Assembly: GCA_017626055.1 (NCBI GenBank)
Contig: JAGAJM010000027.1
Location: 62,001 to 126,000 of the forward strand
DNA: 64,000 bases
Reading direction: 5' to 3'
Source: a bacterium
GTDB taxonomy: Bacteria; Cyanobacteriota; Vampirovibrionia; Gastranaerophilales; Gastranaerophilaceae
Positions within the stretch are counted from its first letter, which is position 1, and each line of letters starts with the position of its first letter. Shown here one piece after another: positions 1 through 64,000 of the stretch. Below the pieces are notes generated by a model that had not been told where the DNA came from, made no database searches, and was given only the letters and a program-made list of their open reading frames with translations. Made by a program: the position numbers and the translations under genes.

Positions 1-1
1 G

Positions 2-457
2 ATTGCAACAACAATTAAAAACAATGCTGGCAAATATCTAAAAAAAGGTGTAGGCTTGGCTGCACTTGGTTTAGTTGGATATGAATCCCACTATCTCGGT
101 AAAATTCAAGCTGACAGATACGCAACTGAAAAAGATGCGCTAGCTACTGGCAGATATTTGAATAATACATTATACAATAATGACTTAAGCCCAGTTAGAC
201 AAGGGATTAAGCAAACGGCCTACGAATGGGAAATGGATCAAGGCTGGAGAAGATTCTTTAACTTAGGTATAGGATATGTTAAAGGTTTCTGCTCAATGCT
301 TGTTAATAATGTTATCCCATTAGGTTTAGGTCTTGCCACAGTATTTACAAAAGGTAAAGCCTCAACAATTAGCGCAATCGCACTAGGAGTTTATGCAGTT
401 GGTTCTGTTATCAAAAACTTCTTCGGTATCGGAGTACCTAAAGGTCCATTACAATAG
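2..457 (+). CDS. Unknown membrane-associated protein, 5' end outside window
   Basis: The reading frame is open from the first bases of the window, so the true start lies upstream; a TTG at 56 would be a spurious start. 151 codons are visible. The visible part begins with a short Gly/Ala-rich helix, then a charged middle (roughly residues 35-90), and ends with two hydrophobic Gly-rich stretches (about 97-115 and 122-142) that look like membrane or amphipathic helices. The last residues are a short Gly/Pro/Lys tail. The stop lies 3 bp from the end of the convergent trmD gene. I do not recognise the family and assign no function. Confidence 0.7.
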   Translation: MATTIKNNAGKYLKKGVGLAALGLVGYESHYLGKIQADRYATEKDALATGRYLNNTLYNNDLSPVRQGIKQTAYEWEMDQGWRRFFNLGIGYVKGFCSMLVNNVIPLGLGLATVFTKGKASTISAIALGVYAVGSVIKNFFGIGVPKGPLQ

Positions 458-460
458 AGC

Positions 461-1156
461 TTAATCTTTATTTTCGTTCAGATATTTTTCATATAAATCA
501 GGACGCCTAATTTTAGTGCGCTCTAATTGTTGCGCTAAACGAAACTCATTGATTTCTTTATGATTACCATTTAATAGAACTTCTGGAACTTTATACCCTC
601 TAAAATCTCTAGGTTTTGTATAATGTGGATATTCTAATAAACCATTTGAAAAACTATCATCGTGAGCAGATTCTATTTTTCCTAATGTCCCTTCAATCTT
701 ACGGCTAACCGCATCCATTAAGCATAATGCAGGCAACTCTCCACCAGTCAGAACAAAATCACCAATTGATATTTCCTTTGGCTTTATAATTTCTCTAATT
801 CTTTCATCAAAACCTTCATAATGACCACAGAGCATGACAATTTGATCATATTTCACCAAATCTAAAACCAATTTTTCAGATAAAGGTTCACCTTGTGGAG
901 AAAGCATAACAGTAATAGAGTTTTCCAACTTTTCAACACTATCATAAGCATCAATATAAGGTTGTGGCATCAAAACCATACCAGCACCACCACCATAAGG
1001 CGAATCATCGACTTTTTTATGTTTGTCCTCAGTAAAATCTCTCGGATTTACAGTATTTAATGCAATAACATCCCCATCTTTTGCTCGTTTCATAATACTA
1101 AACTCACAATAAGACTGAATAAATTCTGGGAATAATGTTAATACATCAAACCTCAT
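461..1156 (-). CDS. trmD: tRNA (guanine-N1)-methyltransferase TrmD
   Basis: Transfers a methyl group from S-adenosylmethionine to N1 of G37 in tRNAs, preventing +1 frameshifting. The 231-residue length is usual for the family. The trefoil-knot SAM site is visible as LCGHYEGFDER (about 109-119) and SIGDFVLTGGELPAL (about 130-144), and DDSPYGGGAGMV (about 50-61) is a family hallmark, as is the LLEYPHYTKP segment near residue 173. The start overlaps the stop of rimM by 4 bp (ATGA), indicating translational coupling in the classical rimM-trmD pair. The usual rpsP and rplS neighbours are not here. Confidence 0.97.
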   Translation of the reverse strand: MRFDVLTLFPEFIQSYCEFSIMKRAKDGDVIALNTVNPRDFTEDKHKKVDDSPYGGGAGMVLMPQPYIDAYDSVEKLENSITVMLSPQGEPLSEKLVLDLVKYDQIVMLCGHYEGFDERIREIIKPKEISIGDFVLTGGELPALCLMDAVSRKIEGTLGKIESAHDDSFSNGLLEYPHYTKPRDFRGYKVPEVLLNGNHKEINEFRLAQQLERTKIRRPDLYEKYLNENKD

Positions 1157-1668
1157 TCTAACAAACCCTCTAAATTATTTATTAGAATTTTTTTATTTTC
1201 TAAATCAACGACAGGAACAATCGCATTGACAAATGGAACAAGACAAATGTTTTTAGAATTTGTCTTAACTGAAATTAAATCTGTCGCACCATTGTTTGAT
1301 ACGCCGACAACAAAGCCCAATTTTTTCCCATCATCAATATCAAAAACTTCCAAACCAACAAGTTCATCAATTAAGAATTCATCTTCTTCAAGAGTTTCTC
1401 TAATAACCTCTTCATCTACAAAAAGTAAAGCTCCTTTATGAGGTATTATATCGTTAATTGAATCAATTCCTTCAAACTTAACAATTAAAAGATTTTTATG
1501 AGGTTTTGCTGAAACAATATTAAGCGGAGTATAATTATCTTTATCCTTAAGATAAACCACATCTAAAGACAACAGAAAATCCAATTGGCTTTTTGAATAA
1601 CCAACCTTTGCTTCGCCTTTAATTCCGTGAAAATTAACAATCTTTCCGACAGAAACGTATTTAGTCAT
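1153..1668 (-). CDS. rimM: 16S rRNA processing protein RimM
   Basis: Ribosome maturation factor that assists assembly of the 30S head around S19. The 171-residue protein shows the N-terminal RimM barrel with GKIVNFHGIKGEAKV (about 8-22) and a C-terminal PRC-barrel starting near residue 100 (ELVGLEVFD). It directly precedes trmD with a 4-bp overlap and follows the zinc-finger/Asn-rich gene with a 2-bp gap, so the three are probably co-transcribed. The presence of an unfamiliar gene where rpsP or a KH-domain gene often sits is unusual. Confidence 0.95.
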   Translation of the reverse strand: MTKYVSVGKIVNFHGIKGEAKVGYSKSQLDFLLSLDVVYLKDKDNYTPLNIVSAKPHKNLLIVKFEGIDSINDIIPHKGALLFVDEEVIRETLEEDEFLIDELVGLEVFDIDDGKKLGFVVGVSNNGATDLISVKTNSKNICLVPFVNAIVPVVDLENKKILINNLEGLLE

Positions 1669-1670
1669 AA

Positions 1671-2723
1671 CTATTCTTCCGCTTCAGCTTCTTCAGATTT
1701 AGCCTTCTTAGTAGCTCTTTTCTTTTTTGGAGCTTCTTCTTCAGCAACTTCTTCTTTCACTGCTTTTTTAGTTGTTTTAGTCTTTTTTTCTTCTGCTTTT
1801 TGTTTTTTGAACTCTTCTGGAGCATCTTCACGTTCTTGGTTCCAACGCTCCATACCCATTTGAGCACGAACTAAACCGATACCAACGTGAACTCTCCATT
1901 CATCCATTTTCAATTGAGCTGCAATGATTTTGTGGCAACCAATTGGAGGTAATGGTAACAATGGTTCATAAAGCATTTTAATAGCATTTAATTGATCAGG
2001 TGAAATAGCCAACTTACGTTTAGGGAATGGTAATTTTGGCAACATCATTTTCTGACGAACTAAATTGATACCAAAGAACACTTTTCTTGGTTCCAAACCA
2101 ATTTTTTCACCAATAACTTCGTGAGCATCAGGGTTTGGAAGCGGTAACATCAACTTGTACAACAATTCAATTTGTTCAAGTTGTTCTCTGCTAACCAATA
2201 ATTGTTTTGGAGCAGCATTTCTATTATTTGGTCTTCTATTATTGTTAAATCTGTTATTTTGAGGTCTTCTTTGTTGGAAACCGCCTCTATTGTTGTTATA
2301 ACCACCTTGGCGATTATTATTGTAACCACCGCCACGATTATCACGATAGCCACCACCTTGGCGATTGTTATTATATCCACCTCTATTGTTGTTATAACCG
2401 CCTTGACGATTGTTGTTATAACCACCGCCACGATTATCTCTATGACCGCCGCCTTGATTATTATATTGACGTTGTTGTGGTCTGTTATATGGTCTAGGAT
2501 TGTCATCACCACCACTAGAATAACTGTTATAAAACTGAGGTTTACCTTCAGTTGTATAGCTTGAACGTTGTTCTTGAGCTTCAGCTGGTGCTGAAGTTTC
2601 AGGGGTATCAGATCCTCCAACCATCATTTTCTTGTCTGGATACAAACAATCCGGGCAAATAACTCTTTTAGGGTTTTTAGTCTCAAACTCACGACCGCAC
2701 TTAATGCACTTGTTTACATACAT
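1671..2723 (-). CDS. Zinc-finger, Asn/Gly/Arg-rich protein with duplicated helical domain (unknown)
   Basis: 350 residues in four parts. Residues 6-26 hold a CxxC-x13-CxxC zinc finger (Cys 6, 9, 23, 26). Residues about 72-165 are low-complexity repeats of the type GGYNNNR and YRDNRGG, resembling RGG-type RNA-binding tails. Residues about 173-235 and 238-300 are two copies of one domain, each with a (S)xxQLxxIxxLYxxLLPLP core followed by a helix ending GINLVRQKM or GIGLVRAQM. The last 45 residues are Lys/Glu/Ala-rich. The gene sits 2 bp upstream of rimM-trmD, so a role in RNA or ribosome biology is a reasonable inference. I do not recognise the family. Confidence 0.85.
   Translation of the reverse strand: MYVNKCIKCGREFETKNPKRVICPDCLYPDKKMMVGGSDTPETSAPAEAQEQRSSYTTEGKPQFYNSYSSGGDDNPRPYNRPQQRQYNNQGGGHRDNRGGGYNNNRQGGYNNNRGGYNNNRQGGGYRDNRGGGYNNNRQGGYNNNRGGFQQRRPQNNRFNNNRRPNNRNAAPKQLLVSREQLEQIELLYKLMLPLPNPDAHEVIGEKIGLEPRKVFFGINLVRQKMMLPKLPFPKRKLAISPDQLNAIKMLYEPLLPLPPIGCHKIIAAQLKMDEWRVHVGIGLVRAQMGMERWNQEREDAPEEFKKQKAEEKKTKTTKKAVKEEVAEEEAPKKKRATKKAKSEEAEAEE
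2275..2465. repeat. Imperfect tandem repeat encoding GGYNNNR-type units
   Basis: On the plus strand the DNA repeats units such as ccaccttggcgattatta and aaccaccgccacgattatc several times with small changes. These encode the Gly-Tyr-Asn-Asn-Asn-Arg low-complexity part of the leftward 350-residue protein. Such coding repeats can expand or contract by slippage, so the length probably varies among strains. Confidence 0.8.
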
Positions 2724-2873
2724 AATAAAAGCCTCTTAATTAATAAAAAATAACTCATAATAAAATAAATTTAAGGTAACATTCCTCACAATATAAATCG
2801 ATTTCAATAAAAAAATATAACTTATAGTCATATTTTAACATGAAATTAAAATTATCGCAAGTGTTAAGAAAAA

Positions 2874-3311
2874 TTATTTTTCAACCATGAATGTTACAGG
2901 TCCATCATTTATCAGTTCGACATCCATCATAGCAGCAAATTTGCCAGTCCGACAAGGGATTTGGAAAGCTTTTACCTGTTCTACAAAATATTCATACAAT
3001 TCATTAGCTATTTGAGGAGGGGCTGATTTATCAAAACTAGGACGAGTACCTTTTTTGCAATCACCACAAAGTGTAAACTGAGAAACAACTAGCATTTCGC
3101 CTTTTACATCGAGAATTGATAAATTCATTTTCTCATTTTCATCTTCATAAATTCTAAGTTTTGATAATTTCTCTGCAAGTTTTTCGGCATTATCTTTGGT
3201 ATCACCTTTTTCAACACCAAGCAAAACCAACATACCCGCACCAATTTTCGAGTATAATTCACCATCAATTGTCACAGAAGCACGTTTAACACGTTGTATA
3301 AGAGCTTTCAT
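2874..3311 (-). CDS. dtd: D-aminoacyl-tRNA deacylase
   Basis: Hydrolyses D-amino acids (and mischarged Gly) from tRNAs. The 145-residue length matches the family exactly. The two halves of the active site are visible: SQFTLCGDCKKGTRPSFDKS (about 78-97) and the C-terminal cross-subunit NDGPVTFMVE motif, the usual Gly-cisPro pair being present as GP. It begins 2 bp after the stop of thyX, so both are probably on one transcript from the promoter upstream of thyX. The 150-bp gap before the next leftward gene makes this the likely operon end. Confidence 0.96.
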   Translation of the reverse strand: MKALIQRVKRASVTIDGELYSKIGAGMLVLLGVEKGDTKDNAEKLAEKLSKLRIYEDENEKMNLSILDVKGEMLVVSQFTLCGDCKKGTRPSFDKSAPPQIANELYEYFVEQVKAFQIPCRTGKFAAMMDVELINDGPVTFMVEK

Positions 3312-3313
3312 AA

Positions 3314-4030
3314 CTATACACCTGCTTTGCCAAACAATTCAGCTTTTGTAATCTTGCGACCACAACATTTGTCTTCGTCACAGAATCCCCATTTTTCGCA
3401 CTTAGGAACTAAATAAGATTTCAACCAAGGCTCTTCGGCAATTAAAGCATCACACATTGCTTTAACCATACATCTGATTTCATATTGTGCACGAGTACAA
3501 AGTCTTAAATTTGCCAAGTGAATCATTTCTCTTAAATTTAAACTAGCAACAAGAGAACTAGCTGCAGCATTTGGCATAACAAAACGAGCATCTTCTGCTG
3601 GAATACCAGCTTCGACAAATTCTTGATATTGTTCAGAAATTTGTCCCATAAATGCAATGAACTTTTCTTTTAATTCTGGATTACGCTCAATTGTTGGAGG
3701 AATAATATAATCAAATTGTCCTTTTTCCTTAACATAGCGTTGTGATTTTTGAGAGAAAGACATATGACGATGTCTTACAAGCTGGTGAGTACAAGCTCTT
3801 GAAACATTTGATATCGCAAAACTTACCTGAATATGTTCAATTGTAGAATAATGACCAGAACCAACTACACGTTCAATAAGTTTCAACATTTTTTCTTCAT
3901 CATCAGTTGACTCATATATATTTATCGGATAATCCGCACTATAACAGGTTCTACAAGCGGTATAAATCGTTTTCAACATATTATCTGGCTTAGAAATCAA
4001 ATGAACAACTGGTTTATTATTATTTTCCAT
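3314..4030 (-). CDS. thyX: Flavin-dependent thymidylate synthase ThyX
   Basis: Makes dTMP from dUMP using methylenetetrahydrofolate, with FAD and NADPH. The ThyX signature RHRxxSxxxxSxR is intact as RHRHMSFSQKSQR around residues 86-98. Length 238 is typical. Three or more Cys in the C-terminal tail (WGFCDEDKCCGRK) are an unusual ornament outside the catalytic core. No thyA is seen in the window. The gene has its own good promoter and is divergent from yidC. Confidence 0.96.
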   Translation of the reverse strand: MENNNKPVVHLISKPDNMLKTIYTACRTCYSADYPINIYESTDDEEKMLKLIERVVGSGHYSTIEHIQVSFAISNVSRACTHQLVRHRHMSFSQKSQRYVKEKGQFDYIIPPTIERNPELKEKFIAFMGQISEQYQEFVEAGIPAEDARFVMPNAAASSLVASLNLREMIHLANLRLCTRAQYEIRCMVKAMCDALIAEEPWLKSYLVPKCEKWGFCDEDKCCGRKITKAELFGKAGV

Positions 4031-4054
4031 ACTTTCCCTACTCCCTTTTTAAAA

Positions 4055-4083
4055 AGCATACAACATTATAAACATATTTGCAA
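4055..4083 (-). promoter_or_regulatory. Promoter for thyX-dtd
   Basis: Reading the minus strand: TTGCAA, a 17-bp spacer, then TATGCT, a good sigma-70-type promoter, about 25 bp upstream of the thyX start. A TATAAT inside the spacer could provide an alternative -10. Confidence 0.55.
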
Positions 4084-4108
4084 CAAGATTAACACTATTA
4101 CAAAACAA

Positions 4109-4137
4109 TTGACTTGAACCCATATTTGTAATAGGAT
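4109..4137 (+). promoter_or_regulatory. Promoter for yidC
   Basis: TTGACT, 17-bp spacer, TAGGAT, about 43 bp upstream of the GTG start of yidC. Together with the thyX promoter it forms a divergent promoter pair in a 150-bp gap. Confidence 0.5.
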
Positions 4138-4180
4138 GTCCAAAGAGAGATTTTACACTATTATATAAGGATTAGGGAAA

Positions 4181-5272
4181 GTGGATTTCATTAAATTAAC
4201 AATTGATTTCTTAAGTTTATTAGAAAAAATCGTAGGTAACTATGGTTGGGCAATCATTCTTTTAACAATTATTGTAAGAGCTGCAATGTGGCAATTGAAC
4301 GTTAAACAACAACGCTCAATGAAAATGATGCAAACATTACAACCAAAGTTAAAAGCTATCCAAGATAGATATCAAAGCAACCCGCAAGTGATGCAACAAA
4401 AAATGATGGAATTTTACAAAGAACATCAATTCAACCCGATGGGTGGATGCCTTCCATTATTAATTCAAATGCCAATCTTCATCTTGCTATATTCAGCTTT
4501 AATCAGCCCTCAATTTATTCAAGTAGCTGGAGATCAACACTTCTTATTTATCAAGAGCTTAGCTACAACAATGAGAGCAACTGCTGGTATTTCTGATAAT
4601 GGTGTTTTAGGCGTTGCAAAAGGCGATCAATTTGTACTTGGAAATACGGCAACAATTTATTTGCCTAACGAAAAACTAAGCAATGTAAAAGTTGTTGACC
4701 CAGCGAAAGCAGTTGAAATTCAAGGCGATCTTGAACCAGGCAAGGACTTAGAATTAGTTGTTAGTTTGAACCATTTCAAACTTAAATTCAGCGAACTAAA
4801 TAAAATTGAAAAAGCTGACTTAGTTGTAACTAACAACAATATTAGAGAAAATGAAACAATTACATTTGTTAGAGACTCAAAAACTGATGATGGTATCTTA
4901 AGAGCAACAGTTCCAACTATCGCAGTAAACAAAACTCTTCACTGGGATGTTCTATTGTTAATCGCATTATTTGCAGTAACAATGATTATTTCTCAAAAAA
5001 TAATGATGTCTATGAACAAAACTGATTCAATGGATCCAACTCAACAAGCATTGCAAAAATCAATGGGTACATTTATGCCACTTATGATTATTGCTACATT
5101 CGTTGTAATTCCAATCCCAGCTGGTGTATTGTTATACTTAATTACAAGTAACATCATTCAAATAGCACAAACAATTATTATTGATAAACAAATCAAAAAC
5201 GAAGAAGAAAAAAAGAAAAACAACGTTGATGATTTAGAACTTAAAAACGCAAAAAATGTTAATGGCAAATAA
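4181..5272 (+). CDS. yidC: Membrane protein insertase YidC/Oxa1/Alb3
   Basis: Inserts proteins into the cytoplasmic membrane. It starts with GTG preceded by an aagg/aggga purine-rich site. The first membrane span (about 20-40) is followed by a charged cytoplasmic hairpin with QQRSMKMMQTLQPKLKAIQ, the GGCLPLLIQMPIFILLYSAL segment (about 90-109), an extra-cytoplasmic insertion of about 120 residues, then further spans ending with IPAGVLLYLITSN. The large insertion between membrane segments resembles cyanobacterial-type YidC more than the compact Gram-positive one, which is an inference. Ends with a Lys-rich tail. A strong terminator follows. Confidence 0.95.
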   Translation: MDFIKLTIDFLSLLEKIVGNYGWAIILLTIIVRAAMWQLNVKQQRSMKMMQTLQPKLKAIQDRYQSNPQVMQQKMMEFYKEHQFNPMGGCLPLLIQMPIFILLYSALISPQFIQVAGDQHFLFIKSLATTMRATAGISDNGVLGVAKGDQFVLGNTATIYLPNEKLSNVKVVDPAKAVEIQGDLEPGKDLELVVSLNHFKLKFSELNKIEKADLVVTNNNIRENETITFVRDSKTDDGILRATVPTIAVNKTLHWDVLLLIALFAVTMIISQKIMMSMNKTDSMDPTQQALQKSMGTFMPLMIIATFVVIPIPAGVLLYLITSNIIQIAQTIIIDKQIKNEEEKKKNNVDDLELKNAKNVNGK

Positions 5273-5290
5273 TTAAATAAACACGAGAAA

Positions 5291-5323
5291 ACAGCTCCAA
5301 TTACTCAATTGGAGTTGTTTTAT
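5291..5323 (+). terminator. Rho-independent terminator after yidC
   Basis: A 12-bp stem (acagctccaatt / aattggagttgt, one G-T pair) with a 4-base loop, followed by a T-rich run, 18 bp after the yidC stop. Confidence 0.85.
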
Positions 5324-5340
5324 TTATAAGGAAGAAAAAA

Positions 5341-6384
5341 ATGAACATATCTGAATTTGATTATGAATTACCAGAAAAATTAATAGCACAAATGCCAGCT
5401 GACAAACGTCAGAATTCAAAAATGCTTGTTTTAGATAAGCAAAATAAGACAATTGAACACAAACATTTCTTTGACATTGTTGACTATATCGAACCAAATT
5501 CTATTCTTGTCTTAAATAATACAAAAGTTCTTCCTGCAAGGCTCTACGGCACAAAAGATACGGGTGCAAAAATTGAGGTTTTCTTGCTAGAAAGTAAAGA
5601 AAACAAAAACTGGTCTTGTTTAATTAAGCCTTCTAAAAGAGTAAAACCAGACACAATTATAACAATCTCTAATGAATTAAAAGTTCGACCAATAAAAAGG
5701 CTAGAAGATGATGGGGAATGGCTTGTTGAACTAATTTATGATGGGGAATTATTTGATATTTTACACAAAGTTGGAAATATCCCACTTCCTCCATATATTG
5801 AAAGAAAATTAAAAGCTGATGAATTAAAACAATTCGATATGGAAAGATACCAAACCGTTTATGCAAAAGATGAAGGTTCAGTTGCCGCTCCAACCGCAGG
5901 ATTACACTTTACAGAAGAAATCTTACAAAAACTAAAAGATAAAGGGGTAGAAATCGCATACGTTACCCTTAACGTTGGCTTAGGCACATTTAGACCTGTA
6001 AAATGCGAAAATATTTTGGAGCATAAAATGCACTCTGAAACTTTTGAAATAACCCAAGATGCTGCAGATAAAATTAATCAAGCAAAAGCAAATGGTAAAA
6101 AACTTGTAGCTGTAGGGACAACAACTGTGAGAACATTAGAAACAGCGTTTCAAAAATATGGCTGTATTCAAGCCTGTCATGATCATTCCGAATTATTTAT
6201 TTACCCACCATATGAATTTAAAGTTGTTGATAATTTAATCACAAACTTTCACCTACCTAAATCAACACTTTTGATGTTGGTAAGTGCTTTAGCAAGTAAA
6301 GAATTTATCTTTAAAGCTTATAACGAAGCTATCAAAAACGAATATCGTTTCTTTAGCTATGGAGATTGTATGCTAATCAAATAG
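5341..6384 (+). CDS. queA: S-adenosylmethionine:tRNA ribosyltransferase-isomerase QueA
   Basis: Builds epoxyqueuosine in tRNA by transferring the ribosyl part of SAM onto preQ1. 347 residues, the normal size. Family motifs are all visible: the N-terminal FDYELPEKLIAQ, the VLNNTKVLPARL segment (about 60-71), GNIPLPPYI (about 148-156), the AAPTAGLHFT segment near 184, and the C-terminal TNFHLPKSTLLMLVSAL. ATG is preceded by a clear aaggaag site 7 bp away. The yidC terminator lies just upstream, so expression depends on readthrough or a promoter within the short gap. Confidence 0.97.
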   Translation: MNISEFDYELPEKLIAQMPADKRQNSKMLVLDKQNKTIEHKHFFDIVDYIEPNSILVLNNTKVLPARLYGTKDTGAKIEVFLLESKENKNWSCLIKPSKRVKPDTIITISNELKVRPIKRLEDDGEWLVELIYDGELFDILHKVGNIPLPPYIERKLKADELKQFDMERYQTVYAKDEGSVAAPTAGLHFTEEILQKLKDKGVEIAYVTLNVGLGTFRPVKCENILEHKMHSETFEITQDAADKINQAKANGKKLVAVGTTTVRTLETAFQKYGCIQACHDHSELFIYPPYEFKVVDNLITNFHLPKSTLLMLVSALASKEFIFKAYNEAIKNEYRFFSYGDCMLIK

Positions 6385-6481
6385 AAATTGACTTTTATTA
6401 AATAAACCTTAAATCAAATGGAGGATACATTATTTCATAGAATTGACTAGAATAATAATGTACGGGAGGTAGAATAAGAGC

Positions 6482-7237
6482 ATGTTCTCTGAAATGATAC
6501 AAGGTTTATTAAATACAGGCGGAAGATCTGCGGCAATGCAACGAGCAGCGCAGATAAATAACTATGTCAATAATGTTAATAAACAATTAAACCCTCAACA
6601 AGTACCAACACAAGCACAAGCTATGGATTCTATTTATCCACCAAATGGAAATAGTGTTCAATCTTTTGAAAAAGTTTTAGCAAATACTGCCCAAACTAAC
6701 TTTGGTTCATTATTACTAAACCCAAAATCAATGAGCGTTACGGGTAATGTTTACGATGGTGATATTGACGTTTCAGGGTTTGATAATGCAACTTTAAGAC
6801 GAGCAATCCAAGAAGTTAATGATGCAACACGCAAATACGATCCAAACTTTGAAGGTGGCAGCAAATCTCAGCTTATTGGAATGATTAACAAGGTTGCTAA
6901 AAAACATGGTGTTGATGAAAAACTTGTTCAAGCACTTATAAAACAAGAATCTGGATTTAATCCAAATGCAACATCTAAAGCTGGCGCTATGGGGTTAATG
7001 CAACTTATGCCATCAACTGCAAAATCACTTGGGGTTAATGACCCATATAACGTTGCTCAAAATGTTGATGGTGGAGTTAGATACTTAAAATCAATGCTAA
7101 ACAAATACAATGGAAACATAATTTTAGCACTGGCTGCGTATAACGCAGGACCTGGGGCGGTTGATAAATATGATGGGGTTCCACCATACAAAGAAACTCA
7201 AAATTACGTAAAAAACATATTAGCAAATTATTTATAA
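6482..7237 (+). CDS. Lytic transglycosylase (SLT domain)
   Basis: Cleaves peptidoglycan glycan strands with 1,6-anhydro product formation. The C-terminal half (about 135-251) is an SLT domain: the catalytic Glu is in [12 protein letters not shown] (about residue 155), followed by [18 protein letters not shown] and [16 protein letters not shown]. The N-terminal 130 residues are Gln/Asn-rich, not conserved, and have no signal peptide, which is odd for an enzyme whose substrate is outside the membrane. Export by a non-Sec route, such as a flagellum-like or pilus-like secretion apparatus, or a phage-like origin, are possibilities. A good gggaggt site precedes the ATG. Confidence 0.9.
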
Positions 7238-7239
7238 CA

Positions 7240-7266
7240 AAAAATCCCGAACTTATCGGGATTTTC
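7240..7266. terminator. Bidirectional terminator between two convergent genes
   Basis: Stem aatcccga / tcgggatt with a 5-base loop, flanked by A-rich and T-rich runs, so it can stop transcripts from both the transglycosylase gene and the leftward decarboxylase-like gene. Confidence 0.85.
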
Positions 7267-8304
7267 TTATAATTTTGATAAAACTTTCTGCAATAAATCT
7301 AACTTTTTACTATCAGTTCCAATACCACAAAGTAACATTGTAGATTTTTCATTTGTTCTTTCATCTTCAATATTAAACTCTTCATATAGCATTTCCGAAA
7401 GCTCGTACCCAGTAACACCAGAGGCTTTAACAAGAACTTTAGTCGGATCATCACCAAAGAATTCACACCCCTTACATTTTTCTCTGATTTTATCAAGTCT
7501 GGAAATAAGATTGTGAATTTCTTTTCTTCCATCTTTAGAATCTAAATACATAATATTTGCCTCAATTGAAGCAAGTAATGGGTAAGATGGAGATGTTGTC
7601 ATAAACATACTTAACGCTGGTCTTACATCAATATCAACTGTACTATGTAAAAGTGCAGTTGGATTAAGACCACCAGCAGTTTTATGCAGAGATTGAACAG
7701 TAAAGTCTGCAATATTAGCAGCTGATAATGGTAACTCGTCACTAAATGGATATAAAGCACCATGAGCCTCATCAACTATCAAAAAGGCTTCATGACGCTC
7801 ACAGATAGCCTTAATTTCTTCAATATCAGAAATTATACCTTCATAAGTTGGCGATGTAATAATAACTGTGCGAATATTGTAACGGCTTAAGTAATAGTCA
7901 ATAACTTCTGGATTAACTTCTAGAGGAACACCCCATTCTTCATCAATTTTCAAATCAAAAGTTAGAGCTCTAGCACCAGCCAATCTAACGGCGTTAAAGT
8001 GACATGGGTGAGAATTAGAAGCAATTAGAACTTTATCCCCTACTTGAGTACAAGAAAGCACTGCAGCCAAAATACCACTTGTAGAACCATTTGTTAAAAA
8101 GGTTGTTGAACGTGTTTGATAAATCGAACGAGCCCAAGTTTGAGCACGCTCCAAAGCCTCTTGTGGGTCGTGACAATCAGTTTCTGAAATATCAATCTTA
8201 TACATTTCTTTTAACTGATCATAAATGAAAAATTTTTGCCCATGAGATGGCGTTGTGAATAACGTTTTATTAGATTTTTCGCCCAATAAATGTACTAAAC
8301 TCAT
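7267..8304 (-). CDS. Short Orn/Lys/Arg decarboxylase-family PLP enzyme
   Basis: Fold-type I PLP enzyme of the group III (aspartate-aminotransferase fold) basic amino-acid decarboxylases. Seen in order: the early TPSHGQ segment, FLTNGSTSG (about 68-76) for phosphate binding, FLIVDEAHGALYPF (PLP-ring Asp and His) and SLHKTAGGLNP with the Schiff-base Lys near 208. At 345 residues it lacks much of the C-terminal domain of the usual 450-490 residue SpeA/CadA enzymes. It may be an arginine or lysine decarboxylase feeding polyamine synthesis, or a divergent relative; substrate cannot be read from the sequence. It starts 6 bp after the PilZ gene. Confidence 0.85.
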   Translation of the reverse strand: MSLVHLLGEKSNKTLFTTPSHGQKFFIYDQLKEMYKIDISETDCHDPQEALERAQTWARSIYQTRSTTFLTNGSTSGILAAVLSCTQVGDKVLIASNSHPCHFNAVRLAGARALTFDLKIDEEWGVPLEVNPEVIDYYLSRYNIRTVIITSPTYEGIISDIEEIKAICERHEAFLIVDEAHGALYPFSDELPLSAANIADFTVQSLHKTAGGLNPTALLHSTVDIDVRPALSMFMTTSPSYPLLASIEANIMYLDSKDGRKEIHNLISRLDKIREKCKGCEFFGDDPTKVLVKASGVTGYELSEMLYEEFNIEDERTNEKSTMLLCGIGTDSKKLDLLQKVLSKL

Positions 8305-8310
8305 TGCATC

Positions 8311-8901
8311 CTATTTATTCTTAATTTCAACACTACGTTTTGCACAATATTGAGTCAAAATCATTTTGTCATGACTAGAGTTATAAACAAACTGACCAGA
8401 AATTGTAAATCCGCCTTCATTACGTTTTTCAATTCTTATTGGTTGGAACTTGCATGCCAATGTTAAATTATCGGATAAAGGCAAAGATACATCAAAAGTT
8501 CCCTCAATATTGATATTAGAATCTGTTTTTAATTTCATACCACCAGCTGAAATATCTAGTGTAGAAATTTTATAAGAATTACCATCTAAAAATAATTCAA
8601 GTTCATTCATGTATTTAATACGAGTGTATTGACGTCTTTGCAAAAATTTATGCTTTGCAGGACTTGCAATAATAAGAGTTTTGCCATTGATTTCTTTAGC
8701 ATAAGAGTCAAAATACAACTTACCATGCGAAGTTTGTGTGTAAAACTCGCAATATGTATTTTCTAAAACGCCTTCTGGTTCGTAATCTAATTCTAGTGTA
8801 AAATCACCTGCACGAACTTCTGTAACTTTACCTCTGTTTGCAAATTTAAAATTTTGCGGAATCATTAAAATCTCTTGATTTTCAACAACTAATTCTCTCA
8901 T
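8311..8901 (-). CDS. PilZ-domain c-di-GMP receptor
   Basis: 196 residues. The C-terminal half is a PilZ domain with RxxxR (within RRQYTR, about 88-93) and DxSxxG (DISAGG, about 118-123), the two halves of the c-di-GMP binding site. The N-terminal part (about 1-85) resembles the YcgR N-terminal beta-barrel. Products of this type usually control motility, exopolysaccharide or pili; the target cannot be deduced here. It has its own promoter (ATGACA-17 bp-TATAAT) just downstream of an orphan leftward terminator and is followed 6 bp later by the decarboxylase-like gene. Confidence 0.88.
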   Translation of the reverse strand: MRELVVENQEILMIPQNFKFANRGKVTEVRAGDFTLELDYEPEGVLENTYCEFYTQTSHGKLYFDSYAKEINGKTLIIASPAKHKFLQRRQYTRIKYMNELELFLDGNSYKISTLDISAGGMKLKTDSNINIEGTFDVSLPLSDNLTLACKFQPIRIEKRNEGGFTISGQFVYNSSHDKMILTQYCAKRSVEIKNK

Positions 8902-8924
8902 TTTTGCCCTTTCTCATACTTATT

Positions 8925-8960
8925 TATAGAAATTATACAACATTTTTTGATAGTTGTCAT
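8925..8960 (-). promoter_or_regulatory. Promoter for the PilZ gene
   Basis: On the minus strand: ATGACA, 17-bp spacer, TATAAT, about 30 bp before the PilZ start codon. It lies immediately downstream of the orphan terminator at 8968-8996, so the PilZ transcript starts after that terminator. Confidence 0.6.
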
Positions 8961-8967
8961 GATGTTA

Positions 8968-8996
8968 AGAAAAGAAAAGCCTCTCAAAAGAGAGGC
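8968..8996 (-). terminator. Orphan leftward terminator upstream of the PilZ promoter
   Basis: gcctctc / gagaggc stem (7 bp) with a 4-base loop, followed on the minus strand by TTTTCTTTTCTT; there is no T-run on the plus side. No leftward protein gene lies upstream of it (the next genes are rightward), so it should end a short leftward transcript from 9.0-9.16 kb. Confidence 0.65.
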
Positions 8997-9034
8997 AAGC
9001 TGAGCAATCAGAAGAGTTGAGGATTTACATACTC

Positions 9035-9050
9035 ATAATACGAGTATTAT
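9035..9050. promoter_or_regulatory. 16-bp palindrome, possible operator
   Basis: ATAATAC-GA-GTATTAT: perfect 7-bp arms around a 2-base centre, located about 40 bp to the right of the orphan leftward terminator. It could be an operator or the -10 region of the presumed leftward short transcript. Confidence 0.35.
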
Positions 9051-9165
9051 TCCTTAATTTCATTACTAGAATTAGCAATAATTCGTAAAATTTTATTAGC
9101 TAAAAGTACCGAAAAGCAAAAAAACATGCTAAAATAACAACATAATAAATAAGGAGTTTAGTGGT

Positions 9166-9510
9166 ATGAAAAAAGTATTATTAACAGCATTATTGTTAGG
9201 TTTTACAGTAGGCAGTGCTTATGCTAACTATAATTATTTAGGACCAACAACAGAAATGAACAGAAATTTCCAACCTCTTATGAAACATCAATTTGAAAGA
9301 GAAGAAACTTTGGATTTTTCACAAGATCCTGAACATTACAAAGAAAAAAGAGAGAAAAAAGAAAAATTTATCGAATACCAACAACCAAAAGTTGATATTC
9401 CACCAGCAGCGGCAACTCAATACAACTTACAAGGAACAAGACCTGGGTCAAATAACTTGCAATTTGTAAAAGACGCTGATGGAAAAATTAGAATTCAAGG
9501 AATTAAATAA
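9166..9510 (+). CDS. Small secreted protein of unknown function
   Basis: 114 residues with a clear Sec signal peptide of about 20 residues ending in Ala-x-Ala (SAYA), so it is exported. The mature part has a very charged Lys/Glu stretch (about 58-72, YKEKREKKEKF) and a Pro/Ala segment. A canonical aaggag site lies 8 bp before the ATG, and an extended -10 (TGCTAAAAT, 9127-9135) lies upstream. It overlaps the next gene by one base (TAATG), so both are translated together. I do not recognise the family. Confidence 0.8.
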   Translation: MKKVLLTALLLGFTVGSAYANYNYLGPTTEMNRNFQPLMKHQFEREETLDFSQDPEHYKEKREKKEKFIEYQQPKVDIPPAAATQYNLQGTRPGSNNLQFVKDADGKIRIQGIK

Positions 9511-9839
9511 TGAAAAAACTAATCATTAAGTGGATTCTATTTGCACTTGTAATCATGGGGACATGCTATCTGCCAGGTATTAGGGTAGAAAACTTTGCAT
9601 ATGCCATGCTTATTGCCGCAGTATTAACGATTATTAACGTATTTATCAAGCCTTTGATTAAGTTGTTGGCATTTCCAATCAACTTTTTAACATTTGGTTT
9701 GTTTAATTTGGTTATTAACTGCGGAATTTTATATGGTATTGCATATTTCATCCCACAATACACACTAACAGAGCCTTTGAGTGCATTTATAGCATCAATA
9801 ATCATCGCAATTGCGTATTGTATTTTGCGAAAAATCTAG
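9510..9839 (+). CDS. YvlD/phage holin family 4 membrane protein (PF04020-like)
   Basis: 109 residues, almost wholly hydrophobic, with four predicted membrane spans. The motif NVFIKPLIKLLAFPINFLTF is the hallmark of the PF04020 family (YvlD and mycobacterial-type 4-TMS holins). Despite the holin name these are widespread chromosomal membrane proteins of unclear role, often linked to envelope stress. Its start codon overlaps the stop of the secreted protein by one base. Confidence 0.85.
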   Translation: MKKLIIKWILFALVIMGTCYLPGIRVENFAYAMLIAAVLTIINVFIKPLIKLLAFPINFLTFGLFNLVINCGILYGIAYFIPQYTLTEPLSAFIASIIIAIAYCILRKI

Positions 9840-9900
9840 TGTAATATCCACTATAAGGATGTTTTTTAGTCAAAAAAAGTGTTAAAATTCGTTAAAATAC

Positions 9901-9928
9901 TTGCACGAACCAAAATTTTTTATATAAT
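9901..9928 (+). promoter_or_regulatory. Promoter for the HU gene
   Basis: TTGCAC, 16-bp spacer, TATAAT, about 32 bp upstream of the HU start codon. Confidence 0.65.
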
Positions 9929-9959
9929 GAAAGAGTACACAAGAAGAAGGAGTTTTATT

Positions 9960-10238
9960 ATGAACAAAGAAGAATTAGTACAAGAAATTTCTAAAAAAGC
10001 TAACGTTACACAAAAAGAAGCAGCTGAAGTATTATCTTCATTAGTAGATACAATTCAAAAAACAGTTGCTAAAGGTAAAAAAGTTACTTTAGTAGGTTTC
10101 GGTACATTCGAACCACGTAAAAGAGCTGCTAGAACTGGCAGAAACCCACAAACTGGTAAAGAATTAAAAATTCCTGCAAAAACAGTTCCTGCATTCTCAG
10201 CTGGTAAAAAATTCAAAACTATCGTTAACGGCAAATAA
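9960..10238 (+). CDS. hup: HU-family DNA-binding protein
   Basis: Histone-like protein that bends and compacts DNA. I place the start at the ATG at 9960 because it follows an agaaggag site and begins with the family N-terminus MNKEELVQEI; a longer frame from 9879 would overlap the promoter. The 92-residue product has the beta-arm consensus GFGTFEPRKRAARTGRNPQT (about 46-65) and the C-terminal KTVPAFSAGKKFK. It is monocistronic, with its own promoter and terminator. Confidence 0.97.
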   Translation: MNKEELVQEISKKANVTQKEAAEVLSSLVDTIQKTVAKGKKVTLVGFGTFEPRKRAARTGRNPQTGKELKIPAKTVPAFSAGKKFKTIVNGK

Positions 10239-10265
10239 TTATAGCCTAGCGTAGGAATAAGCTTT

Positions 10266-10298
10266 GAGCCTCTATCATCAGATATAGGCTCTTTTTTA
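10266..10298 (+). terminator. Terminator after HU
   Basis: gagcct / aggctc stem extended by pairing of the flanking tat/ata bases, followed by TTTTTT, 27 bp after the HU stop. Confidence 0.85.
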
Positions 10299-10315
10299 AA
10301 TAATTAAATAAATTA

Positions 10316-10341
10316 AGAAGCGGTCGTGATGACCGCTTTTA
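10316..10341. terminator. Terminator, likely for the leftward 80-residue gene
   Basis: aagcggtc / gaccgctt 8-bp stem with a 5-base loop. There are T-rich bases on both sides; it follows the stop of the leftward gene at 10399 and backs up the HU terminator in the other direction. Confidence 0.65.
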
Positions 10342-10398
10342 AAATTTTCCTATCCTTTTTCCTTACTTTTTTAATTCTTTTCTCTTATTTCCTATTGA

Positions 10399-10641
10399 TT
10401 ATCCAACAACTTTTGATACGAAGTTTACAACTTCAAAGAACGAATCTTTTACAAATTCTTTTGCCAATGTACTTACTGGTCTATTTTCAATACAATCAAA
10501 CACAAAGTAAATTGGGTCTTGAGAATTGTTAAATCTCATTCTTCTATCTTTATTTTCTAAATATTTAAAGTCTTCAATAGATTTTCTTCTTGAAGCTCTT
10601 CTAGTCATTGTTCCAAATGCTTGTTGTGATGTAGCTAACAT
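10399..10641 (-). CDS. Small basic protein of unknown function
   Basis: 80 residues from an ATG at 10641 preceded by an agagagagaa purine-rich site; the frame extends further upstream but through promoter-like AT-rich DNA. The N-terminal half is Arg/Ser-rich (TMTRRASRRKS, about 11-21) and the rest contains a possible amphipathic helix near the C-terminus. It has a CTTTATATA promoter-like box about 35 bp upstream (10672-10680), shared with three other unfamiliar genes in the window, and its own terminator. No family recognised. Confidence 0.6.
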   Translation of the reverse strand: MLATSQQAFGTMTRRASRRKSIEDFKYLENKDRRMRFNNSQDPIYFVFDCIENRPVSTLAKEFVKDSFFEVVNFVSKVVG

Positions 10642-10737
10642 AATTTTCTCTCTCTTGTTATCTCTCTTATATATATAAAGTATATAAACCTCAAAAAATT
10701 GCCTTTTTGGAAACATAAATATTAAGAACTGTTAACA

Positions 10738-12165
10738 TTATTTCGAAAGGCTTATATAATCTTCATTTTGGCATAAATTACGACCAATAGCCTTTTCTAA
10801 TTCTGCCTTTGCTATATTGTACTCGTAAATTGATGAATAATAAGTTAATTGAGCATTTTCGTAAGTAACCTCTGCATCTTTTACTTCTGATGGAGCGCCT
10901 ACGCCAACACCATACATTTTAAAAGATAAGTTAAAATTTTCATTAGCTTGTTTTTGTTGTAATTTCGCGACTGGTAATTGGTTTTTCTTTTCAAGGAGTT
11001 TAAGATATGCTTTTTGCAACTCTAAATATATGTCATATTGAGTCTTTTTGGCGTTAGCAAGTTCTTTACTATACAACGCTTTGGCTTCTTTTATTTCATT
11101 TTTCACAAGCATCATATTCACAGCAGGAAAAGTTAAATAACCGCCTATATTAAAACCATAATTAGAATTCCAAGTTCTACCCCCTCGCTGGTATTGACCT
11201 TCTAACGAAATTGTTGGAAAATAAGATTTTTTAGCAAGTTTTATAGTCTGATTCATTTGTTCAACTTTAATCTCTGCCTGCTTAAGCTCTGGTCTTGATT
11301 CTCTTGCAAATTTAACCATATCCTCAAATGATAAGTCTAAAGGTTTATATTCAAGCCTTTCAGATATAACATAATTTTTCAAATATGGTAAACCCATTGC
11401 ATAATTCAAGTTTGCAAGAGCAATATTTACGGAATTTTCTGCTTGTATAAGTCGTAATTTAGCATTACTTAAATTTGTTTCTGCAATAGTAACATCTACT
11501 TTTGGACTTTTTCCTGTTATGTAGTACGCTTTAGCCTGTTTATAAAACAATGAAAATTTATTAACCGCATCAAGTGCGACTTTTCTATTTTCATATGCAT
11601 ATAAAACAGTAAAATATGATGACTTTGTTTGAAAAATCACATCATTCACAGTGGCTTCAAACGCTTTTTTTAAATTTTCATAATCAAGTTTCCTTATAGT
11701 TGCTTGATTTTGTGTAACCCCAAAGTCATATAACATTTGTTGTAATGAAATCTGACCAAGCAAATAATAATTAAACTCTAAATTCCTACCCAAAGCATCT
11801 GACAATTGAAGTTGACGTAATCTTGTGTATCCAGTTTGCCATGATAACGTTGGAAAATAATTCGCCCAAACTTGTTTTATTCTGGCATCCGAAGCTAAAA
11901 TATCATCGAACGCACTGCTTATTCTCGGATTATTACCGAGTGCTAAATATATACAAGAATTCAAGTCTAAACTAACGTTTTTATCTACCGAACCAGAAAT
12001 AATAATTTTTGAATCTGTATTTGTATTAGGCAAAACATCGCTGCTTTTTGGATACTCAAGTTCATCAATAACCTTACCAAAGACCGTTAACGCAGACAAT
12101 TGAGCAAAATAAACATACAAAAACATAAAAATTACCATTAAACGGCACAATATGTTTTTCTTCAA
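10738..12165 (-). CDS. TolC-family outer membrane efflux protein
   Basis: 475 residues with a signal peptide (about 1-25), followed by two repeats of the outer-membrane efflux protein (OEP) type rich in long amphipathic helices with Leu/Ala/Asn/Gln heptads (about 70-270 and 280-470). The conserved ARESRPELKQAEIKVEQ motif and YDIYLELQKAYLKLL are typical. It forms the outer channel of type I secretion or RND pumps, which implies an outer membrane. The gene is last in the ftsI-murE-nagA-ilvD-uppS-rdgB run, 21 bp after rdgB; no inner-membrane pump partner is in the window. Confidence 0.9.
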   Translation of the reverse strand: MKKNILCRLMVIFMFLYVYFAQLSALTVFGKVIDELEYPKSSDVLPNTNTDSKIIISGSVDKNVSLDLNSCIYLALGNNPRISSAFDDILASDARIKQVWANYFPTLSWQTGYTRLRQLQLSDALGRNLEFNYYLLGQISLQQMLYDFGVTQNQATIRKLDYENLKKAFEATVNDVIFQTKSSYFTVLYAYENRKVALDAVNKFSLFYKQAKAYYITGKSPKVDVTIAETNLSNAKLRLIQAENSVNIALANLNYAMGLPYLKNYVISERLEYKPLDLSFEDMVKFARESRPELKQAEIKVEQMNQTIKLAKKSYFPTISLEGQYQRGGRTWNSNYGFNIGGYLTFPAVNMMLVKNEIKEAKALYSKELANAKKTQYDIYLELQKAYLKLLEKKNQLPVAKLQQKQANENFNLSFKMYGVGVGAPSEVKDAEVTYENAQLTYYSSIYEYNIAKAELEKAIGRNLCQNEDYISLSK

Positions 12166-12186
12166 GTGTAAATCTCCAAATTTACT

Positions 12187-12777
12187 TTATACAAGCTCAG
12201 ATTTAATATAAGTAATAATTTTAGCTAGTGCATTTGCTCTATGAGAAATTGTATTTTTCAAATCTTCTGACATTTCTGCCATTGTAACCCCATAACCATC
12301 AACCAAAAATACTGGGTCATATCCAAATCCGTTAGTACCAGATTGTTCTGTCGCAATTTCGCCATAACATTCGCCAATTTCTTTATCTAATATATTACCG
12401 AACTCATCAACTAATGTCATAGCACAAACAAATTTTGCCTTTCTATTAGCCACATCGGTAAGATTACCTAAAAGTTTATCAATGCGTGCTTGTGGTGTTT
12501 CAGCATAACGAGCAGAATGAATTCCTGGCTCTCCATTTAAGGCTTCAACACATAAGCCAGAATCATCAGCCAAGGCAATACACTTAGAAAGTAATGCAGC
12601 TTCTTTTGCTTTAATAAAAGAATTTTCTTCAAAAGTTGAGCCAGTTTCATCTGGGTCAAATCCAACTGGAGGTAGAATAAATTCTATACCAGAACCTCTA
12701 GAAATTTCATTAATTTCCTGTAATTTATGAGGATTTCCTGTTGCAAAAACTATTTTAATACTGACGTTACTTTCCAT
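12187..12777 (-). CDS. rdgB: Non-canonical purine NTP pyrophosphatase (RdgB/HAM1)
   Basis: Hydrolyses dITP, XTP and related damaged nucleotides to monophosphates. I use the ATG at 12777, preceded by ggagaagg, rather than the in-frame TTG at 12798; this leaves an 11-bp overlap with uppS. Motifs: FATGNPHKLQEI (substrate loop), ALADDSGLCVEALNG with the catalytic Asp, GIHSARYA, FGYDPVF and the C-terminal SHRANAL. 196 residues is normal. Confidence 0.95.
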   Translation of the reverse strand: MESNVSIKIVFATGNPHKLQEINEISRGSGIEFILPPVGFDPDETGSTFEENSFIKAKEAALLSKCIALADDSGLCVEALNGEPGIHSARYAETPQARIDKLLGNLTDVANRKAKFVCAMTLVDEFGNILDKEIGECYGEIATEQSGTNGFGYDPVFLVDGYGVTMAEMSEDLKNTISHRANALAKIITYIKSELV

Positions 12778-13480
12778 ATCTTCTTTGCCTTCTCCCAAAT
12801 TCTTGTATCGATTTAGCTAACAAGTCCTTGCCAAATTCTGGCCAAAATTCAGATTCAATAATAATCTCAGAATATGCAATCTGCCATAACAAATAATTAG
12901 AAATTCGTTGTTCACCACCAGTTCGAACTAACATGTCTGGATCTGGCACACCAGCAGTGTATAAGTGTTTTGAAATCACATCAGGTGTAACATCTTCAGC
13001 CTTTATTCCAGATGCTACAATATTTTTAACCGCTTTAGTCAACTCATCTCTAGCTCCATAGTTTAAAGCAATTTGAAGAACAACACCTGTATTGTTTTTT
13101 GTTGTATTAATAGCATTTTCTAATATTTTTTGTAATTTTTCAGAAAATCTAGATAAATCACCAATAAATCGAATTTGTACACCTTCATTATGCATTTCAG
13201 CAAGCTCGTTTGTTAGGGTTATGGCAACAAGTTCCATTAAATAATCAACTTCATCTTGTTTTCTATTCCAATTTTCAGTAGAAAACGCATAGACAGTAAG
13301 ATACTTAACTCCAAAATCATTGCAAGCTCTAAGAGTATTTTTAAGCGCATCAACACCTTTTTTATGTCCAACCATAGTCGGAAGATTACGTTCTTTTGCC
13401 CAACGTCTGTTACCATCCATAATAATTGCAATATGTTTTAAATCTGTATCTTTAACTATTTTTGATATCTCTTTATCCAT
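12767..13480 (-). CDS. uppS: Undecaprenyl diphosphate synthase
   Basis: cis-Prenyltransferase that makes the C55 lipid carrier for peptidoglycan and other wall polymers. The catalytic P-loop-like IIMDGNRRWAKERNLP (about 19-34) and the C-terminal RTGGEQRISNYLLWQIAYSE and EFWPEF motifs are intact; length 237 is typical. It lies 8 bp downstream of ilvD and overlaps rdgB. The neighbouring murE and ftsI fit a wall-synthesis transcript. Confidence 0.97.
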   Translation of the reverse strand: MDKEISKIVKDTDLKHIAIIMDGNRRWAKERNLPTMVGHKKGVDALKNTLRACNDFGVKYLTVYAFSTENWNRKQDEVDYLMELVAITLTNELAEMHNEGVQIRFIGDLSRFSEKLQKILENAINTTKNNTGVVLQIALNYGARDELTKAVKNIVASGIKAEDVTPDVISKHLYTAGVPDPDMLVRTGGEQRISNYLLWQIAYSEIIIESEFWPEFGKDLLAKSIQEFGRRQRRYGK

Positions 13481-13488
13481 AACTTATC

Positions 13489-15144
13489 CTATACAATAGC
13501 TCCATGTGAAGCGTCTTGAACGTTTTTCGCATATTTTGCCAAATAACCTGATTTACATTTCAATTCAAACGGTTTTAATTCTGATTTGCGTTTTACTAAT
13601 TCTTCATCTGAAACCAAAATATTTATAGAACGAGTGTTAATATCTATTCTGATTTTATCCCCATCTTTAATTAATGCGATAGGGCCGCCATTTGCAGCTT
13701 CTGGACAAACGTGCCCGATACAAATACCTCTTGTACCGCCTGAAAATCTACCATCAGTAATCAGCGCACAAGTTGTACCCAATCCTTTACCTACAAGTAA
13801 GGATGTTGGAGCAAGCATTTCTCTCATTCCTGGACCACCTTTTGGACCTTCGTAGCGAATAATAATTATATCACCAGCTTTAATTTTATCTTCTTCTAAA
13901 GCTGTCATAGCTTCTTCTTCAGAATCAAAAGTTTTAGCTACGCCCTCAAACTCATAACACGATTCATCAATACCAGAAATTTTTGTAACACAACCATCTG
14001 GAGCCAAATTGCCATATAAAATTCCCAAACCAGGTTTTGTTGTAAATGGTTCATCGTATGGGTGAATTAAATCGGTATTAACATACGCATCTTTTACAAT
14101 TTTAGAAATACTATAACCACACACAGTTTGCCTATCTACAATCCCCACATTTGCATCAACTAAAGTTTTCATTAGAGCAGGAACGCCACCCGCTTTGTGA
14201 AAATCTGACATTGTAGGCACTGCAGCTGGATCTAATTTAACTACCTGATGAATTTTATGACTTAATTCTTCAAAATCATTCAACGTAACATCAATTTCAC
14301 CAGCATTTGCAAGGGCTAAGATATGCAAAAATGAATTTGTCGAACCTCCCATTGCCAAATCAGCTATAATAGCATTTCTTAGAGTATCCTTATCAATAAT
14401 ATCAAGCGGTTTGATATCATTTTTAACAAGTTCAACAATTTGCATCCCGCTATCAAAAGCAATTCTGCGTTTTTTAGAAGATACTGCAGCTGAGGTTGCA
14501 CATAATGGCAAACTCATCCCCATAACTTCAGCCAGACAAGCCATTGTATTTGCGGTGTACATACCTTGGCAAGAACCAGCAGATGGACAAGATTCTTCTT
14601 CTAATTCTAGAAGTCTTTTCTCATCAATGACACCACTTCTGAATTTTCCTACGGCTTCAAATGATCCTTTAATCATTGTAAGTTTCTCACAACGACTTTC
14701 ACCATCTAACATTGGACCAGCTGTTACAATAATCGTTGGAACGTTAATTCTAAGGGCTGCTATAAGCATTCCTGGAGTAATTTTATCACAATTTGATAAC
14801 AACACTAATCCATCAAGTTGATGTGCCTCACAAACGCTTTCAACACAGTCTGCTATCAAATCTCTTGATGGAAGTGAATATCTCATTCCACAATGTCCCA
14901 TTGAAATACCATCACATACCGCAGGCACACCAAAGATAAAAGATTGTCCGCCAGCAGAATGAATACCTTTTTCAATTTGACGTTCTAAATCTCTCATTCC
15001 AATATGACCTGGAACCAGATCTGAAAAAGAACTTGCAATACCAATAAAAGGTCTGTCCATTGCCTTTTTACTCACACCAGTTGCCATTAAAAGCCCTCTA
15101 TGCGGTGTTCTTGCGATCCCTTTTTTGATATTATCACTTCTCAT
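13489..15144 (-). CDS. ilvD: Dihydroxy-acid dehydratase
   Basis: Fe-S enzyme that converts dihydroxy acids to 2-keto acids in valine and isoleucine synthesis. 551 residues. Cluster and active-site segments: [11 protein letters not shown] (about 117-127), [16 protein letters not shown] (about 186-201) and [14 protein letters not shown] near 463-476. The [15 protein letters not shown] form fits IlvD rather than 6-phosphogluconate dehydratase Edd. Its place between nagA and uppS is odd for an amino-acid gene; spacings of 15 and 8 bp suggest co-transcription. Confidence 0.95.
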
Positions 15145-15159
15145 AATTTTCTCCTTAGG

Positions 15160-16065
15160 TTAATACTTAACCTCAACAATATTAAATTCATCATCCCACT
15201 CAATTTCACCACGAGAATCAATTCCATGGTAATCATAAGAATTTGAAATATGTTGTTTATTAAATAAATCTTTTTTAGCTAAAACTTTCACAATATCAGG
15301 CAAAAGCATTGTACTACCTGCTAGTGTCCCCTCTTTTGAAGTTGCTTTAACTCCGTCAAAATAAATTTTTTTCCCTGCAAAGTCAAACTCTTTTAAATCG
15401 CTATGGGTACAAGGCAAACAATCTGAAACAAGCAAAATTTTATTCATTTGTTTAACTTTAAATAAAAGTTTCAAAGCATCATCACAAACATGTACCCCAT
15501 CAGCAATAACTTCAGTAAACAAATCATCTTTAATTAAAGCTGAAGTAACAGTTGAAGCATGTCTATGAGTGAAACCATCCATAGCATTAAACGTATGAGT
15601 AGCACCATCACAAAGTGATAAATCTGTCCCCACACAATGCCCTGCTTGGACCTTAATCCCTTTTGAACGCAAATAATTAAGCAAGTCCACATCAGCCAAT
15701 TCTGGCGCCAAAGTAACTATTTTGATAAAATCATCTTCAACTTTTGAAAAATTTTCACGATTTGGACTTAAAAACCAATCTGAATTATGAATACCCTTTT
15801 TCTCAGGATTAAGAAATAAACCTTCTAAATGTATCCCGCAAATCTTTGCCATATCAGCGGTCTGACGAGAGGCAGCTTCTTTTATAACTTTTATTTGACG
15901 AACAGTATTTTCAACACTATCAGTAACAAGTGTTGGAAAAATAAAGCCAACACCTTCTTTTAAAATCTTATGAGAAAGCTCCAGAACATCATCCACAGAT
16001 GCGGTATTAAAATCTACCCCATAACATCCATGAAAATGCTGTTCAATAAAAAGTTTAGTTTTCAA
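15160..16065 (-). CDS. nagA: N-acetylglucosamine-6-phosphate deacetylase, short form
   Basis: Amidohydrolase that deacetylates GlcNAc-6-phosphate in amino-sugar recycling. Visible metal and substrate residues: HxH at 10-12 (QHFHGCYGVDF), GIHLEGLF near 97-104, AGHCVGTD and THTFNAMDGFTHR, and the catalytic Asp in LLVSDCLPC near 213, plus GTLAGSTMLL. At 301 residues it is about 80 short: it begins right at the HxH strand, so the N-terminal part of the small beta-domain is missing. It sits 12 bp after murE, linking wall recycling with synthesis. Confidence 0.85.
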   Translation of the reverse strand: MKTKLFIEQHFHGCYGVDFNTASVDDVLELSHKILKEGVGFIFPTLVTDSVENTVRQIKVIKEAASRQTADMAKICGIHLEGLFLNPEKKGIHNSDWFLSPNRENFSKVEDDFIKIVTLAPELADVDLLNYLRSKGIKVQAGHCVGTDLSLCDGATHTFNAMDGFTHRHASTVTSALIKDDLFTEVIADGVHVCDDALKLLFKVKQMNKILLVSDCLPCTHSDLKEFDFAGKKIYFDGVKATSKEGTLAGSTMLLPDIVKVLAKKDLFNKQHISNSYDYHGIDSRGEIEWDDEFNIVEVKY

Positions 16066-16077
16066 TTTTACTTACCT

Positions 16078-17553
16078 CTAAATTACGCTTCCTGCAAAGA
16101 CTTTTCTTGCTTGTTCTCTATCGTCAAAATGAATTGTTTTATCTTTTAAAATTTGGTAATCTTCGTGTCCCTTACCTGCAATAACTACTACATCATTATT
16201 ATCAGAAATTGATTTTAAAAGTGCGATAGCTTCACCCCTATCTGGTTCAACAGTAACTTTTTCAGGATCAACTGATTGAAGACCTGCAATAATATCTGTA
16301 ATAATTTGTTGTGGGTCTTCTGAGCGAGGATTGTCACTTGTGATAACAATTTTATCAGCCAAACGTTGAGCGATTGCACCCATTTTAGGGCGTTTTGTAG
16401 CATCTCTGTCACCACCACAACCAAATACACAAATTAATTTTCCACCAGCTGGAGTAATTTCTCTAGCAGATTTCAAAACATTTTCTAAGCCATCTGGAGT
16501 GTGTGCATAGTCAACAATTACAAGAGGCTTTTTATTAACCACCTCAAATCTTCCTGCAACACCATGAACATTTTGTAATGCTTTTAGGGCAATTTTTATA
16601 TCAATATTCATTGCAATAGAAGAAGTTATAGCTGCTAAAACGTTATAAACACTAAACATTCCGTTCATATGTAAATTTACATCATATTCTGCATCTTTCA
16701 ATACTAGCTTGAATTCAGCACCATTTAGAGAGAACTTAATATCTTTTGCCATAACATCAGCATCATTTTTTACACCATAAGTTAATTTTCTAACACCTTC
16801 AGGAACAACTGCCAAAAATTTATCGGCATATTCGTCATCAGCATTAATAACTGCAAAATCATCTTCAGTTAAGCGTTCAAACAATAACGCTTTAGCCTTA
16901 AAATAATTTTCCATTGTAATATGGTAATCCAAGTGATCTTGAGTTAAATTAGTCAAAATAGCGCCATTATAACGACAACCCCCAACTCTATTTTGTTCTA
17001 AAGAGTGAGAACTTACCTCCATAACTACATTATCAATTTTTTCAACATCTTTTATCATACGTAATGTTGCTTGCAATTCTGGTGCTTGAGGAGTTGTGTG
17101 TTTTGCATCACGATACTCGCCTGTTGAAGATAATTTATAGCCTAATGTACCAATAAGCGCACATTTTTCTTGATTTTCTTCAAATATTTTTTGAATTAAG
17201 TGAGTTACAGTAGTTTTTCCATTTGTCCCTGTAATACCAATCAAATTTAAACCTAAAGATGGTCTAGAATAAAATCTATCAGCAATATCTGCAATTTTAT
17301 GACGAGTTGAATCAACTTGAACTTGCGGAACCTTGATATTATCCAAAGGTCTTTCTACCAACAATGCAGCTGCACCATTATCAATAGCCATTTGTGCATA
17401 TTCGTGCCCGTCGGTATGTTCACCTACTAAGCAAATAAAAATATCACCTTGTTTAGTAGTCTTTGAATTATATGAAATTCCAGTAATTTCAACACGTTTA
17501 AAATTTATAAGATCATCATATTTTAAATATTCAATCAACTCATCTAATCTCAT
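16078..17553 (-). CDS. murE: UDP-MurNAc-tripeptide synthetase MurE
   Basis: Adds the third residue of the peptidoglycan stem peptide. The ATP-binding loop GITGTNGKTTVTH is at about 108-120, followed by the central ligase domain with the carbamylated-Lys region and the C-terminal domain. The motif DNPRSEDP (about 409-416) is the DNPR signature of meso-diaminopimelate-adding enzymes, predicting an A1-gamma (Gram-negative type) peptidoglycan. 491 residues. It follows ftsI by 2 bp. Confidence 0.96.
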   Translation of the reverse strand: MRLDELIEYLKYDDLINFKRVEITGISYNSKTTKQGDIFICLVGEHTDGHEYAQMAIDNGAAALLVERPLDNIKVPQVQVDSTRHKIADIADRFYSRPSLGLNLIGITGTNGKTTVTHLIQKIFEENQEKCALIGTLGYKLSSTGEYRDAKHTTPQAPELQATLRMIKDVEKIDNVVMEVSSHSLEQNRVGGCRYNGAILTNLTQDHLDYHITMENYFKAKALLFERLTEDDFAVINADDEYADKFLAVVPEGVRKLTYGVKNDADVMAKDIKFSLNGAEFKLVLKDAEYDVNLHMNGMFSVYNVLAAITSSIAMNIDIKIALKALQNVHGVAGRFEVVNKKPLVIVDYAHTPDGLENVLKSAREITPAGGKLICVFGCGGDRDATKRPKMGAIAQRLADKIVITSDNPRSEDPQQIITDIIAGLQSVDPEKVTVEPDRGEAIALLKSISDNNDVVVIAGKGHEDYQILKDKTIHFDDREQARKVFAGSVI

Positions 17554-17555
17554 TT

Positions 17556-19328
17556 TTATCTCCCTTTTATTATATTTTTAGAATTATTTGTAACTTTGTC
17601 TGGTTTTAAATCCAGAATTCTTGCACATTGCTCCGCAACTTCTTTAAACACTGGACCTGCAACAGTATTACCCCAAACTGGACCTTTTTTAGCACTATCA
17701 ACAACAACATAAATCAAAACCTGAGGATCACTTGCGGGGAAGTAACCAATTGTTGATGTAATCAAAGCTCCAGAATACCCTCTGCCATTTTCTAAAGGTT
17801 TTCTTGAAGTACCAGTCTTAGCGGCAATGTTATACTTATCCATTTTAATAACAGATTTACCATTATTAACACTTTTCACAAGTAATTTAGTAATAGTTTT
17901 AGCAGTTTCAGGACTGATAGTTTCAATGCGTTTAACCTTTTCAGCTTCTTCTTCTGGCGAATACTTAATAACGTGTGGAGTAACCCTTACCCCATCATTT
18001 GCCAAAGCAGAAACAGCTGAAACCATTTGCATAATAGAAACAGAAGTTCCATAACCATATGACATAGTCATATGCAAACCTTTATCCCAATATTTAGGAT
18101 GAGAAAGTAACCCAGAAGATTCACCAGGTAAATCAATTCCAGATTTTTCACCAAACCCAAAGCGTTTTAACATATCATAAAACTCTTTGTGAGTCATAAG
18201 ATATCCAACATTAACTGAACCAATATTACTTGAATGTTCAAACAAATAAACTAAGTCTATTTTCCCTGGAGCACCTTTTTCTCTATAATCATAGTTTTCG
18301 ATAGTATACCCACCGAATTTTAATCTTCCAGAATCTTCAATTATTGATTTTTCGTTAATCTTACCAAGTTCCATTGCACTTGTAACTGTAACAGTTTTAA
18401 AGGTTGAACCTGGAGGATAAACATCAGTAAGTGTCCAGTTTTTAATTTGCGTATTAGATGCTTTGTTAAATTTATTAGGGTCATATGTAGGATAAACGGC
18501 ATATCCTAAAATTTCTCCATTTCTAGGGTTCATAACAATTACAGCACCTCTTAATGCTTCTTTTTCTTGAATCATCTTATGAAGTTCTTTTTCGCATACG
18601 TGCTGAATTGCTGCATCAATTGTTAATGTTATATCCTGACCTTTTGGATTTTGAGTAGGACCAACAGGATCAGTTGGTATTTTGTATATAATTTTACCAT
18701 CTCGAGTTTTTTCATATGTTGCTTTAACTGCGTGTTCTAATTTGTCTTTAGCCGTTAATTCAACACCATTTGAAACTCCTGCATCAAAATTATAAAATCC
18801 TAATACGTGAGAAGCAAAAACACCTTGAGGATATTCTCTGGTATTTTTCTTATCTAAACTTATTGAGCGGAAACCATTTTGATTAATAACTTTCATAATA
18901 GCTTTTGCAGTATCTCTGTCAACATCTTTTTTAATAGCAATTACAGGAATTTTTGTATTTGAAAGTTTTTGATACAAAGTCGCTTCTGGAATTTTTAAAA
19001 TTGGAGCAAACAATTTTGCAATCTTACGAGGAGTTTCCTTTTTAGAATAATCAACAGGTCTAGCGTAGATGTTATAGTAAATTCTATCTGTGGCTAATTT
19101 TATACCATGTCTGTCGTAAATATCTCCACGAACAGCAAAATCATTACTCGCACGTTGCATTCTGCCACGTTCTCTGTAATTTTTTGGATCAAAAATTTGA
19201 AGAATAAACAAATGCAAAACAAGTAAAAAAACGGCAATACAATACAAAATATCTAACCAATTTGCCACTTTATTACAATACTTAGCGTTCGAAACACTAG
19301 ATTTTTTCTTCAATTCTTCTCTTCGCAT
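17556..19328 (-). CDS. ftsI: Class B penicillin-binding protein / FtsI
   Basis: Septal peptidoglycan transpeptidase. One N-terminal membrane span (about 25-47), a PBP dimerisation domain (about 60-220) and a transpeptidase domain. The active-site motifs are PPGSTFK (Ser near 306), SSN (near 364) and KTGTSRKP (near 505). There is no PASTA tail. The run ftsI-murE resembles the start of the dcw cluster, but murF, mraY and the rest are replaced here by nagA, ilvD, uppS and rdgB. It is the first gene of the leftward run. Confidence 0.95.
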   Translation of the reverse strand: MRREELKKKSSVSNAKYCNKVANWLDILYCIAVFLLVLHLFILQIFDPKNYRERGRMQRASNDFAVRGDIYDRHGIKLATDRIYYNIYARPVDYSKKETPRKIAKLFAPILKIPEATLYQKLSNTKIPVIAIKKDVDRDTAKAIMKVINQNGFRSISLDKKNTREYPQGVFASHVLGFYNFDAGVSNGVELTAKDKLEHAVKATYEKTRDGKIIYKIPTDPVGPTQNPKGQDITLTIDAAIQHVCEKELHKMIQEKEALRGAVIVMNPRNGEILGYAVYPTYDPNKFNKASNTQIKNWTLTDVYPPGSTFKTVTVTSAMELGKINEKSIIEDSGRLKFGGYTIENYDYREKGAPGKIDLVYLFEHSSNIGSVNVGYLMTHKEFYDMLKRFGFGEKSGIDLPGESSGLLSHPKYWDKGLHMTMSYGYGTSVSIMQMVSAVSALANDGVRVTPHVIKYSPEEEAEKVKRIETISPETAKTITKLLVKSVNNGKSVIKMDKYNIAAKTGTSRKPLENGRGYSGALITSTIGYFPASDPQVLIYVVVDSAKKGPVWGNTVAGPVFKEVAEQCARILDLKPDKVTNNSKNIIKGR

Positions 19329-19436
19329 TTTCTATCCCTTAATAGCTTTATTTTAGCACAATGGGGCATAAAAATCACAATTATTAACTAATTTAACGAA
19401 ATTATAATTTTCGTAAAAATGTTGTATATTGTTGAC

Positions 19437-20840
19437 ATGAATAAATTACATTATTTAGTTTTAGGACTTGCATTATCAATAACATCAGCCAATGCTGCAA
19501 ATATTGTTTATCCAAAAACAAAATCTGCAACAATAACTTCTCCTACAACATTTTTTATTGGTAACGAAAAACCAAAAACTAACTTAAAAATAAATGGAGA
19601 AGTTGTTGATATACATAAATCTGGCGGCTTTTATCATCCAGTAGAGCTTAATTTCGGGGAAAATATTTTTGAAATAACTAATTCTACCGAAACACAAATT
19701 TATAAAATAATTAGACCAAATATTCAAAATACGCCTAAAGCATACAAGCCAATAAACTATCAAAAACCAATAATAGTTGAAACATCAGAGGATTTATCAC
19801 CACTTAGAGCAACTCCTTATGCTAGTGGATTAAACAGATTACAAAGTCTTCAAAAAGGAATTCCTTTTACTGTCGTTGGCGAATTTGCAGAATTTTATAA
19901 AGTACAACTTGCTCGAGATGATTACGCTTGGATAGCAAAAAGCAAGGTGAAGAAATCCACTTTACAGTATAATCCACAAGTCAAAATTTTAGATAAATAC
20001 TATACCGATAATGAATTCGAACAAGTTTTTACCTTCGAGTTAAATAGAAAAACACCATTTACATTTGATCCTGTAACAATTTACGAAACAAATGAAAAAA
20101 TGGATAAATTTCATGAACGAATAAAAAACTATCAACTCACTATCTTTAACGTTGAAGGTTTTCCAGAAGGGAAATTTGAATTTATCATAGATAAAACAAC
20201 TGCCCCTTTTGGGTATAAAACATATTACAAAAATAACAATCTAATAATCAAAATCAAAAAAGTTCCAACCATCAATAAAAAATCTCCACTAAAGGGGATA
20301 AAAATTATGATAGACGCAGGACATGGAGGTTATGAAAGTGGTGCAGTTGGATGTCTTGGTAACAAAGAAAAAGACACTAACTTAGAATTTGCCAATAAAC
20401 TAAAAAATCATCTACAAAAAGCTGGAGCTATTGTTATTATGTCACGAGTTGGGGATACTCCATTAGGGCTTTCAGAAAGAGTTTTAGCTGCACAACAGAA
20501 TAATGTTGACATATTTTTAAGCATACATAACAACGCATTACCTGATTCTGCGGCAAAATCTAATAGACTAGGCTCGTCAACTTATTATTATAATCTGCAC
20601 TCTCATGAACTTGCTGAAAACATTCAAGAAAAACTTGTAAATGAGCTTGGAATGAATAATGATAAAGTAAGAAGAGAAAGTTTTGCTGTGATAAGAAATC
20701 CACAAACTATTGCAGTTTTAATTGAAGTGGGGTATGTTATAAAACCAGAGGACAATGCAAAACTTGTAAATCCAAAATTTCAAGAAAAAGCAGCCATTGC
20801 CATTATGCACGGATTGGAGAACTACTTAAATGAGTTATAA
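19437..20840 (+). CDS. N-acetylmuramoyl-L-alanine amidase (Amidase_3) with SH3-like middle domain
   Basis: 467 residues from the ATG at 19437, chosen because the Sec signal peptide begins there (about 20 residues ending SANA); no good ribosome-binding site is visible for either candidate start. Residues about 125-175 look like a bacterial SH3 domain. The Amidase_3 domain (about 280-465) has the zinc ligands in IDAGHGGYESG, the Glu in NKEKDTN, SIHNNA and LIEVGYV. It cleaves the MurNAc-L-Ala bond during cell separation or wall recycling. The stop overlaps the start of the DUF3326 gene by 11 bp. Confidence 0.9.
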   Translation: MNKLHYLVLGLALSITSANAANIVYPKTKSATITSPTTFFIGNEKPKTNLKINGEVVDIHKSGGFYHPVELNFGENIFEITNSTETQIYKIIRPNIQNTPKAYKPINYQKPIIVETSEDLSPLRATPYASGLNRLQSLQKGIPFTVVGEFAEFYKVQLARDDYAWIAKSKVKKSTLQYNPQVKILDKYYTDNEFEQVFTFELNRKTPFTFDPVTIYETNEKMDKFHERIKNYQLTIFNVEGFPEGKFEFIIDKTTAPFGYKTYYKNNNLIIKIKKVPTINKKSPLKGIKIMIDAGHGGYESGAVGCLGNKEKDTNLEFANKLKNHLQKAGAIVIMSRVGDTPLGLSERVLAAQQNNVDIFLSIHNNALPDSAAKSNRLGSSTYYYNLHSHELAENIQEKLVNELGMNNDKVRRESFAVIRNPQTIAVLIEVGYVIKPEDNAKLVNPKFQEKAAIAIMHGLENYLNEL

Positions 20841-21813
20841 TAACAAAAAACTAGGAGCTTTTATTGTACCAACAGGTATTGGAGCTTCCATTGGAGGATA
20901 TGCAGGCGATGCTGGAGCATATGCAAGAAAGTTTGCTGAAAAAACTCAACTAATAGTTAATCCAAATGTTGTTAATGCTGGTGGTTTTTCTGCTATAACA
21001 AGCAATATGTTTTACACTGAAGGCTACACTCTAGATTCTTTATTTAAAGGCGAAATCAATTTAATACCTTCTAAAAAAAATAAAATTGGAATAATTTATG
21101 ACAAAGCAATACCACAAGATGTTTTAAACATACATATAAACACTCAAAATGCCGTAAAATGCGTCTATGGGATAGATATCATCGCTTATGAAATAACAGA
21201 AAATGACGTCGGAGTCGAATTTTACCTAACTGAAGATGGTATATCAGTTGGGAGGGTAAATAACATTGAAACTATTGGCAATGCTTGTGAAAAATTATTA
21301 GAACGAGGATGTGATGCTATCGCCATTGTGTGTTTATTTGATGATGCAGAAGACACAAATTTGAATTATGCAAATGGACAAGGGGCAGATCCTGTTGGTG
21401 GCGTAGAGGCAATAATTTCACACCACATATCAAAACATTACAAAGTACCTTGCGCCCATTCTCCTGCATTTATAGATTATACAATTCATTCTAAAATTGT
21501 CAGTCCAAAATCAGCTTCGGAATATATTACTCCAACATTTCTACCTTGTATCCTATTAGGGCTTTCTCAAGCTCCTAAAATCTCAACAGATTTATCACTA
21601 GGATTGAATGTCACTGATGTTGACTTTCTAATAATGCCTCATAATTCACTTGGAGCAATTCCAGTATTGGAGGCTACAAAAAGAAACATACCAATTTATG
21701 CAATCAAAGAGAATTCGACAGAACTAAGTGTTACTAAAGAAAAATTAAGCCTCAAAAATATCATCGAAATAGACACTTACGACAATGCTTTAAACAAAAT
21801 TCTAGAAAGTTAG
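20830..21813 (+). CDS. DUF3326 protein (cyanobacteria/plastid lineage family)
   Basis: 327 residues with the start VPTGIGASIGGYAGDAG and motifs NPNVVNAGGFSA and GQGADPVGGVEAIISH that I associate with DUF3326 (PF11805), a family of unknown function conserved in cyanobacteria and plants. It has no signal peptide and looks like a soluble Rossmann-like protein. It overlaps the upstream amidase by 11 bp and the convergent murI by 12 bp. This is one of the better lineage indicators in the window. Confidence 0.8.
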   Translation: MSYNNKKLGAFIVPTGIGASIGGYAGDAGAYARKFAEKTQLIVNPNVVNAGGFSAITSNMFYTEGYTLDSLFKGEINLIPSKKNKIGIIYDKAIPQDVLNIHINTQNAVKCVYGIDIIAYEITENDVGVEFYLTEDGISVGRVNNIETIGNACEKLLERGCDAIAIVCLFDDAEDTNLNYANGQGADPVGGVEAIISHHISKHYKVPCAHSPAFIDYTIHSKIVSPKSASEYITPTFLPCILLGLSQAPKISTDLSLGLNVTDVDFLIMPHNSLGAIPVLEATKRNIPIYAIKENSTELSVTKEKLSLKNIIEIDTYDNALNKILES

Positions 21814-22608
21814 CAATTGAGGAAGTTCTTTTACTTCATAAAACATTTTCGCAGATGATTTGAACAATTCTGGATTTGAACTAACATAAAATTCTTCAGC
21901 TGGACTATCATCAGTAGAAAGTAAACTATTTGCAGCTAAATCTGATTTAATAAAGTTTGCAAAATCAACCGCTGGGTCAATAAAGATATTTTCTGAAGCA
22001 AATTGAGATAACACACCAGTTAGAAATGGATAATGAGTACAACCTAAAACAATTTTATCAGGATTATGTTGTAACATTTTCTCTAAATCTTCTCTAATAA
22101 TTTGTTGATTTTCAGCAAAACCCATTGAGTTTTCTTCAACAAAATGAACCCAATTTGGACAATATTGACCAACAACCTTCATATTTTTGTTATATTTTGC
22201 AATTTCATTTTGATATGCGTTTGACTCAATAGTTGCACGAGTTGCAAATATTCCCAAAGTTCTAACATCTAGGTCTGCTAAAATTTTAGAAACAGATTGA
22301 ACAATGGGGTAAAGCTTGAAATTATACTTATCTTTTACATCTTCGTAAATTACCGAAGAAGTAGTATTACAAGCCATAACAACAGCTTTTACACCTTTAG
22401 ATTCAAAGAATTTAAAGATATTATCTGAATATTCTAACAACTGTTCTTTTGTTTTTTCACCATATGGCATATGAAGAGTATCACCATAGTACAAAAAGTT
22501 TTCATTAGGCAAAATCGCTTTTACCTTATTTAAAACAGTCAACCCACCAATTCCAGAGTCAAAAAAAGCAATTGGAGCATTATTATCAATATTGTTTAAA
22601 GTAGTCAT
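21802..22608 (-). CDS. murI: Glutamate racemase
   Basis: Makes D-glutamate for peptidoglycan. The two catalytic Cys are in AMACNTTSSV (about 78-87) and LGCTHYPFL (about 190-198), with FFDSGIGGLTVL at the N-terminus and YGDTLHMPYG. 268 residues is typical. It overlaps the upstream amidase gene by 23 bp, so the two are translationally coupled, and overlaps DUF3326 by 12 bp at the convergent end. Confidence 0.97.
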   Translation of the reverse strand: MTTLNNIDNNAPIAFFDSGIGGLTVLNKVKAILPNENFLYYGDTLHMPYGEKTKEQLLEYSDNIFKFFESKGVKAVVMACNTTSSVIYEDVKDKYNFKLYPIVQSVSKILADLDVRTLGIFATRATIESNAYQNEIAKYNKNMKVVGQYCPNWVHFVEENSMGFAENQQIIREDLEKMLQHNPDKIVLGCTHYPFLTGVLSQFASENIFIDPAVDFANFIKSDLAANSLLSTDDSPAEEFYVSSNPELFKSSAKMFYEVKELPQLLTF

Positions 22609-24442
22609 CTATACCCTCAACTATTGCCTTTGCAGTCGCCTGCTTACGGAAATCCGTAATCAATTGTACTCTCTCTATTGGATTAGACATAAACCCTATT
22701 TCTAAAAGAATAGCGGGAGCCGTTGTGTGATTTATAACATAAAATTTAGATTTAAACAAGCCACGATTATTTGCTTGAACGTGATTAAGCATTGATGCGT
22801 GAACAGTTTTTGCTAATATCAAACTATTATCTTTATAATAGTGAGTTTCCAAACCATTTGGAGCATCTGAATTACTAGAATTTACGTGAATACTCACAAA
22901 CATATCAGGAACAAGATTTTCGCTGATTTCAACACGCTCTTGAAGTGATAAAGTTTCATCAATTTCACGTGTCATAAATACCTCATAACCCTTTTTCTCT
23001 AGCAAATCTCTCACTCGTTTTGAAACATCCAGAGTAATATCTTTTTCACTAATATCACCACGAATTGCACCATGATCGCCACCACCATGTCCTGGGTCGA
23101 TTACAACAAAGCGTTTATTTACATCTCTAGAAAGCATTGATGATGGCATGATAATTCCAGAAGATTCTTTTTCTGCAGCAGGTAAATCCGCAGTATTAGA
23201 ACGTATTTTTATGCGGATAGTTTTTGCATCTACGCCAGTATGAACATCTAAAATATCATCTGATTTTAGTGGAATAGTAACCTTTAGCCCGCCGTTTTTG
23301 AGGTTTGAAATTTTAGACCCTTCAAATAAAAATGTAGATTTAAGGTTTAAATCTGGGCTTCTGTCAGCATTTAGCAGTAAAAGCTCAATATTTTTTTGAT
23401 TTCTATCTAGTGCATAAATTACAGGTTTCGAAAATACCATTTTTACAGAATGGGTTTTAGAGTCATTAATCTCATCATTGACAGAATATAAAGTAGTTTT
23501 TGCAGGATATAAGGCTTGATAAGTGGTTGATTTCCTATCAATAAAAGCTATTCGTTGAGAATCTGGATAAATTATAGGAATATAATTATTTGCATTATTA
23601 CTTGTAATTACAATCCTTGCAGTTTCTCGTTCAAATTGTCCAATTTTTATCGTTTCGACATCATTTAAAGGAATTTCTTTATTCCTCAAAACTGGATTTA
23701 CAGTAGCATTAGGAATATCATACACAAGTCTTGTTGGGCTTGATAATACGAGAGGCTTAGTTAAAGTCAAAGCTCCACTACCAGTAATATGAATAGAGTT
23801 AGTTTTAACCTCAACATTATCAACATAATAACGGGTAGACATAACTAAATCTTTTTTGTTCAAAATGTAATCAACTTCCTCATCTCCAACATTAAATGCT
23901 GAATTTATTTGACTCATTAAGTTATTTTTAACAACTTTAACTGGTATTTGTATTGAAACTGACTCATACAGTTTATTTATATTATTTGAAATATCCGTAT
24001 AAACTTGCTGAAAATAATAACTTTGAACGGAAGGATGTTTAAAACGCACAAAAAGAGTGCTATTCACTTTTCTTAGCTGAATAGTTTTAGGATTAAAGTC
24101 ATCGTTATATCGAATTACAACCCTTACAATATTCGGATCAGTTGAAAATTGTTTAACGGCAATTTGACTAATTTCTGGAGAGTTTATCACTAAATCTTGT
24201 TGAGGACACCTCAATACTGCTGATTCCAAGTCAAAATAGGCTTTATTTTCTTCTGAATCGATAGTAATTTTAGGCGGATTAGCAAATTTAAAATCCTCAA
24301 TATCAAAGCTATTTATAGATAAAAAAGCCGATGAATTGTCATAAGTAATTGAGTTAATATTCAAGTCTGCAGCAAAAACACTTGATGCAAAGCATAGGAT
24401 AAATGCAAAAATATATAAAAACTTTGTAATAAAACTCTTCAT
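22586..24442 (-). CDS. amiC: AMIN-domain N-acetylmuramoyl-L-alanine amidase (AmiC-like)
   Basis: 618 residues with a signal peptide (about 1-24), two or more AMIN-type beta-rich domains (about 25-400), and a C-terminal Amidase_3 domain with VVIDPGHGGGDHGA (about 448-461), SEKDITLD, FVSIHVNSS and LLEIGFMSN supplying the zinc ligands and catalytic Glu. AMIN domains target the enzyme to septal peptidoglycan. The AMIN-AMIN-Amidase_3 order matches cyanobacterial AmiC enzymes. It ends inside the start of murI. A second amidase lies 3 kb away, across murI and DUF3326. Confidence 0.92.
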   Translation of the reverse strand: MKSFITKFLYIFAFILCFASSVFAADLNINSITYDNSSAFLSINSFDIEDFKFANPPKITIDSEENKAYFDLESAVLRCPQQDLVINSPEISQIAVKQFSTDPNIVRVVIRYNDDFNPKTIQLRKVNSTLFVRFKHPSVQSYYFQQVYTDISNNINKLYESVSIQIPVKVVKNNLMSQINSAFNVGDEEVDYILNKKDLVMSTRYYVDNVEVKTNSIHITGSGALTLTKPLVLSSPTRLVYDIPNATVNPVLRNKEIPLNDVETIKIGQFERETARIVITSNNANNYIPIIYPDSQRIAFIDRKSTTYQALYPAKTTLYSVNDEINDSKTHSVKMVFSKPVIYALDRNQKNIELLLLNADRSPDLNLKSTFLFEGSKISNLKNGGLKVTIPLKSDDILDVHTGVDAKTIRIKIRSNTADLPAAEKESSGIIMPSSMLSRDVNKRFVVIDPGHGGGDHGAIRGDISEKDITLDVSKRVRDLLEKKGYEVFMTREIDETLSLQERVEISENLVPDMFVSIHVNSSNSDAPNGLETHYYKDNSLILAKTVHASMLNHVQANNRGLFKSKFYVINHTTAPAILLEIGFMSNPIERVQLITDFRKQATAKAIVEGIDDYFKQY

Positions 24443-24481
24443 AGTTAAATTATATAACTATTTAGAGATTAAGCAAAAATG

Positions 24482-24679
24482 TTAAAGGTTTATAATATTT
24501 TCTTTGCCTAAAATGTAAGCGACATGCGTCCTATTTTTAGCACCAAGATGAGCAATAATAGAACTAACATAAGCTTTTACTGTATGTTGACTAAGAAATA
24601 GGAGTTTACCAATTTCGATATTGTTTTTACCTTCGACAAGATAACGGCAAATATCTTTTTCACGTTCAGTTAATTTCAT
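24482..24679 (-). CDS. Stand-alone LuxR/GerE-type HTH protein
   Basis: 65 residues consisting of one LuxR-type HTH domain: LTEREKDICRYLVEGKNNIE (about 3-22) followed by the recognition helix in LSQHTVKAYVSSIIAHL (about 29-45). There is no receiver or ligand-binding domain, so it would bind DNA constitutively or act with a partner. The gene is separated from the upstream tRNA region by 80 bp and precedes no obvious operon. It may be the cut-down remains of a response regulator or a real small regulator. Confidence 0.8.
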   Translation of the reverse strand: MKLTEREKDICRYLVEGKNNIEIGKLLFLSQHTVKAYVSSIIAHLGAKNRTHVAYILGKENIINL

Positions 24680-24777
24680 TTTAAGTGTCCATTTTAGAGT
24701 TACAACTTAATATTATAATATCATTTTAGCATATTCTTAATAATAATTCCAGTTTTAAATTATTTTTGTAAATTTAC

Positions 24778-24806
24778 TTGAAATATTTTTATGTTTTTAA
24801 TAAGAT
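24778..24806 (+). promoter_or_regulatory. Promoter for tRNA-Arg
   Basis: TTGAAA, 17-bp spacer, TAAGAT; the -10 ends 19 bp before the first base of the tRNA. Confidence 0.65.
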
Positions 24807-24825
24807 TAACTAGCAACCCAAATAT

Positions 24826-24899
<74 letters not shown>

Positions 24900-24903
24900 A
24901 ATA

Positions 24904-24930
24904 AAAGGACTTCTTCGGAAGTCTTTTTTT
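24904..24930 (+). terminator. Terminator after tRNA-Arg
   Basis: gacttc-TTCG-gaagtc stem-loop followed by seven T. Confidence 0.9.
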
Positions 24931-25033
24931 ATGAGGGATGAGAACCCACTGAGCGATAGCTTTGTCTGGGATTTGAGCGACGAGTGAGCAGAGAGCGATG
25001 CCATAAACATATTTTTGCAATAAATATCAAAAA
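24931..25033. other. Non-coding stretch after tRNA-Arg with unusual composition
   Basis: Between the tRNA terminator and the next gene is a patch clearly richer in G and C than its surroundings, with repeated GAGCG words (gagcgat, gagcgac, gagcgat). An 86-codon frame through it and the tRNA on the minus strand is a chance overlap. I see no gene. Similar tracts follow tRNA-Leu and the TPR gene. Confidence 0.4.
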
Positions 25034-25345
25034 CTACTCGTTAAATATAATAATATCGTGAATAATTTCGTTATAAGTTGTATCGACTATAACATCAAAT
25101 GGAGGATTATCCTCTTTTGTTGAATCAGCACGTTCAAAAGTATCCTCTTTATCTTTCAATCTATCAATATCCAAAGTATCTGGAGTACAAGCATTTGTTC
25201 CAGAGATTATTGACATTGCCAACAACATAGCAGGCACGGATAAGTTAGATTTTGGATTATGATGAATATGCTCATTTCTATTGTTCTTTGCAGTGAATTT
25301 AGGATAACTTATATAATTATTTGAATTAACTGATAAAACTCTCAT
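25034..25345 (-). CDS. Unknown 103-residue protein with N-terminal FTA motif
   Basis: Starts at an ATG with agagg upstream and a strong TATAAT -10 (25369-25374). Residues 10-19 include YPKFTAKNN, an example of the short Phe-x-Gly/Ala motif seen near the N-terminus of several neighbours. Residues about 36-54 form one hydrophobic stretch ending in Asn-Ala-Cys, which resembles a lipoprotein signal but sits behind an unusually long polar N-terminus. The C-terminal half is acidic (Asp/Glu-rich). I do not recognise the family. Confidence 0.65.
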   Translation of the reverse strand: MRVLSVNSNNYISYPKFTAKNNRNEHIHHNPKSNLSVPAMLLAMSIISGTNACTPDTLDIDRLKDKEDTFERADSTKEDNPPFDVIVDTTYNEIIHDIIIFNE

Positions 25346-25465
25346 TTTTTAACCTCTTTTGCAAGTTAATTATACCACACAAGAATTTGAATTAATAGTT
25401 TGTTACAAAAGTAATAAATTTAGCACATTTTTACATTGAGTTGGTTTATAGCAAATGGTAGTGTG

Positions 25466-26416
25466 ATGAATAATTTAACGTTAAATAAAATCTCAATATA
25501 CAACCCTTATTTCTGTTCAAATGGACAGACTAATTTTAACGCTCAAGAAACAAGTAAATTCTGGCTAAGAGAGCAATCACAACAAACAAAAACCGATACA
25601 ATAGAAACTACCAAAACCGCAGAACAACCAAATCAAATCGTATCAGAAAAACCTTTATTCAATAATTTTGAAGCAGATACGGCAACAAATGCAGCTGGAA
25701 CCGCGGTATTTTTAAGACTTGCACAACGTGGCATTGAATGGCTTTCTGAAATATGCGCAGGAATTCTTATGAGAGGAAAAGAATTTGCATCAGAAGCTGA
25801 CGTAAAAAAAGTTGCAAATGCAATGAAGTCAGAAAAAGGCTTGCAAGCTGATATCCACTATATTGACCACAGTAATAAAGATTTCTTAAAAAGAATGTTC
25901 CCAGGACTTGCAAAAAGTTTAGATACAGTTGCAAGTGGTGGTAATGCATTCTACACACACCAAGGCAACTTTGCAGTTGCACCTAAATCAAAACCATCAC
26001 TAATTTTACACGAACTTGGACACGCAACAAATTTTGAAAAAAGCAAATTCTTCAGAGGTTTACAAAAACTAAGAGTTCTTGGTATGTACGCTCCAATGGT
26101 AATTGCATTTTTAAATGATTTTTCAGGTAAACGTAAAGACGGGAAACAAAGTTTTATTGAAAAATATGCAGGTATGATTGGTTTTTCAGCATTTTTACCA
26201 ACAATTATCGAAGAAGGTGCCGCATCATGGCGTGGAATTCAAGCTGCTAAGAAAACACTTCCAAACGTTAAATTAGGTGCATTAAAACGTAATTATTTCT
26301 TTGCTTGGATGACATATGTTCTAGCAGGCGTAGGTGTAGGATTAGCCTCAAAACTTGCAATCACAGAAGTAAAGCAACCAAAAGAAAAAAGGACAAATAA
26401 TGATTCTCAACAATAA
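25466..26416 (+). CDS. HELGH-motif membrane protein, putative zinc metalloprotease
   Basis: 316 residues from the ATG at 25466; an upstream TTG at 25436 is less likely. Near the N-terminus is NGQTNFNAQ, part of the motif shared by neighbours. The zinc-binding HELGH lies in ILHELGHATNFEK (near residue 180), and an EEGAASW segment about 65 residues later could offer the third ligand. Three hydrophobic segments flank these motifs (about 195-212, 228-245, 278-300). This layout fits a membrane-bound gluzincin-like protease; the family is not one I can name. The stop overlaps the next gene by 17 bp. Confidence 0.75.
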   Translation: MNNLTLNKISIYNPYFCSNGQTNFNAQETSKFWLREQSQQTKTDTIETTKTAEQPNQIVSEKPLFNNFEADTATNAAGTAVFLRLAQRGIEWLSEICAGILMRGKEFASEADVKKVANAMKSEKGLQADIHYIDHSNKDFLKRMFPGLAKSLDTVASGGNAFYTHQGNFAVAPKSKPSLILHELGHATNFEKSKFFRGLQKLRVLGMYAPMVIAFLNDFSGKRKDGKQSFIEKYAGMIGFSAFLPTIIEEGAASWRGIQAAKKTLPNVKLGALKRNYFFAWMTYVLAGVGVGLASKLAITEVKQPKEKRTNNDSQQ

Positions 26417-27104
26417 CACACAAAATAATACATTTACTGGCGCGTTTAGATTTAAGCCAAGCGAAATAAAAGCAAAACTAGAAGTACCTAACTTATTCAC
26501 TCAAGGAAGACAAATTGGTACTGATATCCTTGAAAAAGGTGATCAAGTAATTATCGTAAGAGATAGTTATGACAAGCGAATAGGTAATTATATCCAAGAA
26601 AATGGAGTTAAAGAGGTTGAATATTATCCAACAATCAACACAAGACTTGGACTTGATTTTGAACGTCCTGAGGAAATAATTACAGTATTAAAAGATAAAT
26701 CAACAAGAATGATAACAAATTTTGAAGAGATGTTTGAAGTTATTAGTAAGCAAAAAAGAGGTAAAAAGACCATAAAAGGACAAAATATCCCGAAAGCTCT
26801 AAGCGTTGAAAAAGAATTTGAAAGAGTTACAAAGGCGTTAAGATTAAATATTCAAAACCCTGAAATAAGAATCAAAGGTCAACATATGAGAATTTATGAT
26901 AAAAACAGAAGAAGAACCCTTGATATTGTAGCTCATAGCGGAACCTATTACACATACCTAAGGTATGACAATATGAGCGCTGAATCTATCATGCGAACAA
27001 TAAATGGTAAAGGTGAAACTATCAAAAATTTTGAAAAACCAGATGAAATTCATAAATTCTTGGCTGATTTAAGACGACTAATTAAAGAAAATGCTCAAAA
27101 ATAA
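26400..27104 (+). CDS. Unknown basic protein with N-terminal FTGAF motif
   Basis: 234 residues. The N-terminus reads NNTFTGAFRFK (about 9-19), an example of the Phe-Thr-Gly motif shared by neighbours. The rest alternates beta-strand-like segments (IIVRDSYDKRIGNYIQ) with a basic central region (KQKRGKKTIKG, about 121-131) and ends with an amphipathic helix. It begins inside the 3' end of the HELGH gene (17-bp overlap), so the two proteins are probably made together and may interact. No family recognised. Confidence 0.75.
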   Translation: MILNNNTQNNTFTGAFRFKPSEIKAKLEVPNLFTQGRQIGTDILEKGDQVIIVRDSYDKRIGNYIQENGVKEVEYYPTINTRLGLDFERPEEIITVLKDKSTRMITNFEEMFEVISKQKRGKKTIKGQNIPKALSVEKEFERVTKALRLNIQNPEIRIKGQHMRIYDKNRRRTLDIVAHSGTYYTYLRYDNMSAESIMRTINGKGETIKNFEKPDEIHKFLADLRRLIKENAQK

Positions 27105-27115
27105 TAAGAGCTTAT

Positions 27116-27964
27116 TTATTCATCAGCCAAACCTAATTCAATTTTTAAATTTTCTTCAAAACCCCTGTTAAATCCTAGTTTCACTTTATCATCAGGGGTT
27201 AAATTATTATACATATTCTTTAATTTTGTATAAACAAATTCACTGGTTGGATAAACTTTTTTACCTTTCCAATGAGGATTAAAAAAAGTATTTAAAGCTA
27301 AAATATTTGGAGTTCTGTATTCACCAAACTCACAACCAATATAAAAACCATCTTTATTTATTGTATCAATAAGATCAATAAAGCTTTTCATAAAGATTGA
27401 ACGTTCGTACATAACTGAAAATTCATGCTTTTTCATTGCCGTATCAAATTCATTTTGAGTTAGCCCTAACTTAGATAATTCTTTTTCCTTTTCCTCTCTT
27501 AACTCACTATCAGTTCTAAAGATAGGATTAGCCCAATAATCTGCACTAACAGGATAGCGCATATAATCAATACCATTGGATTTGCAAGCAGATTCTAAGC
27601 CAAAATAACCTACCAAATCTATCACAGTATGGACATTTGATTTTCTAAGTAGTTCCAAATACTGCAAATTTTTAGCTAAAGTTGAACCTCGATATGAATT
27701 TTGCCCTATTTTTTGCAAATTAGGAATAAATACATCATCTAACGACTCAGCGTATCTATTTGAGCGGCCCACTTCTTGACCATATGCAGGTAAAAACTGA
27801 GCATACATGTGAGCTCTAATTGCATCACGAATTTTTGCGTCATGACTAAAACATTCATCATCATCTTGAGTAAAATTATGAACCTGATTATCTTCATAAA
27901 GATCATCAAGCTTGAACCCAAAACTAAAAGAGACATTATTTATTTGAGTAGGTAGAATACGCAT
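27116..27964 (-). CDS. Dual-specificity-phosphatase-like protein with N-terminal FSFGF motif
   Basis: 282 residues. The N-terminus has NNVSFSFGFKL (about 9-19). From about residue 92 the sequence follows the tyrosine/dual-specificity phosphatase layout: YRGSTLAKNLQYLELLRKS, then VHTVIDLVG, GIDYMRYPVS, and the catalytic loop GCEFGEYRT (near 212-220), which matches CxxGxxR(S/T). The usual His before the Cys is Gly here. A general-acid Asp could lie in the Asp-rich loops but I cannot place it. It is convergent with the upstream pair and would act on phosphoproteins or phosphate esters. Confidence 0.7.
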   Translation of the reverse strand: MRILPTQINNVSFSFGFKLDDLYEDNQVHNFTQDDDECFSHDAKIRDAIRAHMYAQFLPAYGQEVGRSNRYAESLDDVFIPNLQKIGQNSYRGSTLAKNLQYLELLRKSNVHTVIDLVGYFGLESACKSNGIDYMRYPVSADYWANPIFRTDSELREEKEKELSKLGLTQNEFDTAMKKHEFSVMYERSIFMKSFIDLIDTINKDGFYIGCEFGEYRTPNILALNTFFNPHWKGKKVYPTSEFVYTKLKNMYNNLTPDDKVKLGFNRGFEENLKIELGLADE

Positions 27965-28045
27965 AATATAGGTAACGCAGCTAAAAAATTATTTTGCCAT
28001 TTATCTGCGAAGTTTGTAGTAAATTTTAACTTTTGTAAACATTAT

Positions 28046-28074
28046 TTGACAAAAGTCATAAAAAAATGTATTCT
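28046..28074 (+). promoter_or_regulatory. Near-consensus promoter for a predicted small RNA
   Basis: TTGACA (28046-28051), exactly 17 bp, TATTCT (28069-28074). It points right, where there is no open frame before the terminator at 28136. Confidence 0.75.
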
Positions 28075-28080
28075 ACTACA

Positions 28081-28168
28081 TATGTAATACATAACTCTTT
28101 ATCTTCTTCTTTTAGTTTAACTACTATGACAGACTAAACCCTCCTCACCCGAGGGTTTTCTATTTTAT
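28081..28168 (+). ncRNA. Predicted small RNA with UC-rich anti-Shine-Dalgarno-like segment
   Basis: Begins about 7 bp after a near-consensus promoter and ends in a strong terminator, giving a transcript of about 85 bases. It has no usable reading frame: the only ATGs are followed at once or within three codons by stops. Between the 5' end and the terminator lies an unpaired pyrimidine tract, tctttatcttcttctttt, complementary to AAGAAG/AGGA-type ribosome-binding sites. This is the layout of a trans-acting regulatory RNA. It stands between the phosphatase-like gene and sdaAA. Confidence 0.6.
28136..28168 (+). terminator. Terminator of the predicted small RNA
   Basis: aaaccctc / gagggttt 8-bp stem, 7-base loop, then TTTTCTATTTTATT on the plus strand. 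On the minus strand it could also assist the end of sdaAA, but the T-run there is poor. Confidence 0.8.
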
Positions 28169-28178
28169 TGGAACAGAT

Positions 28179-29057
28179 TTAGCCAAAAACTCTTTTTTGG
28201 ACTTCTAGACCTGTTTTTGTAGTAGCTAATCCAGCTTGAGAACTTTCTTTAAGGGTTGGTGACATCATAGCACCAGTTTGTTCCATAGCATCTACCACTT
28301 CATCAAATGGAATTTTTGATTCTACACCCGCCAAAGCTAATTCAACCGCAGTAATAGCATGTACCGCTAAAAACGGATTACGTTTCACACAAGGTACTTC
28401 TACAAGCCCAGCAACTGGATCACAAGTCAAACCTAGAATATTCTTAAGCGCCAAAGCTGAAGCGTTAAGAATTTGATCAATTGTACCACCTCTTAACTGA
28501 CAAACCGCAGCTGCTGCCATTGAAGAAGCCACTCCACATTCAGCCTGACAACCTGCCACCGCACCTGCTAAAGCAACTTTTGCTGCAACTATTCTACCAA
28601 TTTCACCAGCAGTAATAAGTGCATCTAATTGAGCCTCAATAGAACAATCACAGTCTTCAGCAACAGATAACATCGCAGCAGGTAAAATTCCACAAGATCC
28701 AGCAGTTGGACAAGCAACAATTCTACCCATTCTGATATTTTCTTCACTTGTTGCAAGTGCATATTTTAAAATCTTTTCAAATGTTCCACCAAACAAAGCT
28801 GGATGCTTTTTAAAACGTTCTTGAATTCTAAAACAGTCTTGTCCACACATACCGCTCATTGAAAGCTCTTTTGAAACTAAACCAACTTGGATAGCTTCTT
28901 TCATCGCAAACAAACTACGATTTGCATGTGCTCTTACTTGTTCAATCTTTAAATCTGAATTTAAAGCCATATTTTCTTGAGCAACTTCATAAATTTCTTT
29001 TCCACGCTCAATACATTCATTTTTTAATTGTTCAAAAGTATTTATATTAGTTTCCAT
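28179..29057 (-). CDS. sdaAA: L-serine dehydratase, alpha subunit (Fe-S)
   Basis: Converts L-serine to pyruvate and ammonia with a [4Fe-4S] cluster. 292 residues. Cluster Cys are visible in MCGQDCFRIQ (about 70-79), ACPTAGSCGILPAAM (about 117-131) and later CDPVAG. It follows the beta-subunit gene by 2 bp. This split two-gene form is typical of Firmicutes and other anaerobes, pointing to serine fermentation. Confidence 0.95.
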   Translation of the reverse strand: METNINTFEQLKNECIERGKEIYEVAQENMALNSDLKIEQVRAHANRSLFAMKEAIQVGLVSKELSMSGMCGQDCFRIQERFKKHPALFGGTFEKILKYALATSEENIRMGRIVACPTAGSCGILPAAMLSVAEDCDCSIEAQLDALITAGEIGRIVAAKVALAGAVAGCQAECGVASSMAAAAVCQLRGGTIDQILNASALALKNILGLTCDPVAGLVEVPCVKRNPFLAVHAITAVELALAGVESKIPFDEVVDAMEQTGAMMSPTLKESSQAGLATTKTGLEVQKRVFG

Positions 29058-29059
29058 AA

Positions 29060-29731
29060 TTAATTTTCCAATTTCTCAATATAACTTACAAAATAAACAT
29101 TAGGAATTTCTTCAATCGTTGAAATAATTTCAGGAGTTAATTCCCCATCAACACTAATTACCATAGAGGCTTGCTTACCCTTTGCATTTCTATCACAGAA
29201 AAGGGAAGCAATATTTATATTGTGGTATTGCATAGTTGATGTAACTTGCGACAACATACCTGGCATATCCTTATACACAATCAATACAGTATTATATTTA
29301 CCAGTTAATTTCACAGTAAAATCATTGATTTGTCTAATCGCAATTTCACCAGCTCCAACAGATTCTCCTGAGATAAACATTTGTGAATCTTCTCCAATAA
29401 ATGTCATATCCACTGCGTTAGGATGATATTTAAAATTATCACAATATTCAAATTCATACTCAATAGATTTTGCAATATCAGAATTAAAAATATCCTTGAT
29501 TTGTCTATCATCAACTTTCAACCCTAAAACCCCAGCTAACAAGCCTTTTTCAGTACCATGACCTTTACCAGTATGTGCGTAAGAATTATAAAGTTTAAAA
29601 ATAACCTTTTTAGGAACATTTTTATAAATATTTCTTGCTAATAAACCAAGTCTAACAGCCCCTGCGGTATGTGAACTTGATGGACCAATCATAACTGGTG
29701 CTATCACATCGTATAACGTTGTTTTTTTCAT
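29060..29731 (-). CDS. sdaAB: L-serine dehydratase, beta subunit
   Basis: 223 residues. The N-terminal half is the SDH beta domain with DVIAPVMIGPSSSHTAGAVR (about 9-28); the C-terminal half (about 145-220) is an ACT domain (VYKDMPGMLSQVTSTMQ), the likely site for serine sensing. It lies immediately after a small prepilin-like gene and 2 bp before sdaAA. Confidence 0.95.
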   Translation of the reverse strand: MKKTTLYDVIAPVMIGPSSSHTAGAVRLGLLARNIYKNVPKKVIFKLYNSYAHTGKGHGTEKGLLAGVLGLKVDDRQIKDIFNSDIAKSIEYEFEYCDNFKYHPNAVDMTFIGEDSQMFISGESVGAGEIAIRQINDFTVKLTGKYNTVLIVYKDMPGMLSQVTSTMQYHNINIASLFCDRNAKGKQASMVISVDGELTPEIISTIEEIPNVYFVSYIEKLEN

Positions 29732-29953
29732 TTAATAACCCTTATTTAAATTTTGTTCGATTCTTTGTCTTAATGCTTTCGCATCTTCGATATCTTTTAG
29801 TTTATCATTAACAAGCTCTTGTTGAGTTTTAATCTTTTGACTATCTGCAAAAGGATTAGCTCGCCCATATTTTGGATGAAAACACATAAAATAAATTGCC
29901 GTAATAACGACGATAACTAAAAGTAATTCAACCATCCCCACTGCTTTTTTCAT
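29732..29953 (-). CDS. Small prepilin-like membrane protein
   Basis: 73 residues: a short basic start, one hydrophobic helix (about 5-25) and a charged coiled-coil-like tail (about 40-70). The N-terminus KKAVGMVELLLVIVVI resembles a type IV prepilin cleavage site (Gly followed by a helix containing Glu), though the Glu is at position 3 after Gly rather than 5. It could equally be a simple one-pass anchor protein. It abuts sdaAB and lies 1 bp after the next small membrane gene. Confidence 0.65.
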   Translation of the reverse strand: MKKAVGMVELLLVIVVITAIYFMCFHPKYGRANPFADSQKIKTQQELVNDKLKDIEDAKALRQRIEQNLNKGY

Positions 29954-29954
29954 A

Positions 29955-30269
29955 TTATTTCAACCTATTTTTTGTAATAAACATTAAAATTGCTTCTTCT
30001 GTATCTCTAGGAGTTCGCAAAGAATCTTTACTTAACTTGTAGTCTTTAATCTGAGAAGCAACAAAAAATTTGTTATAAAGAGATAACCCCACAGAAATCA
30101 ATATAGAAAAAACAACAACTCCCGCCATAGCAAGCGAAAATTTTGTTACCATTGTTTTCATTGCATCTTTAAGAGCTGGAGTTTGTTCAATTGCATAAGC
30201 AAACTCAGTAGTGCAAAAAAGCACTACTGAAATTGCTAATAATATTTTTTGAATAAATTTATTATTCAC
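29955..30269 (-). CDS. Small membrane protein with signal peptide
   Basis: 104 residues with a signal peptide (about 1-26, ending EFAYA) and one internal membrane span (about 45-67). The tail is basic and probably cytoplasmic (YKLSKDSLRTPRDTEEAI). The start overlaps the end of the RNase E/G gene by 8 bp. Function unknown; its fixed neighbour, the prepilin-like protein, could be a partner. Confidence 0.7.
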   Translation of the reverse strand: MNNKFIQKILLAISVVLFCTTEFAYAIEQTPALKDAMKTMVTKFSLAMAGVVVFSILISVGLSLYNKFFVASQIKDYKLSKDSLRTPRDTEEAILMFITKNRLK

Positions 30270-32052
30270 TTACTTCCTCTTTTGATTTTTTAGAAGTTTT
30301 TTTCGCTTTTGAAGCACCACGATTTGGGCGTTTTGCCTTTTTAGGAGCTTCTTCTTCAACTGGAACTTCAACAACTTCTGGTTGTGAAACTTCTTCTACA
30401 ATAGGTTCAGTTGATTTTTTAGAAGTTGCTTTTCTTTTTCTAGACTTACCTTTAATTTTAGGCTCATCTACTGGAGTTTCAACTGGTTCAACCACAACTT
30501 CTTCTACCACTTCAACTGGAGATACTACTTCTTCAAGAACCTCTTGAACTTCTGCTTGACGATTTTTCTTATCAAATTTATTCTTTCTGTTTTTGTTACG
30601 TTTGTTGTTTTCTTTTCTTGCTACATCTTCTGATGCTACAACAGAAGGTTCTGTTTCAATTACAACCTTTTGTGGTTGCTCCTGAACTGGAAGTTGTTCT
30701 TGTTGTTGATTTTTATTATTGAATTTGTTGTTATTATTTTTCTTAAAGTTTCCAGTTGGAAGTTTTAATTTTGCAGCTTTAGCACGATATTCACCTTCAG
30801 CAGTAGGAGTTGCAAAATTAAATTCAACCATTGAATAACCACTGCCTTGACAGTGTGGACATTTTTTAGTGAAGATTTCAGAAAGTGATTGACCTTGACG
30901 ATGACGAGTTAACTCAACAAGACCTAAATCTGAAAGCTGACCAACTTGAGGCTTAGCTTTGTCTGGTTCAAGCGCAATTTCTAATTCTTCCATCATAGCC
31001 AATTTATCAGCACGAGAAATCATATCGATAAAGTCGATGATAATCATACCGCCAATATTTCTCAAACGTAATTGACGAGCAATTTCGTGTACTGCTTCAA
31101 TATTAGTTTTCAAGATAGTTTCATCTTGAGTAGCAGAACTTACGAACTTACCACTGTTAACATCAATTACTGTAAGAGCTTCTGTTTGTTGAATGAATAA
31201 ATAACCACCAGATGGCATATTAACTTTAACATTCAACGCAGCTTTTATTTCTTTATGAATATCCATAGCAATCAGCAATGGCTCTGTACCTTTATACAAT
31301 GTAACTTGGATACCTTTTGCCATATGCCAGTTTTGCAGGATGGTCTGAACTCTATTTAAAGCAAACGGAGTATCAACAATAATTTCAGTTACATCATCAG
31401 TACAAGCCTCACGAATAACTCTATATAACAAATCTTGATCACGATAAATTAGATTTGGAGGAGTTAAAGTTTCTGCTGAATTAATGATATTATTCCATTT
31501 TTCCAATAGAATTTCTAAATCTTCTTGAATATCTGCTTCAGATTGACCTTCAGCTTCTGTTCTGATAATTACACCAACACCAACTGGCTTAATTAAGTTT
31601 ACGATTGATTTTAATCTTGCACGTTCCTTCGAGTTTTCAATTTTTTTACTTACACTAACACCAGGTTCATTTGGCATTAAAACTAAAAATCTACCAGGTA
31701 AGCTAATTTCTGTTGTAACTCTAGGACCTTTATGTCCAGTTGGTTCTTTTACAACTTGAACTATAAGTTTTTGTTTTGGTGAAAGTTTTTCTTTTAATGT
31801 ACCTTTACCCATAACATCTTGAGCGTGCAAAAAGCCCATTTTGTCTGTACCAACGTTTACAAACGCTGCATCGATACTTGGGAGAATATTATCAACAGTT
31901 GCAAGGTAAACATCCCCTAATAAAACTTCGCCTCTGTGAATAAAAAAGTCAGTAACTTTTTTGTTTTCAAGAACTGCAGCAATGTTGTCCCTCTCAGCAA
32001 TGATAATCTTCTTCTCAAAATTTTGATTTGAATTTCTGTTTCTCTCGTTCAT
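30262..32052 (-). CDS. rng: Ribonuclease E/G family endoribonuclease
   Basis: Single-strand-specific endonuclease for mRNA decay and rRNA maturation. I use the ATG at 32052, preceded by aaagga, rather than the ATG at 32076. An S1 domain (about 30-115, with GEVLLGDVYLATVDNILPSI) precedes the catalytic domain with AVTVIDVNSGKFV-type and IIIDFIDM metal-binding Asp, then the Zn-link CPHCQGSG (near 400). The last 190 residues are Lys/Asn-rich then Glu/Pro/Val-rich, probably a disordered RNA- or partner-binding tail. It follows the radical SAM gene by 13 bp. Confidence 0.92.
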   Translation of the reverse strand: MNERNRNSNQNFEKKIIIAERDNIAAVLENKKVTDFFIHRGEVLLGDVYLATVDNILPSIDAAFVNVGTDKMGFLHAQDVMGKGTLKEKLSPKQKLIVQVVKEPTGHKGPRVTTEISLPGRFLVLMPNEPGVSVSKKIENSKERARLKSIVNLIKPVGVGVIIRTEAEGQSEADIQEDLEILLEKWNNIINSAETLTPPNLIYRDQDLLYRVIREACTDDVTEIIVDTPFALNRVQTILQNWHMAKGIQVTLYKGTEPLLIAMDIHKEIKAALNVKVNMPSGGYLFIQQTEALTVIDVNSGKFVSSATQDETILKTNIEAVHEIARQLRLRNIGGMIIIDFIDMISRADKLAMMEELEIALEPDKAKPQVGQLSDLGLVELTRHRQGQSLSEIFTKKCPHCQGSGYSMVEFNFATPTAEGEYRAKAAKLKLPTGNFKKNNNNKFNNKNQQQEQLPVQEQPQKVVIETEPSVVASEDVARKENNKRNKNRKNKFDKKNRQAEVQEVLEEVVSPVEVVEEVVVEPVETPVDEPKIKGKSRKRKATSKKSTEPIVEEVSQPEVVEVPVEEEAPKKAKRPNRGASKAKKTSKKSKEEVSE

Positions 32053-32065
32053 AAGAATTCCTTTA

Positions 32066-34606
32066 CTATAACTCATGTAAAGACTCTGTCAGGAATTTAA
32101 CACGTGTAATATCAAACACTGCACCTGGTGCAATAACGTCCATCAAAACGTCAGCTCTAAGCGGTGGGATTTCAGTTCCTTGACCGGTCTTTAATACTAT
32201 GAACAGACACTCGTCTTCAAAGCGATAAGCCCCGATAGACCTTTTAATATCTGTTTTTTTAACTAAACCTTTTTTGTTTTTCTTCTCGATATAAATTTCA
32301 TCAGAAGATAAAACTTTTTCTGTATTATACACTATTTTTTCAAAATCGTAAAGGGGGTTATCCTTAACGCCTTTAAACAGTGATATTTTATATTCAGCCC
32401 AACATACAGTCTGTTCAATAGATGGTTCAGATCTATCAATTTGCTCAACTGAAATAACTTCAGATTCTTTAGGTAAAACTCTAATTAATTCATCTTTTAA
32501 ATATTGTTCAGACACCTGTTCTAAAAGTTCGATATCTACAAGCTCAGTCGAACTTTCACAGAATAATGGTAAAGCTATACCCATTGAAATTTTCATCGTT
32601 GGATTATACCCACAAGAAAACGCAACATTTAAATCAGAACGAGAAACAGATTTAAAGAATGTATTTTGCCAATCTAAATGTGAAAAATACTTCAATGTAC
32701 CTGTTTTGGTAAGTTTAACCCTATATCTAAAAATTTTCCTATCATTACTACCCGCAAATGCAGGATCAACAAACTCTGTTTTAACCATTTCCTGAGCCTT
32801 TTGAGAGGCTTTAAATGGCTTATCCATAACTTTACTCACACCAAAGTTTTGACACACACCACATCCCACACAGTGATGCTGACAAGTTGGAACAATATGA
32901 GGAGAATTTTCATCAATAGAATGAGCTTTTTTATATTCCTCAACAAACCAATCTTTATTTATACCAATATCAATAAAATCCCAAGGTAATGGTTTATCAA
33001 GCTCATATTGTCTTTGAGTAAGTGAATTTAGACTGATACCAAGTTCTTCTGCGGTTTCAAACCAAACTTTTTTATCAAAATACTCACCCCAAGCATCAAG
33101 ATAACACCCTTTTTTATAAAGAGCTTCTACGTAATTACAAAGAGAAGCGTCTCCTCGAGTCATAACAGCTTCTAGCAAAGAAACCCATTTTTCATGGTAA
33201 TTAACTTTTACACCCTTAATTGTCTTAACTTGATCCATCAAGTAGTGAATATGCTCTGTAACTTTATCCAAATCCATTTGAGGACACCACTGGAACGGAG
33301 TGAAAGGTTTTGGAACAAATATTGATAAGGTACAAGTTATATCCAAAGAATGTTTTAACTCTTTTTCTTTTTTTAGAAGTCTTGCACGATATCTAATACG
33401 GCGGAACAATTCAGCCATTTCATCCATATCTTGAAGAGTTTCAGTTGGAAGCCCACAGATAAAATAAAATTTCACTCTAGACCAACCATTTTCATAAAGA
33501 GTTAAAACCGCATCCATAATCTGTTCATCTGTAATATTTTTCTTAATTACGTCCCTCAAACGTTGACTACCAGCTTCTGGGGCAAGTGTCATTGTCGATT
33601 TTCTAACACTTTGAACAAGATTTGCTAACTCTAAATTAAAACCATCAATACGTTGACTTGGAAGAGATACTGAAATTTTTCTTTCATTAAAATCTACCGC
33701 CAATTCTTTTATAACTTCATTAATATTTGCATAATCATTTGAAGACAAAGACAATAGTGAATACTCATCATATCCCGTATTATTAACCAATTGTTTTGTT
33801 ATAGAAATAATATCTTCAGCACTTCTTTCTCTAATAGGTAATGTAACGTGACCAGGTTGACAGAAACGACACATCCTGCCACAACCCCTGCGAATTTCAA
33901 CAACCGCCCTATCTTGAATAGAAGATGAAAATGGAATCGGATAAGATTTTAAAGCCGTATCATAAGTAAGTTGTGCAATTCTCTTTCTTACTTTATCAAC
34001 TCCACCATTTACCCCCCAACGACCAGAGTTTTCACCTTCACAAAGCGCCTTAATACGTTCTGTTCGAGGCAAACCTTTTGTGCGTTCTAAAATCTGACAA
34101 ATTTCAATAATAGAATCCTCTCCATCTCCAATGATAAAAACATCAATAAATTCACTCATTGGAAGTGGGTTATAAGTACAAGGACCACCTGCAATAATAA
34201 TTGGGTCATCATCTATCCTATCAGAATTCTTATAAGGAATACCAGACATTTCAAGCATTTTTAAAACTGTCGGATAAGCCATTTCATATTGCAAAGAAAA
34301 ACCAACAACATCAAAATCTTTAATTTGACGTTTTGACTCTAACCCATATAAAATTTCTGGTTTAAAATCAGGCTCTGGAGCATAAACTCTATCACACATA
34401 TAATCATTTTCACGATTAACAAGCTCGTAAAGTACTCTTACACCCAAATTTGAAATCCCAATTTCATATTTATCAGGAAACGCTAAAGCTACACGAACTT
34501 TAGCACTGTCAAAATCTTTATTATGGGATAAATACTCGCCACCTACATACTGATACGGCTTAAAACAATTAAATAAACTTTCGTGATACTTCTTAAAAAA
34601 ACACAT
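32066..34606 (-). CDS. Fused radical SAM (TIGR03960-type) and DUF2344 protein
   Basis: 846 residues. An N-terminal B12-binding-like domain (about 1-200) is followed by a radical SAM core with the [4Fe-4S] Cys in RRGCGRMCRFCQPG (near 238-251). A second Cys-rich segment CQHHCVGCGVC lies near 575-590. The C-terminal about 220 residues are a DUF2344 domain, starting FRYRVKLTKTGTLKYFSHLD. In most bacteria these are two adjacent genes next to rne/rng; here they are fused and adjacent to rng. Reaction unknown; an RNA or ribosome modification role is suggested by context only. Confidence 0.88.
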   Translation of the reverse strand: MCFFKKYHESLFNCFKPYQYVGGEYLSHNKDFDSAKVRVALAFPDKYEIGISNLGVRVLYELVNRENDYMCDRVYAPEPDFKPEILYGLESKRQIKDFDVVGFSLQYEMAYPTVLKMLEMSGIPYKNSDRIDDDPIIIAGGPCTYNPLPMSEFIDVFIIGDGEDSIIEICQILERTKGLPRTERIKALCEGENSGRWGVNGGVDKVRKRIAQLTYDTALKSYPIPFSSSIQDRAVVEIRRGCGRMCRFCQPGHVTLPIRERSAEDIISITKQLVNNTGYDEYSLLSLSSNDYANINEVIKELAVDFNERKISVSLPSQRIDGFNLELANLVQSVRKSTMTLAPEAGSQRLRDVIKKNITDEQIMDAVLTLYENGWSRVKFYFICGLPTETLQDMDEMAELFRRIRYRARLLKKEKELKHSLDITCTLSIFVPKPFTPFQWCPQMDLDKVTEHIHYLMDQVKTIKGVKVNYHEKWVSLLEAVMTRGDASLCNYVEALYKKGCYLDAWGEYFDKKVWFETAEELGISLNSLTQRQYELDKPLPWDFIDIGINKDWFVEEYKKAHSIDENSPHIVPTCQHHCVGCGVCQNFGVSKVMDKPFKASQKAQEMVKTEFVDPAFAGSNDRKIFRYRVKLTKTGTLKYFSHLDWQNTFFKSVSRSDLNVAFSCGYNPTMKISMGIALPLFCESSTELVDIELLEQVSEQYLKDELIRVLPKESEVISVEQIDRSEPSIEQTVCWAEYKISLFKGVKDNPLYDFEKIVYNTEKVLSSDEIYIEKKNKKGLVKKTDIKRSIGAYRFEDECLFIVLKTGQGTEIPPLRADVLMDVIAPGAVFDITRVKFLTESLHEL

Positions 34607-34618
34607 AATCCTTATCTC

Positions 34619-34966
34619 TTACGCTAAACCTTCGGGGAAATACTTTTCTATCTCAATAATCGTACCATCTAGTGTATTTTCCTCAAAAGATTTCATAAAC
34701 TTAAATAACTCCGAGTTTGGTACATCATAACTATAAAGAACAACTTCACCATCAAGTTCTCGCATTACAGTAACCATATAATGACATTTTTCGGAATATT
34801 TTAATAAATTTTCTTTATTAAATCTATTTCCATTATCATCACGCTTTAACTTAACATAATTAAATCCAGCATAAAACTTAACTTTCTGTTGAACTTCAGG
34901 AGCAATACATTTGCTATTATGATTAGAAAATAAATTTATAACTTTCTCATCTACTTTTTTAGCCAC
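34619..34966 (-). CDS. Unknown 115-residue protein
   Basis: Start placed at GTG 34966, which follows a ggaggg site at proper spacing; the ATG at 34987 lies upstream of that site. The product starts MAKKVDEKVINLF and is a small mixed alpha/beta protein with charged surface and a single basic patch (KLKRDDNGNRF). No signal peptide or membrane span. It lies 12 bp upstream of the radical SAM gene and may be the first gene of that leftward operon. Confidence 0.65.
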   Translation of the reverse strand: MAKKVDEKVINLFSNHNSKCIAPEVQQKVKFYAGFNYVKLKRDDNGNRFNKENLLKYSEKCHYMVTVMRELDGEVVLYSYDVPNSELFKFMKSFEENTLDGTIIEIEKYFPEGLA

Positions 34967-35018
34967 AATAATCCCTCCATACAACATTAAACAACAGAAA
35001 ACAAAAAAAGTCTAAATG

Positions 35019-35324
35019 TTAAGATTCTTTCTTTAATTCTTCTAAATAATCCAAAACTTTAAGAGCAGTTTCACGTCTTAACTCTTTTGGAGAAAGTCTT
35101 AGATATTCAATAGCGTGAGAAACCTTAATATTTTTGTCATACCAACGTCGCATAATATAGTTATACTGATCTTCAAGGCTCATTTGCTCTAACTCAACAT
35201 CTTTTAACAAATCAATAATATAGTCAGCACATCTAACCTGAATTTCTTCAGTCGATTTTTCAAGTTCATTAATCGCTCTACTAACTGCCGCATCAGCATC
35301 ATACCAACGTTTAAACATATTCAT
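35019..35324 (-). CDS. Unknown protein made of two copies of an RWYD helical repeat
   Basis: 101 residues that are two copies of one unit: KRWYDADAAVSRAINELEKS (about 5-24) and RRWYDKNIKVSHAIEYLRLS (about 59-78). Each is followed by a second helix of about 15 residues (ADYIIDLL and ALKVLDYL). The pattern suggests a small helical bundle, perhaps a protein-binding module. There is agagg about 8 bp before the start. No family recognised. Confidence 0.7.
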   Translation of the reverse strand: MNMFKRWYDADAAVSRAINELEKSTEEIQVRCADYIIDLLKDVELEQMSLEDQYNYIMRRWYDKNIKVSHAIEYLRLSPKELRRETALKVLDYLEELKKES

Positions 35325-35404
35325 AGCAAAAAACCTCTCTAAACTTTTATTAAGAATATTAAACCAAATTTTTCACAAAAAGTAAATTGTTTTAAGAAAA
35401 AATA

Positions 35405-35413
35405 CTTTATATA
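35405..35413 (+). promoter_or_regulatory. CTTTATATA promoter-like box
   Basis: CTTTATATA about 32 bp before the next start codon. The same box occurs at a similar distance upstream of three other unfamiliar genes (10672-10680, 52041-52049 and 57811-57819, on the minus strand). Confidence 0.4.
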
Positions 35414-35444
35414 GATGTAGGTAAGGTTAAATTTTGGTGTAGAA

Positions 35445-35768
35445 ATGATTTTTAATCACATGACAGGAATAGTACCAATAAACCCAGGCATTGTTGATAT
35501 GTCAAATATCTATGGTTATGGCGACGGATATTTCCCAGAACGCCATGGCATGTTAGGTCGTCCAAATATGAGAGGGCAATTATTAGGAGATAAATTAGAA
35601 TTAACATCTCGAAAAGAGAAAGATAAACGTGGCTGGAAAAAGGTATTAACTGCAACAGCCGCAGTAATTGGTGCAGTAGTTGGCTACAAGGTTCTAAAAG
35701 GACCTGTTAGTAAACTTTTCGGAGCTATTAAAAACTTATTCAAGAGAACTCCGACACCAACCCCATAA
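35445..35768 (+). CDS. Unknown 107-residue protein with Gly-rich C-terminal hydrophobic helix
   Basis: The N-terminal half is Gly/Tyr/Pro-rich with no signal peptide (DMSNIYGYGDGYFPERHGML, about 19-38); residues about 68-83 form an Ala/Val/Gly-rich hydrophobic helix, and the tail ends in Thr-Pro repeats. The helix-and-tail arrangement is loosely like that of the partial protein at the left end of the window. It has a CTTTATATA box upstream and its own terminator, so it is monocistronic. No family recognised. Confidence 0.6.
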   Translation: MIFNHMTGIVPINPGIVDMSNIYGYGDGYFPERHGMLGRPNMRGQLLGDKLELTSRKEKDKRGWKKVLTATAAVIGAVVGYKVLKGPVSKLFGAIKNLFKRTPTPTP

Positions 35769-35805
35769 TATGGATTTCTTGTAATAGTAGAAGTAGTGTG
35801 AATTA

Positions 35806-35833
35806 GGCAGGGTTTGAAAATCCTGCTTTTTTA
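35806..35833 (+). terminator. Terminator after the 107-residue gene
   Basis: gcagg / tcctgc stem with a 9-base loop followed by TTTTTTAT. Confidence 0.75.
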
Positions 35834-35886
35834 TGCTATATTATAGGAAATATTTAGGATTTAGATAGAGAAAAGGAGCATCAAAT

Positions 35887-36387
35887 ATGGCAAAAGAATG
35901 TAGTTTTGATATTGTATCTGAGTACAATAAGCAAGAACTTGTAAACGCAATTGATCAAGTTAAAAGAGAATTAACTTCAAGATTCGACCTTAAAAATTCA
36001 AATTCAGAAGTAGATTTAGAAGCTGACAAATCAGTAACTATCACAACAAACGATGAAATGAAATTAAAAAACATTGTTGATATTCTTCAATCAAAATTAG
36101 TAAAAAGAAACCTTAGCATTAAAATCCTAGACCCAAAACCAGTTGAAAATGCTCTAGGCGGAAACGTTAGACAAGTATTTGAACTAAAAAAAGGTTTAAC
36201 CCAAGAATTAGCTAAGAAAATTGTGGCGGACATCAAAAACACAAAACTAAAAGTACAAGCATCAATTCAAGGCGATCAGGTAAGAGTTACAGGTAAAGAC
36301 AAAGATGATTTACAAGCAGTAATCCAAGAATTACGTAAAAACGAAGATAAATACGATTATCCATTACAATTCACAAATTACAGATAA
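35887..36387 (+). CDS. yajQ: YajQ-family nucleotide-binding protein
   Basis: 166 residues, the family length. The start MAKECSFDIVSEYNKQELVN and the DLKNSNSEVDLEAD segment are characteristic of YajQ (DUF520), a two-domain ferredoxin-like fold. Members have been shown to bind c-di-GMP in Xanthomonas and other nucleotides or RNA elsewhere; the ligand here is unknown. A clear aaggag site lies before the ATG. It is monocistronic, with a strong terminator. With the PilZ gene it would be a second possible c-di-GMP effector in this window. Confidence 0.93.
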   Translation: MAKECSFDIVSEYNKQELVNAIDQVKRELTSRFDLKNSNSEVDLEADKSVTITTNDEMKLKNIVDILQSKLVKRNLSIKILDPKPVENALGGNVRQVFELKKGLTQELAKKIVADIKNTKLKVQASIQGDQVRVTGKDKDDLQAVIQELRKNEDKYDYPLQFTNYR

Positions 36388-36389
36388 AA

Positions 36390-36420
36390 AGAAACCTGCC
36401 ACTTGGCAGGTTCTTTTTTG
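36390..36420 (+). terminator. Terminator after yajQ
   Basis: aacctgcc / ggcaggtt 8-bp stem, 4-base loop, then TCTTTTTT. Confidence 0.9.
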
Positions 36421-36421
36421 G

Positions 36422-38389
36422 TTATTTTTTCAAATCAATTCTCAAAACTTCGTAAATATTCATCTTCTTAGCTTTGCCTCGAATTTGAACTTCACTAATT
36501 TTAATAACATCGGCAATATCTGCAATAGCTTCGTAAGTCGAACTACTTACAAGTAAATTAGTCTTATAAACTTTATTATAGCTTTCAATTCTTGATGCCA
36601 AATTTACAGTATCACCAATAACTGTATATTCCATACGAGTTTCAGAACCAATATTGCCAATAAATACCTCACCAGTATTTATACCAACTCCAATTTCAAT
36701 CTTAGGCTTACCTTCGTATAACCACTTTTCACGCAAATATTCAACTTTTTTAAGCATCTCATATGCACATTTAACTGCATTTTGAGGATGGTTAATATCT
36801 TGAATAGGTTCACCAAAAATCGCCATAACCGCATCACCAATAAATTTATTGATAACACCATTATATTTAGTAATAATAGGCTCCATCTCTGTAAAATATT
36901 CATTCAAAATCATTGAAACATCTTCAGCTGACATTTTTTCAGACATACTTGTAAACCCACGAATATCAGAGAATAAAACGGTTACAACAGCACGTTTACC
37001 ACCTAATTTCAAATCATCAATATTGCTTACAACATTTTTCATAACATCTTGAGATAGATATTTACCCATCGCTTGTTTTATTTTTTCTTTATTACGATTT
37101 TCTGCGATAAACTTGTATGAATAACCAAAAATCAAAGTTACAAACTGAATAACAATTGGGTTAATAAAACTCATTAAGTAACCAGAGTATGCGCATAGCG
37201 CAACAAGTATAAAGTAAGCTATATCAATAAACGAAACCAAAAGCAATGACTTAATAAATCTGCATCTTAAAACAATAATAAATGTTATCAAAGACAAAAT
37301 AAATGTTAATAAGAATTGAGCAAAAATATTCACATTACGTAAAAAGTAATTCCCAGCGATATTACCATAAGTTGTAGCTTGAATATCAACCCCAGGGTGT
37401 CTATTATAAATTGGAGTTTTAAACACATCGGCAGAAGCTCCATTTACGTTAATACCAATAAATACAACCTTATTATTAAATTCTTCTGGACTAAATTCTA
37501 ATTCACTAATTTTTCCAGCTTTCAATTTCCGATATGATTCTATAATCTTATAGGCAGGCAAGTTGTTGTGCGCACTATGAGTATCAATATACTTGTCTCC
37601 AACTTTTATAATTCTATTCATATAAAAACGAATATCAGACTGTACAACACCATTAGTAATTAGCTTATTAGGAATTTTTAGACCTGTCTTTGGTACATAG
37701 ATATAAAAATCATTAATCTCAACTTCATTTGTATTATTTTCATACAAATACATTTTTAACGGCAATGATGGATAATAAGCATCCCCAATTTTTACAATAT
37801 TAGAAGCCGCAAAAACCTTGTCAGTAATTCCATCTCGTTCAATACGTACAGATGCAAAATTTTTCGCATTATCATAATAAACTGGATTAACATCAAAAAT
37901 TTGATTATATACCCCAGGATATGATATTACAGACTTTTTAACATCTAGAGCATGCTTACCCTTAAATTCTTTCATTAAAGATATATCTTTTTCAGTTAAG
38001 TTTTCAGAACTTGGCAAGAAACTAACGACAAGATTATCCATCTTATTCAACTGGTTTACAAAATCAACATCCGCCTTGCGCATCGGATTATATTCAGGCA
38101 AGAAAATATCCAACCCAATAACACGAGGTTTAGCATAAGTTGTAAAATAATCTAAAATTTCAGTGTACATATGCAAAGGTAATGGATAAGGATAATCGGG
38201 ATTAGACTCATCCACAACAATTTCCACAATTTCTGGATTACCTACCTTATTTGCCATAAAAGACGAAATAAAGAAGCTCTTAACATTTGGTTCTAAATAA
38301 ATCGAAGATAATATAAATGCAACAAGTGAAAATACCACATATATAATAAATGAATTTATATAAAACCACTTATTTTTTAAAATATTCAT
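36422..38389 (-). CDS. CHASE2-domain adenylate/guanylate cyclase
   Basis: 655 residues from the ATG at 38389, which follows ggggaga; a longer frame from 38443 would cross the divergent promoter. One N-terminal membrane span (about 10-30), an extracytoplasmic CHASE2 sensor domain (about 35-330), two or three further spans (about 340-410), then a class III cyclase domain (about 450-640) with LFSDIRGFTSMSE and FIGDAVMAIFGEP carrying the metal-binding Asp, and EYTVIGDTVNLASRIE. This architecture is common in cyanobacteria. Substrate (ATP or GTP) cannot be decided with confidence. Confidence 0.92.
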   Translation of the reverse strand: MNILKNKWFYINSFIIYVVFSLVAFILSSIYLEPNVKSFFISSFMANKVGNPEIVEIVVDESNPDYPYPLPLHMYTEILDYFTTYAKPRVIGLDIFLPEYNPMRKADVDFVNQLNKMDNLVVSFLPSSENLTEKDISLMKEFKGKHALDVKKSVISYPGVYNQIFDVNPVYYDNAKNFASVRIERDGITDKVFAASNIVKIGDAYYPSLPLKMYLYENNTNEVEINDFYIYVPKTGLKIPNKLITNGVVQSDIRFYMNRIIKVGDKYIDTHSAHNNLPAYKIIESYRKLKAGKISELEFSPEEFNNKVVFIGINVNGASADVFKTPIYNRHPGVDIQATTYGNIAGNYFLRNVNIFAQFLLTFILSLITFIIVLRCRFIKSLLLVSFIDIAYFILVALCAYSGYLMSFINPIVIQFVTLIFGYSYKFIAENRNKEKIKQAMGKYLSQDVMKNVVSNIDDLKLGGKRAVVTVLFSDIRGFTSMSEKMSAEDVSMILNEYFTEMEPIITKYNGVINKFIGDAVMAIFGEPIQDINHPQNAVKCAYEMLKKVEYLREKWLYEGKPKIEIGVGINTGEVFIGNIGSETRMEYTVIGDTVNLASRIESYNKVYKTNLLVSSSTYEAIADIADVIKISEVQIRGKAKKMNIYEVLRIDLKK

Positions 38390-38413
38390 AAAGTTCTCCC
38401 CATTATTAATATT

Positions 38414-38423
38414 ATGATATAAT
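38414..38423 (+). promoter_or_regulatory. Extended -10 promoter for the eda gene
   Basis: TGATATAAT (TGn-TATAAT) 24 bp before the eda start, in the 57-bp gap shared with the divergent cyclase gene. No -35 is visible, as usual for extended -10 promoters. Confidence 0.5.
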
Positions 38424-38446
38424 AAAGTAGAGAAAAAGGACAAATT

Positions 38447-39052
38447 ATGAACATAAATTTAATAGAAAAACTAAAAGAAAATAAAGTGCTACCAATTATA
38501 CGTAGTGGAAACAAGCAAGATGTTATAGATACAGTAAGAGCCCTAGTAGATGGCGGGCTAGATATGATGGAAGTAAATGTTGAGAATACTGATGTATTTA
38601 GAGCGATTGAAGAAATTTCCTCTGAAGCAATAATCTGCGCTGGCGGAATTATTACATCAATACAAGCAAAAGCAGCAATGGATGCTGGTGCAAAAGTTAT
38701 CTCATCACCAATTTTTCAAACTAATTTGCTTAAAATTTCAAAAGATAAACAAGTGCCATTCATAGCAGGTACATCAACTGCAAATGAAGCATACAACGCT
38801 TGGAAATGCAGAATCCCAGTTGTAAAAATTTATCCAATTACCGCTATGGGCGGAGTTCAGTATATTGAAAACTTACTAAGACCTATGCCATTTCTAAACA
38901 TTATACCGCAAGGAAATGTTCAGCTAAACGAAATTCAATCATACATAAATGCTGGAGCTATTGCAGTAGGTGTTGGCAGACAATTGACAAAAAGTGAGTC
39001 ATATTCTGAAATTACAAAGCGTACAAAATTATTATTGGAGCAAATAAGATAA
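38447..39052 (+). CDS. eda: KDPG/KHG aldolase
   Basis: Class I aldolase cleaving 2-keto-3-deoxy-6-phosphogluconate (and 4-hydroxy-2-oxoglutarate). 201 residues. The Schiff-base Lys is in VVKIYPITAMGGVQYI (near 126), the catalytic Glu in MMEVNVENT (near 42) and the phosphate-binding end in IIPQGNV. It is 3 bp upstream of a pfkB-family kinase gene, the usual pairing for KDG catabolism. No edd gene is in the window. Confidence 0.93.
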   Translation: MNINLIEKLKENKVLPIIRSGNKQDVIDTVRALVDGGLDMMEVNVENTDVFRAIEEISSEAIICAGGIITSIQAKAAMDAGAKVISSPIFQTNLLKISKDKQVPFIAGTSTANEAYNAWKCRIPVVKIYPITAMGGVQYIENLLRPMPFLNIIPQGNVQLNEIQSYINAGAIAVGVGRQLTKSESYSEITKRTKLLLEQIR

Positions 39053-39055
39053 ACC

Positions 39056-40000
39056 ATGACTGATAAAATGTTCGACTTAATTACAATAGGTGAAAGTTTA
39101 ATAGAATTTTCAACTAACCAAAAATTAAAAGATGCAGAATGTTTGCACAAATATTATGGCGGGGATTCATTAGTTGCGGCAATTGCGGCAAGACGTTTGG
39201 GTTCAAGCGTGGGATTTATAACTTGTCTTGGCAACGACGCATATAAAGAATACATGCTCAACAGTTGGGAATCGGAAGGCCTAAACACTGAACACGTTAA
39301 AATCGTAGATGAAAACAATGGTATATATATGGTTTCTAGAACTCCAGGCGAAGAAAAAGAATTCATATATTATCGTAAGAAAATTGCTCCTGCAAAACTT
39401 TCAATTGATGATATCGATGAAGAATACATAAAAAAAGCAAAAATAATTTATGCAACTGGCGTTAGCCAATCACTTTCTATCGCATCTAGAGAGGCCGTAA
39501 AAAAAGCATTTACAATAGCAAAAGAGAATGGGGTTATTACGGCATATGACCCTAACTATTCTTCACTCATATCAACTCCAGAAGATGCAAAAGAGTATTT
39601 TGAAGAAATAATTGAACTTTCAGATATTCTGTTTATGAGTTCAAAGTATGACACGAAATCAATTTTTGAAATTAGCTCACTTGAAAACATAATTAAAAAC
39701 GTAGCAGACAGAGGGGTTGAAACAATAGTTATAAAATCTAGCAATGACAAAGGTTACCACCTAAACAGTCAAAGAGTTTCTACATTTATTCCATTTTATA
39801 CAGATCACGTTGTAGATACAACATCTTCTGGGGATGCGTTTAATGGAGCATTTTTACACGCAATAGCTAATTCTTACACACCAGCTGAAGCAGCAAAAAT
39901 AGCATCTATTGACGCAGGTTTACAGGCTCAAGGCATTGGAGCTATAAAATCAATTCCAAACAGAGATGAGGTTTATAATATCTATAAATCTGAGGAATAA
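39056..40000 (+). CDS. kdgK: PfkB-family sugar kinase, probably KDG kinase
   Basis: 314 residues. The N-terminal PfkB motif region (KYYGGDSLVAAIAARRLG, about 31-48) and the C-terminal DTTSSGDAFNGAFLHA (near 260-275), with the catalytic Asp in GD, are clear. Adjacency to eda, 3 bp away, suggests 2-keto-3-deoxygluconate as the substrate and uronate or KDG catabolism as the pathway; substrate is inferred, not read from residues. Confidence 0.85.
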   Translation: MTDKMFDLITIGESLIEFSTNQKLKDAECLHKYYGGDSLVAAIAARRLGSSVGFITCLGNDAYKEYMLNSWESEGLNTEHVKIVDENNGIYMVSRTPGEEKEFIYYRKKIAPAKLSIDDIDEEYIKKAKIIYATGVSQSLSIASREAVKKAFTIAKENGVITAYDPNYSSLISTPEDAKEYFEEIIELSDILFMSSKYDTKSIFEISSLENIIKNVADRGVETIVIKSSNDKGYHLNSQRVSTFIPFYTDHVVDTTSSGDAFNGAFLHAIANSYTPAEAAKIASIDAGLQAQGIGAIKSIPNRDEVYNIYKSEE

Positions 40001-40002
40001 TC

Positions 40003-41019
40003 ATGAAAAAAAGCTTTGTAATATCTGGATACTATGGATTTAAAAACTTCGGAGACGAAGCAATTTTATCTGTATTAGTCAAAAAATTAAAAGAATTAAA
40101 TCACAAAATAACAGTTATAACTTCAGATCCAGAATACACAAATGCAAAATATAAAAATATTAGATGTGTTTACACCTTTAAAATGCAAAATATCGTAAAC
40201 GCTCTAATTAAATCAGATTACTTAATTTCTGGTGGTGGGAGTTTATTACAGGACACAACAAGCTTAAAAAGCCTAATATACTATCTATTAGTAATATTTC
40301 TTGCATTATTTTTTGGTAAAAAAGTAATAATATTTGCTCAAGGCATCGGACCAATTAACAACAAATTTGGAATATTTTTAACCAAAACATTATTAAAACA
40401 CTGCCATTACGTAAGTGTCAGAGATGTGAAAAGTTTTGAACTTTTGAAATCTTGGGGTGTAGATGCAGAGTTATTATGCGACCCAATATTCTCAACCAAA
40501 ATAGATTCAGATATTGAAAAAGAAAACAAGGTTGCAATTCAATTAAGAGATTTCAAAACAATGAACGAAGATTTTATTGACAGATTAGCTCAAAAAGTTG
40601 CAACTGAACTATCAGACAAAGAAATTGAGATTTATTCGTTCCAAGATTCCATAGATTTGGAAATATGTAAACGCTTCGAAAAATCATTAAGATTACTGAA
40701 ACCTGAAATGAAAATAAACTTATACTCAGGACTTACAGATGAAGAAATCGTACAACAGATATCTAAAGCTCAATATCTTATTGCTATGAGATTTCACGCT
40801 ATCATAATCGGACTTTTGGCAAACGTAAAAACCTTATCTATAAACTACGACATTAAAATTGAGAAAATATCAACTGAATTTAATTTACCAATTATAGAAC
40901 TCCAAAAAGATTTTTCTAACCAATTTGAGATGTTAAAAACTCAAGATTTAACAGAAATACAAGCAAAAGTATCATTAAAAAGATTTAATTGGCATGGATT
41001 TGAACAAGCTATAAAATAA
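40003..41019 (+). CDS. csaB: Polysaccharide pyruvyl transferase CsaB
   Basis: 338 residues. Glycosyltransferase-like fold with YYGFKNFGDEAIL (about 9-21), SGGGSLLQDTTS (about 75-86) and FAQGIGPIN (about 110-118), which are hallmarks of the CsaB/PssM family. It adds ketal pyruvate to wall polysaccharides; in bacteria with S-layers this creates the ligand for SLH domains. It follows the kinase gene by 2 bp, an unexpected pairing of sugar catabolism and wall decoration. Confidence 0.9.
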   Translation: MKKSFVISGYYGFKNFGDEAILSVLVKKLKELNHKITVITSDPEYTNAKYKNIRCVYTFKMQNIVNALIKSDYLISGGGSLLQDTTSLKSLIYYLLVIFLALFFGKKVIIFAQGIGPINNKFGIFLTKTLLKHCHYVSVRDVKSFELLKSWGVDAELLCDPIFSTKIDSDIEKENKVAIQLRDFKTMNEDFIDRLAQKVATELSDKEIEIYSFQDSIDLEICKRFEKSLRLLKPEMKINLYSGLTDEEIVQQISKAQYLIAMRFHAIIIGLLANVKTLSINYDIKIEKISTEFNLPIIELQKDFSNQFEMLKTQDLTEIQAKVSLKRFNWHGFEQAIK

Positions 41020-41066
41020 CACTCTTTTAAATTGACAAGATGTAGCTAGAAACATAAAATAAGAAT

Positions 41067-41837
41067 ATGGAAAATAACCAATATAAAACTATAAAAGATG
41101 TAACTGAACTTCCAAATGAGCTTAAAGACTTTAACTGGGCGGCTTTTTTATTGACGTTCATTTGGGGATTTAAGTATAAAGCGTGGATTACATTTTTAGC
41201 AATTCCACTTATACTTATCCAATTACCACTAGGATTAAATTGGTTATTACTTGCCGTATTACAACTATACTGCGGGACAAAAGGAAACGAATGGGCTTAT
41301 AAACAAGATTTTTGGAAGAAATCAAAAGACTTCCGAATTACACAAATGAAATGGGCTGCTGTGGCACTTACTCTATACATCATATTTCCATTAGTTTTAT
41401 TAACAATAAGCAACAGATTTTTCAAAAACCCAGATAATCTAATTGATTATATTCAAAACGCACAATGCGTAATTGCACAAAAAAATCTAAAAAAAGATAT
41501 TAAAAAACTGAATATAAATATCAATACAAGTAGCAAAAACATTGACTTACAATTAAAAAAGATATACAACATTCCACCAAACCAAACAACAATTACAAAC
41601 ATAAAAAACCCTAAAATAGCACAAGAATACACTATTCAAATACAGAAACCAACAGACACTCTTTGCAACGTAACGAACAAGAATTGTATGATTGTATATT
41701 CATTTGCACTTCCTCGTTACACTACTTATATAAACGAATGTGGATTTTATTTTGATAATTACAAACAGGTAATACCATCTGAAAAAACTCAAAAATACTT
41801 AAATAAAGGATTAAATGTATTTAAGTATTTAAAATAA
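41067..41837 (+). CDS. Unknown membrane protein (DUF2628-like N-terminus)
   Basis: 256 residues. The N-terminal part FNWAAFLLTFIWGFKYKAW (about 23-41) and later GNEWAYKQDFWKKSKDFR (about 75-92) resemble the DUF2628-type proteins often found in mixed membrane families. Three membrane spans lie at about 25-45, 47-70 and 98-118. The C-terminal 130 residues are extramembrane, Asn/Lys-rich, and contain three or four Cys, perhaps forming disulfides. Function unknown; not clearly co-transcribed with csaB (47-bp gap). Confidence 0.7.
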   Translation: MENNQYKTIKDVTELPNELKDFNWAAFLLTFIWGFKYKAWITFLAIPLILIQLPLGLNWLLLAVLQLYCGTKGNEWAYKQDFWKKSKDFRITQMKWAAVALTLYIIFPLVLLTISNRFFKNPDNLIDYIQNAQCVIAQKNLKKDIKKLNININTSSKNIDLQLKKIYNIPPNQTTITNIKNPKIAQEYTIQIQKPTDTLCNVTNKNCMIVYSFALPRYTTYINECGFYFDNYKQVIPSEKTQKYLNKGLNVFKYLK

Positions 41838-41840
41838 AGC

Positions 41841-41905
41841 AAAAGTCTGGACACTAAAAAAGACCCACTTTCGTGAGTCTCTTAAATATGCTCCAGGCCA
41901 GACTT
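41841..41905. repeat. Direct repeat copy 1: fragment of tRNA-Leu 3' end with terminator
   Basis: 65 bp nearly identical to 41985-42048. It includes the last about 17 bases of the tRNA-Leu gene (gctccaggccagactt) plus the downstream terminator hairpin. There is no tRNA body attached, so this is an extra truncated copy. Confidence 0.85.
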
Positions 41906-41984
41906 TACAAAACGAACCGCTGAAACTTTGTTGAAGCGTGTGAGCTTGTATGCGTAGGAGCTTGCTCCGTAGCTGAACTGGAAG
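41906..41984. other. Spacer between the two direct repeats
   Basis: About 80 bp, richer in G and C than the genome background, with an imperfect hairpin (gtaggagcttgctccgta). No gene is visible. Confidence 0.4.
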
Positions 41985-42048
41985 GAAAGTCTGGACATTA
42001 AAAAAGACCCACTCTCGTGAGTCTTTAAATATGCTCCAGGCCAGACTT
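41985..42048. repeat. Direct repeat copy 2: genuine tRNA-Leu 3' end with terminator
   Basis: The intact copy, overlapping the 3' end of the tRNA-Leu gene; it differs from copy 1 at a few positions (for example cactttcgtg against cactctcgtg). Confidence 0.85.
42000..42028 (-). terminator. Terminator of tRNA-Leu
   Basis: Minus strand: AAGACTCACGAGAGTGGGTCTTTTTT, an imperfect hairpin followed by T residues. The duplicated copy lies at about 41857-41881. Confidence 0.75.
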
Positions 42049-42117
42049 GAACTGGCACCGAGATTGCTCCCGATTGGATTTTAAGTCCAACGCGTCTACC
42101 GATTCCGCCACTGGAGC
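42032..42117 (-). tRNA. tRNA-Leu (UAA), intronless
   Basis: 86-base tRNA with a long variable arm. The acceptor stem is GCTCCAG/CTGGAGC with discriminator A, and the anticodon stem TTGGA/TCCAA holds the loop CTTAAAA (anticodon UAA). No CCA is encoded and no group I intron interrupts the anticodon loop, unlike many cyanobacterial trnL(UAA) genes. Its promoter is at 42147-42175. Confidence 0.95.
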
Positions 42118-42146
42118 GTGATTGGTTGCTTATCGGCTACAAGGAA

Positions 42147-42175
42147 ATAATACAACAAACAAATTTCATTGTCAA
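42147..42175 (-). promoter_or_regulatory. Promoter for tRNA-Leu
   Basis: Minus strand: TTGACA (42175-42170), 17-bp spacer, TATTAT (42152-42147), near-consensus. The -35 box overlaps the stop codon of the patatin gene. Confidence 0.75.
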
Positions 42176-43374
42176 ATAGAAAATTTAGTTATATATTTTT
42201 CAATTTCACCCACCCTAATGGTCAAATCAGAAATAATCGCATTTAGGGTATTTGCAATAGTGTTAATATTAGAGCAACTAGCTCGACCTAATAACCCCGA
42301 TTTAACATTTGCAAACAGAAGTTTTTGAAAGACACAGATTGCATCATACAATTCAGTATCAATAATATCTTTATATTTTACCAAATATATAAACAATTCA
42401 GACAAAGAATTTTTAGCTGCAAGATACTTTTTTATAAGCATGAACCCTTGAATTTGACGAAATTTATCAAGAATTTCAGAATAAATATCAAGAATTTTTT
42501 GTTTTTTTAGAAGTAAATAATCTGTAAAATACGACATAGTTTGCCTATAACCATCATCAATAATTGATTGTCGCTTATCTAGAGGGTAATTAAAATCAAC
42601 AAAAACAACATCCCCAGTATCTATTGCAAGACAGTCATATTTATCACGATTTCCATATAATAATTTTATAAAAGATGTTTCAGTTGAAGTTACACAGGAA
42701 TACATTCCATTCACATAGTCTAACGGATTAGAATCAGAACCAGTAAAAGAACCTTCTAAACGAATTTCTAAAATTCTATCAGGGACATTTTGAAGATTTT
42801 TAGAAAGCATCCACATAGGTTTCCCTTTCATTAAATCTCCATCTAATAACATATCCCCATTGTAAGTCAGAGGCTTCATCAAACCAGGCATGCAACATGA
42901 TATTCTTACTGCCTTTGCAATTTCAAAATCTGGAGTTTCAAAATTGGAAAATTCCCTACAAGTAAAATCTTTTATATTAGTTGATACAATAATAAGATTG
43001 CGGTTAATATCTTTAAATCTCACATGCTCAGATTGACCTTTCACATAGGAATCACCATAGAATTTACGTTCAATAAGCTCCCTTAGCCATTCAAGAAATA
43101 CTTCCCCTTTGCTTATTGCAAATTTAGTATTAAACCCAAGAGAAATATCTCTAAATAACTCAAAATTAACAGATAAAAATACATCAGAAAGTTCTTCAGA
43201 AGAATAACCAATAGCATATAAAGCTGCAACCATTGAGCCAACAGAAGAACCTGCAAGAGTAGAGGGCTCAATACCCAAATTTGCCAAAGCCTTTATCACC
43301 CCAACATGCGCAGCACCTCTAACAGCACCACCACCAAACAAACATGTGTATTTAAAATTATTATGCTCTCTCAT
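42172..43374 (-). CDS. Patatin-like phospholipase family protein
   Basis: 400 residues, start at ATG 43374 (the TTG at 43392 is less likely). Ser-Asp dyad acyl hydrolase: the oxyanion loop GGGAVRGAAHVG (about 14-25), nucleophile elbow AGSSVGSM (near 42-49) and catalytic Asp in LLDGDLMKG (near 185-193). The C-terminal about 150 residues are helical with no recognised domain. No signal peptide, so it is a cytoplasmic or peripheral membrane lipase. Confidence 0.88.
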   Translation of the reverse strand: MREHNNFKYTCLFGGGAVRGAAHVGVIKALANLGIEPSTLAGSSVGSMVAALYAIGYSSEELSDVFLSVNFELFRDISLGFNTKFAISKGEVFLEWLRELIERKFYGDSYVKGQSEHVRFKDINRNLIIVSTNIKDFTCREFSNFETPDFEIAKAVRISCCMPGLMKPLTYNGDMLLDGDLMKGKPMWMLSKNLQNVPDRILEIRLEGSFTGSDSNPLDYVNGMYSCVTSTETSFIKLLYGNRDKYDCLAIDTGDVVFVDFNYPLDKRQSIIDDGYRQTMSYFTDYLLLKKQKILDIYSEILDKFRQIQGFMLIKKYLAAKNSLSELFIYLVKYKDIIDTELYDAICVFQKLLFANVKSGLLGRASCSNINTIANTLNAIISDLTIRVGEIEKYITKFSI

Positions 43375-43389
43375 ATAACACCATTTTAG

Positions 43390-43428
43390 CAAAAAAAAGA
43401 AGGATTAACATCACCCGCTAATCCTTCT
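43390..43428 (-). terminator. Terminator after the HEAT-like gene
   Basis: Minus strand: AGAAGGATTA / TAATCCTTCT 10-bp stem with an 11-base loop, then TTTTTTT. Confidence 0.85.
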
Positions 43429-43447
43429 TCTATTCTAATTATTTTAA

Positions 43448-43726
43448 CTAAGCTGCTAAGCCTTTGATTTCTCTAATTAAATATTCTGCAACCCATTCAA
43501 AATCTTTATTTTCGTGAGCAGCTTTTTCTAAATATTCAACAGAAACATCGCCTAAGCGAATAAGAGTCATAGCAACAACGCCTCTTTTTACGCCTCTAAC
43601 AACTTGTAATTGGTTAACTAATTCAGGTAAAACTGAAGTTCCCATACTAACTAATTCATTTTCTAATTGGTTTTTAGTAACGTTATCAGCAGTTTCAAGT
43701 TGTGAAAGAATATTATTTAATTGCAT
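43448..43726 (-). CDS. Small HEAT-repeat-like protein
   Basis: 92 residues of alternating amphipathic helices: LLQ-type helices at about 3-12 and 16-27, then MGTSVLPELVNQLQ (about 28-41) and KRGVVAMTLIRLGDVSVEYL (about 47-66). This pattern fits HEAT-like repeats, as in small helical scaffold proteins. No catalytic motif. It has its own terminator. Function unknown. Confidence 0.65.
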   Translation of the reverse strand: MQLNNILSQLETADNVTKNQLENELVSMGTSVLPELVNQLQVVRGVKRGVVAMTLIRLGDVSVEYLEKAAHENKDFEWVAEYLIREIKGLAA

Positions 43727-43853
43727 GTTTTTATCTCCATTTATTGTAATTTACATTATTATTATAAGTTAAAAAATAGGGTTCTTTAGATTTCCTTACA
43801 TATTCTTTATATCTTGAGCATAATATTAATATTTTCTTTACATCCGAAGTATT

Positions 43854-45848
43854 TTAGAACTCATCACGAAGATCATAACGTCCACGAGTTGCTTCATACA
43901 TAGTTTCCGCAATAGTTCTTGCCCAATCATCATATCCTTCTAACAGACCTTCTTTTGCCATATTATCGATTATACGTAATTGGTTTCTAAAATTCTTTCT
44001 AACTGATAAAACTTGAGTGTACCAAGCCTCTACACTTTTATTACTTTTCAAGTTATTACATCCTTTACAAAGTCCAACTTGATTATCTTTAGATATTTTC
44101 CCACCTTTTTTTGCAGCAATTAAAAGATCACCAGTTGCAACATCAGATTTAAACATATTAAACAATAATGTAAACACTGGGTTTTTATCAGCATTCTCAT
44201 ACTTATCGTTAGGCATAATTAATGAACTGCGGTATGCAACTGTCCTCAAATCATTCAAAAGAACATAGACAGATTTCGTACACTCAGGGCTATCTAAATC
44301 AATTCCCAAAAAGACTGATCTCATTAAGTTTGAGTAATTATAATCATCAAAGTAACCAGACGAAATATAATTAGTTAGCCTATTTTGAACAAGGTTAACT
44401 AAATTAAGTTGTTCTGGAGTACCATTTTTTTCAATATACTTTACGCCATCATTAAAGTTAAATAAGGCTTGATAAACACCTTGCTGAAGCGAATCTTCCG
44501 CACGTGCAGAAAATTCTTTCAAAAATTCTTCTTGAGAGATACTTGGATTTTCATTATAAATAGTTGTAAAAATTTCCTTAAAATCTCTGGCAAAAACACC
44601 AATATATTTGTCGTTATCTTCCAAAATTTTCACATAATCCGACAAATTCTCTGCTTGAATTAATTTCAACTGAATATCAAGACGTCTTGAATGAGGTAAT
44701 AATGTTGAGCCACAACAAGCACAAGGGATATCAACTACCGATTGTTCAATAGGTGCAAACTCTTCTCTCTTAAATGAAAGCGCTCGCAAACTTAATAAGC
44801 GATCAATATCAGCTTGAGAGAACTCAATAGAACCTTTTGATAGTTTATTTACATAAAACGTGAAATTATTAAAATAATGCCTGTTAGGAATTATTTTTCC
44901 TTCTCCCATTAATTTTGCAATATTAGCTAAATATGATTGCAAAAAGAACTTAGCAACTTCTGGGCTTTCCACTGCTCGAAAGTCCATAAATACTTTCGGA
45001 TGAGCTTTTCTAACACAACTATTACATTCTAAAACTGAATTATTTGTAATTTCATGATCCATATCGTAAGAGTGAATTTTATTTTGTTTAATCAAAGAAT
45101 TAGAAAAAATCTTAGCAGCCCATAATTTAGATAATTCATTTTGGGGTAAAGTTTTAAAGTCATGAATATTGTAAACTCCAAAATTCAAGCTATTTGCACG
45201 CAAATCTTTAAACAAATTCAAGATAAGATAATCTTTTGCATCTTTATCAAAGTCCTTACGATTAACCAATGGGAAAAATACATCCTTGAATTCTTGATAA
45301 CCACCAGTAGTATCAATCACCTTAAAAACTTTATCAACACTATCTTTCAGTTCACCATCTTCTAATGTTTTTGAATAATCAAATAAAAAATTCTTAATTT
45401 CGATAAAACTATCATACCTTTTGGCAAATGCATTCTGTTTTGAATTAGCAAAATAATCAAAAATAGTTAAATTATCCTCTTTCAAAAACAAGTCAGCATT
45501 TTTAAACAAAGTATCTCTCATATGATGAGGAATATAATCAATATTATTTTTAAAAAATGTCACCAAATCTGCAGGTTCATCAATTTTAGCAGCCTCATTA
45601 ACAAGAATATTATACTTCTTTTCAGATAAGGTCTTAACACCACAAGCAGGACAAGTAACATCTCCAATTTCTAATACTGGAGATAAATCAACCGATTCAA
45701 AACGAGGAATAAAATTACTTCCAAACGAGCATTGGAAAGACCTTGGAACGTCAACTTGATAACTGTTATTTTGTACAGTTTCTTTTCGTTCTAAAACTTC
45801 ATTTTTATAAGGGATATAGCTATATGTAATCGGCAGAATTTTGACCAT
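43854..45848 (-). CDS. Unknown protein with two duplicated CxxCG...CxxC zinc modules
   Basis: 664 residues from the ATG at 45848 (a TTG at 45869 is less likely). Near the N-terminus is SFQCSFGSNF, of the same Phe-Gly type seen in other proteins here. Cys pairs occur twice in the same order: CPACG (about 67-71) with CNSC (about 275-278), then CACCG (about 377-381) with CKGC (about 590-593), each module spanning about 210 residues of mostly helical sequence. The layout suggests an internal duplication of a split HNH-like or treble-clef zinc fold. I can see no clear catalytic His-Asn-His set. Unknown function. Confidence 0.7.
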   Translation of the reverse strand: MVKILPITYSYIPYKNEVLERKETVQNNSYQVDVPRSFQCSFGSNFIPRFESVDLSPVLEIGDVTCPACGVKTLSEKKYNILVNEAAKIDEPADLVTFFKNNIDYIPHHMRDTLFKNADLFLKEDNLTIFDYFANSKQNAFAKRYDSFIEIKNFLFDYSKTLEDGELKDSVDKVFKVIDTTGGYQEFKDVFFPLVNRKDFDKDAKDYLILNLFKDLRANSLNFGVYNIHDFKTLPQNELSKLWAAKIFSNSLIKQNKIHSYDMDHEITNNSVLECNSCVRKAHPKVFMDFRAVESPEVAKFFLQSYLANIAKLMGEGKIIPNRHYFNNFTFYVNKLSKGSIEFSQADIDRLLSLRALSFKREEFAPIEQSVVDIPCACCGSTLLPHSRRLDIQLKLIQAENLSDYVKILEDNDKYIGVFARDFKEIFTTIYNENPSISQEEFLKEFSARAEDSLQQGVYQALFNFNDGVKYIEKNGTPEQLNLVNLVQNRLTNYISSGYFDDYNYSNLMRSVFLGIDLDSPECTKSVYVLLNDLRTVAYRSSLIMPNDKYENADKNPVFTLLFNMFKSDVATGDLLIAAKKGGKISKDNQVGLCKGCNNLKSNKSVEAWYTQVLSVRKNFRNQLRIIDNMAKEGLLEGYDDWARTIAETMYEATRGRYDLRDEF

Positions 45849-45860
45849 ATCAACAATAAA

Positions 45861-45890
45861 ACCTAACAAAAAATAATTTGCTAGGTTTTA
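45861..45890 (-). terminator. Terminator after trxB
   Basis: Minus strand: ACCTAGCAAA / TTTGTTAGGT with a short T-rich loop, followed by TTTATTG. It overlaps the leader of the CxxC-protein gene. Confidence 0.6.
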
Positions 45891-45913
45891 CCGAATTTAT
45901 TAAGATTTTTAAT

Positions 45914-46852
45914 TTATACAGTAACTTCTTTTAAAGCTTCAATATATCTAACTGCGTAAACCGCACCAATTGCACCATCTGAAGCCGCAGTAACAACTTG
46001 TCTCAGAGGTGTTACTCTAACATCACCAACTGCATAAACACCATCAACAGAAGTTTTCATAGTCTCATCAGTTAAAATAAAACCTTTTGAGTCTTGTTCA
46101 ATTTGTCCACTAAAGCCATCTACATTTGGCAAAATGCCGATATAAGGGAATACACCATTTACTGCCAAATCAGACACAACACCAGTTTTAACATTTTCTA
46201 GCACAACTGTTGAAACTAAGTCTTCGCCTTTAATTTCTTTAACCACAGAATTCCAAACAAATTCTAATTTTTCGTTACTAAATGCTCTTTCTTGAACAAT
46301 TTTATCTGCTCTTAATTCGTTTCTTCTATGAATTAAATATACTTTAGATGCAAATTTTGTTAAATACATAGCTTCTTCAACTGCGGAATTTCCACCACCA
46401 ACAACAGCTACGATTTTATCCTTATAAAATGCACCATCACAAACTGCGCAATAACTAACTCCACGACCAACAAACTCAGCTTCTCCAGCAACACCTAATT
46501 TCATAGGTTTTGCACCAGTTGCAATGATAACTGTTTTTGCTCTAAATTCAGATTCAGAAGTCTTGATTATTTTTGGGTTAGAAACCAAATCAATTGATTC
46601 AATTTCTTGCATTGGAAATTTTTCAACTCCGAACTTATCTGCGTGTTCTTCAAATTTTTCCATTAATTCAAATCCACCAATAGCCGAAAATCCTGGATAA
46701 TTTTCAAGTTCCAAATAATTAGATGGCTGACCACCTAGCATATTAACATCAATAATTGCAGTTGAAACCGCACCTCTAGAAGCATACATACCTGCCGCAA
46801 ATCCTGCTGGACCACCACCCAAAATCACTGTATCAAATTCTTTTATTGCCAT
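45914..46852 (-). CDS. trxB: Thioredoxin reductase
   Basis: NADPH-dependent flavoprotein that reduces thioredoxin. 312 residues. FAD-binding GGGPAGFAAGMYASRG (about 12-27), the redox-active pair in CAVCDG (near 136-141), the NADPH-binding GGGNSAVEEAMYL (about 154-166) and the final VYAVGDVRVTPLRQVVTAA are all intact. It lies 17 bp downstream of the secreted 160-residue gene, with which it is probably co-transcribed. Confidence 0.96.
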   Translation of the reverse strand: MAIKEFDTVILGGGPAGFAAGMYASRGAVSTAIIDVNMLGGQPSNYLELENYPGFSAIGGFELMEKFEEHADKFGVEKFPMQEIESIDLVSNPKIIKTSESEFRAKTVIIATGAKPMKLGVAGEAEFVGRGVSYCAVCDGAFYKDKIVAVVGGGNSAVEEAMYLTKFASKVYLIHRRNELRADKIVQERAFSNEKLEFVWNSVVKEIKGEDLVSTVVLENVKTGVVSDLAVNGVFPYIGILPNVDGFSGQIEQDSKGFILTDETMKTSVDGVYAVGDVRVTPLRQVVTAASDGAIGAVYAVRYIEALKEVTV

Positions 46853-46869
46853 AATCTATCCTCAATAAT

Positions 46870-47352
46870 CTATAATACACTTTGCCCTGCAATTTTCTCA
46901 CCTTTAATCGAATAAATTGCTGTTTCTGTCTTCCTTATACTACCATCAACATCCGAAATTGTATCTAGTTTTAATTCATCAGTACCAGAAAAATTATCGC
47001 CATTTATGGTAATACTAACCTTGTCTGTTAAAATTTTATTATCATATTTTCCAATTTTTGTAAATGTAACTGAATTTGCAGTTGCCTCTTCAACTTTTAT
47101 TTCAGCCATAGCTCCAGAAAATGGATTACTAAGATTTATGACGCCCGCTTCAACAGATAAGTTCCACAAATCTACACCTTTTTCTTTAAAACTAATAGGA
47201 GCATCCGTTTCTAGCCTATATGAAGAAACACGCCAAGACCCAAAGAAAGTATCAGGAACTTTCTCGACAAAGCCTTTTAGTGTTGTTTGACCTGCAAAAA
47301 CACTCCCAATTGTCATAAAAAAAATAAAGATAAGTCCAAACAATTTATACAT
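46870..47352 (-). CDS. Secreted protein of unknown function
   Basis: 160 residues with a Sec signal peptide (about 1-20, ending SVFA), then a beta-rich mature part starting GQTTLKGFVEKVPDTFFGSW with a WRVSSYRLE segment that faintly recalls lipocalin-like or beta-barrel starts. Repeated short strands with Thr/Lys/Asp suggest a beta-sandwich or barrel. Its stop is adjacent to trxB and its start abuts the 75-residue gene. No family recognised. Confidence 0.65.
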   Translation of the reverse strand: MYKLFGLIFIFFMTIGSVFAGQTTLKGFVEKVPDTFFGSWRVSSYRLETDAPISFKEKGVDLWNLSVEAGVINLSNPFSGAMAEIKVEEATANSVTFTKIGKYDNKILTDKVSITINGDNFSGTDELKLDTISDVDGSIRKTETAIYSIKGEKIAGQSVL

Positions 47353-47580
47353 TTATGACACCACATTTAATCCATAATACTCAGCCATATTAACCCAGTA
47401 ATCCACTTGATTTGCTGGGATATAAAAATCAATTGTAGAACCATATCTATTATAACGAGATTTTGCAATATGAGACGCCACCGCAGACATAGCGTCAGGA
47501 TCAGCTATTCTTGATGTATTTAAATCGATATGAATTTTGCGACATCTTGTACTACGAACAAGCGGATTAATTTTGTCCAT
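47353..47580 (-). CDS. Unknown 75-residue protein
   Basis: A small soluble protein with an Arg-rich start (RSTRCRKIHIDLN, about 9-21), a central helix (DAMSAVASHIAKSRYNRYGS, about 29-48) and an aromatic C-terminus (DYWVNMAEYYGLNVV). It looks like a compact alpha/beta fold. The start lies 63 bp from the pgi stop and its stop abuts the next gene's start. No family recognised. Confidence 0.6.
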   Translation of the reverse strand: MDKINPLVRSTRCRKIHIDLNTSRIADPDAMSAVASHIAKSRYNRYGSTIDFYIPANQVDYWVNMAEYYGLNVVS

Positions 47581-47643
47581 ATAATCACCCCTTATAATTT
47601 AATGATAATTATAAACATTTCTACAATAAAAATCTAGTAATTA

Positions 47644-49035
47644 TTAAGAAATAGCAGACATTCTTTCTTGAAGCATACGAGCAGATTCTTCATATCCTGC
47701 TCTACCCATCAATGCATATGTGTAATACTTAGCTTGTTCTACCCCAGGCTGATCAAAAGCATTTACATTATACAATTCACCAGCAATAGCAGTTTGGACT
47801 TCTAATAGATACAACAATTGTGCTAAATAATAACCATTAACTTTTGGAATAGTAATCGTTAAAGTTGGTCTTGAGTAATCAGCAAGAGAAACTTTTGTTG
47901 AATCGGCTTCCGCATCCATCAACTCATTTAATGTTTTTCCACCTAAATAGCCAATACCTGTGTATTCAAATATTTTAGGAATTTCAAGAGTTGTATCAAA
48001 TTCACCAACCCTGATAAAATTAATCACTTTATCATTAGGACCTTCATTATATAATTGAATCTGAGAATGTTGATCAGTTGCCCCAAGAGCTTTTAATGGT
48101 GTTGGTCCAACGTGAACTGGATTACCTTGCAAATCTTCATTCTTTCCTAAAGATTCTGCCCATAACTGAACATACCAGTCAGAAACATATTTTAAACGAC
48201 TTGAATAAGGCATCATTACAGACAAGTTTTTACCTTTTTTAGTATCCATAAGATAATGAATTAATGCACCTTGAGCCGCAATATTTTCATTGATATCAGT
48301 ATTTTTCAAGAACAAATCCATATCCTTGATACCATTTACCATTTCATCAATATCGATACCTACTAACGCAAAAGGTAATAAACCTACTGCTGAAAAAACA
48401 GAAAATCTACCGCCAACATCATCTGGAACAACAAAAGTTTTATAACCTTCTTGTTCAGAAATCTGTCTTAAAACACCTGTTTGTTTATCAGTTGTCGCAA
48501 CAATATTTTTACGATAATCGTCTTCCATTTCTTCTTTCATACGATTTTTTACAATCATAAATTGCGACATAGTTTCAGCAGTTGAACCAGACTTGGTAAT
48601 AACATTAACCAAAGTTCTTTTTAAATCTAAAATATCCAACAAGCCGTTCATTGTGTCTGGATCAATATTATCTAAGAAAAATATTCTAGGAAAATTATCA
48701 CGTTGTTCAGGTGTTAACAAATTCCAATAAGGTTTCAAAAGAGCCTCAGTTACAGCAAGTCCGCCTAATGCAGAGCCACCAATACCTAATACCAATATAT
48801 TATCAAAGCGACCTTGAACCAATGAAGCATATTCTTTAACATACCAAAGAGTTTCTTCGTTATAACCAAGATTCATCCACTGAAGCTTTTGCCCCATTTT
48901 ATCTTTTCTTTTATTTAAATCTGTAATAATGTTTGCAATTTTTTCTCTGTATTCTGAAAATTCTTGAGCAATATCTAACCCGTGTTCGCTACCAATAACT
49001 GATACATCGGCGCTTCTATAATCAAACTTAATCAT
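47644..49035 (-). CDS. pgi: Glucose-6-phosphate isomerase
   Basis: Interconverts glucose-6-phosphate and fructose-6-phosphate. 463 residues, in the range of the shorter Bacillus-type enzymes. Visible motifs: GIGGSALGGLAVTEALL (about 83-99), VITKSGSTAETMSQF (phosphate loop, near 141-155) and VMMPYSSRLKYVSDWYVQLW (near 270-289) with the sugar-binding Arg and Glu. It is the only central glycolytic enzyme gene in the window. Confidence 0.96.
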   Translation of the reverse strand: MIKFDYRSADVSVIGSEHGLDIAQEFSEYREKIANIITDLNKRKDKMGQKLQWMNLGYNEETLWYVKEYASLVQGRFDNILVLGIGGSALGGLAVTEALLKPYWNLLTPEQRDNFPRIFFLDNIDPDTMNGLLDILDLKRTLVNVITKSGSTAETMSQFMIVKNRMKEEMEDDYRKNIVATTDKQTGVLRQISEQEGYKTFVVPDDVGGRFSVFSAVGLLPFALVGIDIDEMVNGIKDMDLFLKNTDINENIAAQGALIHYLMDTKKGKNLSVMMPYSSRLKYVSDWYVQLWAESLGKNEDLQGNPVHVGPTPLKALGATDQHSQIQLYNEGPNDKVINFIRVGEFDTTLEIPKIFEYTGIGYLGGKTLNELMDAEADSTKVSLADYSRPTLTITIPKVNGYYLAQLLYLLEVQTAIAGELYNVNAFDQPGVEQAKYYTYALMGRAGYEESARMLQERMSAIS

Positions 49036-49137
49036 GGAATCCCAAATGTCCCTTCTAATAACTAACCTATACTTTCATATTATTTACTAAAGGGTAAAAT
49101 TCAAGAATATTTAGAAAAAATGTAACATGCAATTAAG

Positions 49138-49168
49138 CAAAAAAGACCTTTTTACAAAGGTCTTTTTC
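49138..49168 (-). terminator. Terminator after the 748-residue gene
   Basis: aaagaccttt / aaaggtcttt stem, 4-base loop; on the minus strand it is followed by TTTTTTGC. Confidence 0.85.
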
Positions 49169-49190
49169 GTCACTTTAAAACAACATCTAA

Positions 49191-51437
49191 TTACGCACTT
49201 TGATTGAATTTGAAAGTTCTAGAAATATTTTTATCAATTACACCTTTGATTACATCATATTCAGTTTGTAATGCATTGTGTTCAGTGTCAATATTTTTCA
49301 ATTCCATATCGAAGATATTATCTTTAGCTTCGATATCGTTCATAGCTCTATTGTATTCTGCTTCAGCTTTTGCTACCGCAGCTTCATCAGTAACTTCAGT
49401 GATTTTAACACAAGTTCTGTAATCCAAACCATTCCATTTGAAGTTTTTATCAACTTGTTCAAGTGTAACGATACCAGATTCTAAAGCATATTCCATCCAT
49501 TCTTTAGATGCGCCTAAACCATTTTCTAATGCTTTAAAACCTTGGTTCATTCTATTGAATAAGTTTGTATACCATTGAGCTTTAGCATCAGCATTACCAG
49601 TGTTAGCGGTATCATTTTGATCAACCCAAGCATATTTTGGTTCACCATATACTGCGATAATTTCTTCAACTAAGAATTCTTTAATAACTGTATTGAAAGA
49701 TTCAGATTGTTTCAAGCCTTTTGCTTTTAAGAATTGAAGCACGAAATCAATATTAGTTAAGTTTTCTGGAGTTACTAAGTGATTGATAGCATTTTCGCCT
49801 TCACCAGTAGTAAATGCAATTGCTCCATCTCTCATAGCAGCTTCAACATAGTCTTTTGATGATTTATAAAGAACGCCCTCAAATTCAACTTTAGTCAAAT
49901 AATTATTAGGGTTATTAAGGTAATCAGAATCACTAGTGTCTGCATTAGGGTCTAGAATTGGTCCTTCAAAAATGTTGCTTAAGAATCTATCTTTAGCACC
50001 GAAGTAATTATTTAAAACTTTGCCTAATGTTTTACCAACACTTTTGATGATTTGTGCTGAATCGATATTAAATGAAGGATCTTCAACAATTCTTCTTGCA
50101 AAGTTTTCTCTATTTACTTTGAAAATAATTTCATTAAGTAACTCATTTGTGATTGAATTGAAGAATTCAGGCGCTTCAGCTTCTTTAACAAGCATTGTAG
50201 ATTTAACTTTATAATTACCATTTTCATCTTTATCTAAAGACATGAAACGTTCTTGGTAAGTATTAGAATCTGTTTCTTCATCATAAGTAGTTTCTTTATA
50301 TGATAATTGATTTACAAATTCTTCAAAATCGATGTTAGTTTTTATAGCACCAACAGCGTCTAATGGACCAGTCAAAGCATAAGTAGAGTTTTTAGATTCT
50401 TCATCTTCTAGAGGTACTGCTTCTGTAACTTTACCATTTGCATCTACTGTAATTTTAACTGCACCATCCAATACGTATGTTGTAGAAAGTACGTTACCAT
50501 CAGCATCAGACTGAACTTCTGAACTCATTTCAACATTTTCTGATACTAATACACCTTGGATTTTTTCACGTTTTAGGTCATCACCAATTTTAGGATTACC
50601 ATTTTCATCTAAGTAAGGGAAAGAACCATATGAAATTGAATCAACAATTTCTATCATAGAATTTTTATCAACTTCAGAAATAAATTGATCTGCGTATAAT
50701 CCATTAATATTGTATGTATTGTTATTTGTTCCGTAGAAATAATTTTTGAATGCATTAACTCTATTTTCTAAAGTATTAGGGTCAGCAACAACTGTGATAC
50801 CAAATTCACCAGAAGTAGGATCCTGAGTTACATTTGGAGTATTATTAGTTAACAAGTAGCTTAATAAAGCTTCTTCTGTTGCTTTTTCTAATTCAAGATC
50901 AGCATTAATGAACTCACCATAGTTATTTGTGTAATCTTCAACTTCTAAAGAGTTTTCGTATGAACCATATTGTTCATAGTAAGTTTTCATTTCTTCAACT
51001 GAAATATTATCGAATGGTTGTGGGTAAACTGAATTTTTAATAGCACCCAACTGATCGAAATAAGTTGTTGTATATTCTAGACCATGAGCTAATAAATAAG
51101 CATTTAAGTTACCATTTGCTTGAGTAAACATAGCTGCTTCAGATTCACTAACTAAAATTTGACCAGCTGAATTGATTAAGCCATATTGAGTGTTGTATGA
51201 GCTATAAGCTGTCAAAGCATTGTAAGTCAAATCTTGAGACATAGCATTACCAGCTTCATCATAGCTAGCGAATTTCAATGTTGCGTTATTCAACGCATTG
51301 ATATAATTCTCACTAGCTTGAGAACTTTGAGTAGCCAAACGCATTTTTGCATTATTAATGGTTTGAGATCTCAACTCATTGTCAGCTAAACGAGCTGTAA
51401 TAGTTAATAATCTAGCTTGTGATGCTGCCATTCCCAT
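49191..51437 (-). CDS. Large surface/axial-type protein of unknown family (MGMAASQARLL start)
   Basis: 748 residues with no signal peptide. The N-terminal about 55 residues (MGMAASQARLLTITARLADN onwards) and the C-terminal about 45 (IEAKDNIFDMELKNIDTEHN and following coil) are helical and Ala/Leu-rich, while the middle is long, acidic, Asn/Tyr-rich and repetitive. This head-and-tail helical plan with a variable middle resembles flagellin/hook-associated axial proteins that are exported through a flagellum-type apparatus; that is inference. A sigma-28-like promoter precedes it. The 193-residue gene at 57192 looks like a smaller protein of similar layout. Confidence 0.75.
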   Translation of the reverse strand: MGMAASQARLLTITARLADNELRSQTINNAKMRLATQSSQASENYINALNNATLKFASYDEAGNAMSQDLTYNALTAYSSYNTQYGLINSAGQILVSESEAAMFTQANGNLNAYLLAHGLEYTTTYFDQLGAIKNSVYPQPFDNISVEEMKTYYEQYGSYENSLEVEDYTNNYGEFINADLELEKATEEALLSYLLTNNTPNVTQDPTSGEFGITVVADPNTLENRVNAFKNYFYGTNNNTYNINGLYADQFISEVDKNSMIEIVDSISYGSFPYLDENGNPKIGDDLKREKIQGVLVSENVEMSSEVQSDADGNVLSTTYVLDGAVKITVDANGKVTEAVPLEDEESKNSTYALTGPLDAVGAIKTNIDFEEFVNQLSYKETTYDEETDSNTYQERFMSLDKDENGNYKVKSTMLVKEAEAPEFFNSITNELLNEIIFKVNRENFARRIVEDPSFNIDSAQIIKSVGKTLGKVLNNYFGAKDRFLSNIFEGPILDPNADTSDSDYLNNPNNYLTKVEFEGVLYKSSKDYVEAAMRDGAIAFTTGEGENAINHLVTPENLTNIDFVLQFLKAKGLKQSESFNTVIKEFLVEEIIAVYGEPKYAWVDQNDTANTGNADAKAQWYTNLFNRMNQGFKALENGLGASKEWMEYALESGIVTLEQVDKNFKWNGLDYRTCVKITEVTDEAAVAKAEAEYNRAMNDIEAKDNIFDMELKNIDTEHNALQTEYDVIKGVIDKNISRTFKFNQSA

Positions 51438-51483
51438 TGTTTGCTGTGTCCTTTCGAATTTCCTTAAAGTTTCCTTACTCTAT

Positions 51484-51510
51484 AAATCGGCAGCTTTTCC
51501 AAAAACTTTA
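51484..51510 (-). promoter_or_regulatory. Sigma-28 (FliA/SigD)-like promoter
   Basis: Minus strand: TAAA (51510-51507), 15-bp spacer, GCCGATTT (51491-51484). This matches the FliA/SigD consensus TAAA-N15-GCCGATAA at 10 of 12 positions, about 47 bp before the start of the 748-residue gene. Confidence 0.55.
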
Positions 51511-51567
51511 ATATTTTGAGGTGTTTTGTTAAGATTTTGTTACAATTAATTATTTAGAAATAAAAAC

Positions 51568-51600
51568 ACAAAAAAGAGTAGAAAATTATTCTACTCTTAA
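51568..51600 (-). terminator. Terminator after the Cys-rich small protein
   Basis: Minus strand: AGAGTAGAA / TTCTACTCT stem followed by TTTTTTGTG. Confidence 0.85.
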
Positions 51601-51635
51601 AATTTATCATCCATCATTATAAAATTTTTAGATAA

Positions 51636-52004
51636 TTAACAAACTGATGCAAAAGAAGAACAAGATGAACCTGATGGACAAGATGAGAATGAAGCTCCAC
51701 CGCAATCAAATCCACCAGCAGAGAATCCACAATCACCTAAAACTGCAACTGCTGCTGAGAATTCTCCCATAAAACCTGATGATTCAGAATCTGAAAACTC
51801 ATAATTTGCATACATTGCATAATCAACTGCAACAGGACTATTAGAAATATAAGTGTCGTATTCACCCATTGTTAATAAGCTTTTAGCTTCACTTAAATTC
51901 ATAGCTAAAATACCTGAATTTTCAACAGGATTATTATTCTTAACGTTATTAGCTTTACTAGAAGTAGTGTTCTTTGTAGCTTTGTCACCGAATAATAAAA
52001 TCAT
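51636..52004 (-). CDS. Small protein with Cys/Ser/Gly-rich C-terminus; possible modified peptide precursor
   Basis: 122 residues from the ATG at about 52004, preceded by aggag at good spacing; an upstream ATG (52076) lies before that site. Residues about 1-75 are polar, Asn/Ser/Ala-rich and leader-like, with no signal peptide. The last about 40 are very rich in Gly, Ser and Cys: GDCGFSAGGFDCGGASFSSC, then PSGSSCSSFASVC, ending in Cys (5 Cys in all). Such a tail could be a core peptide, a metal-binding tail or a disulfide-rich surface protein. No maturase gene is next to it. A CTTTATATA box lies about 40 bp upstream. Confidence 0.7.
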   Translation of the reverse strand: MILLFGDKATKNTTSSKANNVKNNNPVENSGILAMNLSEAKSLLTMGEYDTYISNSPVAVDYAMYANYEFSDSESSGFMGEFSAAVAVLGDCGFSAGGFDCGGASFSSCPSGSSCSSFASVC

Positions 52005-52040
52005 CTTAATTTCTCCTGATATCTCGTGTTCTCTTACACC

Positions 52041-52049
52041 TATATAAAG
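52041..52049 (-). promoter_or_regulatory. CTTTATATA promoter-like box ahead of the Cys-rich gene
   Basis: Minus strand CCTTTATATAG, about 40 bp upstream of the proposed start; one of four such boxes in the window. Confidence 0.4.
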
Positions 52050-52204
52050 GAATAAAATTTGACCCAATTTCAGCATGGTATGTTTTCGTTACAAAACTTA
52101 ACTTAAAATTTAAAACTTATGGATTACACATCTAAACCCAAAGATTGATGTACATGTCAAAAAAACAAGTGTAATATGGAAATGTAGATTAGGGAGGTAA
52201 GGGA

Positions 52205-52852
52205 ATGAAGAGAATAATTTTAATATTAACATTCTTAATTACATTTGCTTTCTCAACACTTGCAGTTACGGCTGCAGGTAATAGTTTACATACTATTACG
52301 TTAGAAAAAAACAATTCAGGTTATAACATCGTACTTGGTTCTGACAAAATTGCAAAAGTAGTTAAGAAAACTCCAGCAAACAATGAACTAATTATGGAAA
52401 TCACTGGAATAACTTCATCAGAAACTGTTAACGCAATATATAAAGGCACTAATAGCATTGAAGGTTTAATCATCGAAAACATAGCTCCAAATAAATTAAA
52501 AATTTATATCACAGCTGAAAATATTAAAAATTCAACAGTTATGATGGAATCATTAAATGGTGAAACTACTATTGTTGGTGAATCAATCCCAGTTGATAAA
52601 ATACTTTGGGCAGTATTTGTAATGGCTTTATTTGGCGTAATCTTCAAAATTTCTAAAGACATTACTGAAGAAGACGAAAAAATCCTTATTAAAAAGGATA
52701 TTAAAGACAGAGAAATCCAAATGTACAGAAAATACAGAAGTGAAATGACTATTAATCCTGGTATTGATAATCGTACAGATTTGAGAATGAGAAAAATGCT
52801 TAAGAAGATCGACAGAAAAATCGACGAAAGATTAACTTCTGCGATTAGATAA
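52205..52852 (+). CDS. Unknown exported protein with beta-rich ectodomain and cytoplasmic tail
   Basis: 215 residues with a signal peptide (about 1-24), an extracytoplasmic part (about 25-130) of beta strands resembling an AMIN-like module (GYNIVLGSDKIAKVV), one membrane span (about 136-152), and a highly charged cytoplasmic tail (EEDEKILIKKDIKDREI onwards). A one-pass membrane protein with an envelope-facing domain fits. The start follows a strong gggaggt site. No family recognised. Confidence 0.75.
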   Translation: MKRIILILTFLITFAFSTLAVTAAGNSLHTITLEKNNSGYNIVLGSDKIAKVVKKTPANNELIMEITGITSSETVNAIYKGTNSIEGLIIENIAPNKLKIYITAENIKNSTVMMESLNGETTIVGESIPVDKILWAVFVMALFGVIFKISKDITEEDEKILIKKDIKDREIQMYRKYRSEMTINPGIDNRTDLRMRKMLKKIDRKIDERLTSAIR

Positions 52853-52907
52853 AGACTTAAACCTCAAGAAAAAAACTTAAATATATCCCTAAAACATTTT
52901 ATGTCTA

Positions 52908-52935
52908 AGCAAGTTGCAAAACTTGCTTTTTATTT
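52908..52935 (+). terminator. Terminator after the exported 215-residue gene
   Basis: gcaagtt / aacttgc stem with a short loop followed by TTTTTATTTT. Confidence 0.8.
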
Positions 52936-52960
52936 TGAGGGGTAAATACAATCTTTAAAA

Positions 52961-54085
52961 CTATCTAGCAAAATAATCGTCGATAATTTCCCTAATTATT
53001 TGGGCTGAATTCCCAACACCATATGGGTTTTGAGCAGTAAGACGAGTTTGTTCCCTTTCTTTTGAAAGAATTTCAGAAGACAAAGAAACTATCTTGTCAT
53101 AATCTGCACCAACAAGCACTGAAACCCCTGCATCTATACCTTCTTGACGCTCTGTTTCATATCTCATAACAAGAGTTGGGCAACCAAAAGATGGTGCTTC
53201 TTCTTGAATACCGCCAGAATCAGTCAGAATAAGTTTTGCATTCTTCATTAAATAAACCAAATATGGATAATCCAAAGGTTTAAGTAAGAATACATTTTCA
53301 TATTCACCCAATCTTGAATGAATTTTACATTTTACATTTGGATTTGGATGAACTGGTATTACAAACTTGTGATCAGTATAAGTTTTTACTAGACATTCAA
53401 TTGCGTCTAGAATTCTATCAATACGTTCACCATGATTTTCTCTACGATGAGCAGTAATTAAGACCAATTTATCGTCTATCTCAATACCCTCTGAATTAAA
53501 GAAACTCTTTGCTTGAGCCATTGTATTTTCAGACAAACAGAATAAAGCATCTATTACAGTATTACCAGTAACATAGATTTTAGATTCTGAAATATCTTCT
53601 CTCAATAAAGCTTGTTTGTTTTTCTCTGTCGGAGCAAAATGCAAATCGGCAACTCGTGATGTCATTTGACGCATAACTTCTTCAGGAAATGGTTCATAAA
53701 TATCATAAGAACGTAATCCTGCTTCAACGTGAAAGACAGGAATTTTACGATAAAAGCTAGCTAATGCACCACAAAGAACAGTCATTGTATCACCTTGAAC
53801 AATAGTTGCATCGATTCGATTATCAACAAATACCTTATCTAATGATGTTAAAATGCGAGCTTGAACTTCTGATAAAGTTTGGTTTTCTCGCATACAATCC
53901 AAATTAATATCTGCTTGTAAACCAAAATAAGCTAAAGTTTGATTTGAAAGTTCTTTTTGTTGCTCTGTATTAGATACGATAACTCTGTATTTATCAGGGT
54001 ATTTCTTCAATTCTAAAATAACTGGAGCTAATTTTATAACTTCAGGACGAGTCCCAAAAACAAACAATATATTCTTCTTATTCAT
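52961..54085 (-). CDS. wecB: UDP-N-acetylglucosamine 2-epimerase (non-hydrolysing)
   Basis: Interconverts UDP-GlcNAc and UDP-ManNAc for wall teichoic-acid-like, ECA-like or capsule polymers. 374 residues. Family signature: VFGTRPEVIKLAPVILEL (about 9-26), VVQGDTMTVL-type segment (seen as IVQGDTMTVLCGALASF), FHVEAGLRSYD (about 117-127), HRRENHGERID and LTDSGGIQEEAPSFG (near 283-297). It stands alone, convergent with the exported 215-residue gene. Confidence 0.95.
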   Translation of the reverse strand: MNKKNILFVFGTRPEVIKLAPVILELKKYPDKYRVIVSNTEQQKELSNQTLAYFGLQADINLDCMRENQTLSEVQARILTSLDKVFVDNRIDATIVQGDTMTVLCGALASFYRKIPVFHVEAGLRSYDIYEPFPEEVMRQMTSRVADLHFAPTEKNKQALLREDISESKIYVTGNTVIDALFCLSENTMAQAKSFFNSEGIEIDDKLVLITAHRRENHGERIDRILDAIECLVKTYTDHKFVIPVHPNPNVKCKIHSRLGEYENVFLLKPLDYPYLVYLMKNAKLILTDSGGIQEEAPSFGCPTLVMRYETERQEGIDAGVSVLVGADYDKIVSLSSEILSKEREQTRLTAQNPYGVGNSAQIIREIIDDYFAR

Positions 54086-54193
54086 AATAATAAAGTCTAT
54101 TATAAAAAAGAAATAAATTCAATTAACGATATATCTAATTTACCAATACAAAAACTGCTACAAATGGATAAACATAATAAAAAGGAGGTTCAA

Positions 54194-54430
54194 ATGTTTG
54201 ACTTATTCATATTAGAAACTTGCCCATACTGTAAAAAAGTAATGGATTTTTTAGAAGAAAACAATATCAAATATCACAAATTTGACATAATAAATAAAGA
54301 TAATGTCTTAAGATTATTGTCAATTGGAGGAAAAGAACAAGTCCCATTTCTATACAACGAGGACACTAATGACAAAATCTACGAATCAGACGACATCATT
54401 GAATACATAAAAAAGACACTCAGCAATTAA
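54194..54430 (+). CDS. Glutaredoxin
   Basis: Thiol-disulfide oxidoreductase. I start at ATG 54194, directly after an aaaggaggt site (a further 10 in-frame codons precede it). The 78-residue product has the redox CPYC motif (about 9-12), the cis-Pro QVPFL (near 54-58) and a C-terminal YESDDIIEYIKK helix. With trxB in the same window, both the thioredoxin and glutaredoxin branches are represented, although no glutathione genes are seen. Confidence 0.93.
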   Translation: MFDLFILETCPYCKKVMDFLEENNIKYHKFDIINKDNVLRLLSIGGKEQVPFLYNEDTNDKIYESDDIIEYIKKTLSN

Positions 54431-54448
54431 ACTGAGTGCCTTTAAATT
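54415..54448. terminator. Bidirectional terminator between glutaredoxin and rpsG
   Basis: cactcag / ctgagtg 7-bp stem, 8-base loop. The minus side, following rpsG, has TTTTTT after the stem; the plus side has TTTAAATTT. Confidence 0.85.
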
Positions 54449-54464
54449 TATAACTAACTATGAA

Positions 54465-54935
54465 TTAGTATCTGTAATGAGCGAAAGCTTTGTTAGCTTC
54501 AGCCATTTTGTGAGTATCTTCACGTTTTTTGCAAGCTGCACCTTGACCGTTTGAAGCATCGATTAATTCATTAGTTAATTTTTCGATAAATGATTTACCG
54601 CCTCTTTTCTTAGCTGATTCGATCAACCAAGAAGAAGAAAGAGCGAAACCTCTATCTGCTTTAACTTCGATAGGAACTTGGTAAGTAGAACCACCGATAC
54701 GACGAGCTTTAACTTCCAATAATGGAGTTGCGTTAGTCATCGCTTTTTGGAAAATTTCGATTGGATCTTCATTAGTTCTTTCTTTAATTTTTTCCATTGT
54801 TGCATAGAAAATTTTCTCAGCTAATGATTTTTTACCACGTCTCATAATTCTGTTGATGAATTTAGAAATATCAACGCTATTGTAAACTGGGTCTGCTAAA
54901 GGTATTCTTCTTGCAGGTTTAGAACGTCTAGACAT
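54465..54935 (-). CDS. rpsG: 30S ribosomal protein S7
   Basis: Primary 16S rRNA-binding protein that nucleates the 30S head. 156 residues with the normal motifs RRGKKSLAEKIFY, MTNATPLLEVKARRIGGSTY and the C-terminal RKREDTHKMAEANKAFAHYR (here KKREDTHKM). It overlaps rpsL by one base. fusA and tuf, the usual downstream str-operon genes, are absent; a terminator follows instead. Confidence 0.98.
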   Translation of the reverse strand: MSRRSKPARRIPLADPVYNSVDISKFINRIMRRGKKSLAEKIFYATMEKIKERTNEDPIEIFQKAMTNATPLLEVKARRIGGSTYQVPIEVKADRGFALSSSWLIESAKKRGGKSFIEKLTNELIDASNGQGAACKKREDTHKMAEANKAFAHYRY

Positions 54936-55321
54936 TATTTCTTACCTCCTTTAGCATTTTTCTTAGCACCATATTTAGATCTACTTTGAGCTCTGTTAGC
55001 AACACCTGCAGTATCTAAAGTACCACGAACGATGTGATAACGAACACCAGGTAAATCCTTAACACGACCACCACGGATAAGAACAACACTGTGTTCTTGT
55101 AAGTTGTGACCGATACCTGGGATGTATGAAGTAACTTCAAATCCGTTTGTTAATCTTACTCTGGCTACTTTTCTAAGTGCTGAGTTTGGTTTTTTAGGGG
55201 TTGTAGTGTAAACCCTTGTACATACACCACGTCTTTGAGGACAATTCATCAAAGCTGGTGATTTTGTTTTGTCTTGTAGCTTTTTACGTTCAGAACGTAC
55301 AAGCTGGTTAATAGTTGGCAT
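54935..55321 (-). CDS. rpsL: 30S ribosomal protein S12
   Basis: Decoding-centre protein. I start at the ATG at 55321 after a clear aaggag site; a longer frame to 55345 is not used. The product is 128 residues and has the conserved streptomycin-region [20 protein letters not shown] and [20 protein letters not shown], with the wild-type Lys residues. It is preceded by an approximately 150-nt structured leader, and its downstream partner rpsG overlaps it. Confidence 0.98.
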
Positions 55322-55475
55322 AATTTCTCCTTTTAATTTTACCAATTACCCTACGCTAAGCTAATTTAGGGTGCTTGGGCGTCGCTACCCTGCTTTTACT
55401 TTCGTACTAACCGTCAAATCCAGCACGAAAATTTCGGCTAGTATCCATAACTATCAAACATCAAGCATAACCAAA
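55322..55475 (-). promoter_or_regulatory. Structured 5' leader of rpsL with mutually exclusive hairpins
   Basis: In transcript order: an 8-bp stem ACTAGCCG/CGGTTAGT (55442-55435 with 55413-55406, one G-U pair), then AGGGT (55391-55387) able to pair with ACCCT (55372-55368), and a second ACCCTA (55372-55367) able instead to pair with TAGGGT (55353-55348) just before the ribosome-binding site. Pairing of ACCCT cannot serve both, so the leader can switch. It is also richer in G and C than the neighbourhood. The -35-like TTGACA is at 55481-55476. Confidence 0.55.
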
Positions 55476-55514
55476 TGTCAACACTATATTAAGATTTGAA
55501 CATAGTTTAGCCTG

Positions 55515-55922
55515 CTATCTAACAGAGTTATCAATAATTCTGGAAACCCAGAAAACTCTAGGTCTTCTACCTAACAATGAAATCATTGCCATATAAATAG
55601 TTAAACCAATCATAAACACTTGAATTAGCGAATAATCAAATAAAACTGGTCGATTAAACTGGAATGTAATAGTCGCTACAAGATAATTCAAAAATGGGAT
55701 ATAAGACAAGAATTTCAAAATCAATCCAAACCCAAAAGACAAAACAAAATACAATAACGAGATAAAGATTGACTGAAATACATTGTAGCGTACAAAACGT
55801 GATGGCATCTTTTTGGCAACAAAAAGCACGATACAATAAATCATACCGAACCAACCTGCAGTAATATACGACAAGAACGCCACTAATCTATCGACTATTC
55901 CGACAGAACGACGTTTACGCAT
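55515..55922 (-). CDS. Tic20-like membrane protein
   Basis: 135 residues with four predicted membrane spans (about 12-32, 45-65, 75-90, 98-118). The segment MPSRFVRYNVFQSIFISLLY (about 39-58), placed before the second span, recalls the PSxFVRxHAxQA motif of cyanobacterial Tic20-family proteins, the bacterial relatives of a plastid import translocon component. Function in bacteria is unclear. It overlaps the TPR gene by one base. Confidence 0.7.
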   Translation of the reverse strand: MRKRRSVGIVDRLVAFLSYITAGWFGMIYCIVLFVAKKMPSRFVRYNVFQSIFISLLYFVLSFGFGLILKFLSYIPFLNYLVATITFQFNRPVLFDYSLIQVFMIGLTIYMAMISLLGRRPRVFWVSRIIDNSVR

Positions 55923-56977
55923 TATATTTCTCCACGAACTGATTTAACGTAATCATCCATTACTTGAGAATAAATCAATCTATACTCATCATTTTCTGGA
56001 GCAAGGCTAATTGAAGCTTTATATGAAGAAATAGCTTGTTCAATATCTTTATCTAAGTAATGAGCATTACCCAATAGCATATATGTTTCTGCATCATTTG
56101 GAGCTACTTGAAGTGATTTTTTATACAAAGTAATCGCTTCAGGAATTCTATCCAAACTTGTATATAAGTTAGCTAAAAGCACATAAGCATTAGGAGATTG
56201 AGAATCAAACTCGATAGCTTTCTTAAACATAGCTTCAGCAGCAGCAAATTCCTTGAACTCAGTCAATGAAATCGCATAACAAATATAAATTTTATACTTA
56301 TCATCAGTCATAGAAAGAGCTTTGTCGTAATACAAATAAGCCTGTTTTTGATCTTTCATAAGAGTAAGTGCATTTGCTATACAAACGGCAATTAACTCAT
56401 TATCTGGATTAAGAACAAAAACTTTCTTAAATAATTTCAAAGCTGTTTCATAATCAAACAATTTAAAACAAACATTACCCATATCAATTAAAGCGTTGAT
56501 ATTTTCTGGATCTAAAGATAATGCTTTTTCATAGTACGCTTTTGCTTCAACATAATCTTCAATATCTTGATACAATAAAGCGATTGCATTATAAATTTCT
56601 GGATTAGAAGAATGTAAATCAATTGCTCTATTATAGTAGAACAATGCTTTTGAAAAATTCTTCCACTCTGCAAAAACATTACCAATATTATAATAAATCA
56701 GATAGTTTTTAGGGTTAACTTCTAAGGCTCTGTTATAATATTGCAAAGATTTTCTAAAATCTCTTTCATAGAACCACATAGTTCCCATACCTACAAGAGC
56801 CTGAACATCATCAGGTTTAATTGCAAGTAAACTATCCAAAACACTCATCACTTTATCATAATCTTGTTGTTGCATATACAACTCAGATAAAGCATGATAA
56901 TTCTCAATAACATTAGGCTCTTTCGCCATTTTTACGACTAAGTCGTTAATCTTCTCATTTAAACTCATATTTTCCAT
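55922..56977 (-). CDS. TPR-repeat protein
   Basis: 351 residues made of about nine tetratricopeptide repeats with the typical WxxLGxxYxxxxxYxxAxxxYxxAxxxxPxN pattern, e.g. AIDLHSSNPEIYNAIALLYQ and FKKAIEFDSQSPNAYVLLAN. No signal peptide. TPR scaffolds mediate protein-protein contact; the one-base overlap with the Tic20-like gene suggests the two proteins are made together and may form a membrane complex. Confidence 0.88.
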   Translation of the reverse strand: MENMSLNEKINDLVVKMAKEPNVIENYHALSELYMQQQDYDKVMSVLDSLLAIKPDDVQALVGMGTMWFYERDFRKSLQYYNRALEVNPKNYLIYYNIGNVFAEWKNFSKALFYYNRAIDLHSSNPEIYNAIALLYQDIEDYVEAKAYYEKALSLDPENINALIDMGNVCFKLFDYETALKLFKKVFVLNPDNELIAVCIANALTLMKDQKQAYLYYDKALSMTDDKYKIYICYAISLTEFKEFAAAEAMFKKAIEFDSQSPNAYVLLANLYTSLDRIPEAITLYKKSLQVAPNDAETYMLLGNAHYLDKDIEQAISSYKASISLAPENDEYRLIYSQVMDDYVKSVRGEI

Positions 56978-57136
56978 GTCTATATTGTAGCTTATAAACC
57001 ATTTTTTGTAAATCGATTAACAGAATTTAATAAAAAGAAGTTATGAAGGAAAGCAGCTAAGCTACTAAGAGACGAAAGCACTTAGCTAACTAACTCCACA
57101 GCCGCTCAACCCCCTAACATCCTAACTGCTTTTTAA
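56978..57136. other. Non-coding stretch with a G+C-richer patch
   Basis: Between the TPR gene and the next terminator. 57050-57120 is enriched in G and C and contains imperfect inverted copies of gctaagctactaag and cttagctaactaac. I see no open frame or RNA gene. It resembles the patches beside the two tRNA genes in composition only. Confidence 0.35.
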
Positions 57137-57170
57137 CGCAAAAAAGCTCTCGGATAATCCCGAGAGCTTT
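57137..57170 (-). terminator. Terminator after the 193-residue coiled-coil gene
   Basis: aaagctctcgg / ccgagagcttt 11-bp stem, 6-base loop, followed on the minus strand by TTTTTTGCG. Confidence 0.9.
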
Positions 57171-57191
57171 GCGAAATCTGTGTTATTTCCC

Positions 57192-57773
57192 CTAGCCTTG
57201 ACCTGTGTAATTTGGTGCAAGATTTTTTGCGTCTGCAGATTCCATCTTCTTGCAAGCTTCGTAATCTGCGTTTGCAATTTGAATTTGTGATTCTAACGAA
57301 TCTTTTTCTGTTTGAAGAGAATCTTGTTCCTGTTTTAAAGGTTCCAACATGTAATCGTTCATGTTTTCGTATTTCTCTTCGATTTGGTTTTTCAATTGAG
57401 CTAACATCATCTCGTTGTTGGCTTTCATTTGTGTTTGATACTGAGTGAATCTGCCGTATGCTTCACGATCAGCTTGAGTCATTTCAGTACCACCATTGTT
57501 CCAGCCACCAGCGCCACAGAATAAGCTAATTTGTTCGCTTGTGAAGCCTCCCGCAGTTTGAATAACACCAAGCATGTTTTGATTAGCGAACGATGCTTGA
57601 GCAGTCAACTGGTTCAACTCCATTTTCTTCTGTGTTTCGATCATTTTGCTCATTGTTTCAACTTGGCGTGTTGCACGTCTCAATCTAGTTTGGACGCGCA
57701 TCATTCGAGCTTGAAGGTCTCTGACCCTTCTGCCCGCAGCCAATTTTCCGAATGCGCCTAATAAGAAACTCAT
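57192..57773 (-). CDS. Coiled-coil protein of unknown function, axial-protein-like layout
   Basis: 193 residues with a short N-terminal hydrophobic/Gly segment (MSFLLGAFGKLAAGRRV), long helices (about 15-70 and 110-180, with QTEKDSLESQIQIANAD near 155-171) and an acidic tail ending in Asn-Tyr-Thr-Gly-Gln-Gly. A middle loop contains FCGAGGWNNGG (near 85-95). The arrangement of terminal helices and the Gln/Ala/Met-rich sequence recall the 748-residue protein at 49191, though I cannot prove homology. Its promoter region includes a CTTTATATA box (57811-57819). Confidence 0.65.
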   Translation of the reverse strand: MSFLLGAFGKLAAGRRVRDLQARMMRVQTRLRRATRQVETMSKMIETQKKMELNQLTAQASFANQNMLGVIQTAGGFTSEQISLFCGAGGWNNGGTEMTQADREAYGRFTQYQTQMKANNEMMLAQLKNQIEEKYENMNDYMLEPLKQEQDSLQTEKDSLESQIQIANADYEACKKMESADAKNLAPNYTGQG

Positions 57774-57810
57774 TGTAGTAATCCTTGTGTTGTTAAAGTG
57801 TCCTCGTATT

Positions 57811-57819
57811 TATATAAAG
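57811..57819 (-). promoter_or_regulatory. CTTTATATA promoter-like box ahead of the coiled-coil gene
   Basis: Minus strand ACTTTATATAAATACGAG, about 40 bp upstream of the start codon; one of four similar boxes. Confidence 0.4.
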
Positions 57820-57883
57820 TATTTGTTTATTTCATAATTGCTTTTTTGTTTGCATCATGTTAAGAAATGTTACAAACCGAATT

Positions 57884-57897
57884 TATACTCGAGTATA
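57884..57897. promoter_or_regulatory. 14-bp perfect palindrome
   Basis: TATACTCGAGTATA, in the 246-bp gap between two divergent genes. Shares the CGAGTAT word with the palindrome at 9035. A possible operator for either gene. Confidence 0.35.
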
Positions 57898-58019
57898 TAA
57901 CATCAGCCAAAAGCAATATATACTGCCGTATTTACCACATTATAGACACTTGATAAAAACTCACATTTTATGTATCATTTGAAGTGATTTTAAATAAATA
58001 TTCATGGGGATTTTGTAAC

Positions 58020-59063
58020 ATGCTAAAAAAATATATCAATCCAAAGACATTAATTTTTGCCGCATTACTAATAATTGTATTAATATTTAGTCCAAAAGTT
58101 TCTGGATTACTTATGGTACTTTTTGCATCTTTTGTTTTTGCGGCAGCACTTAATCCATTTGTTAACAAGCTACAAGATAAGATTAAAAATCGTGCAGTTT
58201 CTGCCGCAATTGTCGTGGTAACATCAGTAATAGCGTTATTTGCTTTGATATTACCAATTATTGTTATGTGCTACAAAGAAATCGAGTTATTTATATCTTT
58301 AATGCCACAAAAAGCACAAAACTTGTACACATTTATCACAAACACAAAACTATATGGTAAATCCCTATCACAATTTATACCAATGGACAACATTGCAAAC
58401 GCATCTACAAATATTGCCCAAAATGTCTTAAACCAATCATTAAATATAACAATGGGGGTTGGACAAACAATATTCATAATTTTGGCATTAACAATGTTTA
58501 TCTATTACATCTTAGTTGATAGAACATACTTAAGAAACAAATTCTTAGAATTTTTCCCACCAGATTTGAAAGAAAAAGCTGGGGTAATTTTATACAATAT
58601 AACTTCAAGAGTAGGTAATTACGTGAGAGCTCAAGTGCTATCAATGATTACTGTGGGTGTTATGGTAACTCTTGAAGTAGCATTACTTGGGATAGATTAT
58701 CCAATTTTACTAGGTTTAATTGCGGGTATTTGCGAAATTATTCCACTATTAGGACCTGCAATCGCAATCGCAATATTAGCAGCAATCGCATTTCCGCTTG
58801 GCTGGACAAAAATTGTCATTGCCGTACTTCTATTCTTAGCTATTCAACAAATTTCTAATTACGTAATAAGACCATTCTTGTTTGGCAAATTCATGAAATT
58901 ACACCCTATCAACATTATGGTTGCGATTTTCGTCGCTGAAGAATTCTTAGGCGTATGGGGGGTTATTTTATCACCAGCAATTGCTGCTACAATTTGCGTA
59001 CTTGTAGATGAACTATATTTGACACCAATTAATGAAAAAGAAACAGGTGCCAACGTTGAGTAA
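58020..59063 (+). CDS. AI-2E-family transporter (PerM/YdiK-type)
   Basis: 347 residues from the ATG at 58020, with ggggatt upstream; the frame extends back to a GTG at 57984. Seven or eight membrane spans and the family hallmarks ICEIIPLLGPAIAIAI (near 240-255) and ISNYVIRPFLFGKFMKLHP (about 280-298). Members export small molecules or are of unknown substrate; a few act on autoinducer-2. The 3' end overlaps the following radical SAM gene by 32 bp, so the two are translationally linked. Confidence 0.9.
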   Translation: MLKKYINPKTLIFAALLIIVLIFSPKVSGLLMVLFASFVFAAALNPFVNKLQDKIKNRAVSAAIVVVTSVIALFALILPIIVMCYKEIELFISLMPQKAQNLYTFITNTKLYGKSLSQFIPMDNIANASTNIAQNVLNQSLNITMGVGQTIFIILALTMFIYYILVDRTYLRNKFLEFFPPDLKEKAGVILYNITSRVGNYVRAQVLSMITVGVMVTLEVALLGIDYPILLGLIAGICEIIPLLGPAIAIAILAAIAFPLGWTKIVIAVLLFLAIQQISNYVIRPFLFGKFMKLHPINIMVAIFVAEEFLGVWGVILSPAIAATICVLVDELYLTPINEKETGANVE

Positions 59064-60588
59064 CGAAATATTTTTATACGAAAGACCTATAAAAAAAGAT
59101 TATGATTTTAATATGTGGTTCTTTTTCCCAGGACCAGAATCTTTTGCAATGTCATCACTTGGATATTTGTGGCTATACAGAGCAATTGATATGCTTGATG
59201 GTATAGATATTGAAAGAGTTTACTCTGATACAAAAACAACAAGAATTATGAGGGATAAAATCGACCTAATTGGTATGTCTTTCACTTTCGACACTGATTT
59301 TATGGCGATTTTTAAGTTCTTAGAATGGAATAAATATGGACTAAAAGCAAAAGACCGAAAAGAAACTGATCCTATTATTTTTGCTGGCGGACCTGTAATT
59401 AGTTCAAACCCAGAACCATACAAAGAGATTTTTGATTTTATGATTATCGGTGATGGTGAAGATACTAATTTAGATGCTACAAAACTTTGTCATGAACTAA
59501 AAGATAAACCAAAATCAGAAATACTTTTAGAACTTAGTAAGATGGAAGGGGTTTACGTTCCTTCCTTAAACAAAACAGTTAAGAAAATTACAAAAAAACT
59601 AACGGAGTGTATTTACACACCAATCATTAGTGATGGAGCTTTTTTCCCAAATACATTTATTTTAGAAGTAGAAAGAGGTTGTGCAAATCGTTGTGGATTT
59701 TGCCTAGCATCATATCTTAATTTACCAATTAGATTTGTAGATTATGAAAAAATCATTAAAACAATAGAACTAGGCTTACAACACACAAACAAAATCGCTT
59801 TACTGGGCGCACAAATCACGGCTCATCCGAGATTTAAAGACATATGCAAATACATCGAAGAAAAAATTGATAATGGGCAAGATATAGAAATGAGCGTATC
59901 TTCATTGAGAGTGGATTCATTCATTCCAGAAGTCGTTAATACTCTAGTCAAAGCAGGACAAAAGAACCTTACTTTAGCAATTGAAGCTGGCAGTGAACGC
60001 CTACGTAGAGTAATCAACAAAAACCTTACAGAAGGGCAAATTTACAAAGCAATAGATGTTGCAAGAGATTGTGGACTTAAAGGTATTAAATTCTATGGCA
60101 TGATAGGACTACCAACAGAAACTCAAGAAGATATCGAAGAAATTGTAAATTTATCAAAGAGAATAAAACAAAAATACAAAGGCTTTGATATTAACTTCGG
60201 ATTTTCAACATTTGTACCTAAAGCAAATACCCCATTCCAATGGTTCGGAAGAGAAGACGAAAAATCCTTAGAGAAAAAATCTAATTACCTAAAGAAAGAA
60301 TTACATAAACTAGGAATTCAAATAAGTATTTCAAGTGCAAAGTGGGATTATTATCAAGCATTACTATCACGTGGGGATGAAAACTTGGCGGATTATGTTA
60401 TTGAAGTTTACAAACAAGGTGGAAAACTTGGAGCATACAAAAAAGTTGCAAAAGAAATGAATATAAATACAGATTATTACGCAACCGAAACCTATTCTTA
60501 CGACAAACCACTACCTTGGGATTTTATAGAAATAAAACCAGGCAAAGAATTCTTAATGGAAGAAGCTAAACAATTAGTTAATCGATAA
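59032..60588 (+). CDS. B12-binding-type radical SAM protein
   Basis: 518 residues. An N-terminal B12-binding-like domain (about 20-170, with IFAGGPVISSNPEPYKEIFD) is followed by a radical SAM core with the cluster Cys in ERGCANRCGFCLAS (near 215-228) and EAGSERLRRVINKNLTEGQI downstream. It resembles the front half of the 846-residue protein at 32066 in order and motifs (AGSxRLRxVIxKNxT, FVPKxxTPFQW), so it is probably a paralogue without the DUF2344 part. It may start instead at the TTG at 59056, where the overlap with the transporter gene would be 8 bp. Confidence 0.88.
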   Translation: MKKKQVPTLSNEIFLYERPIKKDYDFNMWFFFPGPESFAMSSLGYLWLYRAIDMLDGIDIERVYSDTKTTRIMRDKIDLIGMSFTFDTDFMAIFKFLEWNKYGLKAKDRKETDPIIFAGGPVISSNPEPYKEIFDFMIIGDGEDTNLDATKLCHELKDKPKSEILLELSKMEGVYVPSLNKTVKKITKKLTECIYTPIISDGAFFPNTFILEVERGCANRCGFCLASYLNLPIRFVDYEKIIKTIELGLQHTNKIALLGAQITAHPRFKDICKYIEEKIDNGQDIEMSVSSLRVDSFIPEVVNTLVKAGQKNLTLAIEAGSERLRRVINKNLTEGQIYKAIDVARDCGLKGIKFYGMIGLPTETQEDIEEIVNLSKRIKQKYKGFDINFGFSTFVPKANTPFQWFGREDEKSLEKKSNYLKKELHKLGIQISISSAKWDYYQALLSRGDENLADYVIEVYKQGGKLGAYKKVAKEMNINTDYYATETYSYDKPLPWDFIEIKPGKEFLMEEAKQLVNR

Positions 60589-60589
60589 T

Positions 60590-61216
60590 TTAACCTAAAG
60601 GCACATAATCTGAATAAACCAAACTTGCCCAACTATCAAAATAGCTAATTTGTGTTGCGCTACCTGTTCTAATAAATATATTAGGTAATTTATCAGCAGG
60701 GATATCTAAAGCCGCACAAATTGCAGCCTGAATAACTTCAGGATGAGTAACTATGATAATCCTGTTCCCAACATTTTGTGCAACAAGCTCATCAACAACT
60801 TTCTTAACTCTTGAAATAAATTCAACAGAACTTTCAGCACCAGCCATAGTTTTTTTATCAGGTTCTGCCAAAATTTTAGCAAGACCTTCTGGATATTTTT
60901 TCAAAACTTGCCCAAAAGTAAGTCCATTCCACTCACCACAAGCTCTTGTTTTTAATTCATCAAGAACAACATATTCCTTTTTGAAAACCTTTGCAACCAT
61001 CATTGCGGATTGAATAGTACGTATAGATGGAGATGTGTAAATAACATCATTTTTTACACCACGAGCTTTTAAATACTTGGACAAAGTTTCCATTTCTTCC
61101 ACACCAAGCTCAGAAAGTGGTGGATAATTCTCAGCATCAGAAAATCTACCCTCTTCAGAGTAAATTGTAGCCCCGTGACAAATAAATGTAATTTTGCATT
61201 TTCTATGGAAATACAT
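60590..61216 (-). CDS. Histidine phosphatase (phosphoglycerate-mutase fold) with altered RHG motif
   Basis: 208 residues. The fold markers are present: ITFICHGATIYSEEGRFSD (about 9-27), IYTSPSIRTIQSA (near 59-71), the Glu region LKTRACGEWNGLTFGQV and the second His in IVTHPEVIQAA (near 155-165). The canonical Arg of the first motif (RHG) is Cys here (CHG), while the catalytic His is kept. This may alter phosphate binding or make the enzyme weak. Substrate unknown; probably a small-molecule or protein phosphatase. Confidence 0.82.
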   Translation of the reverse strand: MYFHRKCKITFICHGATIYSEEGRFSDAENYPPLSELGVEEMETLSKYLKARGVKNDVIYTSPSIRTIQSAMMVAKVFKKEYVVLDELKTRACGEWNGLTFGQVLKKYPEGLAKILAEPDKKTMAGAESSVEFISRVKKVVDELVAQNVGNRIIIVTHPEVIQAAICAALDIPADKLPNIFIRTGSATQISYFDSWASLVYSDYVPLG

Positions 61217-61286
61217 AAGACCGCCTTAATAATATTATAGCATACTTTTTGTTTTTGCGGTAGTATATAGAAAAAAGGAGATATAC

Positions 61287-61784
61287 ATGAAGGGAACAGC
61301 ATTTAAATTCGGAGATGACATTTCAACAGACCATATTGCACCTGGTAGATTATACCATTTGCGCTCAAACCTACCAGAATTCGCAAAACACGTACTAGAA
61401 GATGCAGACGAAACCTTTGCTTCTAGAATGAAAAAAGGAGATTTTGTAGTTGCAGGTTCAAACTTTGGTTTGGGATCATCCAGAGAACATGCTCCTTTAA
61501 TTATGAAAATAGCGGGTGTTGGTGCAGTTTTAGCAAAATCATTTGCAAGAATTTTTTATAGAAACGCTATCAACATCGGGCTTTTGGCTATCGAATGTGA
61601 CACAGATTCAATTGACGAAGGCGATGAACTAGAACTTGACATTGAAAAAGGGGTTATTACAAACCTAACAAATGGTTCTATCATCCAAATTGAACCACTT
61701 CCACCAGTTATGATTAAATTGCTAGAAGATGGTGGACTTGTTGAGCACATCAAAAAGAATGGTGATTTTAAACTAACTGACTAA
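61287..61784 (+). CDS. leuD: 3-isopropylmalate dehydratase, small subunit
   Basis: Together with LeuC isomerises isopropylmalate in leucine synthesis. 165 residues, the typical archaeal/bacterial short form. The swivel-domain marks GDDISTDHIAPGRL (about 8-21) and GSNFGLGSSREHAPLIMK (about 52-69) are intact. leuC is not next to it and is not in the window. The HACN-like (homoaconitase-type) alternative cannot be excluded. Confidence 0.9.
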   Translation: MKGTAFKFGDDISTDHIAPGRLYHLRSNLPEFAKHVLEDADETFASRMKKGDFVVAGSNFGLGSSREHAPLIMKIAGVGAVLAKSFARIFYRNAINIGLLAIECDTDSIDEGDELELDIEKGVITNLTNGSIIQIEPLPPVMIKLLEDGGLVEHIKKNGDFKLTD

Positions 61785-61882
61785 TAGTAAGAACACTATT
61801 TTAGCCATAAAATCTTAATATATTGAGAAAAATTCAGAAATATTATATTCTTAAAAAGTAAATTCAGATAAGGGGAGAAACA

Positions 61883-63175
61883 ATGAATATACAAGAACGC
61901 ATGGATAGTATCAATGGCGTAATAAAAAATATCGCAGAATTTATCCAAACACACGAAGACATAAAAACAGATTTTAACGAATATCTTAGAACTATTGGTG
62001 CAACCACAAAAACTGGTATTCCTTTACAAACTGCGTGCTTTAGCTATATTCTTGAACGAAACCTCGGAGAAGACTTAAAAAGTATTCCTCAGCTTTATCT
62101 TGAAAATACAAAAGGTCTTGATAAAGACACAAAGAATGTGGTAGAAGCAATTGACGAATCAATCTCTTCCGTTTTTGAAATCAAAAAAGTCACAAAGACA
62201 GGCTTTGAACTTTATAATATCGTCAACGAACGCAAATATATGATTGTTTCTCTAATGAAAATGACTGCATTTAGAGGTTTAGGTTCTGGAGATTACATCA
62301 TTGCAAGAATAGTAAATATCAATGGCGATTACTATTTACTTGAAATTTCTGGTGTGCTTCCTGCTACTAAAAAAGATGATGCTTACAGGTTTGCAGTTGC
62401 TAAAATCATCCAAAACCCAGAACTTGTATATCTAGATAACCCAGAAAAACAAAAAGAAGTTGAAGAAGATGTTGCTGAAATTTACGAAAAATTCACAGAA
62501 TTCTTTGGCACAACTGAAATTATCACAACAAACAAATACGCTGATGATATCATTGGAATTTTTAATGACTACGCAGAAGAAGGCACTAAAGCTGAATTCA
62601 AAGAACTTATTGTAGAACCAGAAGAATATAAATTCTTTGATGTAAGCGAATTTAACAACTCATACGATAACTTCTTGGAAAATTCATTAGGTGGTTTTTC
62701 TTCACACAAAGAAACTTATGATGTTGGTATCATTTACGATAAAGAACTGGGCTTATACGCAATTCCGTTCTACGGAACATTTAATAAAATTTTTGAAGTT
62801 AAAGACTATACAACAATCGAAAATTATGATGCGTGTATTAAATACTTCTTACAAAACGATAAATTTTCTGCAAATTTAATCAAAATGGTTGCAGACAAAC
62901 ACAAGAACTTTATGGAAATCGTTAACTCTGTATTGGCTAAAAACTATTCACTTGACGATTTACTAAAAAAATACAAACGTCGATACGTAAACAACAAAAT
63001 TATTTCTTCAACAACTGTATTGTATCGTTCTAATGCGTTTTCAAGTACATTAGGCATCATTGAAGATAACGAAAACAAACCGCAAATCGACACAACACAA
63101 AAAATTGGCAGAAATGATCCTTGTCCTTGCGGAAGCGGTAAAAAATACAAAAAATGTTGTGGAGCTGCCGTTTAA
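61883..63175 (+). CDS. Unknown protein with C-terminal SEC-C zinc motif
   Basis: 430 residues. The last 25 residues are a SEC-C motif ([19 protein letters not shown]), a small zinc-binding module also found at the C-terminus of SecA, where it helps contact SecB and ribosomes. The remaining 400 residues are mostly helical, acidic and without a family I can name. It starts 9 bp upstream of recN, with agggga/gagaaac before its ATG, so the two are probably co-transcribed. Confidence 0.8.
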
Positions 63176-63184
63176 GAATTCACT

Positions 63185-64000
63185 ATGATAAAACAAATTA
63201 AGCTAAAAGATTACATACTTATTGATGAACTCTGTGCAAACTTTGATAATCAATTGAACATTATCACAGGGGAAACTGGCGCTGGTAAAAGTATCATCTT
63301 GAATGCAATCGATTTAGTTTTTTCTTCTCGTGTATCAAAAGAAGTTATTAAAACAGGTTGCGATAAAGCAACTATTGAAATAACTCTAGAAAACACAAAG
63401 CACGATTTATCAAGACTATTTGAAGAAAATGGAATTGATAATTGGGGTTCTGAGATTGTAATAACAAAAGAAATCACACAAAATGCGGTTCGTTCAAGAA
63501 TTAATGGCACCTTAGTAAACCAAGAACTACTAAAAAGCCTTAGAACATTATTTGTTGATATTCACTCACAACACCAAACTTATACATTCTTACAACCACA
63601 ATTCCACATAAATTTGCTTGATTCATATGGTAAGGATTATTATGGCAAAACAATTGATGAATACCGACAAAAATTTGCCCACTATCAAGAATTAATAAAA
63701 CAACTTGAAATAGCAAAAAATTCTGCTAACGCAACAGAATCCCAAATAGACTTTTTGAAATTTCAAATCTCTGAAATTGAAGAAGCAAATATACAAGGGG
63801 AAAATGAAGATACAGAATTAGAACAAGAGCTAGAAGTATTAACTAACGCAGAGAAGCTAAAAGAACTCACTGGAGGCTCTTACTGGGCAATAAATGGCGA
63901 TGATGGATCAATATTAGAAGGACTTTCAAAAATTAAAGTTGATATATCAAAAGCCTCTAACTACGACCCAAAACTTGACGACATCAATAGCCAATTCCTT
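63185..64000 (+). CDS. recN: DNA repair protein RecN, 3' end outside window
   Basis: The frame starts at ATG 63185 and is open to the end of the window (272 codons visible). SMC-like ATPase for double-strand break repair: the Walker A motif is GETGAGKSIIL (about 29-39), the following VDIHSQHQTYTFLQPQFHI (near 128-146) is the RecN-specific DxHGQHxxxxLL segment (with Ser for Gly), and the coiled-coil arm begins near residue 160. The C-terminal half is missing here. Confidence 0.93.
   Translation, partial: MIKQIKLKDYILIDELCANFDNQLNIITGETGAGKSIILNAIDLVFSSRVSKEVIKTGCDKATIEITLENTKHDLSRLFEENGIDNWGSEIVITKEITQNAVRSRINGTLVNQELLKSLRTLFVDIHSQHQTYTFLQPQFHINLLDSYGKDYYGKTIDEYRQKFAHYQELIKQLEIAKNSANATESQIDFLKFQISEIEEANIQGENEDTELEQELEVLTNAEKLKELTGGSYWAINGDDGSILEGLSKIKVDISKASNYDPKLDDINSQFL

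Follow-up and report, generated by a model that had tools for sequence, protein, structure and literature searches.

We identified a leader peptide common to Gastranaerophilales proteins with otherwise unrelated bodies, consisting of a start block (M[KRQN][IV]xx[IV]N), a polar spacer and the motif [NS]F[KTN]G. The leader is real and, in the genomes searched, specific to this order; it is probably a modular address tag at the N-terminus that would be read in the cytosol and guide its carriers to one site or export route. The original prediction had described a short N-terminal Phe-[Thr/Ser/Asn]-[Gly/Ala] motif in five proteins of the window (the 64,000-nucleotide stretch of DNA analysed, G000:C19:62001-126000, from a source genome, G000, of 1.87 Mb). 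That motif is enriched at N-termini, but its breadth (Thr/Ser/Asn, then Gly/Ala) exceeds what the genome-wide data support, and the conserved start block, which is part of the leader, went unnamed.

Leader sequences in the window

All five strings quoted for the motif are present: YPKFTAKNN (25034), TNFNAQ (25466), NNTFTGAF (26400), NNVSFSFGF (27116), and SFQCSFGSNF (43854). The 234-aa protein at 26400 carries its leader at 26400-26441 (forward strand; MILNNNTQNNT-FTG), and this is the best-supported form of the motif. The leader of the 282-aa phosphatase (27116-27964, reverse strand) lies at 27914-27964 and reads MRILPTQINNVSFSFGF, with the near form F-G-F; its homologues support this case. 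For the F-x-A of the proteins at 25034 and 25466, genome-wide support is lacking. The first, of 103 aa (25034-25345, reverse strand; leader at 25289-25345), begins with the start block MRVLSVN and reads MRVLSVNSNNYISYPK-FTA; behind this come a linker of polar residues, a hydrophobic segment and a lipobox-like SGTNAC, an architecture matching that of L018:7686 and of the L052 genes. The second is a 316-aa protein with a HELGH zinc-protease motif and no Pfam match (forward strand; ATG start at 25466, leader at 25466-25543, ...GQTN-FNA); its family has relatives in 41 of 60 family genomes, and the leader is absent from both distant homologues compared (n = 2). The possible leader of the CxxC protein (43854-45848, reverse strand; leader at 45711-45848, MVKILPI...SFQCSFGSNF) is doubtful, with acidic residues within it and the motif at residues 38-46. 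Distant relatives of this protein turn up in 28 genomes of the 60 besides its own (29 with it); the distant homologue L093:6278 starts with MKIYPLH and contains FGC.

The body of the 27116 protein is a cysteine phosphatase of the PTP/DSP fold: it has both the fold and the C-x5-R loop (GCEFGEYRT in the window copy) that define these enzymes; the Arg of the loop is lost in some family members. In a structural model built from an alignment of 11 sequences, the body is confident and residues 1-42 have pLDDT < 50; the top Foldseek matches of the model are TpbA, SsoPTP, and Siw14 (E 2e-4 to 4e-4), and a PDB sequence search with the family profile gave nothing better than E 0.02. Eight of the 11 aligned members have F-x-[GAS] in the leader, and none is found in L030 and L033.

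Enrichment at N-termini and in-frame excess across the order

For the source genome we used the window plus 400 kb (466 gene models from a simple gene caller, with approximate starts), searched residues 5-55 for [STNAPVQIL]F[KTSNQCGR][GAS], and called a start polar when the N-terminus was polar, little-acidic and non-hydrophobic. The motif is found in 28 of 106 polar-start proteins, a count reached by none of 500 composition-preserving shuffles (11.3 +/- 3.2), and in 23 of 370 interior stretches of the same proteins. Where the start is not polar, the excess is weak (26/243 proteins, a count that 22 of 500 shuffles reach). In four other genomes of the order (32-41 polar-start proteins apiece), the shuffle test, run on each singly, was not significant. 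A PSSM trained on the source genome, for which its result is circular, gave a clear held-out excess in G104 (6 of 168 N-termini vs 4 of 610 interior stretches, score 10) and no clear excess in G018 or G001.

Across the order we used a DNA pattern (ATGAARRTNNNNNNNRTNAAY, 0-30 bases, TTYAMNGG) that encodes MK[IV]xx[IV]N...F[KNT]G. It has 76 matches in 146 Gastranaerophilales genomes, compared with five for the reversed pattern, and 62 of the 76 are in frame; the binomial p of 7e-18 against an expectation of one third is optimistic, because related leaders are not independent. In random viral contigs 17 of 80 matches of the same pattern are in frame (Fisher p 1e-14 against the order), and 89 genomes outside the order have 11 matches (control 4), two of them in frame as counted from the listed strings. 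The strict pattern is matched in only 51 of the 146 order genomes. Chance is ruled out as the source of the motif by the shuffles and by the in-frame matches set against the reversed pattern. Thus the N-terminal frequency is not equal to that at random positions, the outcome named beforehand as fatal to the motif, but higher, both in the source genome and across the order. The similar starts suggested for gut Melainabacteria proteins also hold, since some related Candidatus Gastranaerophilales/Melainabacteria loci show the leader. We did not find the motif described in the literature on N-terminal motifs or secretion in Melainabacteria/Vampirovibrionia, in a search that covered few subscription papers.

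The in-frame matches comprise 58 different leaders (e.g., MKISPVNFKG, MKINAINTTNFKG, and MKISAINSTPHRTNFTG). It is very improbable that they reflect only common descent, as a 5′ module copied from gene to gene or as a few duplicated families inflating the count, with no receptor involved: several matches are orthologues (MKISAINYQT.., MKIYPVN..QKNTFKG), but the leaders are this diverse, the bodies mostly have no detectable similarity, and the motif is retained among homologues while the spacer changes. Homologues keep a form of the motif and differ in other parts of the leader in L010:4290/L052:8205, L013:9871/L050:8357, L004:730/L260:1501, and L015:14947/L189/L194.

The F-[KTN]-G form is established, and there are probably looser forms as well, namely F-x-A, F-x-S, and F-G-x-K. 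These wider forms rest on the homologues, because F-[ST/CR]-A has no in-frame excess (18 of the 55 matches left of 71, after removal of 14 FMN-reductase-like and two stop-containing ones) and F-G-[AS]-K is too rare (five matches in 146 genomes; by eye, ATGAAAATTAATCCAATC.. and ATGAAAATTTTCTCAGTA.. seem to be genuine). The F-x-A pattern is confounded by starts of the kind MKVLLINGS..GCTFTA, which we take to be FMN-reductase-like.

The start block and the motif go together. We recognised the common start by reading motif matches; in the order genomes other than G000, the motif is present in 19 of 48 start-block proteins vs 149 of 1392 others (OR 5.5, p 4e-7), and the controls (Y or L for F; another third residue; residues 80-139) are flat. 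Since the start pattern had been picked after viewing those genomes, a test fixed beforehand was run on 80 fresh FlhA loci, and it failed: 1/12 vs 42/407 after collapse to one protein per family (7/20 vs 159/1214 before), with no in-frame excess (four in frame vs three and 12). These loci are neighbourhoods of core genes, and the start pattern also picks up dehydrogenase-like and glycosyltransferase-like starts. In the reverse selection, 32 of 119 motif clusters start with M[KRQNHE][IV], compared with 6/55 for Y, 16/132 for L, 11/117 for I, and 17/119 for F-x-[DEKRL].

The signal is at the protein level. In 90 leader genes, the codons for F, the middle residue and G/A mostly match genome usage, the exceptions being Ser TCA at the third position (13/20) and Thr ACC and ACG at the middle position, which are commoner; start codons occur within five codons after the motif in 13 of 90 genes vs 19%, which is no excess. 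It is therefore hardly credible that the leader is a feature of nucleic acid or translation (an internal ribosome-binding site, a slow start or AT-rich start codons). Leader gene starts are AT-rich and TTT AAA GGA includes the Shine-Dalgarno-like AAAGGA, but the excess of the motif is in frame, and the codon usage and start-codon counts behind the motif rule out an internal start or Shine-Dalgarno effect.

Carrier proteins and modularity of the leader

The carriers are chiefly accessory proteins, and the leader stands on many unrelated bodies. A Pfam scan of 30 of the 32 source-genome carriers (L015:14947 and L019:13970 were left out) gave clear domains in three, namely two 5′-nucleotidase/metallophosphatases and one DEAD/DSHCT Ski2-like helicase; the other scanned carriers have no Pfam domain above the cut-off, and NCBIfam is uninformative for most carriers. 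Carriers in relatives include an AAA ATPase (L123:325) and a metallophosphatase (L123:1881). The Ski2/Mtr4-like DEAD-DSHCT helicase (L015:11992-14292) and its counterpart L193:17026-19362, which are 69 percent identical, each have two N-terminal motif-like segments.

The leader may be the sorting, processing or docking signal suggested originally, and we favour sorting or docking because the leader is found on only one of two tandem paralogues and in front of signal-peptide-like segments. The tandem pair, from the source genome (L021:1592-3319 and L021:3391-5265; 57 percent identical, HENAHSLGP...EENKAD), is metallopeptidase-like, has no Pfam match above the cut-off, and is presumably M49-like. 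L021:3391 has about 50 extra N-terminal residues with HIAFTG near their end, while L021:1592 and its homologues L113, L203, and L183 begin at the domain and lack the leader. The two genes form a natural test pair, without and with the leader.

The leader precedes a hydrophobic segment with an AxA|Q site in L249, L251, L252, L266, and L269, and a lipobox in L052:12487, to which the 25034 protein of the window is similar. Four of these (L249, L252, L266, and L269) form a predicted exported family, with the leader, a signal-peptide-like segment, an EF-hand-like stretch, and a His-rich C-terminus. The leader could be an extended region of the signal peptide with a role in the timing or routing of Sec export; the carriers that lack a signal peptide would then be remnants or use another exit. 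We consider this quite unlikely: the lipobox and the AxA|Q sites speak for it, as does an early hydrophobic segment in 23 of the 136 leader clusters (42 of 536 in the controls), but that count takes in some false members (e.g., L054:18053), and 104 of the 136 clusters have no hydrophobic segment anywhere. That absence, and the polar nature of the leader itself, exclude a plain Sec/SPI or lipoprotein signal peptide. Type IV prepilin signals have G|F-T-L-x-E followed directly by a hydrophobic helix; a prepilin-like site was rejected for the leader, where no L or E is fixed among the mixed residues that follow F-x-G.

The flagellar-type export apparatus

FHIPEP (FlhA/SctV) has a match in all 146 order genomes (144 with E below 1e-200). 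The apparatus is therefore present in every genome with the signal, which is necessary, and not sufficient, for the leader to mark type III substrates. Leader composition (polar, unstructured, few acidic residues) resembles that of type III signals. According to two published accounts, flagella are incomplete in most gut members, and non-flagellate members retain export genes without filament, cap, and outer rings (PMC3787301, PMC4040986). A type III route is attractive because FHIPEP is kept in all genomes while flagella are, in those accounts, mostly incomplete: the leader would be the secretion signal of the retained apparatus, and the carriers, which include phosphatases and protease-like proteins, would be non-flagellar cargo that may reach other cells. 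By eye, two leader genes of G000 (L010:2517 and L010:4290) are close to FlhB, and in G018 another (L045:17933) adjoins FliR. Yet we hold this reading to be unlikely: the leader is not enriched around FlhA (80 loci); partners of the apparatus (the FliE-like L103:3158 and the MG[MIL]AASQAR proteins) lack it; of the 17 of 38 genomes outside the order that have FHIPEP, those sampled (G146, G148, G157, and G172+G159) show no leader excess; and carriers that have Sec-like segments behind the leader, or that are an AAA ATPase or a helicase, do not resemble type III cargo.

The FHIPEP proteins of the order genomes form one class that scores about 713-736 bits and another, present in many genomes, that scores about 817-891 bits; the former may be part of a dedicated non-flagellar apparatus. 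By eye, genes similar to FliE/FliF/FliG/FliH and FliP/Q/R/FlhB are seen near FHIPEP or elsewhere, with export-gene loci at G000:C10:29699-31690, L103:3158-9136, L012:13073-15528, and L010:675-1751. A paralogous family starting with MG[MIL][AS]ASQAR[LFY]L (window 49191-51437; L012:3516; L014:17299; L099:17585; L128:8290; L086:4545) includes a protein encoded about 10 kb from FlhA in G001, and its members are possible substrates of the export apparatus.

A candidate address tag

The leader is polar, unstructured and at the extreme N-terminus, and it occurs on soluble enzymes as well as on Sec-like precursors, so one factor could read it only on the cytosolic side; on this ground we regard it as a tag for sorting or docking that is recognised on that side. 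We infer that a factor located in the cytosol, or on the cytoplasmic side of the inner membrane, would most likely recognise the leader during or soon after synthesis, and that recognised carriers would be brought to one common site or export route. ATP-using carriers (the AAA ATPase and the Ski2-like helicase) and Sec-like carriers would not share a single simple destination.

Several known systems are similar in part. Type III signals (flagellar and injectisome) are likewise N-terminal, polar, unstructured and on unrelated bodies, but they have no strict consensus, whereas the leader has a recurring start block and F-[KTN]-G, and its linkage to export genes is anecdotal. The extended signal peptide region of autotransporters and YSIRK-G/S signal peptides have conserved N-terminal stretches in front of a Sec-like signal peptide, as in part of the carriers, but differ in consensus and taxa, and a signal peptide is missing from most leader carriers. 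The encapsulation or cargo peptides of bacterial compartments are also short terminal tags that gather unrelated enzymes; unlike the leader, they form amphipathic helices or sit at the C-terminus.

Gastranaerophilales occur commonly in animal guts, and little is understood about them. An order-wide tag makes it possible to list, straight from sequence, proteins that the cell may handle in the same way, the majority of which have no known domain, and the leader offers a short peptide bait for finding its receptor. In its most far-reaching form, which we put forward tentatively and rate as fairly unlikely, the leader would be a previously undescribed bipartite N-terminal targeting code, order-wide, that directs tens of unrelated accessory proteins in each genome to a single place; in these non-motile gut cyanobacteria the way there might be a flagellar export machine that has become a general secretion device. 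A route through the retained flagellar-type apparatus would explain why non-flagellate members have kept it.

Follow-up and report, generated by a model that had tools for sequence, protein, structure and literature searches.

A conserved candidate small RNA gene of gut Gastranaerophilales behind a MecI/BlaI-type operator, with gapA as its leading predicted target

SR1 of Bacillus subtilis is a dual-function small RNA, which represses translation by base pairing and also encodes SR1P, which binds GapA (PMC8501984). The locus described here lies in a stretch of 64,000 nucleotides (the window; G000:C19:62001-126000, within a 1.87-Mb genome) and resembles SR1 in that a single-copy candidate small RNA is linked to GAPDH and is accompanied by a short ORF in some lineages. 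The two differ in that SR1P contacts the GapA protein, whereas the contact predicted here is with the gapA mRNA; reports of SR1 are confined to Bacillus and Geobacillus, the sequences show no relation, and the operator is a different one. Moreover, the copy in the window has no ORF and hence lacks the 39-aa SR1P ORF, the small ORFs of its relatives being 45-62 aa long.

RoxS and FsrA bind Shine-Dalgarno sequences through C-rich single-stranded regions and have targets in central metabolism, gapB being lowered on RoxS overexpression (PMC10433868). The unpaired pyrimidine-rich stretch predicted here would likewise face Shine-Dalgarno sequences; instead of three C-rich regions, however, it is a single UC-rich stretch accompanied by a specific ACUACUAU block, with no Rfam match. 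MalH is a 3'UTR-derived small RNA from the malEFG mRNA (PMC8081044), to which the 12 relatives whose RNA end forms an mRNA 3' end with its terminator can be likened; as a point of difference, the element has its own promoter and no ORF in 15 genomes, including that of the window, and operator and core are kept together around a variable middle. SR1, RoxS and MalH may be regarded as analogues in mode of action, with no evidence of relatedness.

On the side of transcriptional control, MecI/BlaI systems govern resistance, and their CopY relatives govern copper-export genes (PMC7253601). The present locus shares with them an operator over the start site that agrees with the consensus at 17 of 18 positions, and a PF03965 repressor encoded in the genome; it departs from them in that a predicted non-coding RNA lies downstream and that the repressor gene is on another contig. 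Literature searches retrieved no published work on small RNAs of Candidatus Gastranaerophilales, and the best-ranked open-access matches listed include no report of a BlaI/MecI-family repressor driving a small RNA.

Layout of the locus and its conservation

The promoter and the terminator proposed in the initial annotation, with no reading frame between them, were all found where it had placed them (Table 1). Since the listed ORFs (at least 40 aa) stop at 27964 and resume at 28179, the element occupies an ORF-free gap. The predicted transcription start at about 28081 and the terminator would give a transcript of roughly 80-85 nt, in agreement with the length of about 85 nt initially proposed, and the UC-rich tract described as unpaired is largely so by prediction, with an unpaired probability of 0.67-0.99 in this transcript, the ACUACUAU block being partly paired in the structure model. 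The Rfam search recommended at the same time returned no family at gathering score; with E up to 1 nothing relevant appeared, the sole weak match lying far under its threshold.

Table 1. Features of the candidate small RNA locus, in window coordinates
Feature	Position	Strand	Basis or remark
Sigma-70-type promoter, TTGACA-17-TATTCT	28046..28074	+	Sequence; hexamers TTGACA 28046-28051 and TATTCT 28069-28074, 17-nt spacer; same promoter kind in 26/27 loci, window included
Palindromic operator TACTACATATGTAATA, MecI/BlaI-type	28074..28089	.	Overlaps the -10 end and the predicted start site
Predicted small RNA, ORF-less, about 80-85 nt	28081..28164	+	Inferred from promoter and terminator; relatives' model matches
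UC-rich stretch CTCTTTATCTTCTTCTTTT	28095..28113	+	Predicted partner the gapA Shine-Dalgarno AAGAAGGAG; alignments A1/A2, unpaired probability, duplex prediction
Core block ACTACTATGACA	28120..28131	+	Complement of gapA leader TGTTATAGTAGT, 12 bp, one G-U
Intrinsic terminator stem-loop AAACCCTCCTCACCCGAGGGTTT	28136..28158	+	Followed by TCTATTTTAT; T-rich tail to about 28168
sdaA, L-serine dehydratase alpha chain	28179..29057	-	Pfam SDH_alpha 3.3e-70; convergent neighbour

The search of relatives' DNA first matched sdaA, and in several genomes the match extended into the intergenic element. A sequence model built from 11 copies gave convincing scores in 26 genomes of the genus, and a 27th copy, in G033, was spotted by eye and receives weak support from a second model, R2 (E 0.0019). 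In a pattern scan of named genomes most matches were due to chance, but the contigs that correspond to known copies are, where named, labelled Candidatus Gastranaerophilales or Melainabacteria, which puts the genus in that order. Overall, the element is present in 27 of 46 genomes of the same genus (Candidatus Gastranaerophilales), in a single copy per genome, and these genomes keep both the tract and the terminator, on whose conservation among close relatives the initial annotation had made its proposal depend. Weak matches of the first model in G031 and G027 were dismissed on inspection; with the exception of the true copy in G033, the weak R2 matches inspected elsewhere (E 5e-4 to 0.05, including G000:C23:297213) have the look of generic terminators. 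Outside the genus, weak R1 matches (E about 5e-4) were mostly terminators or coding sequence, with one borderline case, G138 (L127), in which ACTACTTCTGTATAACTACTAAATAA is followed by a GACCTC/GAGGTC terminator and which is possibly a distant copy.

The most constant part across relatives is ACUACUAU and not the UC tract. Two flavours of the element are found, CTCTTTATCTTCTTCTTTTAGTATAACTACTATGAC, to which the window copy belongs, and ATATCCTTCTTATAACTACTATATGC, together with an intermediate third group that carries an ATPase gene; across flavours, ACTACTAT is near-invariant. An intrinsic terminator follows every copy after 4-14 nt, with a stem that differs between clades and shows two-sided changes at all six modelled pairs (93% of cells paired; 0 of 500 shuffles as good), so that the compensatory changes anticipated in the initial annotation are indeed present in the terminator. 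In all likelihood the element is a genuine small RNA gene of gut Gastranaerophilales. Because it is conserved in this way, a base-pairing RNA, the trans-acting regulator originally proposed, is the best reading of the locus. Its defining control feature, a palindrome that lies over the transcription start as an operator, had been overlooked.

The operator and its candidate repressor

All but one of the 27 loci (26) carry the palindrome TACTAC-N4-GTARTA, or a close variant, on the predicted start, directly behind the TTGACA promoter and the -10 box. The 17/18 agreement of the window palindrome is with the published MecI/BlaI consensus RNATTACAWNTGTARKNT (PMC5341023) and is found on the minus strand at 28073-28090; TACTACNNNNGTARTA has a single occurrence in its own genome, at this locus. 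A PF03965 (Penicillinase_R) repressor was detected in 35 of the 40 genomes searched, and the window genome encodes one (G000:C23:326463-326771; score 66.9 bits, cut-off 22.6), whose nearest matches among proteins of known structure are chains of BlaI and MecI. In most genomes examined, the promoter of the Penicillinase_R gene itself carries a related palindrome, TATTACAATTATAGTA, and a separate AAA+ gene of G014 lies behind TACTATAATTGTAGTA, one base off the repressor's own site. The operator also fronts other genes in relatives, namely those of a protein family of about 95 aa and AAA+ ATPase genes.

Given the consensus match, the Penicillinase_R gene with its related palindrome and the occurrence of the operator at further genes, a BlaI-type repressor is the best candidate for controlling the RNA. 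Two of the 40 genomes searched, G002 and G007, keep the operator, yet no PF03965 gene was found in them, and no BlaR1/MecR1-like gene was noticed among the ORFs listed beside the repressor. LexA was set aside as the regulator, since none of the inspected operator matches fell at a gene recognisable as lexA or recA. The family of about 95 aa (MLVSLMARLNAIS..KISYIA), which has no Pfam match, stands behind the same palindrome type in several genomes of the genus (L101, L102, L105, L113, L116, L117, L129, L130), and no member was detected in the window's genome when one of these proteins served as the query.

The explanation that we favour, and consider rather probable, is a small regulatory RNA that acts in trans and is under the control of a repressor. 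This repressor, a member of the BlaI/MecI family (Penicillinase_R), would probably occupy the start-site palindrome and thereby shut the promoter, and its relief would yield an RNA of about 80 nt, ended at the intrinsic terminator. The single-stranded UC stretch and the ACUACUAU block would then pair with the leader of a target mRNA, the one contact lying upstream of the Shine-Dalgarno and the other directly over it, and this pairing would block translation. With gapA (GAPDH) as the leading target, the expected effect would be a brake on glycolysis.

gapA as the leading candidate target

The core and the UC tract together are complementary, in consistent order, to the gapA leader and its Shine-Dalgarno. 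In the window genome, ACUACUAUGACA (28120-28131) can pair over 12 bp, including one G-U, with UGUUAUAGUAGU of its own gapA, the UC stretch falling over the Shine-Dalgarno. To this extent the anti-ribosome-binding-site function first assigned to the UC tract fits; since the near-invariant part is ACTACTAT beside a short CTTCTT and not the long UC tract, however, generic pairing of that kind would make up half of the predicted contact. Of about 40 genomes, nearly all have a gapA leader of the form CATGTTATAGTAGT..AAGAAGGAG..ATG. When the genus was scanned for sequences complementary to the two blocks together, gapA leaders in 5 genomes were returned besides the RNA genes. Exact TGTYATAGTAGT occurs in its own genome at two places only, the RNA gene and the gapA leader, compared with four occurrences of a reversed control pattern; elsewhere in relatives it falls mostly within genes and does not recur as a leader, except for one leader common to G065 and G027.

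Predicted duplex energies point in the same direction. The duplex with the gapA leader of the same genome reaches -28.6 kcal/mol, whereas the control set of about 74 other leaders averages -16.0 (sd 4.5), and in 22 genomes the z score relative to shuffled leaders was negative in every one (mean -2.9). The blaI leader was discarded as a target, its duplex (-19.3) being ordinary.

Three observations keep the assignment of gapA as the target tentative, and we regard it as a fair possibility and not as the expected outcome. First, pairs of RNA and leader from the same genome were no better than cross-genome pairs (p 0.83). Second, one of the 74 control leaders, that of hydG, pairs equally well (-29.2 kcal/mol); in the window's genome this leader is located in L051 around 2456-2536. 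Third, the gapA motif is equally kept in genomes of the genus in which the RNA was not found (e.g. G009, G003, G006, G024) and is therefore not there for the RNA alone. In addition, a near-palindrome, TACTACTATcgACATGTtATAGTAGTA, extends across the -10 box and start of gapA (L248, G064; other gapA loci L238-L278), its right half being conserved genus-wide while its left half varies; in several genomes the gapA motif is one half of this near-palindrome at the start site, where it may be a DNA operator.

All four of these features would also be compatible with a real small RNA under the same operator whose target is not gapA but other leaders, such as that of hydG, or many Shine-Dalgarno sequences, the gapA motif then being a DNA operator or a leader element that has nothing to do with the RNA. 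Against this stand the match of both conserved RNA blocks to one gapA leader in the right order and the uniqueness of the 12-mer to the gapA leader in its own genome, and we hold this alternative to be unlikely, though the most serious of those considered.

The gapA gene of the window's genome (L268, L279; G000:C8, about 38750) has a TGA where its relatives have GGA, an early glycine codon; this is probably an assembly error, or otherwise a real lesion.

Three builds of the locus and the remaining alternatives

Between a shared operator and a shared RNA end lies a variable middle, which contains no ORF in 15 genomes (window included; operator-to-core distance 29-68 nt), an ORF of 45-62 aa in 8 and an AAA+ ATPase gene of about 500 aa in 4. 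The free-standing RNA described in the initial annotation is accordingly found in 15 of the 27 genomes, whereas in the other 12 the same element forms the 3' end of an mRNA. The small ORF reads roughly MRV..I..IPSDIGK..PVFG..P(I/V)(S/C)DTFVHVLK and is conserved as a protein, with no Pfam match. In these sister lineages, the RNA end on the mRNA of the small protein or the AAA+ ATPase could act as a dual-function or 3'UTR-type RNA.

Such an arrangement might also mean that the ancestral unit was an operator-controlled protein gene (a small protein or AAA+ ATPase), of which the window copy is an ORF-less remnant, the conserved 3' end then only marking where an mRNA ends or is processed and having no role in trans. 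The ORF present between operator and core in 12 of the 27 loci, and its conservation as a protein where it is small, would agree with this. A remnant should decay, however, whereas the 15 ORF-less copies retain operator, core and terminator, and their core is as conserved as that of the ORF-bearing copies. Moreover, in G006 the AAA+ gene comes with the operator and without the core, so that the core is not simply the 3' end signal of that gene. We consider the remnant origin improbable.

Within the favoured reading of a repressor-controlled, trans-acting RNA, the three builds would suggest a cassette whose front, a BlaI-type operator-promoter, and whose back, a GAPDH-targeting small RNA, stay constant around a changing middle (empty, or coding for a small protein or an AAA+ ATPase). 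This would amount to a repressor-driven small RNA that adjusts the flux through glycolysis in gut Melainabacteria and is a dual-function mRNA/small RNA in some lineages, a proposal which we advance as speculative and somewhat doubtful in its full form. If it held, a repressor family known for the control of antibiotic resistance and copper export would drive a glycolysis-setting small RNA, and the lineage would gain a named chain of regulator, small RNA and target in central carbon metabolism. The natural series of no ORF, small ORF and large ORF within one genus opens the conversion between mRNA and small RNA to comparison.

Control of the convergent sdaA by a cis-antisense RNA to its 3' end would be suggested by the convergent arrangement, which is seen in the window and at about 15 of the 27 loci; as the same core lies apart from sdaA at about 12 loci, this neighbourhood is not required for the element, and we regard antisense control as very unlikely. 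An untranscribed chance combination of AT-rich sequences that merely resemble a promoter and a terminator would suit the chance-level outcome of the promoter scan but is scarcely credible, all parts being conserved in 27 genomes in addition to the covariation.

In that consensus scan, 19 promoter-like sites were counted where 18.3 would be expected, and 4 terminator-like sites where the expectation was 1.8. The scan by itself is not significant and does not single out the promoter; the locus rises above chance because promoter, core and terminator are kept in relatives and the terminator covaries. Finally, TAAATTTTAACTTTTGTAAACATTATTTGACA (28020-28054), upstream of and including the -35 box, also matches unrelated places in G012, G013, G022, G026 and G051 and is perhaps an upstream promoter element.
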